Positions 1 through 51,312 of a stretch of DNA of 51,312 nt are shown here, piece by piece. The stretch is taken from the NCBI RefSeq assembly GCF_900116295.1, contig NZ_FPAF01000022.1, positions 1 through 51,312 of the forward strand, given 5' to 3'. Made by a program: the position numbers and the translations under genes. Every line of letters begins with the position of its first letter. Position 1 is the first letter of the stretch. The DNA is from Bacillus sp. 103mf. GTDB taxonomy: Bacteria > Bacillota > Bacilli > Bacillales > Bacillaceae_G. The notes beneath the pieces are model-generated. The model saw only the letters and a list, made by a program, of their open reading frames with translations. It was not told the origin of the DNA and made no database searches.

Positions 1-202
<202 letters not shown>

Positions 203-250
203 GTGTTTGTCTAGCATCATAAATAAAAATTGACGTTTCACGTTGTTTGT

Positions 251-273
251 TTCGTTCAGTTTTCAAAGAACTC
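251..273 (-). promoter_or_regulatory. rRNA leader boxA-like antitermination/processing segment
   Basis: The complement reads GTTCTTTGAAAACTGAACG between the promoters and the 16S start. This motif recurs in Bacillus rRNA leaders and spacers, where it resembles boxA and helps form the processing stalk. The role is inferred from family knowledge; only the motif and its position are seen. Confidence 0.6.
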
Positions 274-298
274 ATCTGCCGCTCAAAGCGACTTTATC

Positions 299-327
299 AA
301 TATAACATTTTGTTATTTCTCTGTCAA
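299..327 (-). promoter_or_regulatory. rrn promoter, proximal (sigma-A)
   Basis: On the minus strand TTGACA (327-322), a 17-bp spacer and TATATT (304-299) form a near-consensus sigma-A promoter about 95 bp upstream of the 16S 5' end. It is the downstream member of a tandem pair, typical of Bacillus rrn operons. Confidence 0.85.
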
Positions 328-383
328 CAACTTTTTTCATTTCCAAGTTGTTAACCTCGTTGCCGTTCGTGACAACGAATATA

Positions 384-412
384 AATATACCAGTTCATAA
401 ATTAAAATGCAA
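384..412 (-). promoter_or_regulatory. rrn promoter, distal (sigma-A)
   Basis: TTGCAT (412-407), a 17-bp spacer and TATATT (389-384) on the minus strand lie about 85 bp upstream of the proximal rrn promoter and just after the lysS terminator. The same spacing in tandem supports a real rRNA promoter pair. Confidence 0.75.
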
Positions 413-459
413 TAGCTTTTTTATAATTTTTTTCACCTTATAAAATAATATAAAAAGAA

Positions 460-483
460 AAGCTTTGGAGAAAACTCCAAAGC

Positions 484-485
<2 letters not shown>
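460..485 (-). terminator. lysS terminator, overlapping the stop codon
   Basis: A perfect 11-bp stem (460-470 with 475-485) and 4-nt loop are followed on the minus strand by a T-rich tract. The proximal arm includes the last two bases of the lysS stop codon, so the hairpin starts inside the reading frame. It separates lysS from the rrn promoters. Confidence 0.85.
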
Positions 486-2004
<1,519 letters not shown>

Positions 2005-2056
2005 CTATTAAAATTTACAATATATACAGTATATCATTTTCTATCCAACTAGAAAA

Positions 2057-2080
2057 ACTGCCAGCAACGGGCTGGCAGTT
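2057..2080 (-). terminator. dusB/folate operon terminator
   Basis: Ten-base arms AACTGCCAGC and GCTGGCAGTT around a short loop are followed on the minus strand by TTTTTCT. It lies about 70 bp past the dusB stop and closes the pab-fol-dusB operon before lysS. Confidence 0.85.
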
Positions 2081-2148
2081 CTTCTTTCTTAGACGTAATT
2101 ATAGGTAGTAAAAATGGGAATGTCAAACACTCCTTCTATCACTTACTA

Positions 2149-3147
2149 TTATCCGACTTGAATAGATTTTTGTTTCGCTTCTACTTCTTCTACGAACGCC
2201 ATCAATAAAGAAGCAAGATCCGCACGTGTATTACAACCATTAATTTCATTGCGCACTCTCGCATTACCGCGAACACCTTTTAAGTACCAAGCCGCATGTT
2301 TGCGCATTTCTCGAACTGCGATGTCTTCATTTTTCAAATCAATAAGACGATCTAAATGCAACATACATACGTCAATTTTTTCGCGTACAGATGGCTCCGG
2401 CATTAATTCACCAGTCTCTAAATATTTTACTGTACGATAAATCATCCATGGATTACCAAGTGCTGCACGCCCAATCATTACACCATCTACACCAATTTCA
2501 TCTAACATGCGCTTAGCATCTTGCGGCGTTTCTACATCACCATTTCCGATAACAGGAATGTTGACAGCCTGTTTTACTTGCTTAATAATATTCCAGTCCG
2601 CTTTCCCTTCATACATTTGAACACGAGTACGACCATGAACCGCAACAGCCTGACCACCCGCACGTTCAACTGCCTGAGCGTTTTCAATCGCAAAGATGTG
2701 ATCTTCATCCCAGCCAATACGCATTTTTACTGTTACCGGCTTCTCAACTGCATCTACTACCGCCGCTACCATTTCGTATACTTTATTCGGATCAAGTAAC
2801 CACTTTGCACCCGCATCACATTTTGTGATTTTCGGCACTGGACAGCCCATATTAATATCGATAATATCCGCTGTTGTATTTTTATCTACATATTTTGCCG
2901 CTTCTACAAGTGTTTCTTTTTCCCCGCCAAAAATTTGCAGACTTAACGGCTTTTCTCTCTCATCAATATATAACATATCTAACGTTTTTTGATTGTTAAA
3001 CAAAATCGCCTTATCACTTACCATTTCCGCACATACTAATCCCGCACCAAATTCTTTCACCGTTAAACGAAATGCAGAGTTACATACTCCTGCCATTGGC
3101 GCTAGCACAACCGGATTTTTCATTTCAATGTTTGCAATCTTTAACAC
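2149..3147 (-). CDS. dusB: tRNA-dihydrouridine synthase
   Basis: FMN enzyme that reduces uridines in the tRNA D-loop, with NADPH as reductant. At 332 aa it matches B. subtilis DusB (YacF). A TIM barrel opens with VVLAPMAGVCNSAFR; INMGCPVPK carries the catalytic Cys and HGRTR is in the FMN/RNA site. The start codon is GTG at 3147, with GGGAGGC 6-7 bases upstream. It is the last gene of the folate operon, 24 bp after yazB. The link to folate synthesis is one of gene order, not pathway. Confidence 0.95.
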   Translation of the reverse strand: MLKIANIEMKNPVVLAPMAGVCNSAFRLTVKEFGAGLVCAEMVSDKAILFNNQKTLDMLYIDEREKPLSLQIFGGEKETLVEAAKYVDKNTTADIIDINMGCPVPKITKCDAGAKWLLDPNKVYEMVAAVVDAVEKPVTVKMRIGWDEDHIFAIENAQAVERAGGQAVAVHGRTRVQMYEGKADWNIIKQVKQAVNIPVIGNGDVETPQDAKRMLDEIGVDGVMIGRAALGNPWMIYRTVKYLETGELMPEPSVREKIDVCMLHLDRLIDLKNEDIAVREMRKHAAWYLKGVRGNARVRNEINGCNTRADLASLLMAFVEEVEAKQKSIQVG

Positions 3148-3170
3148 TCGATTGCCTCCCTTCGGTGTTC

Positions 3171-3374
3171 CTACTTCGGCATTAATTCTTCTATTGAAAC
3201 TTTTAACGTTTTTGCAACCTCTACAACAAAATCCCGAGACGGAACTCGATTTCCCCTCTCAACTTCACCTAAAACAGATACAGATACCCCTAATTCTTTC
3301 GCGAATCCCTCTTGTGTATAGCCTTTTAATTTACGAAAAGCGCGAATGCGTCTTCCCCATTTCTCTGCTTCCAT
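3171..3374 (-). CDS. yazB: Small XRE-family helix-turn-helix protein YazB
   Basis: A 67-aa protein made almost wholly of one Cro/C1-type HTH domain; the segment YTQEGFAKELGVSVSVLGEV is the HTH core. Target and function are not known to me. It matches the position and size of B. subtilis yazB in the folate operon. The ATG at 3374 has GAGGGAG 8 bases upstream and lies 49 nt inside the end of folK in another frame, so translation is probably coupled. An operon regulator is conceivable, but the sequence does not show it. Confidence 0.85.
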   Translation of the reverse strand: MEAEKWGRRIRAFRKLKGYTQEGFAKELGVSVSVLGEVERGNRVPSRDFVVEVAKTLKVSIEELMPK

Positions 3375-3841
3375 ACCGTTACTCCCTCTCGCCTTTTCAT
3401 TTCTTCTACTTGTGAACGTGAAATGTTTCGGTTAATTTCTTGATTAATCTCCATCAACGGAACGATAACAAAAGCTCTTTCAAACATCCGCGGATGCGGA
3501 ACAATAAGATTCTCTGCTTCAATATTTTCGTGATTATAGAACAAAATGTCAAGGTCAATGGTACGAGGTCCCCATTTGATTTCCCTTTTTCTTCCCAACT
3601 CATTCTCCACTTTTTGTGTCACCATCAATAATTCTTGAGGCAATAAATTGGTAGAAATTTTTATAACTAAATTTAAAAAACGATCTTGTTCTGTAAACCC
3701 AACCGGATCCGTTTCATAAACAGATGATACATCCTCAATTTCAATAGCTGGATGCGCACCCAACAGCTCTATCGCTTGTGATAAATACATATAGCGCTCA
3801 TCCATATTCGAACCTAAAGCAATATAAACTACATTATTCAT
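3326..3841 (-). CDS. folK: HPPK: 6-hydroxymethyl-dihydropterin pyrophosphokinase
   Basis: Transfers pyrophosphate from ATP to 6-hydroxymethyl-7,8-dihydropterin, making the substrate of dihydropteroate synthase. At 171 aa it is close to the usual length. It opens with YIALGSNM and has the signature GPRTIDLDILFY followed by VPHPRMFERAFV. Its ATG overlaps the folB stop as ATGA, and its 3' end overlaps yazB by 49 nt. It sits between folB and yazB in the continuous PABA/folate operon. Confidence 0.97.
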   Translation of the reverse strand: MNNVVYIALGSNMDERYMYLSQAIELLGAHPAIEIEDVSSVYETDPVGFTEQDRFLNLVIKISTNLLPQELLMVTQKVENELGRKREIKWGPRTIDLDILFYNHENIEAENLIVPHPRMFERAFVIVPLMEINQEINRNISRSQVEEMKRREGVTVWKQRNGEDAFALFVN

Positions 3842-4200
3842 GAACGCCCTCTCTCAATCTCAACCGCCACCGCACGGTAATGTCCCGGAATTGGCGGATC
3901 TGGTTTAATAACTTTTACAATACAATTCATAATACAATCGTAACGTTCTAATATATCCGCTGCAATATTTTCTGCAATACTTTCTACAAGCTGATACGTT
4001 TTCTCTTCTACAACACATCTACATAACTCATATAACTCTCCGTAATTCACGGAATGCTCTAAGTTATCACTCATTCCCGCTCGCTTTAAATCTAGCTCTA
4101 CCGTTAGATCCACTTTAAATCGCTGCCCCAGCTTATTTTCTTCAGGAAATACACCATGATAACCGTAAAACTCCATATCATGAACAAAAATTTTATCCAA
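3838..4200 (-). CDS. folB: Dihydroneopterin aldolase
   Basis: Converts 7,8-dihydroneopterin to 6-hydroxymethyl-dihydropterin and glycolaldehyde. At 120 aa it has the family hallmarks FYGYHGVFPEENKLGQRF near the N-terminus and VKVIKPDPPIPGHY near the end. The start is TTG at 4200: it aligns with B. subtilis MDKVYV and has GAGGGGGT 7 bases upstream, whereas no nearby ATG has a ribosome site. It is 5 bp past folP and overlaps folK by 4 nt. Confidence 0.96.
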   Translation of the reverse strand: MDKIFVHDMEFYGYHGVFPEENKLGQRFKVDLTVELDLKRAGMSDNLEHSVNYGELYELCRCVVEEKTYQLVESIAENIAADILERYDCIMNCIVKVIKPDPPIPGHYRAVAVEIERGRS

Positions 4201-4205
4201 ACTAT

Positions 4206-5012
4206 TTACCCCCTCAACATAGCGTCCATCATCTTCGCCATGCGGGACATCTCTTTCACATCATGAACGCGTACAATTTCACAACCTTTTTGAATACCAA
4301 GACAAACCGTTGCACCAGTTCCTTCTAAGCGTTCTTCTACTGGTAAATCTAAAGCATGACCAATAAATGATTTTCGAGAGGTTCCAAGAAGAAGTGGATA
4401 TCCCAATACTTTCAACTGCTCTAGATTTCGCATTACTTCTAAATTTTGCTCAAATGTTTTTGCAAATCCTATACCTGGATCTAAAATAATATTCTCATCA
4501 CGTACACCTGCACGTTTCGCAATTGTAATACTTTCATACAGGTCAGCAATCATATCGGCCATCAAATTTCGATAATTTGTATTATCACGGTTATGCATCA
4601 AAATAATTGGTACATTGTAATGAGCGGCTACCTTTGCAATTTCCGGTTCTGCTTTCGCTCCCCAAACATCGTTAATAATACATGCTCCTGCTTCAATAGC
4701 TTGTTTTGCAACCTCCGCTTTGTATGTATCAATAGATATAGGAACATCTACTGCTTGCGATACAGCTCGAACCATCGGTAAAACACGTTGTAATTCTTCT
4801 TCTTCTGATACTTTAGCAAAACCAGGACGCGTAGACTCTCCGCCAATATCAATAATATGCGCACCGTTCATCACCATCTCTTTTGCATGGCGGACAGCCG
4901 CTTCCGCTTCATTATAATTACCACCATCAGAAAAAGAGTCAGGTGTAACATTCAAAATCCCCATAATGAATGTCTTTTCATTTAAATTCAATGCATATTC
5001 ACCGCACTGCAT
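4206..5012 (-). CDS. folP: Dihydropteroate synthase
   Basis: Condenses p-aminobenzoate with dihydropterin pyrophosphate; it is the sulfonamide target. TIM barrel with GILNVTPDSFSDGG, HIIDIGGESTRPG, and LGTSRKSFIG near the end. I chose the ATG at 5012 (268 aa) because AAAGGAGA lies 8 bases upstream and the protein then begins MQCGEYALN, like homologues. The ATG at 5039 (277 aa), overlapping the pabC stop with GGAG 5 bases away, is possible. The reading frame stays open up to 5192, but that extension lies inside pabC and is not family-like. Confidence 0.96.
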   Translation of the reverse strand: MQCGEYALNLNEKTFIMGILNVTPDSFSDGGNYNEAEAAVRHAKEMVMNGAHIIDIGGESTRPGFAKVSEEEELQRVLPMVRAVSQAVDVPISIDTYKAEVAKQAIEAGACIINDVWGAKAEPEIAKVAAHYNVPIILMHNRDNTNYRNLMADMIADLYESITIAKRAGVRDENIILDPGIGFAKTFEQNLEVMRNLEQLKVLGYPLLLGTSRKSFIGHALDLPVEERLEGTGATVCLGIQKGCEIVRVHDVKEMSRMAKMMDAMLRG

Positions 5013-5028
5013 ATTAGACATCTCCTTT

Positions 5029-5886
5029 TCACAATTCATTTCTGCTCCAAAGCTTTTCACGATACGTTTCATATACACGCAAAAGCTTAGTTGTAACCAA
5101 TCCTTCTTTACCCGGGAAATGCACTTCTCCAATGCACCAAATCGGGACAATTTCCTGAATAGAATTCGTAACAAATACTTCATCAGCTGCAAGTAACTCT
5201 TCCTGTAAGAACAATCCCTCTCTTACCTTGACCCCCAATGTTTCAGCAGCTGCTAATATAAAAGCACGGGTAATCCCATTTAAAATCCCCGTTTGTAGTG
5301 ACGGTGTATACAATATGTCATTTTTCACAAAAAAAAGGTTCGAAACAATTCCTTCCGCAACATACCCTTCTTTTGTAAGAAAAATCCCTTCTTTCGAAGT
5401 TGTATTCCCAATCTCACGTTTCCCCAAAATATTATTTAAATAATGATGTGACTTTAAACGAAACTCCCCTTCTGGTGTATTGCGTGTTTGTCTTAAAATG
5501 ACTCCTTCTTTTTCTACTACATCACTAGGAGCCGATAAAGGTTTTATAAAAACAATAACAGAAGGCTCTTCATACATATCTGTCTGCAAGCCAATCTCTC
5601 CGCTACCTGCAGAAACGTTAAAACGAACATACGCATTTTGCAAATGATTTCTTACCATTAACTCTTTTAAAATACTTTTTACATCTTCTTTTGTCATTTT
5701 CCACACAATATGTAATGACGAAAGAGCGGTCATAAGCCGCTCATAATGATCATCTAATAAGAAAGGGTGCTCGTTGTAAATACGGAACGTTTCAAATACA
5801 CCAAGACCATATAAATATCCATGATCATAAGGAGAAATTTTAGCTTCACTCGCCTCTACAAATGAACCGTTCACATAAATTAACAT
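5029..5886 (-). CDS. pabC: Aminodeoxychorismate lyase
   Basis: PLP enzyme that splits 4-amino-4-deoxychorismate into p-aminobenzoate and pyruvate. At 285 aa it is a class IV aminotransferase fold: [12 protein letters not shown] start, [14 protein letters not shown], and a likely PLP lysine in [25 protein letters not shown] follows near the end. The ATG at 5886 overlaps the pabA stop region and has CGGAGTA upstream. It completes the PABA branch with pabA and pabB just upstream. Confidence 0.95.
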
Positions 5887-6467
5887 ACAGAAGTACTCCG
5901 GTTGTAATGACGGATGAAGTTTTGCAGCAATTCCTTACCATGGGAAGTCATAATAGATTCTGGATGGAATTGTACACCTTCAATTGGTAATGTTTTATGA
6001 CGAAGCGCCATAATCTCTCCTTCCTCTGTCCAAGATGTTACTTCAAAACACTCTGGTAATGTTTCTTTTTTTACAATTAAAGAATGGTAACGCGTCGCCG
6101 TAAATGGACTTGGAATATCAGCAAAGATTGTTTTCTCATCATGATGCATTAAGGACGTTTTCCCGTGCATCAAACGCTCCGCACGAACAACATCCCCTCC
6201 AAATACTTGAGCAATAGATTGATGCCCTAAACAAACACCAAAAATCGGGATTTTCCCTGCAAAATGACGAATCACATCCATACTAATACCTGCTTCATTC
6301 GGACTACACGGTCCAGGAGAAATCATTAAGAAATCAGGCTGCATTTGTTCAATATCTTCAATTGTAATTTCATCGTTACGTTTGACGATAAGTTCTTGTC
6401 CTAGCTCTCCGAGAAATTGCACTAAATTAAACGTAAAGGAATCATAATTATCAATCATTAATATCAT
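5880..6467 (-). CDS. pabA: Glutamine amidotransferase subunit (PabA/TrpG type)
   Basis: Releases ammonia from glutamine for PabB, and in B. subtilis also serves anthranilate synthase. At 195 aa it is a class I amidotransferase: [25 protein letters not shown] with the nucleophilic Cys, and QFHPESIMT with the catalytic His and Glu. The frame can start at a GTG (6476) overlapping the pabB stop, but ATG at 6467 matches B. subtilis [11 protein letters not shown] and has AGGTGA 5 bases upstream. Whether it also serves tryptophan synthesis depends on a trpG elsewhere. Confidence 0.95.
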
Positions 6468-6472
6468 TTCTC

Positions 6473-7870
6473 TCACCTAACCGTTTCTTCGCTACTTTCT
6501 TTCGCACGCCATAATGCTATTGCCTTCTTTAACGACTCTTTATACTCATTTTCCGGATTAGAATCAATAACAATTCCTGCTCCTGCCTGTACATACGCTT
6601 GTCCATCTTTCGCAAGCAACGTACGAATGACAATATTTAATTCCATATCTCCCGAATAACCAATCCAACCGATTGAACCTGTATAAATACCACGGCGAAC
6701 TGGTTCTAGCTCTTCAATAATTTCCATCGTCCGAATTTTCGGCGCTCCGGTAATCGTCCCACCCGGAAATACAGCCTTCACACCATCAAAAGCATCTTTC
6801 CCTTGCTGCAATTCCCCGCGTACATTCGAAACAATGTGCATAACGTGGGAATATTTTTCAATTACCATAAATTCGTCCACTTCTACTGTTCCATACTCAC
6901 AAACACGTCCTAAGTCATTTCTCTCTAAATCAACAAGCATAACATGTTCTGCACGCTCTTTTTCATTTTCAATTAACTCTTTTGCAAGCCTTTGGTCTTC
7001 TTGTTCATCTTTCCCGCGAGAGCGTGTACCTGCAATTGGACGTGTACTTACTTCATTACCTTGCTTTTTAATTAATAACTCTGGTGAGGCACTTACAATT
7101 TGAAAATCTCCAAGTTCTAAATAACCCATGTATGGAGAAGGATTAATTTCACGAAGCTTCGTATAAACTTCCAGCGGATGCGTTTGCAATGTTTTTTCTT
7201 GTCTTGTAGACAAGTTGACTTGAAATACATCTCCTGCGCTAATATAATCCTGAATTCGCTCAACCGCTTCAACAAACCCTGTTTCTGTAAAGGAAACTGC
7301 TTCTTTATTTGTTTCAGGTCTAATAAACTTCATTGTCACTTCCGGCACATCTTGTAACCAAAGCTCTTTTAATTCATTTAAATGCCGCTTCGCTTGCTTC
7401 TCATCATTTGTATAATGCGTAATAATCCATAACATTTGTTCTTTCTGATCATAAACAAATACATCATCAAACAATAAGAAAAATATATCTGGTACATTTA
7501 CATCATCTTCTGCAAGAGAAGGTATTTTCTCAATGTAGCGGATACAATCATAACTGAAATAACCAATTGCGCCACCTTGAAACGGCGGATACGCATCATT
7601 ATGTTCTGTTTTCCATTGTTCCATATACTGTTGCATTAGGTGCAATGGATTCCCCTTTTCTATTGTATCCTCTCCATTTTCCCATATATGTAGTGTTTCA
7701 TCTTTCCCACGAACAATCGCTACAGGATCAAGTCCAACAATACTATAACGTCCCCCGCGACCACTTTCTAAAATGATATGATGAGGCTTGTTTTGCGAAA
7801 GGAACTTATATTGTTTAAAAAAGCCCAACTGATACGGAACTGAAATAGCTAAAGATTTTCGTCGCTGCAT
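6473..7870 (-). CDS. pabB: Aminodeoxychorismate synthase component I
   Basis: Aminates chorismate to 4-amino-4-deoxychorismate, using ammonia from PabA. At 465 aa it is a chorismate-binding enzyme with core motifs [23 protein letters not shown] and [11 protein letters not shown]. The lysine of the PIKGT motif is Ala here (PIAGT). Bacillus PabB proteins commonly carry this change, which in the family distinguishes ADC synthases that lack the covalent Lys. The ATG at 7870 has GAGGTG 5 bases upstream. It is the first gene of the PABA/folate operon; a bcr1-like relic lies in its leader. Confidence 0.95.
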
Positions 7871-7917
7871 ATAAACACCTCGTCTTATTTTATCCTGTTC
7901 TAACGATCGGTTAAAAA

Positions 7918-7975
7918 TATTGAACCGTCCGCAGAGACCCGATTTAGTTCAACTAACACTTATTTTACATGAAGT
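7918..7975 (-). repeat. Degenerate bcr1 relic upstream of pabB
   Basis: The segment AACCGTCCGCAGAGACCCGA followed by TTTAGTTCAACTAAC parallels the bcr1 segment ACTGCCCGTAAAAGCCCGAT then TGGTTCAACTAAC found at 15531-15563. Neither the terminal TTTAT pair nor the hairpin survives. The call rests on about 45 nt of imperfect similarity. Confidence 0.4.
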
Positions 7976-8019
7976 TTTCTAGTCGTTCACTCTTTTCTTA
8001 TTTCCAAGCGAAAAAAGAA

Positions 8020-8047
8020 AAAGCATCCCTTTCTGGAGGAATGCTTT
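8020..8047 (-). terminator. cysK terminator
   Basis: AAAGCAT (8020-8026) pairs with ATGCTTT (8041-8047), with further CC/GG pairs around a bulge. On the minus strand it is followed by a T-rich run (TTTTTCTTTTTT). It lies just after the cysK stop. Confidence 0.7.
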
Positions 8048-8061
8048 CCATATATTAAAAC

Positions 8062-8985
8062 TTATGATTCAAACTGATAAAGTGGTGTACTTAAATAACG
8101 CTCACCATTACTCGGAATTATGACAAGTACTTTCTTGCCTTTTCCAAGTTTTTTTGCAACTTCTGTCGCTGCATAAATAGCTGCTCCAGATGAAATACCA
8201 ACTAAAATTCCTTCTTCGCGCGCTACTTTTCTTGCATATTCAAATGCTTGTTCTGCTTTTACTTGAATAACTTCATCATATACATCTGTATCTAACGTTC
8301 CAGGAACAAATCCAGCACCGATACCTTGAATTTTATGAGGACCCGGTTTGCCGCCTGATAATACCGGTGAATCAGAAGGCTCTACGGCATATATTTTGAT
8401 ATCTTTATACTTCTCTTTTAATACTTCACCGGCACCCGTAATTGTTCCACCTGTACCAACACCTGAAATGAATGCATCTAATTGATCACCCATCTGCTCA
8501 ACAATTTCCGGACCTGTAGTTAAACGATGAATTTCTGGATTTGCGTCATTTTGGAACTGTTGAGGCATAAAGTATCCATGTTCTTTCGATAACTCTGTTG
8601 CCTTACGAATTGCCCCGCCCATTCCTTCTGATCCTGGCGTCAACACTAATTCCGCTCCATAAGCACGCAATAAATTACGACGTTCAATACTCATCGTTTC
8701 CGGCATAACCAAAATTGCTTTATACCCTTTGGCCGCCGCAACCATCGCTAAACCAATTCCTGTGTTTCCACTTGTCGGCTCAATAATCGTATCGCCTTCT
8801 TTTAATAATCCTTGTTTCTCAGCAACTTCAATCATCGCTAAAGCAATACGGTCTTTTACACTGCTTCCAGGGTTCATGAACTCTAATTTCAAATAAATAT
8901 CTGCACTACCCTCTTCTGCAATGCGGTTTAATTTAACAATCGGCGTTTTTCCGATTAATTCTGAAATTGATTGTGCCACTCGCAT
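8062..8985 (-). CDS. cysK: Cysteine synthase A (O-acetylserine sulfhydrylase)
   Basis: PLP enzyme making cysteine from O-acetylserine and sulfide; in Bacillus it also works with the regulator CymR. At 307 aa it has the PLP lysine in NPGSSVKDR, the substrate loop PTSGNTGIG and the phosphate loop GTGGTITG. Start ATG at 8985 ([17 protein letters not shown]) matches B. subtilis and has AGGAGTGA upstream; the TTG at 9006 adds seven non-family residues. A candidate promoter (TTGACA at 9058-9053, 17 bp, CAAAAT) overlaps the hslO terminator but is weak. Confidence 0.97.
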
Positions 8986-9043
8986 CTCCGTCACTCCTAA
9001 CACCAAGTATTTTCATTGGATTTATGTACATTTTGTCAAAAAG

Positions 9044-9093
9044 AAGGTTATTTGTCAATCTATTTAGATGATTCAAAATAGACAAATAACCTT
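9044..9093 (-). terminator. coaX-hslO terminator
   Basis: Perfect 13-base arms AAGGTTATTTGTC (9044-9056) and GACAAATAACCTT (9081-9093), with an inner CTATTT/AAATAG pairing in the loop, form a long hairpin flanked by T-rich runs just past the hslO stop. It separates coaX-hslO from cysK. Confidence 0.85.
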
Positions 9094-9101
9094 TTTCTTC
9101 C

Positions 9102-9983
9102 TTACAAACTTTCTATTAATTTTGTTATATCTTCTTTAGAAAAGTTATATCGTTCATTACAAAAATGACAATGTACTTCTGTCTCTTCTTCTTCATCACG
9201 CACTTGCGTTAATTCAGTTTTTCCTAAGCTTATTAATACGCCTTCAATACGCTCACGAGAACATGTACAATTAAATTGTACATCCATTGTCTCTAAAATT
9301 TTCACATTTTCCTTTCCTAACAACTCATATAGTAGCCCTTCAGGAGTTAGACCTTGTTCAATAAGCTTAGAAACAGGCGGGATTTTTTGCAGGCGCTCTT
9401 CAAGAACCGAAATTGTCTCTTCTTGTGCATCAGGCATGATTTGCAAAACAAATCCACCTGCAGCTAAAATACTATCATCACCATTAACAAGAACTCCAAC
9501 ACCAACAGAAGAAGGCGTTTGCTCAGAAACGGCAAAATAATACGTGAAATCTTCTCCTAACTCGCCTGAAACAAGTGGAACTTGACCAATAAATGGCTCA
9601 CGCATACCAATATCTTTAATAATTGTTAAAAATCCTTCCGTCCCTACAGCTTCATATACGCGCAGTTTCCCTTGCTCCGTCGCTTCAAAATCAACATGCG
9701 GATTCGTTACATAACCACGTACATCCCCATTCGCATGTGCATCTACTAAAATTGGACCAAGAGGACCATTACCCTCTACCTTAATTGTAAGCTTCTGATC
9801 CCCCTTAAGCATTGCACCCATCATTGTACCCGCTGTTAAAGAACGACCCAGTGCCGCAGAAGCAGTTCTCCACGTATCATGACGTCTTTGCGCTTCGCTC
9901 ACCGTATTTGTTGTGTGTACACTATAAGCACGAACTTCTCCGTTAAACGCTAGCGCCTTTACTAAATAATCTTTCATTTTCAT
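9102..9983 (-). CDS. hslO: Redox-regulated chaperone Hsp33
   Basis: Holdase activated by oxidative unfolding. At 293 aa it has the N-terminal substrate-binding domain ([30 protein letters not shown]) and a C-terminal zinc switch with four cysteines: CTC at about residue 237 and CHFC near residue 271. ATG at 9983 directly follows the coaX TAA, with AAGGTGA inside the coaX end, so the two are translationally coupled. B. subtilis has yacD, a PrsA-like foldase gene, between hslO and cysK; it is absent here. Confidence 0.96.
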
Positions 9984-10772
9984 TTATTCACCTTTCTCAT
10001 GTTGTAGATTGGCATTACGCTCATATAACATATATAGACCTTTAAGCGTCAAAAATGGATCGACAATATCGATAACGTTCGATTCCTCTGCAATTAATTT
10101 TGCTAATCCACCTGTTGCAATAACAGTTGGTTCTTGTTTAGCTTCTTCTTTCATTCGCTTTACAATACCTTCTACTTGTCCAACATAGCCATATAAAATA
10201 CCCGCTTGCATTGCACTTACTGTATTCTTTCCAATGATACTACTTGGTCTTGTAATTTCAATACGCGGAAGTTTCGCTGCTCTACTATATAATGCTTCTG
10301 CAGAAATCATAATACCAGGTGTAATCACTCCACCCATATAATGCTTATTCTCATTAATATAACAATATGTAGTTGCCGTCCCAAAGTCGACAATAATAAG
10401 AGGACTTCCATATAACTGAATACCAGCTACCGCATTTACAATACGATCAGCCCCCACTTCACGCGGATTCTCATACTTAATATTTAAACCTGTTTTAATT
10501 CCAGGTCCAACTACAAGAGGTTTAATTTTAAAATACTTCTCACACATACGCTCTAAAGCAAACATAATAGGCGGTACAACTGAAGAAATAATAATTCCTT
10601 TTATATCATGAAAAGTAATTCCTTCATGTTCAAGTAATTGTTTTACGAGCATCCCATATTCATCTTCTGTTTTATGACGATCTGTTTCCATACGCCAATG
10701 CTGAAGAAGTTTACCATTTTCAAACACACCAAGTACTGCATTTGTATTACCTACATCCAATACGAAAATCAT
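9984..10772 (-). CDS. coaX: Type III pantothenate kinase
   Basis: Phosphorylates pantothenate in the first step of coenzyme A synthesis. At 262 aa, ASKHA-fold: [17 protein letters not shown] carries the phosphate-binding Asp, [11 protein letters not shown] and VDFGTATTY are the later motifs, and IATGGLAKL is near the end. Start ATG at 10772 has GGTGAG upstream; the open frame to a TTG at 10811 adds 13 non-family residues. It lies between a bcr1 insertion and hslO. Confidence 0.97.
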
Positions 10773-10822
10773 ATTCTCACCACTTATCTTATTTAATATA
10801 TATTTGCACAATATGTACAGAA

Positions 10823-10980
10823 TTTATCCCGCTATTCGCGGGCAGTAAATACTCCAACCTCAAAATTCAGCAAAAGCAAAGAAGTTAGGAGGGAGATAAA
10901 CTGCCCGTAAAAGCCCGATTGGTTCAACTAATAATCAGTGGGGGATGAAGAACCCCCCACTGATTAAAGTTTCACTTTAT
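10823..10980 (-). repeat. bcr1 repeat element, copy 1
   Basis: A 158-bp element bounded by TTTAT at 10823-10827 and 10976-10980, in the ftsH-coaX gap. It has hairpin A (10932-10944 with 10954-10966) and an outer stem from GGGCAGT (near 10840) and ACTGCCC (near 10893). The CTCC and GGAG near the stem pair in place of the CCCAC/GTGGG of copy 2. bcr1 is an established B. cereus-group repeat of about 155 bp that I recall being flanked by TTTAT; its function is unknown. Confidence 0.8.
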
Positions 10981-11005
10981 CCCGCTACTAAAAGCTTCAC
11001 TTTGT
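10976..11005 (-). repeat. Tandem bcr1 remnant sharing the TTTAT of copy 1
   Basis: Directly after the right-hand TTTAT of copy 1 comes CCCGCTACTAAA, like the CCCGCTATT left end, and then AGCTTCACTTTGT, like the GTTTCACTTTAT right end. This reads as a second bcr1 reduced to its two tips and joined at the shared TTTAT. The rest of this 358-bp gap shows no gene. Confidence 0.5.
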
Positions 11006-11115
11006 AATCTCATCATACCATATTTATACACCTGTTCAGCTTGCCTATCCTCATCATTTTACAAAAATCCATTTCCTTTTTTCAATGTTTAAGCCCAGCT
11101 ATACCGCAAAGAAAA

Positions 11116-11139
11116 AAGGAGCGACAATTGTCACTCCTT
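11116..11139 (-). terminator. ftsH terminator, overlapping the stop codon
   Basis: AAGGAG (11116-11121) pairs with CTCCTT (11134-11139), with GACAATTGTC inside extending the stem, and six T follow on the minus strand. The ftsH stop codon (11131-11133) lies inside the hairpin. Confidence 0.8.
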
Positions 11140-13050
11140 CGGTTCTTCTTTATCTTCTGGCACTTCATCTTCTTTTTTCGTTGTGATGTTTACCTTTACA
11201 TCAATTTCAGAAGATGTTTTACGCTCCGGTAATGTACCGTGTTCACATAAATGATTGATTTGCTCTGCATCTAACGTTTCTACTTCAAGCAACGTATTTG
11301 CGATAATATCAAGCTTATCACGGTTTTCAGTAAGAAGTTGTTTTGCACGAGCATAACATTCTTTCATAATGCTTTGCATTTCCATATCAATTTCATGTGC
11401 AATTGCATCACTATAGTTTTGCTCAGAATGGAAGTCTCTTCCTAAGAACACTTGACCGCCTTGTGAGCTACCGAATTGCATTGGTCCAAGCTTATCACTC
11501 ATACCAAACTCAGTTACCATGCGTCTAGCTATTCCAGTCGCACGTTGGAAGTCATTATGAGCTCCTGTACTTACTTCTCCAAATACAATTTCTTCAGCCA
11601 CTCGTCCACCAAGTAGACCGGTAATTTTATCAAGCAATTCTGGCTTTGTCATGAAGTAACGATCTTCTTTTGGAAGCATTACTGCATATCCACCAGCTTG
11701 ACCGCGCGGCACAATCGTTACTTTATGAACAATATCCGCCTCATCAAGTACTACCCCAATTACAGTATGCCCTGCCTCATGGAATGCAACGATATTACGT
11801 TCTTTCTCAGAGATAACACGACTTTTCTTAGCTGGACCCGCAATAACACGATCCGTTGCTTCATCAATATCACTCATATCGATCTTCTTCTTATCTTGTC
11901 TCGCCGCTACAAGAGCTGCTTCATTTAATAAGTTTTCAAGATCAGCACCAGAGAACCCTGGTGTACGCGTTGCAATAGCACGTAAATTAACATTTTCATC
12001 TAACGGTTTATTGCGCGCATGTACTTTAAGCACTGCCTCACGACCATTTACATCTGGACGATCCACTGTAATTTGACGGTCAAAGCGTCCTGGACGTAAT
12101 AACGCTGGGTCAAGAATATCAGGTCGGTTTGTTGCAGCAACGATAATAATACCTTCATTAGCTCCGAAACCATCCATTTCTACAAGCAATTGGTTTAATG
12201 TTTGCTCACGCTCATCGTGACCACCACCAAGACCTGCCCCACGCTGACGACCTACCGCATCAATTTCATCAATGAAAATGATACAAGGTGCGTTTTTCTT
12301 TGCATTTTCAAATAAGTCACGTACACGAGAAGCACCGACACCAACGAACATCTCTACAAAATCAGAACCACTAATAGAGAAGAATGGAACGCCAGCCTCA
12401 CCTGCAACAGCACGTGCAAGTAATGTTTTACCTGTCCCTGGAGGTCCAACTAATAAAACACCCTTTGGAATACGAGCACCAATCTCCGCAAACTTACGAG
12501 GGTCTTTTAAGAATTCTACAACCTCAACAAGCTCTTGCTTTTCTTCATCCGCTCCAGCTACATCTCTAAAACGAACCTTTTTCTTATCATCATTGTATAA
12601 CTTCGCTTTACTTTTACCGAAGTTCATAACACGGCTACCGCCGCCTTGCGCTTGGTTAAGTAGGAAGAAGAATAAAATGAAGATAATTACAAAAGGAATG
12701 ATGGAAGTGAAGAATGTTACCCAAGCACTTGTTTCTTCTGCTGGTTGATATTTCACTTCTGTACCTTGTGCTTTGTCATTAATTTTCTTTTGTAATTCTT
12801 CAGTGTTAGGGGCATAAGTTACAAACTGTTTTTCCTGACTCTCAGTACTCAGTTGCCCCTTTACTTCAAATACACCATTTTTCGGTTGAAGTTGTACATT
12901 GCGAACCTCACCCTTTTCAAGTTTAGCAATGAATTTATCGTAGCTAATTGGTGTTGTTTTTTGCTGTGAACCATTAAAATAGCTCACAATACCAATTACC
13001 GCTACAAATATAAGTAAATAAAAGATGGTATTACGGAACATCCGATTCAT
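11131..13050 (-). CDS. ftsH: ATP-dependent zinc metalloprotease FtsH
   Basis: Membrane-anchored AAA+ protease for membrane-protein quality control; needed for normal sporulation in B. subtilis. At 639 aa: membrane helix (about 8-26), extracytoplasmic domain, second helix (about 110-130, [15 protein letters not shown]), Walker A GPPGTGKT, Walker [32 protein letters not shown], zinc motif HEAGH. The C-terminus is acidic and variable. ATG at 13050 has GGAGG upstream. It follows hpt by 87 bp in the tilS-hpt-ftsH order conserved in Bacillus. Confidence 0.98.
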
Positions 13051-13137
13051 CCCTAACCTCCTCTCACAGCATACAAACTATAATAGTAAATAGTAACATA
13101 GAAAAACTTTCCTATCCAATTGTTATGCTTAATATTA

Positions 13138-13680
13138 TTAATTGGAATATACGCTCGGTTTTAATACACCAACATAAGGAAGGTTACGATATTGTTCCTT
13201 ATAGTCTAATCCATACCCCACAACAAATTCGTGTGGAACAGTAAACCCAACATAGTCTGCTTTAAGATCAACTTTTCGGCCAGTTGGCTTATCTAATAAC
13301 GTTACAATCTTCACAGATTTTGCTTTACGATATTTAAATAAGTCTACTAAGTAGCTTAATGTAAGACCGCTGTCGATAATATCTTCTACGATTAAAATGT
13401 CGCGTCCCTCTACAGAAGTATCTAGGTCTTTTAAAATTTTTACTTCACCAGTTGAAACAGTAGAATGACCGTAGCTAGATACAGCCATAAAATCCATTTC
13501 AAGATATGTATCTGTTCGTTTTAATAAGTCTGCCATAAATGGCATTGCACCTTTTAGTACACCGATTGCAAGAGGTACTGTGTTTTTATAATCCTCTGCA
13601 AGAATTGTACCTAACTCTCTTACTTTTTCTTGTATTTGCTCTTCAGAAATTAATACCTTTTCAATATCTTGATTCATCAT
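13138..13680 (-). CDS. hpt: Hypoxanthine-guanine phosphoribosyltransferase
   Basis: Salvages hypoxanthine and guanine to IMP and GMP using PRPP. At 180 aa it matches the family and starts [16 protein letters not shown]. The PRPP-binding motif [14 protein letters not shown] and a C-terminal [20 protein letters not shown] are visible. The ATG at 13680 overlaps the tilS stop by 4 nt, with GGAGG 8 bases upstream in tilS. In Bacillus, TilS and HprT are also reported to cooperate in activating ftsH. Confidence 0.97.
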
Positions 13681-15107
13681 TTCATTATCCTCCTGGAAGA
13701 CTCCTTGCTTTTGTAATGAATAATAATATATGTATCCTTATCTACTGTTTCTTGCGAAATAGCAAATGCAGATCTTTTCAACAATGGAACCCAAATAATA
13801 TTCCCACTTGCATCACAAACAATTGGCCAGTCTGCTCTTTTTTCCTTCGGTACTTTCGCCTCAATAAAAATAGACTTTATCTTCTTCGTACCATTCATAC
13901 CTTGAATTGACATTCGATCGCCGTTTTCTCTCGGACGAACAGTAAGTGGCGATGTTATTTCATTATATTTTGCAACAAACATCATCTCATTCACCATACT
14001 AGGGACACAATCGCTAATCTCTACTACAAACTCATCACCATTTACTAATGTTACCTTTCCAGGCACTTGTAAAACATGAGGAGCGAAAGCATTTTTTTCT
14101 TCCCTAAACCGAAATTTACATTCTTCGTATGTACGAACAATCTCCAATCCATTCGGGAACTGAAGCATACCAGAAGGATGAGTTCGTTTGAAAAACTCGA
14201 TCACCTTGTCAATATGTACAGAAGAAAGCGAAGATGGAATTTTATATTCATAAAGATAGTTTAATATTAGTTGAATCCCTCTCCTTTGTAAAGGTATAGG
14301 CATAGATTCAAATACAGGAATTGATAAGACAACTCTTTTTGTGTCTTTTTCCTTAATTACTTTATTCATTTTTTCAAAAGCTAATTCCTGCAAATACGCT
14401 TCATCCTCTTGCATAAACTTGCTAAAAGCTTGAAAACGCTCATGAACATTTGGATTTTCCCGTTTTAAATGAGGAAGAACATGTTTCCGTAATCGATTCC
14501 TTGTATAAGTTTCTTTTGTATTACTAGGGTCAATACGAGGGACAACATCCTTTCTCTTACAATAATCAAGAACCTCTTCTTTCGTTACTGCTAACAAAGG
14601 CCGAATCAAAAAACCTCTATCGAAAGCGCGTTTCGCAAAAATTCCAGCATAGCCTTTCGAAGTACTTCCACGCACAAGACGCATTAAAACCGTCTCAATT
14701 TGATCATCACCATGATGACCAAGAGCTACATACTGTGCATTATATTTTCTCATTATTCTTTCCAAAAATACATATCGGCATTCTCTCGCTGCAACTTGTG
14801 CACTCATTTGATTTTGTTTTTGATACTGCGTCACATCAATTTGTATTGTTTCACAGATAACATTAAGATTTTCACACAAGTTTTTTACAAATTGTAAATC
14901 TTCCTGTGATTCCTCACCACGAAACATATGGTCAACATGTGCTACTACAATTTGCAATTTTTTCTCTTCACGCTTCTCTAACAAATAAAAGAAAAGCGCT
15001 AAAGAATCAGGCCCTCCTGATACACCAACAACAACCGTAGAATGCGCTTCTAATAAATTATGCCTTTCTACAAAAGCATCTACCTTTTTAACAAATTCAT
15101 CTTTCAA
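13677..15107 (-). CDS. tilS: tRNA(Ile)-lysidine synthetase
   Basis: Converts C34 of tRNA-Ile(CAU) to lysidine, making it read AUA; essential. At 476 aa: PP-loop [14 protein letters not shown] (about 29-42), [17 protein letters not shown], then C-terminal TilS domains ([16 protein letters not shown]). Start set at TTG 15107: homologues begin MKDxFV at this place and AAAGGTGA lies 8 bases upstream. The GTG at 15119 overlaps that ribosome site and would add four residues. Confidence 0.94.
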
Positions 15108-15394
15108 TGCTGCAATCACCTTTCATTGAGCTAAAACGATAGCATACCATTGATATAATGGTACAACTTTTACAAGCTTTCTGCAAAACAAAGATGTATA
15201 AATTTCACAATTTATCTTACATACGAATTTTTTCTTTGCATGCAGAAATAAACAAAAGTAAATATACATATATAACAAACAGGCCTCAAGTATATCCCTG
15301 AGCCCTGATACTTTCCTCTTTTAAATCAAAAAACAGTAAACCATTAATGTTTTCGCTTCTCAAAATTGCAAGAAACGAAAAGAGGCATGTAGAA
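15108..15394. other. Intergenic region upstream of tilS
   Basis: No gene is seen. It is AT-rich and holds a 7-bp inverted repeat TACCATT/AATGGTA (15145-15151 and 15157-15163) about 40 bp upstream of tilS. A weak minus-strand promoter candidate (TTGCAG at 15186-15181, 17 bp, TACCAT) overlaps that palindrome, so a protein could bind there. That last step is inference only. Confidence 0.4.
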
Positions 15395-15460
15395 AATAAC
15401 TACCCACAATTTTTATCAGGGGAAAATAAATCCCCCCTGATGATGGAAATTTCATTTTAT
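15395..15460 (-). repeat. Partial bcr1 joined in tandem to copy 2
   Basis: On the minus strand, reading on from the ATAAA junction, the sequence is ATAAAATGAAATTTCCATCA followed by a hairpin (ATCAGGGG/CCCCTGAT type). This parallels the bcr1 head ATAAAGTGAAACTTCCATCA and its hairpin A. The rest of this second copy has decayed. Confidence 0.55.
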
Positions 15461-15612
15461 CCCGCATTAACGGGCAGTAAGACCCCCACCTCAAGATTCA
15501 GAGAGAAGCGAGGAAGATAGGCGTGGGATAACTGCCCGTAAAAGCCCGATTGGTTCAACTAACCATCAGTGGGAGATGAAAAAACTCTCCACTGATGGAA
15601 GTTTCACTTTAT
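15456..15612 (-). repeat. bcr1 repeat element, copy 2 (full length)
   Basis: 157 bp bounded by TTTAT at 15456-15460 and 15608-15612. Hairpin A is 15563-15576 with 15586-15598 (CCATCAG with CTGATGG). The long outer stem is ACGGGCAGT near 15470 with ACTGCCCGT near 15531, continuing as CCCCAC/GTGGG. The spoIIE stop codon TAA lies inside the terminal ATAAA, so hairpin A probably also acts as the spoIIE terminator. In this copy the apex of the long stem is short. Confidence 0.85.
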
Positions 15613-18086
15613 TGCGCCTGTTTACTAACAATAGGAATCGTAGCCCATTTCGGCATATTCTTTTTTACTTTCGCTACAACAATTGTCATGTCATCATTGA
15701 TATATCCATTATCAGTACGAATAACATCTTCCATAATAATATCAGCAATCTCTTGTGGATCTTCCGTTTCTAATTCTTTAATCTTCCGTTTCATCCACAA
15801 TTCATGATTCTCTACATGTTTCGCACCTTCAAAAATCCCATCGCTCATCATGATTAAAATATCACCAGATTTTAATTGTTCGCCAACAACATCCACTTCA
15901 AAGTCTTCAATAATTCCCATTGGTAAATTACTCGCTTCTATTTTAAATACCTGATTGCCACGCTTTACAAAACTTGGCGTAGAACCAATCTTTAAAAACT
16001 TAGCATTTGCATCACGCAAATCAATCATCGCTAAATCTAATGTTGTAAACATTTCTTCCGTTGTCCGCAGCGAGAGAATTGAATTGATGGATTTAATTGC
16101 AATTTCCTCATCAATACCTGATTGCAATATTTTTTGCAACAACTTCACCGTCTCTTTACTTTCCATATGTGCCCGTCTTCCATTCCCCATCCCATCACTA
16201 ATAGCAAGCGCATATTTCCCCACACTTAATTCCATCATGGCATAGGAATCACCAGATACAAATCCCCCTCCTTTAGCTGCTGTAGCAAGGCCTGTATCTA
16301 CAGAAAATGTTTTAGCTGAACCAAAGGATACTGTACTGTAACCATTTGGATACGCTGATTGTTCTTCATGTTTCACAACAACTGTTTCATGTAAAATATC
16401 AGACAGCATTGGAGCAACGAGCTTTTCACATTCCCCGTACTGATTACATGCAGCAGGAATCATCATTTCAATATCAATGTTCCCTCGATCTAAACAATAA
16501 ATATCAACATGTCCAATCTCTACACCAAAATCACGAAATGCCTGTAAAATTTGTTCCTCTTGTACTTGATGATTCTCTCTTTCCTTTTGAATTTCTTTCG
16601 AGAAATCTGCCATTACTTTCGAAACACCCATAAGTTGCTCAGCAACAATTTTACGATTATCACGCATTTGCTTCCTTAACTTTTGTCCTTCATAAAAATA
16701 TCCTAATTCATCTTCTATTAAACCTGTTACTTTCGTTCCTCTCACACAGTATTTTTCAAAATCACGGAGCAATTTACGATTACTTTGCAATGTACCTTCC
16801 TCTGTTTCGTTCATAAGTTGCTTCATATAGTCGTACGTTTTATCAAAATTCACAACCCAACACTGATCCTTCTTAAAGCACGTCTGACATGTCTTAGCGG
16901 TAATTGTGCTTAAAAACAAATCCGTCTCTGTGTCTTGATCCTCATCTTCTACATATCCATATATAGAAAAGCTATTAGACAACGCTTCAAACACATTTGC
17001 AAACTGATTGATTTTATTTGCCGTTACATCACGCATTCTTCTCAAATATTGTTGTTGATCATTAGAATGCTCTTGTGTTCCTGGCATATACTTAGAAAGA
17101 CGTTCAACAATGAACTTAGGTGTTAATAAAAACAATGTAATCGCAGCACCCGACTCTAATAGCGTCATTACAATACTTGTTTGTTTATCTACGTATAATG
17201 TAATTAAACTTGTTCCAATTAATAAACCTAAACTTACCCCTATCCGTTTCCCTTCTTTTAGTAAGCCGCCTAACAACCCAGAAAACGCCAGTAAACTTAA
17301 TTGATATAAACTCGCTACATTTGCTAAACTTAAAATTAGCCCCGTTACAACACCCACAGTAGAACCTGTTGCCGCTCCTGCCACAAACGCGAATATTAAT
17401 ACTAAATATCTCGTAAAAATATGCTGAACTGATAAATCATAAACAAACCAATCTGTTGTACCCGTTAATACAGATGCTAGCAATATAATTAAGCAAACAA
17501 TTTCTTCTGTTTCTAATGATTGTTGTTTTCCTTTTCGTTCCATTAAAAGAGGGGCACTTTGCAAGAAAATCATTGTTAATACGAAGCTTAACCCTGCTTC
17601 AATTGTACTAACAAGCAAATCATACATACCAATGGTTTCTTGTGCAAAATAAACAACGATAAGATGGGCTGTTAATGCAGAAATAAATACTTGGAACGGG
17701 ACAAGCCCAATCGTCTTATTTGTAAAACGACTAAAGAAAATATTATAGATGAAGAATGTAAATATAGATGCAAAGGCAAAGAATAGATTTTCTAATGAAA
17801 CCGAAAACGCGCCTGCCATTACAGCGAGGAACGCAAGAGCCATTTTATCACGTTTCATCACATATACAGCAGCGAAAAACGGCAAAGCAAACGGTAAAAT
17901 GTTCGTTAAAATATATGCTCGTCCTAAAAGAAAACCAACTAACGCAACCACAAATCCCCAACGAAAGAAAATTTGTTCCAATTTCATCCTCAATTTGCTT
18001 GTCCACTTTTCAGCTGTCATTTGCCCACAACCTATAGCAAGCGCACCAGAATTTGGATTGACAGTATTCCTTCCTGCTCTTGGCAT
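15609..18086 (-). CDS. spoIIE: Stage II sporulation protein E (PP2C phosphatase)
   Basis: Dephosphorylates SpoIIAA to release sigma-F in the forespore and helps polar septation with FtsZ. At 825 aa it matches B. subtilis (827). About ten membrane helices occupy the first 330 residues, then the FtsZ-interacting/regulatory region, then the PP2C domain (about 590-810) with FVSGDSYAMMEL, ISDGMGNGRRA and MSDGIFEGAKH carrying metal-binding Asp residues. ATG at 18086 has AGGTGGTG 8 bases upstream. A full bcr1 begins at its stop codon. Confidence 0.98.
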   Translation of the reverse strand: MPRAGRNTVNPNSGALAIGCGQMTAEKWTSKLRMKLEQIFFRWGFVVALVGFLLGRAYILTNILPFALPFFAAVYVMKRDKMALAFLAVMAGAFSVSLENLFFAFASIFTFFIYNIFFSRFTNKTIGLVPFQVFISALTAHLIVVYFAQETIGMYDLLVSTIEAGLSFVLTMIFLQSAPLLMERKGKQQSLETEEIVCLIILLASVLTGTTDWFVYDLSVQHIFTRYLVLIFAFVAGAATGSTVGVVTGLILSLANVASLYQLSLLAFSGLLGGLLKEGKRIGVSLGLLIGTSLITLYVDKQTSIVMTLLESGAAITLFLLTPKFIVERLSKYMPGTQEHSNDQQQYLRRMRDVTANKINQFANVFEALSNSFSIYGYVEDEDQDTETDLFLSTITAKTCQTCFKKDQCWVVNFDKTYDYMKQLMNETEEGTLQSNRKLLRDFEKYCVRGTKVTGLIEDELGYFYEGQKLRKQMRDNRKIVAEQLMGVSKVMADFSKEIQKERENHQVQEEQILQAFRDFGVEIGHVDIYCLDRGNIDIEMMIPAACNQYGECEKLVAPMLSDILHETVVVKHEEQSAYPNGYSTVSFGSAKTFSVDTGLATAAKGGGFVSGDSYAMMELSVGKYALAISDGMGNGRRAHMESKETVKLLQKILQSGIDEEIAIKSINSILSLRTTEEMFTTLDLAMIDLRDANAKFLKIGSTPSFVKRGNQVFKIEASNLPMGIIEDFEVDVVGEQLKSGDILIMMSDGIFEGAKHVENHELWMKRKIKELETEDPQEIADIIMEDVIRTDNGYINDDMTIVVAKVKKNMPKWATIPIVSKQAQ

Positions 18087-18121
18087 ATTTTGAACACCAC
18101 CTGCACATTTTATTACTTGTA

Positions 18122-18187
18122 ATTATAAAATGTATTTCGTGGAGTTTTTGTCAAAATAACAGCTGGTAGTACAATAATTGTTCGACT
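18122..18187 (-). promoter_or_regulatory. spoIIE promoter, Spo0A-type with 21-bp spacing
   Basis: TTGACA (18154-18149) and TATAAT (18127-18122) are both consensus but 21 bp apart. This unusual spacing is known for the Spo0A-activated sigma-A promoters of spoIIE and spoIIG. A Spo0A-box-like AGTCGAA (one mismatch to TGTCGAA) lies at 18187-18181, and the -35 region TTTGACA is itself one mismatch from TTCGACA. Confidence 0.85.
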
Positions 18188-18310
18188 TTTTATACAAAAT
18201 AACACCATATATATACAGAGTTACACGTAAATCTTTCGATTAATTATTGAATATTCAAAAAATAATAGTTGTTTTTGTAGAAGAAGCGCATAACTTTACA
18301 AATCCTTAAC

Positions 18311-18587
18311 ATAAAGTGAAACTTCCCTCAGTGGGGATTTTCTTCATCCCCCACTGAGGGTTAGTTGAACCAATCGTGCTTTTACGGGCAGTTATCCCCC
18401 ACCTATCTTCTTTAGAAAAGCGGAAGCGGCTCGCCCAGAATCGTAGGACGTTGGAGCCCGCGACAGAGAGGCGCTTTTTGCCTCGTCCGAGGGGGCGAAA
18501 CGACCGGAGATTCTAGCCGCTAGAGCTGGACAACGCTTCTCTCTGAATTTTGAGATGGGATCTTACTGCCCGTTAATGCGGGATAAA
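18311..18587 (+). repeat. bcr1 element, copy 3 (composite with GC-rich module)
   Basis: 277 bp bounded by ATAAA at 18311-18315 and 18583-18587, in the opposite orientation to copies 1 and 2. Hairpin A (18325-18338 with 18346-18360) reads CCCTCAG/CTGAGGG where copy 2 has CCATCAG/CTGATGG, a compensatory change. Outside the 124-nt module at 18411-18534 it matches copy 2 along its length. It lies in the 620-bp gap between spoIIE and the tRNA genes, which has no protein gene. Confidence 0.85.
18411..18534 (+). repeat. GC-rich module inside bcr1
   Basis: Between CTATCTTC and GCTTCTCTCTG, where copy 2 has only CTC, this copy has 124 nt of much higher GC. It is palindromic: AGCGGCT and AGAATC near the start pair with GATTCT and AGCCGCT near the end, and GAGGC pairs with GCCTC in the middle. 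It ends AGCTGGACAA. This resembles, from memory, a palindromic repeat scattered in many Bacillus genomes. Role unknown. Confidence 0.7.
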
Positions 18588-18665
18588 ACGAAATTTCCAT
18601 CATTTTTTCATCCCCCACTGATGGAAATCTCTCACTAATCGGGATAACTACTCGCAAATAACGGG
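18583..18665 (+). repeat. Partial bcr1 in tandem with copy 3
   Basis: From the shared ATAAA the sequence runs ACGAAATTTCCATCA, CCCCCACTGATGGAAA, then TAATCGGGATAACTACTCGC. These parallel the bcr1 head, hairpin A distal arm and the AATCGGGC...GTTATCCCC segment in order. It is a degenerate second copy in the same orientation. Confidence 0.55.
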
Positions 18666-18670
18666 ACAAA

Positions 18671-18701
18671 AAAAGATCATGCAAATTATGCATGATCTTT
18701 T
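18671..18701 (-). terminator. tRNA operon terminator
   Basis: Perfect 13-base arms AAAAGATCATGCA (18671-18683) and TGCATGATCTTTT (18689-18701) with a 5-nt loop, followed by a T run on the minus strand, just after tRNA-Glu. Confidence 0.9.
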
Positions 18702-18708
18702 CCAATGA

Positions 18709-18780
18709 TGACCCGTACGGGATTCGAACCCGTGTTACCGCCGTGAAAGGGCGGTGTCTTAACCACTTGACCAACGGGCC
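18709..18780 (-). tRNA. tRNA-Glu (anticodon TTC)
   Basis: Full cloverleaf on the minus strand, starting GGCCCGTTGGTCAAGTGG. The anticodon loop is in CCCTTTCACGG (TTC), the T-arm is GGGTTCGAATCCC, and the 3' end is TACGGGTCA with no encoded CCA. It lies 11 bp after tRNA-Met, the order found between yabR and spoIIE in B. subtilis. Confidence 0.97.
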
Positions 18781-18791
18781 GTTAAAATATA

Positions 18792-18865
18792 TAGCGGCGG
18801 AGGGGATCGAACCCCCGACCTCACGGGTATGAACCGTACGCTCTAGCCAGCTGAGCTACACCGCC
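18792..18865 (-). tRNA. tRNA-Met, elongator (anticodon CAT)
   Basis: Cloverleaf starting GGCGGTGTAGCTCAGC with anticodon CAT in CGGTTCATACCCG and T-arm GGGGTTCGATCCCC. The acceptor stem has a G1-U72 wobble and no encoded CCA. It lacks the initiator-type CGCGGG start. It does not resemble the tRNA-Ile2 substrate of TilS, so elongator Met is the best call. Confidence 0.95.
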
Positions 18866-18890
18866 ATGTCGTATTTAACGGACAATTAGT

Positions 18891-18919
18891 ATATTATCTT
18901 AAACAACATTTAAAGTCAA
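18891..18919 (-). promoter_or_regulatory. tRNA operon promoter (sigma-A)
   Basis: TTGACT (18919-18914), a 17-bp spacer and TAATAT (18896-18891) on the minus strand lie about 26 bp upstream of tRNA-Met, close to consensus. Confidence 0.85.
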
Positions 18920-18974
18920 CATGTTTTCAAATATTTTTTTATTATTTTTTCTATATGCTGTTTTCACCATAAAA

Positions 18975-19004
18975 AAGCACCCTGAGTGAACACTCTGGGT
19001 GCTT
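18975..19004 (-). terminator. yabR terminator
   Basis: AAGCACCCTGAGTG (18975-18988) pairs with CACTCTGGGTGCTT (18991-19004), with one mismatch, and a T run follows on the minus strand. Confidence 0.85.
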
Positions 19005-19032
19005 CTCTTTATTTTAAAATAAACAGCAAGTT

Positions 19033-19491
19033 TTATCCGCGACGAGCGCCACGGCCGCCACGTTTTGACTCCGTATTACGCTTTAAAGAAGTTAAACGAT
19101 CTTCACTGTCTTTTAAAAAGCGAGCCATCTTTTGCTCAAATGTTTCTTTTTGGTTACGGTTATCACCGCCACCTCGATTGTCTCTGTTAAAAGAGCGATT
19201 ACGTTGAGGACGTCCAGCGCGTTGATTATCACGTTGTTCACCTTCTGTTTTTTCACGTTCTTTCGCTTTTTTAATAGATAAACCAATTTTGCCGTCTTTC
19301 TCAACGTTAATAACTTTTACTTCTACTTGATCGCCTACTTTTAAGTGATCATTAATATCTTTCACATAATTATCTGCAACTTCACTAATATGAACAAGAC
19401 CAGTTAATCCTTCTGGCAGCTCTACAAAAGCCCCAAAATTCGTAATACCTGTTACTTTACCTTGTAACTTGCTGCCTACCTCAATTGACAT
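19033..19491 (-). CDS. yabR: S1-domain RNA-binding protein YabR
   Basis: A 152-aa protein with one N-terminal S1 domain (about residues 3-75: GSKLQGKVTGITNFGAFVEL, GLVHISEV, KIGLSIKKA). It is followed by a long Arg/Asn/Gly-rich tail with RGGRGARRG at the end. The general stress/ribosome-associated S1 proteins of this type bind RNA; the exact role is not known to me. The tail makes it longer than B. subtilis YabR as I remember it (about 128 aa). A ribosome site GGAGGAG lies upstream of the ATG. It is transcribed separately between divIC and the tRNAs. Confidence 0.92.
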   Translation of the reverse strand: MSIEVGSKLQGKVTGITNFGAFVELPEGLTGLVHISEVADNYVKDINDHLKVGDQVEVKVINVEKDGKIGLSIKKAKEREKTEGEQRDNQRAGRPQRNRSFNRDNRGGGDNRNQKETFEQKMARFLKDSEDRLTSLKRNTESKRGGRGARRG

Positions 19492-19578
19492 AAAAAAAAC
19501 GCTCCTCCTTAGTAGTTAAAAAGTCAAATTTTACTTCATTATATATAATCTTAAAATATAGTGTCAATACAACACCTA

Positions 19579-19938
19579 CTACTTAGAAATGGGAAAAATT
19601 ATCTCCTCGGGCTTTGAAAAGTAATAATCTCTTCTAGCAATCTCTAAAACATAATTCTCATCATGTAATTTTTGGATTTCATCTTTCAACTGATTTCCTT
19701 TCGTCGTTAGCACATTTGTTTCTTTTTCCAGTTCTTTTACTTTTGCTTCTTTAGCGTTAATCGTACTATTTTGTTTATAGAACGTCACACTGAGACTTAC
19801 AATAACTATAAAAGCAAAAGCAAAAAATAAAGCTAATCGACGATAAATGCGCCTTCTGCTTCCGTTCGATTGTATTATATGTTCTTTAACAGATTTTGGA
19901 TTCTGTTCTAGTACATACCTTTGCTTCAGTTCCCTCAT
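19579..19938 (-). CDS. divIC: Cell division protein DivIC
   Basis: Divisome protein partnering with DivIB and FtsL. At 119 aa: short Arg-rich cytoplasmic start, one membrane helix (about 37-55, LALFFAFAFIVIVSLSVTFY), then a coiled-coil (about 60-95, EAKVKELEKETNVL) and a small distal region. The ATG at 19938 overlaps the yabQ stop as ATGA, with AGGGGGA 8 bases upstream; the frame to 19977 is not family-like. Divisome control by FtsL/DivIB is known; here the gene is read through from the sporulation genes yabP-yabQ. Confidence 0.93.
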   Translation of the reverse strand: MRELKQRYVLEQNPKSVKEHIIQSNGSRRRIYRRLALFFAFAFIVIVSLSVTFYKQNSTINAKEAKVKELEKETNVLTTKGNQLKDEIQKLHDENYVLEIARRDYYFSKPEEIIFPISK

Positions 19939-20588
19939 TTCCGAGGTCCCCCTAACTTCTTTTTTATAAGTTCCCAAATTAGGAATATATGCTTCTTCAT
20001 TTTCTTGAAATATTTCAAAAGTCCTGCTTGTCTCTGTATAAAAATTTTAACATGATTAGGGAGAGGTTTCCATATAACAAGGCAAACAAATCGAACAGGG
20101 ATGAAAATAATTTTCCATACTAAACGTAATATTGCTATAATAACTTTCCACAAACCGGTTCCAATTCCAATTAAAAGACGAAATAAAAATAGCACAAATG
20201 CTATAATTAAATGAATCAAAATCGTAATTGGCTTAACAATAAATAATTGGACAACACGAACACAAAAATAAAATGTTTGAACAAAAATGTAAATTAAAAG
20301 GTTTAATACTTTCATGTACAATGACTTTAACAAACTTTGATATGCTGCAAAACCACAAAGTAATGCTAAAAATACATACATACGTAACTCTGCTTCATTT
20401 ACAAGTAACAATACATAGAACACAGCGAGAGCTTGGCCAATCCAAAATAAAATATCATAAATAAATACGAGCCAACGCTTTCGCTCCCCGCGCTTCAAAA
20501 AACGATGATATGTATCTAAAGCTGCTCCAAGCGAAGCGCCCATCCCAATCATTGAAAGCATTGTATATAATTGAACCGTTAAGCTCAT
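19935..20588 (-). CDS. yabQ: Spore cortex biosynthesis protein YabQ
   Basis: Polytopic membrane protein needed for cortex formation in B. subtilis, made under sigma-E in the mother cell. At 217 aa it has several hydrophobic helices (about 5-25, 37-57, 66-85, then a long run at 95-160) and a Lys-rich end. The ATG at 20588 overlaps the yabP stop as ATGA; the 3' end overlaps divIC. Identification rests on the yabP-yabQ-divIC order and the membrane profile. Confidence 0.9.
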   Translation of the reverse strand: MSLTVQLYTMLSMIGMGASLGAALDTYHRFLKRGERKRWLVFIYDILFWIGQALAVFYVLLLVNEAELRMYVFLALLCGFAAYQSLLKSLYMKVLNLLIYIFVQTFYFCVRVVQLFIVKPITILIHLIIAFVLFLFRLLIGIGTGLWKVIIAILRLVWKIIFIPVRFVCLVIWKPLPNHVKIFIQRQAGLLKYFKKMKKHIFLIWELIKKKLGGPRK

Positions 20589-20875
20589 TTAAACAACTTG
20601 CTAAAGAATCCTTTAGCTTTCTCCCCTTGATGCTCGTCAATGTAAGCCATCTCATATATTTTCCCTTTAATGGACACAAGCCCTTTTTCAACATCAAGGT
20701 TTTTCATTTGTAGATTTTGACCACGTATCGTTAAAAAGCCCATAACTGTTTCTAACAAAAATTCTTCACTATCAAAACTTTCTACTTGCTTGACTCCTGT
20801 AATATCAAGAACACGTCTTCCTTTCATTACGATATCATGTTCTACAGTAACATTTTGTTGATTAGAAGACGACAT
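20585..20875 (-). CDS. yabP: Sporulation protein YabP
   Basis: A 96-aa YabP/YqfC-family protein, required with YabQ for cortex assembly. It has the family core KGRRVLDITGVKQVESFD, ETVMGFLTIRGQNLQMKNLD and FSKLFK at the end. Start chosen at ATG 20875 (MSSSNQQN) with AAAGGATA 6 bases upstream. A GTG at 20893 behind GGGGGG, or the ATG at 20899, would add 6 or 8 residues. A sigma-E-like -10 lies about 50 bp upstream. Confidence 0.92.
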   Translation of the reverse strand: MSSSNQQNVTVEHDIVMKGRRVLDITGVKQVESFDSEEFLLETVMGFLTIRGQNLQMKNLDVEKGLVSIKGKIYEMAYIDEHQGEKAKGFFSKLFK

Positions 20876-20924
20876 TGAATATCCTTTGTTCACGTCCATC
20901 CCCCCATAACTTTATACTAGTATC

Positions 20925-20932
20925 AATGTATG
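20925..20932 (-). promoter_or_regulatory. sigma-E-type -10 element for yabP-yabQ
   Basis: On the minus strand CATACATT matches the sigma-E -10 consensus (CATACANT). It sits about 50 bp upstream of yabP, which is known to be sigma-E-dependent in B. subtilis. The -35 at the right distance (TCTAAAT) is a poor match. Confidence 0.5.
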
Positions 20933-20947
20933 AGGGGACAAAATTAT

Positions 20948-21229
20948 TTAGAACAAGCTATCTTCCGCTTTTACTTCAACTTTCTCTTCACGAACAACAG
21001 TATATAAGTTTGCAGCATCTTCTTTTTTTGTCGTTTCTTTTAATTCATTAATTTTTACCGTAACAACTTTTTGACCAAAACGAATCGTTAATTCATCTTC
21101 TACCTTTACAGTCGAGCTTGCTTTCGCAGCTTGACCATTAATCATAATTCGACCTTGATCTGCAACTTCTTTTGCTAGTGTTCTTCTTTTGATAAGACGA
21201 GAAACTTTTAAAAATTTATCTAAACGCAT
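20948..21229 (-). CDS. rqcP: Ribosome quality-control protein RqcP (S4 domain)
   Basis: A small S4-domain RNA-binding protein (93 aa), RqcP/YabO in B. subtilis, which works with RqcH on stalled 50S subunits to add C-terminal alanine tails. The S4 domain [20 protein letters not shown] covers the N-terminal half, followed by RIMINGQ and an acidic C-terminus. The ATG at 21229 follows mazG by 12 bp, with yabM-mazG-rqcP in one unit. Confidence 0.94.
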
Positions 21230-21241
21230 AACGACTCCCCC

Positions 21242-22705
21242 TTATTCATTCTCTATTCGCTTTGCTTCTTCCCATAATGCATCGAGCTCTTTTAAAGAAA
21301 GACCTTTCATTTCCTTCCCTATACTAGCAACCCTTGCTTCCATATATAAAAAACGGCTCATAAATTTTTCATTTGTTTTATGAAGCGCTTCTTCTGGATT
21401 GATTTTATAATAGCGAGCAATATTTACAAATGCAAATACCAAATCACCAAATTCCGCCAACATTTTCTCTTCATCCATAGCTATCACTTCACGTTGAAAC
21501 TCTTCCCATTCCTCATCTACTTTTTCCATCATTGGCTTGACATTATCCCAATCAAATCCAACCTTCGCTGCCTCTTTTTGAATTTCATAAGCACGCATTA
21601 ACTGTGGTAAACTCTTCGGAATACCTGATAAGATAGACTCTTTTACATTTCCTTTTTCTTGTTTCTTAATTTCTTCCCAATTCGTAACAACATCATCAGC
21701 GGTCTCTACACTAACATCTCCGAATACGTGAGGATGACGGCGTACCATTTTTTCAGACAACGTGTGAATGACATCGTCAATCGAGAACCAACCTTCATCT
21801 TCACCAATTTGTGCATGAAGCATAACTTGCAAGAGCACATCACCAAGTTCTTCAATAAGGTGATCGTCATCTTCCTCATCGATAGCCTCTAATACTTCAT
21901 ATGCTTCTTCAATTAAATATTTCTTTAACGTTTGGTGCGTTTGTTTTTTATCCCACGGGCATCCGTTTGGTCCGCGTAGTTCTGCGATAATACCGCGTAA
22001 TACATCAAATTCTTGATATAATAATTGTCGATTTAACACTGGTGGCACATACACACTCGTTAAATTATTAAGCTCTGCCTCATGATCTAATAAATAGAGC
22101 GGCACTTTCTTCACTTGTTCAAATGATGTTCCAGCCGCAGTCACAATATATACTTCATAATCATCCGGAAGCATTTCCATTAATGTTAGTTTGACCTCAG
22201 ATGCAATAAATGCATCATACACTTGGCAGAAAATCAAGTGCTGACGAAGCTCTAATTGTCCTCTTTCAAATGACGTCGCATCAATCAATTGAAATCCTTC
22301 AATTGGATCAATTTTCAAACTTGCAAACATTGGGTCTAAAAAGCTTTGTCCACCCTCGACACGCACAACAATATTCTCTTTTTCTCCTTTTTGTAACAAA
22401 AGTTGTACAGTACGTTCTGCCACGAGCGGATGACCCGGAACTGCATATAAAACATCTGTCTCCTTAGCTTTTTGAATCAATGTATTAGAAATTGTTTCAT
22501 ACACTTCTTCAAATGTATCATATGCTTCATATATAGCATCAAACGATGTGTATAATACACCTTCTTTCTCGAGTTCCTCTATAACTGGGTGCTCTTTTGT
22601 TCGAACATACATATGTGCTGCTTCTTTCACTTTTCGATATACACCCATTGTAAGCTGATCTAATTCACCAGCTCCTAATCCTACAATCGTAATTGTTCTT
22701 TTCAT
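21242..22705 (-). CDS. mazG: Tetrapyrrole methylase-MazG fusion (YabN)
   Basis: Two-domain protein of 487 aa. The N-terminal part is a SAM-dependent methylase-like domain (ITIVGLGAGELDQLTMG, DVLYAVPGHPLVAE, GGQSFLDPMFA). The C-terminal part is a MazG NTP pyrophosphohydrolase (RGPNGCPWDKKQTHQTL, EEAYEVLEAI, EELGDVLLQVMLHAQI, with metal-binding Glu/Asp). Start ATG at 22705 has GAGGTGG upstream; GTG at 22714 is less likely. MazG clears abnormal nucleotides; the role of the methylase part is unknown. Confidence 0.95.
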   Translation of the reverse strand: MKRTITIVGLGAGELDQLTMGVYRKVKEAAHMYVRTKEHPVIEELEKEGVLYTSFDAIYEAYDTFEEVYETISNTLIQKAKETDVLYAVPGHPLVAERTVQLLLQKGEKENIVVRVEGGQSFLDPMFASLKIDPIEGFQLIDATSFERGQLELRQHLIFCQVYDAFIASEVKLTLMEMLPDDYEVYIVTAAGTSFEQVKKVPLYLLDHEAELNNLTSVYVPPVLNRQLLYQEFDVLRGIIAELRGPNGCPWDKKQTHQTLKKYLIEEAYEVLEAIDEEDDDHLIEELGDVLLQVMLHAQIGEDEGWFSIDDVIHTLSEKMVRRHPHVFGDVSVETADDVVTNWEEIKKQEKGNVKESILSGIPKSLPQLMRAYEIQKEAAKVGFDWDNVKPMMEKVDEEWEEFQREVIAMDEEKMLAEFGDLVFAFVNIARYYKINPEEALHKTNEKFMSRFLYMEARVASIGKEMKGLSLKELDALWEEAKRIENE

Positions 22706-22716
22706 AATGCCCACCT

Positions 22717-24324
22717 CTATCCACTCTTCTTCAGCGAAGTTTGTACTTTTTCATGTTTCATAACCGCCCCAAGTTCCTGCGCTGTAAATACTTGTAGCTT
22801 TAAAATTAAAAATACGTATAGTAAACCACCAACACCGACACATAGTAACGCTTGAATCGCCGCCAATCCTCTATGCGCCTCGTTAGCTTGTAATCCAAAC
22901 CTCTCAAACATATACATAAATCCAGCAAGCACTAACACCATACTTAATGCTCCGATTGTTACACCTACAATGGGTTTTTTCTGTATAAGTGGCTCATTAA
23001 CAACTTGAATCAGTAATACACTATTCAATATAGCAATACACAACAACGCAATCACAGTTGCAATGGCTGCACCGATCACACCAAAATATGGAACAAACAT
23101 ACAATTTAGTAACAATTTCACACATGCGCCAATTACAACAAACAAGGCTGGTTTTACGGTTTGTCCTAATCCCTGCAAAATAGATGCAGTTGTAATTGCT
23201 AATGAACTAAACAGAATAGAAATAGCTAAAATTCCCAGCACAACAGAGCCGTTGCCATTTGCAAATAGCATAATATTTGTTGGACGAATGATACTCGCAA
23301 GTCCTAATGATGCAGCAAGTCCAATTACAAATGTAATTTTAATTGCTAGCTGTATTTTTTCGCGAATGAACACTTGATCTCCTCTCTCTTTTGCAGCTGT
23401 AATCATTGGGATTAAAGAAAGTGAAAACGATGTTGTCACGACCGTCCCAAGCTGCATAAGAGGAATACTGCGATCATATACACCCTTTAACATCTTTGCT
23501 ATTTCTACCGGTTCTCCATTCTGAACAAGTAAGCTATAAAGTGAAATAGAATCTGCCATTTGTATAAAAATTAACACTAAGTTACTAACACAAATCGCAA
23601 TCCCTTGCCAAAACAACGTACGAATAATGGTCTTTTTATTTGAAATACCTTTCAAGCTTTGCAGAAAAATAGAACAAAAGTTCTTTCGCAAATAGAACAG
23701 CAATACAATCACACCAATAAAACCACCTGCTATAGAGCCAAACATAGCACCTGCTCCCACCGTATATAAATCAAACCCTTTTTTTATAAGGAATAATGAT
23801 AAGAATACGATAATGGATACGCGAATCGTTTGTTCTATTACCTGTGATACAGCTGTTGGTATCATATTTCCAAATCCTTGGAAATAACCTCGTGCTACCG
23901 AAAGAAATGGCATTAATAAAAAAGAAAATGCAATAACACAAATTAGCTTTTCTAAATTAGCATCTCCCATTAAAGATGCAATTGTATGTGCACCGAAAAA
24001 TAATACACTACATCCTATGATCCCAATAGCTAATAAAAACCAAAAAGAAATACATATAATGGCCTCTGCTTCTTTCCGTTCTCCTCGCTCTAAACGTTCT
24101 GCAATCATTTTTGAAATAATGATTGGAAAACCATATGTCGCTAAAATTAAACAAAACCCGTAAAACGGGTAAATTTGCTGATAAATATAAAAACCAATAT
24201 CACCAGCTATATTTTGATATGGAATACGGTAAAAGGCGCTTAATACTTTTGTAACAAAGCTCGCAATTGTTAATATAATTGCTCCGCGCCAAAAAGCGTG
24301 GTACTTCTTCGTCTCCATAACCAT
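22717..24324 (-). CDS. yabM: Polysaccharide flippase of the MOP/SpoVB type (YabM)
   Basis: A 535-aa polytopic membrane protein with about 14 hydrophobic helices. It belongs to the MOP flippase superfamily near SpoVB/MurJ: GAIILTIASFVTKVLSAFYR at the start and FPIIISKMIAERLERGE follow the family. It probably moves lipid-linked sugar or cell-wall precursor; the substrate is not shown. Start ATG at 24324 has GGGAGA 4-5 bases upstream. The open frame to 24498 runs through promoter/terminator DNA and is not coding. It overlaps nothing and is 11 bp from mazG. Confidence 0.9.
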   Translation of the reverse strand: MVMETKKYHAFWRGAIILTIASFVTKVLSAFYRIPYQNIAGDIGFYIYQQIYPFYGFCLILATYGFPIIISKMIAERLERGERKEAEAIICISFWFLLAIGIIGCSVLFFGAHTIASLMGDANLEKLICVIAFSFLLMPFLSVARGYFQGFGNMIPTAVSQVIEQTIRVSIIVFLSLFLIKKGFDLYTVGAGAMFGSIAGGFIGVIVLLFYLRKNFCSIFLQSLKGISNKKTIIRTLFWQGIAICVSNLVLIFIQMADSISLYSLLVQNGEPVEIAKMLKGVYDRSIPLMQLGTVVTTSFSLSLIPMITAAKERGDQVFIREKIQLAIKITFVIGLAASLGLASIIRPTNIMLFANGNGSVVLGILAISILFSSLAITTASILQGLGQTVKPALFVVIGACVKLLLNCMFVPYFGVIGAAIATVIALLCIAILNSVLLIQVVNEPLIQKKPIVGVTIGALSMVLVLAGFMYMFERFGLQANEAHRGLAAIQALLCVGVGGLLYVFLILKLQVFTAQELGAVMKHEKVQTSLKKSG

Positions 24325-24410
24325 GCAATCTCCCTTTTTTTCTATACTCATCCTACGTATTATATCACAAAGAAAAAAACAGCTTTCGACTTTCAATGTG
24401 ATCATATAAA

Positions 24411-24433
24411 AAAGGTAGCAAAATGCTACCTTT
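24411..24433 (-). terminator. Second terminator after spoVT
   Basis: AAAGGTAGCA (24411-24420), loop AAA, TGCTACCTTT (24424-24433), then a T run on the minus strand. It lies downstream of the bcr1-relic hairpin, giving spoVT two hairpins in series. Confidence 0.8.
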
Positions 24434-24478
24434 ACATAGATATATAATTCCACGGTACATTGCGGTGTATCATGAAGC

Positions 24479-24556
24479 TTAACCGCCCGTAGAAACACAG
24501 GTGGGATCAGTTAACCATCAGTGAAAAAACACTCACTGATGGTTAGCTAAGCTTTA
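24479..24556 (-). repeat. Degenerate bcr1 with hairpin, abutting spoVT stop
   Basis: The string AACCGCCCGTAGAAACAC and the perfect 12-bp hairpin TAACCATCAGTG/CACTGATGGTTA (24512-24523, 24534-24545) correspond to the bcr1 half after the long stem. The terminal TTTAT includes the spoVT stop codon (24554-24556), as at spoIIE. The other half is missing. The hairpin probably works as a terminator. Confidence 0.6.
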
Positions 24557-25090
24557 TTGTTCCATTTGTTTTGCTAGGAAGCTTGCTGCTGTATCCACAG
24601 CTTTATGTTCTACATCACTAATGATTCCTTCTTTTGAAAAAATAATAACAGCTCCAATCGGATCGCCATTTGCAATAATTGGACCGATTGTATAAGATTG
24701 TACCTTTTCAGCCACTCCATCGATAATAGAAATTTCACTTTCATCTGTCATGACAACTGATTTGCGTTCTTCCATTGCTTTCTCAACTAAATCCCCAACG
24801 CTTTTATTTAAGTATTCTTTTTTTGACACGCCAGAGACAGCGATAATTGAATCGCGGTCACAAACAAGTACATTATGTCCTAAACTATCATATAGAGCAT
24901 CTGCATATTCCTTAGCAAAATCACCTAATTCGCTAATTGGAGAATATTTCTTTAAAATAACTTCTCCATCGCGATCAACAAAAATTTCTAACGGGTCACC
25001 TTCCCGAATACGGAGAGTTCTGCGAATTTCTTTCGGGATAACAACCCTTCCTAAATCATCAATTCGACGTACAATTCCAGTTGCTTTCAT
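24554..25090 (-). CDS. spoVT: Stage V sporulation regulator SpoVT
   Basis: AbrB-family transcription factor that acts in the forespore under sigma-G and fine-tunes late sporulation genes. At 178 aa it matches B. subtilis. An N-terminal AbrB swapped-hairpin DNA-binding domain (MKATGIVRRIDDLGRVVIPK to about residue 50) is followed by a GAF-like domain (about 60-175). ATG at 25090. A sigma-G-like promoter lies about 80 bp upstream, and two hairpins follow the stop. Confidence 0.97.
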   Translation of the reverse strand: MKATGIVRRIDDLGRVVIPKEIRRTLRIREGDPLEIFVDRDGEVILKKYSPISELGDFAKEYADALYDSLGHNVLVCDRDSIIAVSGVSKKEYLNKSVGDLVEKAMEERKSVVMTDESEISIIDGVAEKVQSYTIGPIIANGDPIGAVIIFSKEGIISDVEHKAVDTAASFLAKQMEQ

Positions 25091-25169
25091 TCTAATGCTG
25101 CCTCACTTTCTACTGATGATAAAAGTGGTGCTTTTACCTGTTCATGTAAAAACCACCAACTATTAAGCA

Positions 25170-25198
25170 TAGTATTTTACACATTAGTTCTTCTATAC
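25170..25198 (-). promoter_or_regulatory. spoVT promoter, sigma-G type
   Basis: On the minus strand GTATA (25198-25194), a 17-bp spacer and AATACTA (25176-25170) match the sigma-G pattern (GNATA, about 17 bp, CATNNTA) with one mismatch. It is upstream of spoVT, a known sigma-G gene. Confidence 0.55.
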
Positions 25199-25225
25199 AC
25201 GCCGAATTGTATTTTTTATTCTTAT

Positions 25226-28200
25226 TTAAGCATTTATCTCTTCTTTTTTCACGTCTTTTAAACCTTTTAATAAATTTTCAGCGATTGTAAGCCACTTTGC
25301 TACTTCTATTTCACGCACATTCATCACAATTTTCAAACGGGAACCTTCCATACCAAGGCCAATCATACGCCCAAAACTGCTACCAAGCATAAATAATTTT
25401 CCACCATCAATATTTTGACTAGCCTTTTCTGAAAATAGCAGTGTCACTTCTTGTTTCATTTGCTTAATCAATTCGATTCCCTCTTGCATCGCTAGCGCTT
25501 TAATATTCGCGATTTGTAATAAATATCCAACTTCTTGTGGATAGTCACCGAAGCGATCAATCATCTCTTCTTGTAATTCTTCAATATCCTCAATAGTAGA
25601 AACGCCCCTAAATTGCTTATACATCATAATTTTTTGTTTGCTATCGGAAATATACGCATCTGGTAAATATGCATCTACTTCTAGATCAATTTCAACATCA
25701 ATTACTTGCTCTTCTGCACCCGTACCTATCCGCTGTTCAATTGCATCTTTTAACATTTGTGAATATAAATCAAAACCAACGGAATCAATAAAGCCATGCT
25801 GCTCTGCACCTAGTAGATTCCCGGCCCCGCGGATAGATAAATCACGCATAGCAATTTTAAATCCAGATCCTAGCTCTGTAAATTCTTTAATAGCCTGCAA
25901 CCGTTTTTCTGCCACCTCAGATAACACTTTATCACGCTTATACGTGAAATATGCATAGGCAACACGATTAGAACGCCCTACCCGGCCCCGTAACTGATAC
26001 AACTGCGATAATCCCATACGATCTGCATCGAATACAATTAATGTATTTACGTTCGGAATATCAACGCCTGTTTCAATAATCGTTGTACTTACAAGTACAT
26101 CGTGTTGACCCTCTAAGAAAGCAAGCATAACAGATTCTAATTCACTCTCATTCATCTTTCCATGCGCAAAAGTTACACGTGCATCAGGAACAAGCATTGA
26201 AATTTCATCTACTTTTCGCTCAATATCTTCAACGCGGTTGTATAAGAAATATACTTGCCCACCTCTTGCAAGTTCACGTTCAATTGCCTCTCTTATTAAC
26301 GCTGGATTATATTCTACAACATACGTTTGTACCGGAAAACGATTTTCTGGCGGCGTTTCAATAACAGATAAATCACGAACACCTAACATAGACATATGAA
26401 GCGTACGCGGAATTGGTGTCGCTGTTAATGTTAGTACATCAATATTAGCCTTTAATTGCTTAATTTTTTCTTTATGTGTTACACCAAAGCGCTGCTCTTC
26501 ATCAATAATAAGTAATCCTAAATCTTTATATATGACATCCTTTGACAGAAGACGATGTGTACCGATAACAATATCAACAGTGCCATCTTTTAATCCTTTA
26601 ATTGTTTCATTCTGCTGTTTTCTCGTACGAAAGCGACTTAATAACCCAATATTAATTGGATAATCTTGGAAGCGCTCTCGGATTGTTTCATAATGCTGTT
26701 GCGCTAAAATTGTCGTCGGTACTAAAATCGCAACTTGTTTTTCATCCATAATTGCTTTAAAAGCAGCACGAATTGCTACTTCAGTTTTTCCATATCCAAC
26801 GTCACCGCAAAGCAAACGATCCATCGGACGACCGCGCTCCATATCCTTCTTAATTTCTGCAATTGAGCGTAACTGATCTTCCGTTTCTTGATAAGGGAAT
26901 GATGATTCAAATTCCTGTTGCTCAGAAGTATCCGGAGTAAACGCGTATCCTTTTGATGCTTCGCGCTCTGCATACAGCTTAATTAAATCATCCGCAATAT
27001 CTTGAACAGATTTTTCTACCTTTGTCTTAACTTTCTTCCAATCATTTCCACCAAGCTTGTAAATTTTCGGATCTTTCCCTTCAGATCCTACATACTTTTG
27101 CACCTGGTCAATTTGTTCAATTGGAACGTATAACTTATCATTTCCTTGATATTTGATATGCAAATAATCTTTATGGACACCATTAATTTCTAATGTTTCA
27201 ATTCCTAAAAATTTACCGATACCGTGATTTACGTGAACAACATAATCACCAACTTTTAATTCAGAGTAACTTTTAATTCTCTCTGCATTCGAAAGTTTTT
27301 GCTTACGCTGTGATTTTTTTACCTTTTTATTAAATAATTCTTTTTCGGTAATAATCGCAAGCTTTTGCATCGGCATTTCAAAACCTGCATGTAAGTCACC
27401 CACCATAACTTGAATACGACCTGGGAGCAATACCTCTGTTCCTTCAATAATATCTGCTTCAATATCATAATCATTTAAAATGTGCTGCAATTTCTTTGTT
27501 CGTTCTTCATTTGCACCTAATACAACCGTTGTAAAACGACTTTTCGTCCATCTATCAATTTCTGTTTTTAACAAATTCATTTGACCGTGAAAGTCTTGCA
27601 TCGTTTTACATGTCAGATTCACAATGTTTTGCGGTTGTGTATGCGGAATGTGGCGTAAAAACAAAGTTAAGTACAAGAATTTTCGTTTTTTATGGTTCAA
27701 AAATTGTGCAAAATTATGAGAAAAAGTTAAATCTTGAACAATTGCACCTTCTCCAAGAAGCGATATATACCATTCTGCTTCCTCTGTTTCTAAATGCTCT
27801 GCTGTTTCCTGAATTCGAGAGACCTCATCTAGAATAACAACACCATTTTCCGGTAAATATTCTATTAGACTAGCAGGTTCATTATAAAATAAAGATAAAT
27901 ATTTAAACATCTGCTCAATGGTCTGTCCATTTTTCAATAATTCTAACTCATATGTAACAGTTTCTAATATTATTGTTTTTAGCTTCTCATCAGATACTTT
28001 TTTTATTGTATTAGCTAAACTTGATTCTAACTTCTGAATTCCAAATGCTAGTTCTTCTTTAGAAAATACAAATTCTGTAGCTGGGCCAAATGATATTTTA
28101 TCCATCTTCTCCTGTGAGCGCTGTTCTTCTACAGTAAAGGAACGGATGGAATCTACTTCGGTATCAAAAAATTCAATACGAATTGGTAATTCTTCCGTTA

Positions 28201-28756
28201 ATGGATAGATGTCTAATATTCCACCGCGAACACTAAATTCTCCAGGAGCTTCTACCATAGATTTACGTTCATATCCCATAGTCGTTAACACGTGAAACAG
28301 TTCATCAAGATCGATTTCTTGTCCCATTTTTAATTCAATTTGCTGTTTCTTCCACATCTCTTTTCTTGGTAAAAACCGGCGCAAACCAGCAACAGGAGCC
28401 ACAATAATTCCACTTTCTCCAGCCGCTAAGCGATTCAGCACTTCAATGCGCTGCGCCTTCAATTCTGGGCTCGCAACACCGATTTCTGATGCAATAGATT
28501 CATTTACAGGATATAACCAAACATCCTGCTCTCCAATTAATGAAACCAAATCCTCATATACTTTTTGCGCTTGATATAAATTATGTGTGATAACAAGCTG
28601 TGACTGCTTTGTTTTTTTATATAAACTAGCCATTAATAATGAACGAGAAGAGGTTGCCATACCTGAGATAAGCTGTTCTTTTAAACCTTCTTCTAATCCA
28701 TCTATAATTGATCGTATTTCTTTATTTTCGTAAAATTGCTCTAGTAAACCTATCAT
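25226..28756 (-). CDS. mfd: Transcription-repair coupling factor Mfd
   Basis: ATP-driven translocase that removes stalled RNA polymerase and recruits UvrA. At 1176 aa it matches B. subtilis (1177). Order: UvrB-like N-terminal domains (about 1-350), RNAP-interacting domain (about 495-575, [14 protein letters not shown]), helicase lobes with Walker [12 protein letters not shown] and DEEQRFG, TRG motif region [15 protein letters not shown], and C-terminal D7 domain. ATG at 28756 has GAGGAG upstream. It stands alone between fin and spoVT, as in B. subtilis. Confidence 0.98.
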
Positions 28757-28884
28757 TTTTCAAAACTCCTCTCAACATAAAGAGCAAGCTACTATATTTT
28801 ATGCAAATATTTCGGAAAAAGAAAACAGAAAAATGCTTTGGACAAGCCAAAGCGAAGCATTACATCCTATCCCTCATAGCTGTA

Positions 28885-29012
28885 AGCCTCTCATCTTCAT
28901 ATTTAGAAAAGAGAAGGGCGGAAGTTCTCCCCTATTATAAAGGGACAATGTGTTCAACTAACTATTGGTAAGAAAAACATACTCTGATAGTTAGTTCATT
29001 TTCATTGTAAGA
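28885..29012 (-). repeat. Degenerate bcr1-like relic between fin and mfd
   Basis: Segments CATCTTCATATTTAGAAAAG, GGGCGGAAG and GTTCAACTAAC, then an imperfect hairpin CTAACTATTGG/CTGATAGTTAG, follow the bcr1 order, including the start of the GC-rich module. The match is weak and interrupted. The hairpin may help end fin transcription. The 245-bp gap has no gene. Confidence 0.4.
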
Positions 29013-29226
29013 ACAGTTCATATTCATAATACTCTGGATAGGATGCGAGCGTTTTTTGACACGATTCACAAATTGTTTTTATATATATATTTCCGTTTTC
29101 ATCAAAATGAATCATTTCTAATCGCTCCTGCTCTGTTAGTTGACCTAGCACAAAGCCGTATACCTTCTCCGCTGTAATACTACCTATCCTATACCCACAA
29201 TGTCTGCAGTAATAATGTCCGTCCAT
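29002..29226 (-). CDS. fin: Anti-sigma-F factor Fin
   Basis: A 74-aa protein (YabK) that inhibits sigma-F late in forespore development to favour sigma-G. Two Cys pairs can bind zinc: CRHC at residues 7-10 and CESC near residues 58-61. The hydrophobic-acidic stretch between, RLEMIHFDENGNIYI, is typical. ATG at 29226 has AGGAGG 6-7 bases upstream. It lies between pth and mfd, the conserved position. I cannot identify a sigma-F promoter upstream with confidence. Confidence 0.92.
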   Translation of the reverse strand: MDGHYYCRHCGYRIGSITAEKVYGFVLGQLTEQERLEMIHFDENGNIYIKTICESCQKTLASYPEYYEYELFLQ

Positions 29227-29297
29227 AATTTCCTCCTAGCGGTACAGTTATTACTATTATGGATATAAATATTAAAAAATATTCCATTTTTGAAATA

Positions 29298-29858
29298 TTA
29301 ATTATTGAAAGTATTCATAACTTGTAAAAATGGAGTTTTCAACCATTCTTCACATGCACTTGCACTTTTTTCAATTGCTCGTTCTACCTCTGGCATCTCA
29401 TCTGCCGTAAAACGTCCTAATACATAATCGACTACTTTCATCCCATTTTTAGGACGATCAATTCCCATACGAATGCGTTGAAATTCCTGTGTTCCTAAAT
29501 GTGCAATCGTTGATTTCACACCGTTATGGCCACCCGCACTACCTTTCATGCGAAGACGTAATTTTCCAACTGGAATATCTAAATCATCATACATCACTAC
29601 AAAGTCTTCAATATCAATTTTATAGTAATCCATAAGTGGACGAATACTTTCTCCAGATAAATTCATATATGTAAGTGGCTTTAATAAAATAACTTTCTCT
29701 CCATTTACAAAACCCGCACCGAATAATCCCTTAAATTTCTGCTCATTTAATGGGATATTCCAACGTTTAGATAATTCATCTATTGCCATGAACCCAATGT
29801 TATGCCTTGTTAATTCATATTCTCTCCCTGGGTTACCAAGTCCTACTATTAATTTCAT
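29298..29858 (-). CDS. pth: Peptidyl-tRNA hydrolase
   Basis: Recycles peptidyl-tRNA released from ribosomes; spoVC in B. subtilis. At 186 aa: [20 protein letters not shown] carries the catalytic His, [32 protein letters not shown] and GHNGVKS follow. ATG at 29858 is the family start; GTG at 29870 would add four residues and its ribosome site is poor. It lies after prs and its terminator, in the prs-pth-fin-mfd order. Confidence 0.97.
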
Positions 29859-29890
29859 TTGTAACACCACTTTCTTTTTTCGATACGAAA

Positions 29891-29916
29891 AGACGTAACC
29901 AACACTGGTTACGTCT
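29891..29916 (-). terminator. glmU-prs terminator
   Basis: AGACGTAACCA (29891-29901) pairs with TGGTTACGTCT (29906-29916), loop of four, followed by TTTTCG on the minus strand. It lies just past the prs stop. Confidence 0.8.
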
Positions 29917-29928
29917 CATTCTATCCAA

Positions 29929-30882
29929 TTAATTGAATAGTACACTTACAGATTCTTCTTCGTAAACACGAATAATTGCTTCTCCAATTAACGGAGCAAC
30001 AGAAAGTTCTTGTACTTTATCAATTTTCTTTTCTTCTGGTAATACGATAGAGTTTGTTACAACTAACTCTTTAATGTTTGAATTTTGAATACGTTCAATT
30101 GCTGGACCAGATAAAACTGGGTGTGTACAGCAAGCATATACTTCAGAAGCACCGTTCTCTATAAGAGCGTTTGCTGCCAATGTAATTGTACCAGCTGTAT
30201 CAATGATGTCATCAATTAAAATTGCTGTTTTACCTTCGATATTACCTACGATATTCATTACTTCCGCTACGTTTGGACGCGGACGGCGTTTATCGATAAT
30301 GGCGATTGGCGCTTTTAAGCGATCTGCCATTTTTCGAGCACGTGTTACACCACCATGGTCAGGAGATACGATTACAATATCCTTAAGACCTTTCTTCTCA
30401 AAGCAATCAGAAAGAATAGGTACACCCATTAAATGGTCGATTGGAATATCGAAGAATCCTTGAATTTGTGGAGCATGTAAATCTAGAGTAATTACACGAG
30501 TAGCACCCGCTGTTTCCAGTAAGTTTGCAAAAAGTTTCGCTGTAATCGGCTCACGAGAGCGCGCTTTACGATCTTGACGTGCATAACCATAGTAAGGAAT
30601 AACAATGTTAATTGTTTTCGCAGATGCACGTTTTAATGCATCAATCATAATAAGCAATTCCATAATATGCTCGTTTACTGGGAAGCTCGTAGATTGGATG
30701 ACAAATACATCGCAACCACGAATACTTTCTTCAATGTTAATTTGAATTTCTCCATCACTAAAGCGTGCAACAGAACATTTTCCTAATTCTACTCCAATGT
30801 GCTTTGCAATTTGCTCAGCAAGTGCCTTATTAGAGTTTAAAGAAAATACTTTCAAATTAGAATTTAGATATTGAGTCGACAT
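29929..30882 (-). CDS. prs: Ribose-phosphate pyrophosphokinase
   Basis: Makes PRPP from ribose 5-phosphate and ATP, the donor used by purine, pyrimidine, histidine and tryptophan synthesis and by Hpt in this window. At 317 aa: [20 protein letters not shown], the regulatory flexible loop, [15 protein letters not shown], and the PRPP motif [17 protein letters not shown] at 30882 lies 18 bp after glmU, so the two form an operon, as in B. subtilis. Confidence 0.98.
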
Positions 30883-30900
30883 CTAGATTAACCCTCCACA

Positions 30901-32280
30901 TTATGAATTTTTCTTATTCAGCAATTGATCAACATAATCTTCTTTGTTTGTTTGACGTGCACGTGCAATTGATAATGCTTTTGCTGGCACATCTTCTGTA
31001 ATTGTAGAACCTGCCGCAACATAAGCACCATCTCGAACTGTTACAGGAGCAACAAGGTTTGAGTTACAACCAATAAACACACCATCGCCAATCACAGTTT
31101 TAAATTTATTCTTGCCATCGTAGTTTACTGTAATAGAACCACAGCCAAGATTTACATCTTCTCCCACCTCTGCATCACCAATATAGCTTAAGTGAGAAGC
31201 TTTACTTCTATTCCCGAAAACAGTCTTTTTAATTTCAACGAAGTTTCCAACACGAACTTCATTACCAATAACAGATTGCGGACGGATATGAGCGAACGGT
31301 CCAATTGCAACATCAATACCAATCTTACTATCATGAACAGTAGACTGACGAATTGTTGTATTATCGCCCACTTCACTATCACGTATGACTGTATGTGGTC
31401 CAACTTCACAATTTGATCCAATAACAGTATAACCTTCAATAATTGTTCCCGGATAAATAACCGTATCATTACCAATTTTTGCATCACCAGAAATATACGT
31501 GTTGTTCGGATCAATAATCGTAACACCATTTACCATGTGTTTACGGTTAATACGTTTTTTCATAATGTCTTCCGCTTGCGATAGAGCGACCCTGTCGTTA
31601 ACTCCTAATGTTTCATCAAAATGCTCTGTTTGATAGGCAGATACAATATGACCTTCATTTTTCAAAATCTCAATTACATCTGGAAGGTAATATTCTCCCT
31701 GCACATTTTCATTGGAAACTTTAGAAAGGGAAGCAAATAGCGCTTTATTATCAAAACAATACGTACCTGTATTAATTTCTTTAATAGCTCGCTCTACTTC
31801 ATTTGCATCTTTATGTTCAACAATTTTTTCAACATGACCATTTTCATTCCGAACAATCCGACCATAACCAGCAGGCTCTTCTATATAGGCTGTTAATACC
31901 GTTGCCTTTGCACCTGCTTCTTCATGCTGCTTTAATAAAGCTTCCATTGTTTCTGCTGTAATAAGAGGTGTATCACCACAAATTACTAATGTTGTTCCTT
32001 CCTCGTTCCCCAGTGCATCAGCTGCTTGCATAACGGCATGCGCTGTTCCTAGCTGCTCTGTTTGCAATGCAAATTCACTTGCACTTCCTAATTGATCTTG
32101 TACCTTTTCAGCGCCGTGTCCAACAACCGTAACAAGTTTCTGCACTTCTAGCTGAGAGACTTGATCAACTACATGCTGTACCATCGGTTTCCCGCATACA
32201 GGATGTAGCACTTTGTATAAACTTGACTTCATACGTGTGCCTTTCCCTGCAGCAAGAATCACTGCAAATCTTTTTGACAT
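30901..32280 (-). CDS. glmU: Bifunctional UDP-GlcNAc synthase GlmU
   Basis: Acetylates glucosamine-1-phosphate and then uridylates it to UDP-GlcNAc, for peptidoglycan and teichoic acid. At 459 aa: N-terminal uridylyltransferase with [21 protein letters not shown] and [12 protein letters not shown]-terminal left-handed beta-helix of hexapeptide repeats (about 250-440) with the acetyltransferase site [11 protein letters not shown]. Start ATG at 32280 (MSKRFAVIL) has GGAGGGT upstream; ATG 32298 adds six residues. It heads glmU-prs. Confidence 0.98.
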
Positions 32281-32464
32281 ATAGACCCTCCATCGCAACC
32301 TATTTATCCATTAAAGATATTATCCTAAATAACTATATATTTCAAGAAACACCTTATAACTATTAAATTTTACCATAACTTTTATACAATGTTTTAGTAT
32401 TTCATATCTTTTTATGAAATAAGCTATACTATTCTCTTTTCATGAAAAATTGAGGCAACTATTA

Positions 32465-32630
32465 TAGATGCAAATTGAAAAAATGATATAAAAATCTCTT
32501 TCTTTTTCAAGGAGAATACCTCGCCATATGCAAGTGTGAAAACAAAGGTAAAGAGGAAATGCAGATTAGTTGTTTCTGCATAGCAGCGACTTATATGCTA
32601 AAAAATCAAAATCGATTTATATAATATATG
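32465..32630 (+). repeat. Second dispersed intergenic repeat, copy 1
   Basis: Shares the blocks CAAATTGAAAAAATGA, TTTCTGCATAGCAGC, ACTTATATG and AAAAATCAAAAT, in the same order, with the complement of 50553-50639; about 75 nt here have no counterpart there. It fills much of the 435-bp gap between spoVG and glmU. GCAGATTAGTTGTTTCTGC also forms a short hairpin. No gene, and family name unknown to me. Confidence 0.65.
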
Positions 32631-32640
32631 AAAACAACAA

Positions 32641-32670
32641 CAAACTCCTGTAAATGCTTACAGGAGTTTG
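32641..32670 (-). terminator. spoVG terminator
   Basis: Perfect 13-base arms CAAACTCCTGTAA (32641-32653) and TTACAGGAGTTTG (32658-32670), loop of four. The run after it on the minus strand is TTGTTGTT. It lies about 45 bp past spoVG. Confidence 0.8.
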
Positions 32671-32715
32671 CCAAAATTATAGAGCTCTTCTTTTAGAGCT
32701 CTTCTTATTCGAATT

Positions 32716-33009
32716 TTACGAAGCTCCAGCTTCTTCAAACTCAACTTCTTCTAACTCGCCTAAACGGTGATACTCAGTTAAAACCGCATCTTGAATCTTA
32801 GAACGAGTATTAGAATTAATTGGATGAGCAATATCACGGAACTCTCCATCTGGAGTACGTTTACTTGGCATTGCTACAAATAATCCATTATTGCCATCAA
32901 TTACACGAATATCATGAACAACAAATTCATGGTCTAGTGTAATAGAAGCAATCGCTCGCATGCGGCCTTCTGTGTTTACGCGGCGTAATCTTACGTCAGT
33001 CACTTCCAT
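32716..33009 (-). CDS. spoVG: Septation/regulatory protein SpoVG
   Basis: Small, abundant nucleic-acid-binding regulator (97 aa), a classical sigma-H and AbrB-controlled gene needed for cortex formation. It has the family opening [19 protein letters not shown] and the core [20 protein letters not shown], then an acidic end. ATG at 33009. A strong sigma-H promoter lies 45-73 bp upstream in a very AT-rich stretch that AbrB could bind. Confidence 0.97.
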
Positions 33010-33053
33010 CTTGTGTTCACCACCCTTTTTCTAAATAAGCGATATATTTCTAT

Positions 33054-33082
33054 AAATTCCACAAATGTTCTATTTTTCCTTC
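33054..33082 (-). promoter_or_regulatory. spoVG promoter, sigma-H
   Basis: On the minus strand GAAGGAAAA (33082-33074), an 11-bp spacer and GTGGAATTT (33062-33054) match the sigma-H consensus RNAGGAWWW-N11/12-RNNGAATWW at every fixed position. The DNA just upstream (33083-33150) is strongly AT-rich, as at the AbrB-bound spoVG control region of B. subtilis. Confidence 0.85.
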
Positions 33083-33162
33083 AATTTTTCAAAAATTTTT
33101 AAGATAAAAATTTTTATATAAGTAAAATATATAAATAAATATAAGTTATCGCTTACAATTCC

Positions 33163-33537
33163 TTATTTTACAAGGGCAATAACTTCAATTTCAACAGATA
33201 CATCTTTCGGTAATTTCACTACTTGTACACAAGAACGTGCTGGTTTATTTGTAGAAAAATATGTACTATATACTTCATTTACCGCATCAAAATCATTCAT
33301 ATCTTTTAAAAATACAGTTGTTTTTACCACTGTCTCAAACGATGCTCCCGCTTCTATTAATACTGCCTTTAAATTTTGAAACACTTGCTCTGTTTGTTCC
33401 TTTACATCCCCAGTCACAAGTTCACCATTTACTGTTAAAGGAATTTGTCCAGAACTGTAAAACATATTATTTACAATCATACCTTGTGAATATGGACCAA
33501 TCACCTGCGGCGCCTCATTTGTTTGAACTACTTTCAT
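33163..33537 (-). CDS. ridA: RidA-family enamine/imine deaminase
   Basis: Hydrolyses reactive 2-aminoacrylate-type enamines made by PLP enzymes. At 124 aa (YabJ in B. subtilis) it shows [20 protein letters not shown] near the N-terminus and [19 protein letters not shown] near the end; the Arg and Glu there are in the RidA active site. ATG at 33537. In B. subtilis, yabJ follows purR and is read with it. Here purR and ridA are separated by about 500 bp with a terminator, a MITE-like element and a hairpin. Confidence 0.96.
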
Positions 33538-33602
33538 TATTCCTCACCCTTTTATATTTTTTATCCTGCTTTTACAAGCTGCCCCTAACAAGAAACCTAT
33601 TG

Positions 33603-33652
33603 TTTTAGCAGGTGGTAAGCCTCCAAAGTTGGGAGCTTACCACCTGCTAAAA
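33603..33652. other. Perfect 18-bp inverted repeat upstream of ridA
   Basis: TTTTAGCAGGTGGTAAGC (33603-33620) and its exact complement (33635-33652) enclose a 14-nt spacer. No clear T run follows on either strand, so it is not a plain terminator. Just beyond, AACTTACTGCTCGTAAATAA resembles the bcr1 tail TCTTACTGCCCGTTAATGC, so it may be a strongly changed bcr1. Confidence 0.7.
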
Positions 33653-33714
33653 CTTACTGCTCGTAAATAATATGACAAAGTACCCAACTGGTAAAAGCTT
33701 ATTATCAATCAGTA

Positions 33715-33935
33715 GTAACTACTCAGCTATACCTTTTAGAAATTTAGAAAAGGGTATGATTCTAGTGAAGATGTGTCTCTCTAGTACTTATAAATTCATT
33801 TTTTGGCATATAGACTGCTGTCATGCAAACAAGGGCAGGAAAAGGCACTGACCGCTCCTATGCATCGCCAGTCCCTCTCGCCCATTTAAAAAAATGCTTT
33901 TCTGTCGGTTTTTCATAAAGTAACTGAGTAGTTAC
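33715..33935. mobile_element. MITE-like element with GTAA inverted ends
   Basis: A 221-bp non-coding unit begins GTAACTACTCAG (33715-33726) and ends with the exact complement CTGAGTAGTTAC (33924-33935). It is flanked by a direct repeat AATCAGTA (33707-33714 and 33936-33943). Ends starting GTAA and an 8-bp target duplication are the IS66-family pattern. It contains no open frame of note. Inside, GCATATAGACTGCTG resembles the second dispersed repeat of this window. It lies between ridA and the purR terminator. Confidence 0.7.
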
Positions 33936-33948
33936 AATCAGTATAAAA

Positions 33949-33974
33949 AAAGATAAAGCAGTTGCTTTATCTTT
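33949..33974 (-). terminator. purR terminator
   Basis: AAAGATAAAGC (33949-33959) and GCTTTATCTTT (33964-33974) around AGTT, followed by a run of T on the minus strand. A second inverted repeat AAACAATCT/AGATTGTTT (34006-34014, 34022-34030) lies right after the stop codon. Confidence 0.8.
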
Positions 33975-34033
33975 TCCCCCGCTCTGACGAACAGTATCTT
34001 CTTTAAAACAATCTATGAAGAAGATTGTTTATC

Positions 34034-34882
34034 TTATTCAACTTCTACAATCATATCAGCAAATGGACTTAAAGAATAATTTCCTTTTTCCACCTGAATC
34101 GTCTTTTCTCTCACATCTACTTCAGACAAGCGAATTAACGAAACAAAGTTATCTACAAGTCTTTCCTCAATATCACTTGATTCCACTAAAACACCAATGC
34201 CAACAACATTTGCATTAAATTCCTCAAGCATACTCATCATACCTTGCACTGTTCCGCCAGCCTTCATAAAATCATCAATGATTAATACATTCGCACCTTC
34301 CGGAAGACTACGCTTTGCTAATGTCATCGTTTGAATACGCTTAGAAGAACCTGACACATAATTAATACTTACTGTTGGGCCTTCTGTTACTTTATTATCT
34401 TTTCTAGCAATTACGACTGGGACATTTAAATAATTGGCTACTGCATATGCCAAAGGAATCCCTTTCGTCGCAACTGTCATAACAGCGTCAATTGGCTGTC
34501 TTGCAAATACAGAAGCAAAAAGTCTTCCTGCACCATTAATGTAGCGCGGATTACTTAAAAGATCCGTCATATATAAATAACCACCCGGAAGAATACGATC
34601 AGGATTCTCAAATAATTTACAAAGCTCACTAATAATTTGCTTTGCTTCCTTCTGACTTATATATGGGATATATTTCACTCCTCCTGCTGCGCCTGGTACC
34701 GTTTGTAATGTGCCGACTCCTTGTTGTTCAAACGTTTGTTTAATAATAACTAAATCTTCACTAATAGAAGATTTAGCAGATTGATACCGTTCAGCAAAAA
34801 AAGTGAGAGAAACTAACTGACGAGGGTTTTGAAGCAAATAATAAGTCATATCGACTAATCTTGTACTTCGTCTAATTTTCAT
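34034..34882 (-). CDS. purR: Purine operon repressor PurR
   Basis: PRPP-sensing repressor of purine genes. At 282 aa: N-terminal winged-helix domain (about 1-72, MKIRRSTRLVDMTYYLLQNP) and a PRTase-like domain with the PRPP motif VLIIDDFMKAGGT. B. subtilis PurR binds paired PurBoxes and responds to PRPP, made here by prs. ATG at 34882 with GAGGTGAG upstream. It follows ispE by 54 bp, and a PurBox-like site lies between them, which suggests self-control. Confidence 0.97.
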   Translation of the reverse strand: MKIRRSTRLVDMTYYLLQNPRQLVSLTFFAERYQSAKSSISEDLVIIKQTFEQQGVGTLQTVPGAAGGVKYIPYISQKEAKQIISELCKLFENPDRILPGGYLYMTDLLSNPRYINGAGRLFASVFARQPIDAVMTVATKGIPLAYAVANYLNVPVVIARKDNKVTEGPTVSINYVSGSSKRIQTMTLAKRSLPEGANVLIIDDFMKAGGTVQGMMSMLEEFNANVVGIGVLVESSDIEERLVDNFVSLIRLSEVDVREKTIQVEKGNYSLSPFADMIVEVE

Positions 34883-34895
34883 GCTCTCACCTCAA

Positions 34896-34907
34896 ATTAC
34901 GAATATT
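34896..34907. promoter_or_regulatory. Candidate PurBox upstream of purR
   Basis: ATTACGAATATT on the plus strand matches the PurBox AWWWCGAACWWT at 11 of 12 positions (C to T at position 9), 14 bp upstream of purR. The expected inverted partner about 16 bp away is only a weak match, so this is provisional. Confidence 0.4.
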
Positions 34908-34936
34908 TTAAACAAATCATAACTTATTATACGCCT

Positions 34937-35806
34937 TTATTCAAGACCTTCCCGCTCTCCTAATAAACGAACTGCGTATACTTGATCACAAAATCCTTTT
35001 AAACCGTTATAAATACGGTGCATGCGTGAATCATGACGAACTAAACCAAAAACTGTGGGACCGCTACCACTCATTAAAACCGCATCTGCACCGAAACGTT
35101 TCATCTGAGCCTTAATATGTGCAACTTCAGGATGCATTGAAAATGTTACATCTTCTAATACATTGCCAACAGCATGACAAATTCCCTCATAGTCACCATT
35201 TTGAATCACTTCAACCATACGGTTTACATCTGGATGTGTTACACGATTTAATCGTAAATTCCCATATACGTCAGCTGTAGATACACCAATATGTGGTTTA
35301 GCCAAAATAACCCAGCAAGAAGGAGGTGTCTTAATGTGTTCGATTTTTTCTCCACGACCTGTTGCAATGGCAGTTCCGCCATATACACAAAACGATACAT
35401 CTGATCCAATCTCGGCACCTAATTCTGCAAGTTCATCAATTGTAAGTCCAAGATTCCATAATTGATTCAGACCTCTTAATGCTGCAGCTGCATCGCTGCT
35501 TCCACCTGCTAAGCCTGCTGCAACCGGAATCGTTTTTTCAATTGTAATAGATACTCCGCTTTTTACTTGAAAGCGTTCCTTTAACAATTTTGCCGCCTGA
35601 TAAGCTAAATTTCTTTGGTCGTCTGGGACATAACGGTTATGAGATACAATTTCAATCCGGTCTTCAGATAACTCTGTTAGTTCTAACCGATCTGCTAAAT
35701 CAATTGTTGTCATAATCATTTTAACTTCATGATAACCGTCCGGTCTTTTCCCTAGTACATCTAACGACAAATTAATTTTTGCTGGTGCTTTAACTAGTAG
35801 CTTCAA
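34937..35806 (-). CDS. ispE: 4-diphosphocytidyl-2-C-methyl-D-erythritol kinase
   Basis: GHMP kinase of the MEP isoprenoid pathway. At 289 aa: [20 protein letters not shown] at the start, the ATP loop [15 protein letters not shown], and [11 protein letters not shown] near the end. Start set at TTG 35806: homologues begin [10 protein letters not shown] there and AGGTGA lies 5-6 bases upstream; GTG at 35815 would add three residues. The 190 bp between it and sspF contain no gene. Confidence 0.95.
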
Positions 35807-35954
35807 TCTATTCACCTACTCTATGTACTCAATCTTTTATCGTTTATTTTACCATAAATTTATAGTAGAACGATGACACTTTCCTAATTATAACGAAAAG
35901 CATCAAGAATGAAACTACTTATACACTACGAATACAACTTTTTCGCGTGCAAAA

Positions 35955-35977
35955 AGCCGAGGAACATCTCCTCGGCT
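35955..35977 (-). terminator. sspF terminator
   Basis: AGCCGAGGA (35955-35963) pairs with TCCTCGGCT (35969-35977), loop of five, then TTTTTGC on the minus strand, just past the sspF stop. Confidence 0.85.
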
Positions 35978-36002
35978 ACCGTAGCATAGAAGTATCTTAC
36001 TG

Positions 36003-36182
36003 TTACTGGTTTTGTTTCATCAATTGCTGCTCTGCAATTTCAATTGCACGTTTAACCATATTACCAGCATCTTTCGCACGAATTCCGCCCCATCCTTCTT
36101 TTTGCACGACATCATAAAATCCAAGCTCTTTTGCAAGCTCTTCTTTAAATTTATTTGACATGACTCCTCTTCGTCTACTCAA
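36003..36182 (-). CDS. sspF: Small acid-soluble spore protein, alpha/beta-like (SspF)
   Basis: DNA-coating spore protein of 59 aa. It has the SASP signature region [18 protein letters not shown] and [19 protein letters not shown]. Start chosen at TTG 36182 with GGGGGA 6 bases upstream, giving [13 protein letters not shown]; the ATG at 36131-36133 region of the same frame (36161) has its GGAG too close. A consensus sigma-G -10 (CATACTA) lies about 35 bp upstream, which fits forespore expression. Confidence 0.93.
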
Positions 36183-36213
36183 CGCAAGTCCCCCTTTATC
36201 GCTACGGTACATT

Positions 36214-36220
36214 TAGTATG
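36214..36220 (-). promoter_or_regulatory. sigma-G -10 element of sspF
   Basis: CATACTA on the minus strand is an exact sigma-F/sigma-G -10. The -35 (TTGAA or TTTGA, 16-17 bp away) is weak. SASP genes are sigma-G genes, which supports it. Confidence 0.6.
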
Positions 36221-36277
36221 TGACACTACGAATTTCTTCAAATCCGGAAAATATATGTAATCAAACAAACCCCATCC

Positions 36278-36553
36278 TTAAACAGATTGTCCATCTAACA
36301 TGATTTCATTATCTTGTGCATCATAAAACGTAAGCTCAACAGTCTCTGTTAATACGTCTGCATAACTATAAGAAACACGCTGAAATGTATCTTCTTGTTG
36401 ATCAAGTTGAACTACAAAAACCGAACGGTATGTTTCTGCCAGCACACCAGATCGTTCTATCGTCTTCCTTCTTCCACTATTGGCTTTTAGCATAAGCCTC
36501 TGACCAAGATGATGGTCCAAAGCACTTTTAATTTCATCTAAACGTTTTGACAT
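36278..36553 (-). CDS. veg: Veg protein
   Basis: A 91-aa cytoplasmic protein of the Veg family, strongly expressed in growing B. subtilis and reported to stimulate biofilm formation. The conserved core is [20 protein letters not shown] and [18 protein letters not shown]. The C-terminus [14 protein letters not shown] is variable. ATG at 36553, with GAGGTG upstream. I could not see the very strong TTGACA promoter known in B. subtilis. Confidence 0.94.
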
Positions 36554-36669
36554 ATCATGCTACACCTCGCTGTAATTGGGATGGAAAGTATAAAAATACA
36601 AGTTATACATATATAGTCTGTACGTTCTTATACTTTTTTATCCAAATCTCAAAAAGCGCATACATAAAA

Positions 36670-36693
36670 AGCAAGGCAAATGCTTACCTTGCT
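36670..36693 (-). terminator. yabG terminator
   Basis: AGCAAGG (36670-36676) pairs with CCTTGCT (36687-36693) followed by TTTTT on the minus strand. Its first arm touches the yabG stop codon (36693-36695). Confidence 0.75.
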
Positions 36694-37556
36694 CACTCTT
36701 CATAATATTGAAAGGGCAATCCTGTTCGTAAAATTCCTTTTGTTTCAATTCCACCAAGCCCCTTCTCACCGGTTACTGTATTGCGTATTACATCCCAAAC
36801 ATTAACCCGTTCCATAAAAGAAGTAAAGCTCACTTTTGCTACAACATATACTGGATCTAATGCATGAATATTAATACGGGACGGAGAGCTTGCAAAATTT
36901 GCTCCAGCTCGAATAAGAGCTTCAAAATGCGATTGACATGCTCCAGCAAAAATAACAGGGTGATCTAATGAAGGATACTTTTTTCGTACTGTACGTACAG
37001 CCTGTACAAAATGCTTAGAATGACGATAAGCGGCTAAATTGCCCATTTCTCCTTTTGATTTTGTATAAGCATCATGTCCGGTAATCACTAAGATATCAGG
37101 ACGAACATGCTCAATTAAATCTAGAACCTTGTCTTGCATCTCCGTTTCTTTACAATGAATTCCCTGTACAGGCACACCTATTTTCGTATATAGATCTAAG
37201 CATTTTCTTAAATATAAAGGATCCCCATCAAGATGGAGCACTTTACCTGGCATTTGAAAATAATTTACTTCATTTGCATAGCCGCCTGTTGACTGATATT
37301 CTTGGCGCTCTCTCATTAATACATAATCTTGTTGAAATAAACGATATGTCTTTTCCATTGTTTCTCGTTCCTGTTTCACTCTTTTCGTATAATCCCGTTG
37401 ATCGACAAGAACTAAATCTTCTATTGGTGCATCTGCTACGAGCCGAAATTCTTCCCCAAACAAAATTGCTATCGTGTCTTTTATTTCTGTTACTCGAAAA
37501 AGAAGGTCGCGCTTATAAGACTTTCTCTCCACTAAATCTCCAACGTGTACAGCCAT
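36693..37556 (-). CDS. yabG: Sporulation-specific protease YabG
   Basis: Protease that processes spore coat proteins, made in the mother cell under sigma-K. At 287 aa it matches B. subtilis (290). An N-terminal KOW-like beta segment (VGDLVERKSYKRDLLFRVTE) precedes a protease domain. His in VITGHDAYTKSKG and Cys in VIFAGACQSHFEAL could form the catalytic pair; this is inferred, as the two residues sit in clan-CD-like strand ends. ATG at 37556, GGAGGT upstream, and a sigma-K-like promoter 50 bp further. Confidence 0.94.
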   Translation of the reverse strand: MAVHVGDLVERKSYKRDLLFRVTEIKDTIAILFGEEFRLVADAPIEDLVLVDQRDYTKRVKQERETMEKTYRLFQQDYVLMRERQEYQSTGGYANEVNYFQMPGKVLHLDGDPLYLRKCLDLYTKIGVPVQGIHCKETEMQDKVLDLIEHVRPDILVITGHDAYTKSKGEMGNLAAYRHSKHFVQAVRTVRKKYPSLDHPVIFAGACQSHFEALIRAGANFASSPSRINIHALDPVYVVAKVSFTSFMERVNVWDVIRNTVTGEKGLGGIETKGILRTGLPFQYYEE

Positions 37557-37605
37557 CCTTTTACCTCCAAACTCGTAGGGACATATAACTCACTACGTTC
37601 TGTTT

Positions 37606-37633
37606 TAGCCTATGAACTTATAGGAAAAAGGTG
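37606..37633 (-). promoter_or_regulatory. yabG promoter, sigma-K type
   Basis: On the minus strand CACC (37633-37630) and CATAGGCTA (37614-37606) match the sigma-K elements mACm and CATANNNTA; the spacer is 15 bp, one short of the usual 16-17. yabG is sigma-K-controlled in B. subtilis. Confidence 0.6.
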
Positions 37634-37637
37634 ACAA

Positions 37638-37666
37638 AAAAGGCAGCTCAAAACGAGCTACCTTTT
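37638..37666 (-). terminator. ksgA terminator
   Basis: AAAAGGCAGCTC (37638-37649) and GAGCTACCTTTT (37655-37666) pair with one C-A mismatch, followed by TTTTTTG on the minus strand. Confidence 0.75.
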
Positions 37667-37675
37667 ACATTTTAT

Positions 37676-39143
<1,468 letters not shown>

Positions 39144-39236
39144 AACTTCCTCCACACTCATTTCACATCTCTAATTAGTAAAACAAAAAAACGCCTACTT
39201 TTCCATTATTATTTTCCTAGTTGATACAATTTAAAA

Positions 39237-39262
39237 AGCAGAGGAGAAAAAGTTCCTCTGCT
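39237..39262 (-). terminator. yabE terminator
   Basis: AGCAGAGGA (39237-39245) pairs with TCCTCTGCT (39254-39262), loop of eight, followed by T run on the minus strand. Confidence 0.8.
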
Positions 39263-39269
39263 TACCATA

Positions 39270-40463
39270 TTATTGTAACACTTTAATCTTTACTTGTTTT
39301 CTTCCCCAAGCATCTACCTGTGATTCTGTTGGCATAAGAACATCAATACGATACCCTTTAATTGCTCCGCCCGTGTCACCAGCAACTGCATATCCATATC
39401 CTTCTACCCATACCTTTGTTCCAAGAGGAATAATCCGTGGATCTACTGCAATTAATTTCATATTTGGATTTTCCTTATAATTATAACCACCCGCGCTTAC
39501 ACCTTGGCATCCACCACAATACGGTGAGTAAGCTGTTGCTTGCACAAAAAATTCGTTGGTAACTACACCTTCTGCATCATCTAAAATAGGCTTTTCTTCT
39601 TTTTTGCCAACAGCTACAATACGATTTTTTTCTTCTTGCACTAGTTCTTCTTTCTGTAAGTTTCTTGAAACTTCATTTCCATCCTCTTTGATGACTGCAA
39701 ATACTTTCTTCCTTTTTCCTTCTATTCCTTCTTGAATCACTTTTTCTGTTCCCTTAGGGAGTGAGGAATCTTCTTGTCTCACTTCAGTAAAGGGAATTGG
39801 CTCTTCCACTACATCGCTTACTTTTTCTACTCGAACCACTTTGACCTTTATATTTTGTTGCATCACTTCCTGTAAAGCCGGTTCTACTCTATCCATTTCG
39901 CTTAGTGATACTTGTCGTTCTTTCAAAAAGTTAGCGACAGTAGTCGAAGTTGACCATACTTGCTGTTCTTGACCGCCAACATATAATGTAACTGGGAATG
40001 CTTTTTGAATCATAATTTTTTGAGTGCCTTCTAACGATGTATGCAAACTAGGATATACTTTATCATGTTCACTAATTTCAATATGTTCTTCTACTAACAA
40101 ATCTTTTACTGTTTTTGCTGTTAATTGTACTTGTTTCTCTTTTCCATCCACTATAATCGTAAATGGCTTCGCTTTTTCGACAATTACTTTCATTTCATCC
40201 TTAATTTTCGCAGAAATTGCTGGATATATATGATCTTTTGCTGCCACTTAAATCTTCTCTTCCTGCAACAACTCACTTACAGTATTCGCATGTGTATAAA
40301 TTTCTTGTTTCTTTCCATCTACTTCAATAGTTATTTTATCTGTTGTTCCCGCATAAGCTACTGTCCCAACAGATCCTGAAATAATTAATGCACTCGTAAA
40401 TCTTACTACTAATCTTTTGTTCACTTCTAACCTGGATAATAACTTTTTAGCATTTGCAATCAA
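39270..40463 (-). pseudogene. yabE: YabE-like G5/3D-domain cell wall protein, interrupted by a stop
   Basis: Resembles B. subtilis YabE, a resuscitation-factor-like wall protein. From TTG 40463 (GGAGGGT 8 bases upstream): membrane anchor (about 18-38, RFTSALIISGSVGTVAYAG), DUF348 repeats (about 44-200), a G5 domain, and a C-terminal 3D domain (YSPYCGGCQG, LIAVDPRIIPLGTKVWVEGY, GGAIKGYRIDV with catalytic-type Asp). An in-frame TAA at 40248-40250, in the first DUF348 repeat, splits it. The two pieces are in the same frame, so one base change explains it. GTG follows the stop, so restart is possible but would lack the export signal. Confidence 0.85.
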
Positions 40464-40567
40464 AATAAAGTACCCTCCCTGTCTAGATCAGAATTATTAA
40501 CTCTCATTCTCCTACTATTTCTAGTAGTGTTACTTATCTGAAGATAAACATAGGTGAAGGAAGAAAG

Positions 40568-40587
40568 AGAGGAGGAATACCTCCTCT
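40568..40587 (-). terminator. tatD terminator
   Basis: AGAGGAGG (40568-40575) and CCTCCTCT (40580-40587) around AATA. The tract after it is CTTTCTTCC, poorer than the other terminators here. Confidence 0.55.
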
Positions 40588-40595
40588 ACTTCCCA

Positions 40596-41363
40596 TTATT
40601 GAATGCCGAATAGTTTTTTTGCATTTTCTGTTGTTTTGACCGCTACTTCTTCATAAGATAGCCCTTTTAATTTTGCAATTTCCTCCGCAACAAGCTTTAC
40701 ATAGCTTGGTTCATTTCGTTTTCCACGAAACGGATGAGGAGTTAAATAAGGACAATCTGTTTCAATTAAAAGTTGTTCCATTGGAATTTCCATCGCAACT
40801 TCTTTTGGTTTCTTTGCATTTTTAAAGGTTACTGGCCCGCCTAATGAAATTAGAAAATTCATCTCCACACACTGTTTTGCAACTTCAACACTGCCACTAA
40901 AACAATGCATGATTCCTCCTACTTCAGCTGCATTTTCTTCTTTCAAAATATCTACGATGTCTTGCGTTGCATCCCGATTATGTATAATAATTGGTAAATT
41001 AACCTTTCTTGCTAGCTTAATTTGTTTACGAAATACTTCTTTTTGCACTTCTTTCGGAGATTTGTCCCAATGATAATCCAAGCCCATTTCACCAAGTGCA
41101 ACGACTTTCGGATGAGCCGCTAACTCTTCCAGCCATTTTAAATGTTCTTCTGTCATATCAATCGCATCAACGGGATGCCAACCAACAGCTGCATAAATAA
41201 AATCATATGTTTCTGCCAATTCAATTGCCTTTTTGATGGTCACTTCATCAAAACCAACTACAACTGTATAAGAAACACCAGCTTCTTTCATTCTTGCAAT
41301 TACTTCCTGTAAATCCTCTTCAAATTGCTCTGCGTTTAAATGTGAATGTGTATCAAACAGCAT
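40596..41363 (-). CDS. tatD: TatD-family DNA/RNA 3'-exonuclease
   Basis: Metal-dependent hydrolase of the TatD family (YabD). At 255 aa: DTHSHLN metal site, GEMGLDYHWD with the Glu, IIHNRDATQDI with His, MHCFSGS and LLIETDCPYLTPHP with the final Asp. TatD enzymes act as DNases in DNA repair or turnover. ATG at 41363. It lies between metG and yabE, the Bacillus order. Confidence 0.96.
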   Translation of the reverse strand: MLFDTHSHLNAEQFEEDLQEVIARMKEAGVSYTVVVGFDEVTIKKAIELAETYDFIYAAVGWHPVDAIDMTEEHLKWLEELAAHPKVVALGEMGLDYHWDKSPKEVQKEVFRKQIKLARKVNLPIIIHNRDATQDIVDILKEENAAEVGGIMHCFSGSVEVAKQCVEMNFLISLGGPVTFKNAKKPKEVAMEIPMEQLLIETDCPYLTPHPFRGKRNEPSYVKLVAEEIAKLKGLSYEEVAVKTTENAKKLFGIQ

Positions 41364-41493
41364 AATAAGAACTCCTTTTATTTGAAATAAATTCTATTAT
41401 AGGGGAAAATTACTTTCCTAACAGGACAATAACAACCATATTACAATTTTGATACAAAAAAGGGAAATTTAGAAAGATTTTCAACAAGAAAAA

Positions 41494-41526
41494 AGATGCT
41501 TCACAAATGTTACACGTGAAACATCT
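41494..41526 (-). terminator. metG terminator
   Basis: AGATGCTTCAC (41494-41504) and GTGAAACATCT (41516-41526) pair with one C-A mismatch, followed by TTTTTTC on the minus strand. Confidence 0.75.
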
Positions 41527-41541
41527 CTCATTTTGTCGTTA

Positions 41542-43557
<2,016 letters not shown>

Positions 43558-43781
43558 TTATAAACAGTATATCAAAAACTTACGTATAAAGACGAGTGTA
43601 TGTGCTATATCTTTATCATCTATTACTCATATCAATAAAAAATATACATTTCTATATTCCGACACTAGTAATACAATTCTAAGAATAAAATAAATCTCTC
43701 TATACATCTATTATTTTTTAGTATATATAATAAATAGATGCGAAAATCTACAAAACTTTTATAAATTTTATAATTAAAGAA

Positions 43782-43844
43782 TTGACGGAAATGTAAATGA
43801 TTGGTATCATAGGTTCATAGGGTATTTTGTCGAAAAATGGCGAA
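43782..43844 (+). promoter_or_regulatory. abrB promoter with two tandem Spo0A boxes
   Basis: TTGACG (43782-43787), a 17-bp spacer and TATCAT (43805-43810) form a sigma-A promoter. Downstream of the expected start lie TGTCGAA (43828-43834), an exact Spo0A box, and TGGCGAA (43838-43844), one mismatch, 10 bp apart in phase. Tandem boxes at this place are how Spo0A represses abrB in B. subtilis. The 43525-43781 stretch is AT-rich with no gene. Confidence 0.88.
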
Positions 43845-43883
43845 TTAAAATAGACTTGCAGAATATGAGGAGGAAAAACAAAT

Positions 43884-44168
43884 ATGAAATCTACTGGTAT
43901 CGTTCGTAAAGTTGATGAATTAGGCCGCGTTGTAATTCCAATTGAATTACGTCGTACACTAGGTATTGCAGAAAAGGATGCTCTTGAAATCTACGTTGAT
44001 GATGAAAAAATCATCTTAAAAAAATATAAACCAAACATGACTTGCCAAGTAACTGGTGAAGTTTCTGATAGTAACCTTTCATTAGCTGAAGGTAAAATCA
44101 TTTTAAGCCCAGAAGGCGCAGAGCAAATCTTAAATGAATTACAACAATTTATCGCAGCAGCAAAATAA
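43884..44168 (+). CDS. abrB: Transition-state regulator AbrB
   Basis: Represses sporulation, toxin and biofilm genes during growth; also represses itself and spoVG in B. subtilis. At 94 aa the N-terminal swapped-hairpin DNA-binding domain MKSTGIVRKVDELGRVVIPI is almost identical to SpoVT's and to B. subtilis AbrB; the C-terminal half is the tetramerisation domain. ATG at 43884 has AGGAGG 10 bases upstream. It is the only gene on the plus strand and converges on rsmI. Confidence 0.98.
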   Translation: MKSTGIVRKVDELGRVVIPIELRRTLGIAEKDALEIYVDDEKIILKKYKPNMTCQVTGEVSDSNLSLAEGKIILSPEGAEQILNELQQFIAAAK

Positions 44169-44191
44169 AGCTTCTCTAATAGAGAAGCTTT
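44167..44191. terminator. Bidirectional terminator between abrB and rsmI
   Basis: AAAGCTTCTCT (44167-44177), AAT, AGAGAAGCTTT (44181-44191). It overlaps the stop codons of both abrB (44166-44168) and rsmI (44190-44192). T runs follow on both strands, stronger on the plus strand. Confidence 0.85.
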
Positions 44192-45065
44192 ATTTTTTTT
44201 CAACATGATATGCTTGATATACGTCTCTTTTCGACATATTTCGATCCTTTGTAACAATTTTAATTGCTTCTTTAGAAGAAAGGCCTTTCTCCTTTATGTA
44301 GTATTCGACATGTTCTTCAACTGTTAATGATTCCCACCATGCCTCTTCACTAATTGCTTCTTCTGTAGAACCTTCTACTAAAACACAAAATTCTCCGCGC
44401 ACTTCATTTTCCTTTGCCCAATGAATGACTTCTTCTAAAGAACCATGAATAAATTCTTCAAATTTCTTCGTAAGCTCACGACATAATACAACGTTTCTAT
44501 TCCCTAATACATCTTTCATAGAGACTAATGTTTCTCCTAATCGATGCGGTGCCTCATAAAACATCATTGTATCTGGAATATAACGTAGCTTCTCTAATTC
44601 TGCTTTACGTTCTTTTTTATGACGCTGTAAAAACCCATAGAAATAAAAGTGTTTTGTTTCTAATCCTGATGCAATTAACGCTGTAAGTGCAGCATTTGCC
44701 CCAGGAAGAGGTACAACTGAGTATCGCTCTGCTACTGCTTGCACAACAATGTCATAGCCAGGATCTGAGATACATGGCATACCTGCATCACTGACAAGCG
44801 CTACCGTTTTCCCTTGTTCTAACATATCTAAAATTTTTTGCCCGCTCACTTCTTTATTATGTTCATGGTAACTCATTACTGGTGTTTCAATTTCAAAGTA
44901 ATTGCACAGCTTTTTCGTTTGTCTTGTATCTTCCGCTGCAATAAAGTCTGCTTCTTTTAACATACGAATTGCACGAAATGTCATATCTTCCAAATTGCCA
45001 ATTGGAGTTGGAACTAAATATAATGTTCCTCTTTCATTCATCTGAAAACTTTTTTGCTGCCACAT
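44190..45065 (-). CDS. rsmI: 16S rRNA C1402 ribose 2'-O-methyltransferase
   Basis: SAM-dependent enzyme of the tetrapyrrole methylase fold, methylating the decoding-site C1402. At 291 aa: GTLYLVPTPIGNLEDMTFRA, ALVSDAGMPCISDPGYD, VPLPGANAALTALIASG and MFYEAPHRL. Start ATG at 45065 with AAGGAGA 6 bases upstream; GTG/ATG at 45092 would add nine residues. It overlaps the end of yazA by 32 nt. Confidence 0.97.
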   Translation of the reverse strand: MWQQKSFQMNERGTLYLVPTPIGNLEDMTFRAIRMLKEADFIAAEDTRQTKKLCNYFEIETPVMSYHEHNKEVSGQKILDMLEQGKTVALVSDAGMPCISDPGYDIVVQAVAERYSVVPLPGANAALTALIASGLETKHFYFYGFLQRHKKERKAELEKLRYIPDTMMFYEAPHRLGETLVSMKDVLGNRNVVLCRELTKKFEEFIHGSLEEVIHWAKENEVRGEFCVLVEGSTEEAISEEAWWESLTVEEHVEYYIKEKGLSSKEAIKIVTKDRNMSKRDVYQAYHVEKK

Positions 45066-45336
45066 AGTAATCTCCTTTTTGTATATACTCATCTTTTTGT
45101 TTCCGTTTTAGTTGCTTGAAACGATATTCTGCCTGCATCGCAGTTCTTTTTTCTTCATAAGTTTCAAAATATTTTAATATAACAGGACGTCTTGCTCTTG
45201 TATAACGTGCTCCTTTTCCACTATTATGGGCCTTAATTCGCTTCTCTAAATGGTTTGTATATCCTGCATAGTAGCTTCCATCAGCACATTCAACAACATA
45301 AAAATAATGTTTATTCTGCTCCATATAAAATTTCAT
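45034..45336 (-). CDS. yazA: GIY-YIG nuclease-domain protein YazA
   Basis: A 100-aa UvrC-type GIY-YIG protein: [20 protein letters not shown], then [13 protein letters not shown] with the conserved Arg and [11 protein letters not shown] with the Glu. Its cellular function is not known to me. ATG at 45336 has AAGGAA inside the trmN6 end. Homologues often start four codons later (45324), where I see no ribosome site. It overlaps trmN6 upstream and rsmI downstream, so the three are translationally linked. Confidence 0.93.
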
Positions 45337-46051
45337 TCATTTCCTTCGTATATTTATTATTATCTTCATATACAAAAAGAGGTGGTAAAATTTTTAAATC
45401 TGCATTCCCATCTTTAATACCCTCAATTAATAATGTATTAGCTTCTTTACCTGCTTTTGGATACACAAATTGGAGGCGCTTTGGCTCAATCTTATATTTT
45501 CTCATAAGCGTTACAATATCAAGCAAACGACCAGGTCGATGTACAAAAGCAACTTTTCCTCCTTGCTTAACAAGTTGGCTGCTAACACGTACAACATCTT
45601 CTAGTGTACACATAATTTCATGACGAGCGATTGCTAAATGTTCATTTAAATTTTGCTCAGATGGTTTTGGCGTTTGAAAGTATGGTGGATTGCATGTAAC
45701 AACATCAAATTGATGTCGTCCCAATTGCTCCGGCATATGCTTTAAATCGCCATGAATAAGCTGTATTCTCTCCTCTAAATCATTATATTGAACACTTCTA
45801 ACACCCATATTGTAAATACGCTCTTGTATTTCAACTCCCGTAATCTTCCCCTTCGTACGGGAACTTAATAAAAGAGGAATCACTGCATTACCAGTACACA
45901 AATCTAATATATTTCCTTTCTGAATGGGCACCCACGCAAAGTTTGCCAATAATACTGCATCTAATGAAAAATTAAATACTGACGGACTTTGAATAATTTT
46001 CATATCTTTTGATAGTAAATAATCTAAACGTTCATCTCCATACAACTGCAT
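45311..46051 (-). CDS. trmN6: tRNA1(Val) A37 N6-methyltransferase-like protein (YabB)
   Basis: SAM-dependent methyltransferase of 246 aa. SAM motif [26 protein letters not shown], and the N6-adenine motif CNPPYF. Related to E. coli TrmN6, which methylates A37 of tRNA-Val; the substrate in Bacillus is inferred. ATG at 46051. First gene of trmN6-yazA-rsmI. Confidence 0.92.
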
Positions 46052-46165
46052 GTCTTTCTTCCTTCCTTATCTCATTCAAGCTTTATTTTAGCAAACGTTA
46101 AGACAATCTGGGCTACGCTCATAACAGTCTAACGTCCATTACTTCTATTTTGATTATATGTACAA

Positions 46166-46199
46166 AAAATTACCTTTCCAATTTATTGGAAAGGTAATT

Positions 46200-46201
<2 letters not shown>
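46166..46201 (-). terminator. tmk-holB-ricT-yabA terminator
   Basis: Perfect 16-base arms AAAATTACCTTTCCAA (46166-46181) and TTGGAAAGGTAATTTT (46186-46201), loop of four. It touches the yabA stop codon (46200-46202) and T-rich DNA follows on both sides. Confidence 0.9.
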
Positions 46202-47392
<1,191 letters not shown>

Positions 47393-47396
47393 ACGG

Positions 47397-48380
47397 TCAT
47401 CCCTCCTGCAACCGCAACACTAACTGCTCGAACACAAGCTGCGCATTTACATTAGCGTTGATTCTATTTTTTGCTTCTAATATACTGAAAAGAGCCGATA
47501 CAATGCGCTTTTGAGAATAGGAAAAAGATTGAAATAACTCCTTTTGGTCTTGAAAAACGAGACGCTCTTCTTCTTCCAATTGAACATATAATAAATCCTT
47601 ATAAATAAGGAGCAACATATCTAATCCTAGCTGTAGTTGTTCTTTCTCTCCAAAATGCTTCACCCACTTCTCCTGTACAAAAAAAAGAGACGTGGTATCT
47701 TTCTCTAGGGCTTCACATAATTTTATCACTAAAGTTCGTGCTTGTGCAAACCATTCATCATTGCAAAACGATAGTGCCTCATCAAAACTATTTGTAAGTT
47801 CCGCTGCAAGATTCCCTAAAGAAATACTTATTTTTTCACTTTCTAAACGGTTAACCAAAGCACTTTTCGGAAGCGGTCTAAATGTGACAATTTGACAGCG
47901 GGATAAAATAGTACTTAAAATTTGATGACTTTGCTCAGTTAACAAAATTGCCGCTGTGTCACTACTTGGTTCTTCTAAAAATTTAAGCAGCGTATTTGCA
48001 GCATTTGTTGTCATCTTATCGGCATGCTCAATAATATATATTTTTTTAGTTGCTTCTAGACCTGTTTTTGAAAACTCTTCTTGTAATTCATGAATTTGCT
48101 GTTTCTTAATGGATAGACCATCTGGTGCAACAATATATACGTTTGGATGATTGCCCGAATCAATGCGTCGGCAATTCGTACATGTATGGCAAGGTTCTAC
48201 TCCATTTCGTTGTAAACAAAGAAAGCTTTTCGCCATTTGCATAGCTGTTTCTAGTTTACCTGTTCCTTTTGGCCCCTCTAACAAATAAGCGTGGGATATA
48301 CGCTCTTTTGCAATACTATTTATTAACATTTTTACAACAATGGGTTGTATTAGAGACAGTTGTTCCCACGTCTTCGTCAT
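47397..48380 (-). CDS. holB: DNA polymerase III delta' subunit
   Basis: Clamp-loader subunit. At 327 aa: Walker A-like LLEGPKGTGKLETAM, zinc finger CLQRNGVEPCHTCTNCRR (four Cys), KIYIIEHADKM, and the SRC motif LSRCQIVTF. ATG at 48380. It follows tmk by 32 bp; B. subtilis has darA (yaaQ) and yaaR between these two genes, which are absent from this interval. Confidence 0.96.
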   Translation of the reverse strand: MTKTWEQLSLIQPIVVKMLINSIAKERISHAYLLEGPKGTGKLETAMQMAKSFLCLQRNGVEPCHTCTNCRRIDSGNHPNVYIVAPDGLSIKKQQIHELQEEFSKTGLEATKKIYIIEHADKMTTNAANTLLKFLEEPSSDTAAILLTEQSHQILSTILSRCQIVTFRPLPKSALVNRLESEKISISLGNLAAELTNSFDEALSFCNDEWFAQARTLVIKLCEALEKDTTSLFFVQEKWVKHFGEKEQLQLGLDMLLLIYKDLLYVQLEEEERLVFQDQKELFQSFSYSQKRIVSALFSILEAKNRINANVNAQLVFEQLVLRLQEG

Positions 48381-48412
48381 ATTCCATACCTCACTTTTTA
48401 TACTTTCTTCTA

Positions 48413-49039
48413 TTATAACAATTTTTGTTCAATAAGCTGAGTAACTTCTTCTACAACAGCTTCCATTGGTTGATCTGCATTTACAACGACGATGCGATCT
48501 GCAAATCGATCTACTAATTGTAAATATCCTTCACGAACACGTTCATGAAATTCCATGCTTTCTAAATCTAAACGATTCACTTCTCTATTACCATCTTTTT
48601 TAATGCGCGCTAAGCCAACCCCTGGTTCGATATCCAAATAGATTGTAATATCTGGCATACAATCTTCTGTCGCAAAACGATTAATTTCAAATACCTTATC
48701 AACGCCAAGACCCCTTGCATATCCTTGATAAGCAAGAGAACTATCTATAAAACGATCACATATTACAATATAATTGTCTTCTAAAGCTGGCATGACCTTC
48801 TCTACTAAATGTTGTCTGCGTGCCGCAGCATATAATAATGCTTCTGTACGTGCTTCCATCATTGTATGCTCTTTTTTATGTAAAATGGTACGAATTTCCT
48901 CTGAAATCACAATCCCGCCCGGTTCGCGTGTTGCCACTACTTTTTGTTTCTTCTTCTCGAAGTACGGCAATAATTTTGTAATTAATGTAGATTTTCCTGA
49001 TCCTTCTGGCCCTTCAATCGTTACAAACAATCCCTTCAT
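48413..49039 (-). CDS. tmk: Thymidylate kinase
   Basis: Phosphorylates dTMP to dTDP. At 208 aa: P-loop [38 protein letters not shown], and the lid arginines in [13 protein letters not shown] at 49039 follows yaaO by 18 bp with AAGGTT and no strong ribosome site visible. It belongs to the tmk-holB-ricT-yabA replication-linked operon. Confidence 0.97.
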
Positions 49040-49057
49040 CCATAAAACCTTCTTTCT

Positions 49058-50467
49058 CTATATATCGTATACAGTAATATTTTTTATATTTCCTTGAAAA
49101 CGTGCACCAGTCTCTTCTAAACCAGAAATTTGATTTATGTGCTCTAATGTAATTTCCTCTCCATACATGACTAGAGGAATCCCTGGTGGATAAGGTATAA
49201 TCATATCGGCCGCAATCATGCCTAACGCCTCGCGTAATGGCACAACTTTTTTCTTATATTTTTCCAACTGTTTATATGTAAATGACAAAGAAGATAAATT
49301 ATCCTTATAAGGATAATTTATATGGGGCTTACTATCTTCTACATCGTATGAGCATAGTACATCTTGTATCTTATCAATCACTTGTATATAATCTTCATTT
49401 ACTTGGAGCGGTAAAATAAGTAAAACATTATATGGATCTGCCATTTCAACATAGATACCTATCTCTTCAAATAGACGTTGTAATTCATATCCAGAGAGCT
49501 TACAGCGTGTTTGCACTGTTACTTTTAATGCATCTTGTATTGGATAGTCTAAAACAGCAAGTTGTGGAATACGATTTAATGTCTCGCGAAACCGCTGAGT
49601 AAATGCAGCAATCTCCTTTCCTCCCTCTTCTCTTATCTTCGCTAATACAAAACGAGCTATATCTAGTGAAGCCATTATTGGATAAGAAGGACTACTAGAT
49701 TGCAACATATTTAAATAAAAAGAAACTTTTTCTTCATCAACAAGCGAACTATTTACGTGTAAGTATGAACCCATTGTCATTGCTGGTAATGTTTTATGTG
49801 CCGAATGAACAACAATATCAGCCCCATACGCAAGCGCTGATGTTGGAAAAGGCTCCCCGATACAAAAATGCGCTCCATGTGCCTCATCTACTAAAACAGG
49901 AATACCATTTTTATGCGCTAATGCAATACTCTTTTCTAAATCTACACCCACACCATAATAGTTTGGATGCGTTAAAATAAGAGCTTTCGTTTGTGGATAT
50001 TGCAAAATTGCATCTTCAATCGTTTCATACGGGACACCAACTGGTACACCAGATTTTTCATCAATCCATGGCTTTAGAAAGACAGGACGCGCCCCAGTCA
50101 ATTTAAGTCCATTTATAATCGATTTATGAGCGTTTCTTTGTACAAGAACTGTATCATGTTCATTACAGCACGCTAACAACATAGCTAAATTCCCAACAGT
50201 TGAACCATTAATTAAAAAATGACTTTTTTGTACTGCATATAGCTCGGCTAATAAACACTGTGCTTCTTCTATACATTCAAATGGACCATGAAGATCATCA
50301 AGTCCTGTAAGTTCTGTTACATCAATAGAAAGTATATCATGAAAATACTTTTGTACTTCGTGTGGAAAATTTGTTCCATTTTTATGCCCCGGAACATGAA
50401 AGGATATAGGTTTCTTACTTGCAAAGGTCTTTAATGCTTCATATAAAGGCATTTTTCTTTGATCCAT
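49058..50467 (-). CDS. yaaO: PLP-dependent Orn/Lys/Arg decarboxylase-family protein (YaaO)
   Basis: Fold type I PLP enzyme of 469 aa. ISFHVPGHKNGT at the start, VDEAHGAHFCIG with the PLP Asp, and the PLP lysine in VVHSAHKTLPAMTMGS. The C-terminal decarboxylase domain is about 350-469. B. subtilis YaaO is similar; the substrate (lysine, arginine or ornithine) is not shown here. Start ATG at 50467 has GGAAGA 6 bases upstream; GTG 50473 adds two residues. Confidence 0.93.
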   Translation of the reverse strand: MDQRKMPLYEALKTFASKKPISFHVPGHKNGTNFPHEVQKYFHDILSIDVTELTGLDDLHGPFECIEEAQCLLAELYAVQKSHFLINGSTVGNLAMLLACCNEHDTVLVQRNAHKSIINGLKLTGARPVFLKPWIDEKSGVPVGVPYETIEDAILQYPQTKALILTHPNYYGVGVDLEKSIALAHKNGIPVLVDEAHGAHFCIGEPFPTSALAYGADIVVHSAHKTLPAMTMGSYLHVNSSLVDEEKVSFYLNMLQSSSPSYPIMASLDIARFVLAKIREEGGKEIAAFTQRFRETLNRIPQLAVLDYPIQDALKVTVQTRCKLSGYELQRLFEEIGIYVEMADPYNVLLILPLQVNEDYIQVIDKIQDVLCSYDVEDSKPHINYPYKDNLSSLSFTYKQLEKYKKKVVPLREALGMIAADMIIPYPPGIPLVMYGEEITLEHINQISGLEETGARFQGNIKNITVYDI

Positions 50468-50527
50468 ATTCACTCTTCCTTACTATTCATTCTCTCTATA
50501 TTATACAGAGATTTTCACAAAAAAAAT

Positions 50528-50547
50528 AATAGGCAACTGCGCCTATT
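50528..50547 (-). terminator. csfB terminator
   Basis: AATAGGC (50528-50534) pairs with GCCTATT (50541-50547), followed by six T on the minus strand. It lies downstream of csfB, with a repeat between them. Confidence 0.7.
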
Positions 50548-50552
50548 TTTCA

Positions 50553-50639
50553 ATATAACTCCATTTTTATTTTTCAACATATAAGTTGCTGCTATGCAGA
50601 AAAAAATGACCTGCACTCATTTTTTCAATTTGTATTTTT
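50553..50639 (-). repeat. Second dispersed intergenic repeat, copy 2
   Basis: On the minus strand, right after the csfB stop: ACAAATTGAAAAAATGA, TTTCTGCATAGCAGC, ACTTATATG, AAAAATAAAAAT, in the same order as at 32465-32630. It begins at the stop codon of csfB. Confidence 0.65.
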
Positions 50640-50825
50640 CTAAGATAATACTTGTATTTTTCGCAGTTGCTGTAAATAAAACATATACTTTGGATCATTT
50701 GTATTTGTGTCTATCATTTCTCGTTCACATGATTCACATATGAAACTCGTATACAAATGAATTCCACTATCCTTTTTATGTTCACATACAATACAAACTT
50801 CTTCTTTTGCTGCGATATACCCCAT
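50640..50825 (-). CDS. csfB: Anti-sigma-G factor Gin (CsfB)
   Basis: A 61-aa zinc protein that inhibits sigma-G (and sigma-E) during sporulation. Two Cys pairs, CIVC (about 11-14) and CESC (about 30-33), bind zinc; GIHLYTSFICESCEREMI is the family core. ATG at 50825 with a weak AGGCG site. In B. subtilis csfB is made under sigma-F; I could not fix the promoter. xpaC and yaaN, which follow csfB in B. subtilis, are absent between csfB and yaaO. Confidence 0.94.
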   Translation of the reverse strand: MGYIAAKEEVCIVCEHKKDSGIHLYTSFICESCEREMIDTNTNDPKYMFYLQQLRKIQVLS

Positions 50826-51050
50826 ATATTCGCCTATTTATCGTATTCTATCTAACCATTACTATATAAAATTAGACCAACGATAAATAAACTATTCCTC
50901 CCCTCTATACGAAATGGCAATATACATCTATAAGCGTTAACAATTTTAAAAAATATATACATCCTTTATACTTTTAGTGTATGAATCATTTCTAGGCGAA
51001 GTGTCTGTCTGATGCTTAGTTGAGCTTGCAATCCCAAAATAACGCACTTA
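50826..51050. other. Intergenic region upstream of csfB
   Basis: AT-rich, no gene. It must contain the csfB promoter, but no sigma-F element pair could be picked with confidence. Confidence 0.4.
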
Positions 51051-51312
51051 ATAAAGTGAAACTTCCATCAGTGAAGAGTTTTTTCATCTCCCACTGATGG
51101 AAAGCCCGCCCAATCGGGCGCATGCCTGCAGTTATCCCCCACCTATCTTCTTTAGAAAAGCAGAAGCAGCTCGCTCAGAAACGCAGGACGCCCACGCCCC
51201 TGACAAAGAGGAGCTCTTTACCTCGTAGGAAGAAGCGAAGCCACCGAACATTCTAGCCACTGGAACTGGACAATACTCTCTCTGAATCTTGAGGTGGGGG
51301 TCTTACTGCCCG
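51051..51312 (+). repeat. bcr1 element, copy 5 (composite), cut by the window end
   Basis: Starts ATAAAGTGAAACTTCCATCA at 51051 and follows copy 3: hairpin A, CAGTTATCCCCCACCTATCT, a 123-nt module at 51151-51273, CTCTCTGAATCTTGAGG, GGGGTCTTACTGCCCG. The segment after hairpin A (AAAGCCCGCCCAATCGGGCG) has changed into a new small GCCCG/CGGGC hairpin. The final ATAAA lies beyond the window. Confidence 0.85.
51151..51273 (+). repeat. GC-rich module inside bcr1, second copy
   Basis: Lies at the same point as the module at 18411-18534 and shares TTTAGAAAAGC, GAAGC, CAGGACG-like and ACTGGACAA blocks. It is diverged and less GC-rich. The central GAGG...CCTC pairing is kept, but outer pairings seen in copy 3 are partly lost. 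Confidence 0.65.

Follow-up and report, generated by a model that had tools for sequence, protein, structure and literature searches.

What occupies the gap between ridA and purR in Bacillus sp. 103mf, where did it come from, and does it matter for the genes on either side? In B. subtilis, purR and ridA are co-transcribed. In the window (the whole stretch of DNA that was analysed, 51,312 nucleotides in length) both genes lie on the minus strand and are separated by 496 bp, and the original prediction had placed within this gap a MITE-like element that may have separated the transcription of ridA from that of purR. We confirm the location of the element and, from our point of view, it is probably a non-autonomous element with ISBst12/IS66 ends, which was most likely moved in trans and which harbours a nested, bcr1-like repeat.

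A short element with inverted ends and a target duplication

The element proper comprises 221 bp (33715-33935), or positions 33707-33943 with its direct repeats included (Table 1). The perfect 12-bp inverted ends and the flanking 8-bp duplication, from which the prediction had started, were both confirmed, as the terminal inverted repeats GTAACTACTCAG match at 12/12 positions (14/15, or 93% of 15, when extended) and the direct repeats agree at 8/8. This combination of a 12-bp inverted repeat with an 8-bp duplication occurs a single time in the window. In 200 first-order shuffles of the window, with the spacing set to 80-600 bp, an exact 8-bp inverted repeat with an 8-bp target duplication is expected 0.025 times per shuffled window, and by extrapolation the 12 + 8 combination about 1e-4 times; its occurrence at 33707-33943 is far above chance. 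No GTAACTACTCAG end beyond these two was found in the window.

Table 1. Positions of the element, its parts, related repeats and neighbouring features in the window.
Feature	Position	Strand	Basis
Left copy of the 8-bp target duplication, AATCAGTA	33707..33714	+	Direct repeat comparison, shuffle test
Left terminal inverted repeat GTAACTACTCAG, ISBst12/IS66-type end	33715..33726	+	Identical to 12 bp at L137, L135 and L140
Outer left arm of the IS66-ended element	33715..33783	+	Similarity searches
Putative nested bcr1-like repeat	~33784..33920	+	Comparison with Ectobacillus copies and window copy A; borders by eye, ends degenerate
Conserved core (AAAGGNNNTGACCGCTNCTA onwards) of the bcr1-like repeat	33833..33913	+	Sequence-only model, 50.4 bits
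Right terminal inverted repeat	33924..33935	-	Inverted repeat comparison
Right copy of the 8-bp target duplication	33936..33943	+	Direct repeat comparison, shuffle test
Bcr1-like copy A, ~159 bp, without the core, borders approximate	32465..32623	-	In the glmU-spoVG gap; full-length profiles
Bcr1-like fragment B	50553..50621	+	Joint profile, E 1.5e-4; 84% over 63 bp with A
ridA (yabJ)	33163..33537	-	Matched beside purR in fetched loci
purR	34034..34882	-	Used as search query
Terminator-like hairpin downstream of purR, on the purR side of the element	33948..33975	-	Folding, comparison with L002

That no open frame lies inside was likewise borne out, given that the element contains no ORF of at least 60 aa; a 59-aa frame that runs across its left end (33672-33851, plus strand) was taken as chance. 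The element has no coding function. Because it holds no ORF of at least 60 aa, and hence not the single DDE transposase ORF, it is not an insertion sequence itself and is only IS66-ended.

Like bacterial MITEs such as MITEPsy1 (described in the accessible text of PMC3189936), the element is short and non-coding, and it has inverted ends and a target duplication. In these respects the term MITE-like holds, whereas the high copy number that the term also implies was not found: bacterial MITEs occur in multiple copies, while of the element one full copy was seen in the sequences searched, with ends of the IS66 type. A second full copy was found neither in the 19 genomes of the Ectobacillus panaciterrae family group nor among the 2 candidates per genome that were scored in 397 genomes of the order, and the whole element had no match among plasmids and phages at E 1e-5. 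Three matches of 27-29 bp (L090, L207 and L208; E 6e-4 to 8e-4 per genome) were taken as chance, and a match in a viral contig (L089) is confined to 20 bp of DNA that looks coding by eye, the rest of the element being absent. The outer left arm has no convincing homologue past its first 12 bp; its plasmid matches, from 33 records, are all weak, and the best of them (E 0.01) falls in an annotated hypothetical-protein gene of Priestia.

Insertion sequences of the ISBst12 group and the origin of the ends

GTAA ends and an 8-bp duplication had been read as an IS66 pattern. This assignment is supported and, because of the 12-bp ends and the duplication, can be narrowed to the ISBst12 group, of which full elements with matching ends were found. 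A search with the Pfam model PF03050 for IS66 transposases in the 19 genomes of the E. panaciterrae (G001) family group gave matches in four of them (4/19). One locus (L137) represents a complete IS66 element of 1669 bp with the ends GTAACTACTCAG and GTAACTATTCAG and the duplication AAATTACT, and at two others (L135 and L140) GTAACTACTCAG lies beside transposase genes; the 12-bp end of the element is identical at 12/12 positions to the left end of the former and to the ends at the latter two. At a threshold of E 1e-80, 9 of 299 genomes of the order encode relatives of the L135 transposase, and at 1e-60 such relatives are also found in 48 plasmid records. At L135 itself (G005, near 1300-3060) the far side of the ISBst12-type copy runs, by eye, into an IS66 end of the GTAAGCG type, one IS66 element apparently having inserted into another.

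Altogether, 52 loci were examined and yielded 16 full IS66 elements with GTAA ends and a duplication of 7-8/8 bp, the other 36 being partial or broken, repeating a site, or having no duplication that was found (among them L186 and L187). The duplication is 8/8 in 15 of the 16, and in 15 of the 16 both ends are 10-12/12 identical to GTAACTACTCAG, although the latter 15 are not independent, 12 of them being copies within four genomes (G301, G164, G281 and G138) and the rest L137, L185, which is annotated as ISGst1, and L188. The sole full element of the GTAAGCG type (L131) matches GTAACTACTCAG at only 5-6/12 positions.

The exact 12-mer GTAACTAYTCAG occurs at 7 sites in genomes G001-G005 compared to 4 sites for the reversed control. 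This count alone says little, and the case for a link depends on the identity of the individual sites: four are located at IS66 transposase loci, at one (L199) the L137 end sequence recurs, another (L200) resembles an IS66 remnant, and the last (L203) belongs to no recognised element. The assignment of GTAACTAYTCAG as the end of single-ORF ISBst12-type IS66 elements is supported by the sequence context of these sites.

Published members of the group agree with this assignment as far as their ends are concerned. ISDge4 is reported to have the ends GTGACTACTCAGCA and GTAACTGCTCAGCA, to encode its transposase in a single ORF and to be flanked by an 8-bp duplication, and its transposition was observed in Deinococcus (accessible text of PMC12898284); its ends are near-identical to those of the element. 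ISBst12-subgroup IS66 elements are also described for Geobacillus kaustophilus (PMC8024623, available sections). With ISBst12, ISGst1 and ISDge4 the element shares the GTAACTAYTCAG-type inverted ends and the 8-bp duplication, whereas members of the group measure ~1.55-1.67 kb and carry a transposase gene, and no homology to them was seen beyond the terminal 12 bp. The searches for further copies and for a parental element delivered IS66 elements with the same 12-bp ends; no parental insertion sequence with matching subterminal sequence was found, and the ends of the insertion sequences share only ~12 bp with the element. An extended pattern fitted to the subterminal letters of the window (GTAACTACTCAGNTA) gave 6 matches in 299 genomes against 18 for its reversed control and, as these are fewer than the control, they were regarded as chance.

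In the mechanism that we favour, the DDE transposase of an ISBst12-type element would most likely act in trans on the GTAACTACTCAG ends. Since no second whole copy was found, the element could nevertheless be a one-off decayed insertion sequence and not a multiplying MITE. The corresponding alternative, namely a single decayed or internally deleted ISBst12-type insertion sequence that was later hit by a bcr1-like repeat and that belongs to no MITE family, has in our estimation a substantial chance of being correct, albeit clearly below even. It would account for the absence of any other copy from the genomes, plasmids and phages searched, and for arms that past the first 12 bp are unlike the ends of the insertion sequences seen; the perfect ends and the duplication, on the other hand, fit movement in the present short form, which argues weakly against it. 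As this alternative overlaps with the preferred explanation, the odds of the two do not add up to one.

A literature search, largely within open-access publications, found no IS66-derived MITE among the papers listed, including in the accessible text of PMC9769881, PMC3189936, PMC3281130 and PMC12888890, and a term search of the available text of a review of prokaryotic MITEs (PMC10969869) returned no mention of IS66. The present analysis adds an IS66/ISBst12-ended miniature element, a kind not met in the portion of the literature searched.

A repeat within the element and its relatives

More than half of the 221-bp element is, judged by similarity, an independent and diverged MITE-like repeat of the bcr1-like kind, which the original prediction had missed. 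When the 221-bp unit was searched with blastn, 17 interior matches at E <= 0.01 were obtained in E. panaciterrae (best 3.3e-7), in which the repeat is interspersed, ~175-215 bp long and divided into at least two subfamilies. Exact occurrences of the core pattern AAAGGNNNTGACCGCTNCTA number 96 in this genome; the reversed control gave none, and the single occurrence in the other 396 genomes is, by eye, unlike the repeat. Models that were built from Ectobacillus copies without the window recover the repeat inside the element: a covariance model from 19 copies matches 33821-33914 at 51.7 bits (E 7.1e-12), and the sequence-only model matches the conserved core with an E value of 5.5e-15. The underlying alignment (A1) comprises 19 of 24 rows, each shortened, and leaves out a chance match (L120) as well as the close copies L081, L094, L096 and L097. 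Matches of the covariance model are found in 3 of the 19 family-group genomes, with at least 150 in G001, 18 in G004 and 7 in G005, and under stricter filters in the same three among 299 genomes of the order. At the six loci read in G004 and G005, copies typically begin with TATATAAGTCTAC and many end with GTACTTATATA, that is, with MITE-like inverted ends; the bcr1-like repeat is hence itself MITE-like, with TTATATAAGT-type ends.

Two further relatives are present in the window. Using full-length profiles built from 8 + 12 copies with recognisable ends, copy A was found at 32523-32623 on the minus strand with the joint profile (E 1e-4) and at 32465-32622 with the profile of subfamily 2 (E 0.043; E 0.013 in the covariance-model search), while fragment B, for which the joint profile gave the value listed in Table 1, reached E 0.0044 and 0.14 with the single-subfamily profiles. 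The sequence-only core model found neither of them in the window, because both are devoid of the core. In one three-sequence comparison, the identity between A and B listed in Table 1 has an E value of 9e-17, and A aligns with the left-hand portion of the nested repeat at 75% identity over 40 bp (E 0.004). Fragment B is located ~80 bp upstream of the start of a gene on the minus strand (49058-50473).

The inner part alone had no match among plasmids and phages at E 1. The core pattern has 21 viral matches, all of which are by eye unlike the repeat outside the pattern, and three longer exact patterns of the repeat have no viral match. As the consensus fold of the repeat core is weak (-4.15 kcal/mol, with 4 of 12 pairs changed on both sides), we do not claim a conserved RNA structure.

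With regard to the order of events, two routes can be imagined, namely that (i) the bcr1-like repeat inserted into the element; or (ii) it was captured before the element moved. The ends of the inner repeat are degenerate and consequently there is no clean duplication that would prove the nesting. In E. panaciterrae (L200, G001:C17 near 64776), a bcr1-like repeat stops only a few bases short of an IS66-type end, GTAACTACTCAG; this second case of both element types side by side could be chance. One could speculate that the element is a composite in which ISBst12-type ends carry a bcr1-type passenger, the bcr1 family being older and also expanded in Ectobacillus (at least 150 matches), a proposal that we regard as possible yet somewhat doubtful. 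If this is true, bcr repeats could be spread by an IS66 transposase.

Judged by its protein sequences and gene order, the window probably derives from the B. cereus group or from a close neighbour of it. The repeats of this group are numbered bcr1-bcr18, of which bcr1-bcr3 (group A) are called MITE-like in the accessible text of PMC3446304. The available part of PMC6542083 describes bcr1 as confined to the B. cereus group and as flanked by a TTTAT motif, and a table in PMC2267715, seen as an excerpt, gives a length of 167 bp, with 147 bp in its literature column, as compared to ~159 bp for copy A. The inner part of the element resembles bcr1 and the other group A repeats in being interspersed, non-coding and apparently mobile. 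The designation bcr1-like refers to this resemblance in size, abundance and mobility and not to membership. In contrast to the restriction described for bcr1, relatives of the inner repeat are abundant in Ectobacillus and, as they occur in 3 of the 19 family-group genomes, either the inner repeat is not bcr1 or bcr1 is not restricted. A related proposal, that the 221-bp unit in its entirety has already been published as one of the repeats bcr2 to bcr18, is in our view unlikely. The MITE-like nature ascribed to group A, and the fact that the inner part is an interspersed repeat of high copy number in a relative, would speak for it, whereas those copies of the inner repeat that were read in Ectobacillus have TATATAA-type and not GTAA ends, the nearby GTAACTACTCAG at L200 being present on one side only.

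With one mobile repeat inside another, the element with ISBst12/IS66 ends illustrates nesting neatly, if in a rather ordinary way. The bcr1-like family, which is common to the lineage of the window and to Ectobacillus, constitutes an outgroup for tracing the origin of the bcr repeats and their transposase, and this by-product may matter more than the element itself.

The purR-ridA locus

With purR as query, ridA was found on the same strand beside purR in 80/80 loci, all of other genera (the closest PurR among the matches listed shows 86% identity). The gap between the genes is at most 261 bp in these loci and the genes overlap in 15 of them, an arrangement that fits an operon; the element is present in 0/80. 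The claim that its insertion uncoupled ridA from purR is not supported, since the element lies downstream of a hairpin after purR (-15.7 kcal/mol, z -5.3) that the element-free Bacillus sp. 165 (L002) has in common with the window, in nearly the same sequence (-14.6 kcal/mol, z -3.3). Weaker hairpins follow purR at two other loci (L001, z -2.5; L004, z -1.6). The hairpin is called terminator-like here from its stem and T-run, a predicted function with which a consensus scan of 33500-34100 disagrees, as the scan reported 0 terminator-like sites (0.4 expected) and not this hairpin, whose T-run pairs into the stem. At most, the element adds to the distance from the hairpin to ridA. Residual read-through may be affected, and in the mechanism proposed above a regulatory effect on purR or ridA would be absent. 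When 33500-34100 was scanned for promoters, 3 weak sites were returned where 1.5 are expected, and hence we do not claim a promoter.

That the sequence is a regulatory RNA structure kept in place between the two genes and not a mobile element is highly improbable: both strands do form more stable folds than shuffled sequences (z -2.9 and -3.4), partly via the terminal repeats, but the sequence is missing from all 80 loci of other genera, two Rfam matches over 32500-35000 both remain far below their gathering scores, and the 8-bp duplication and the IS66-type ends would be left unexplained.

A search of 33545-33706, on the ridA side of the element, in the 19 genomes gave one match of 26 bp. It lies outside a further hairpin between the element and ridA (33602-33653), the 25-bp arms of which are 92% complementary and 2 nt apart and which may represent another palindromic repeat.
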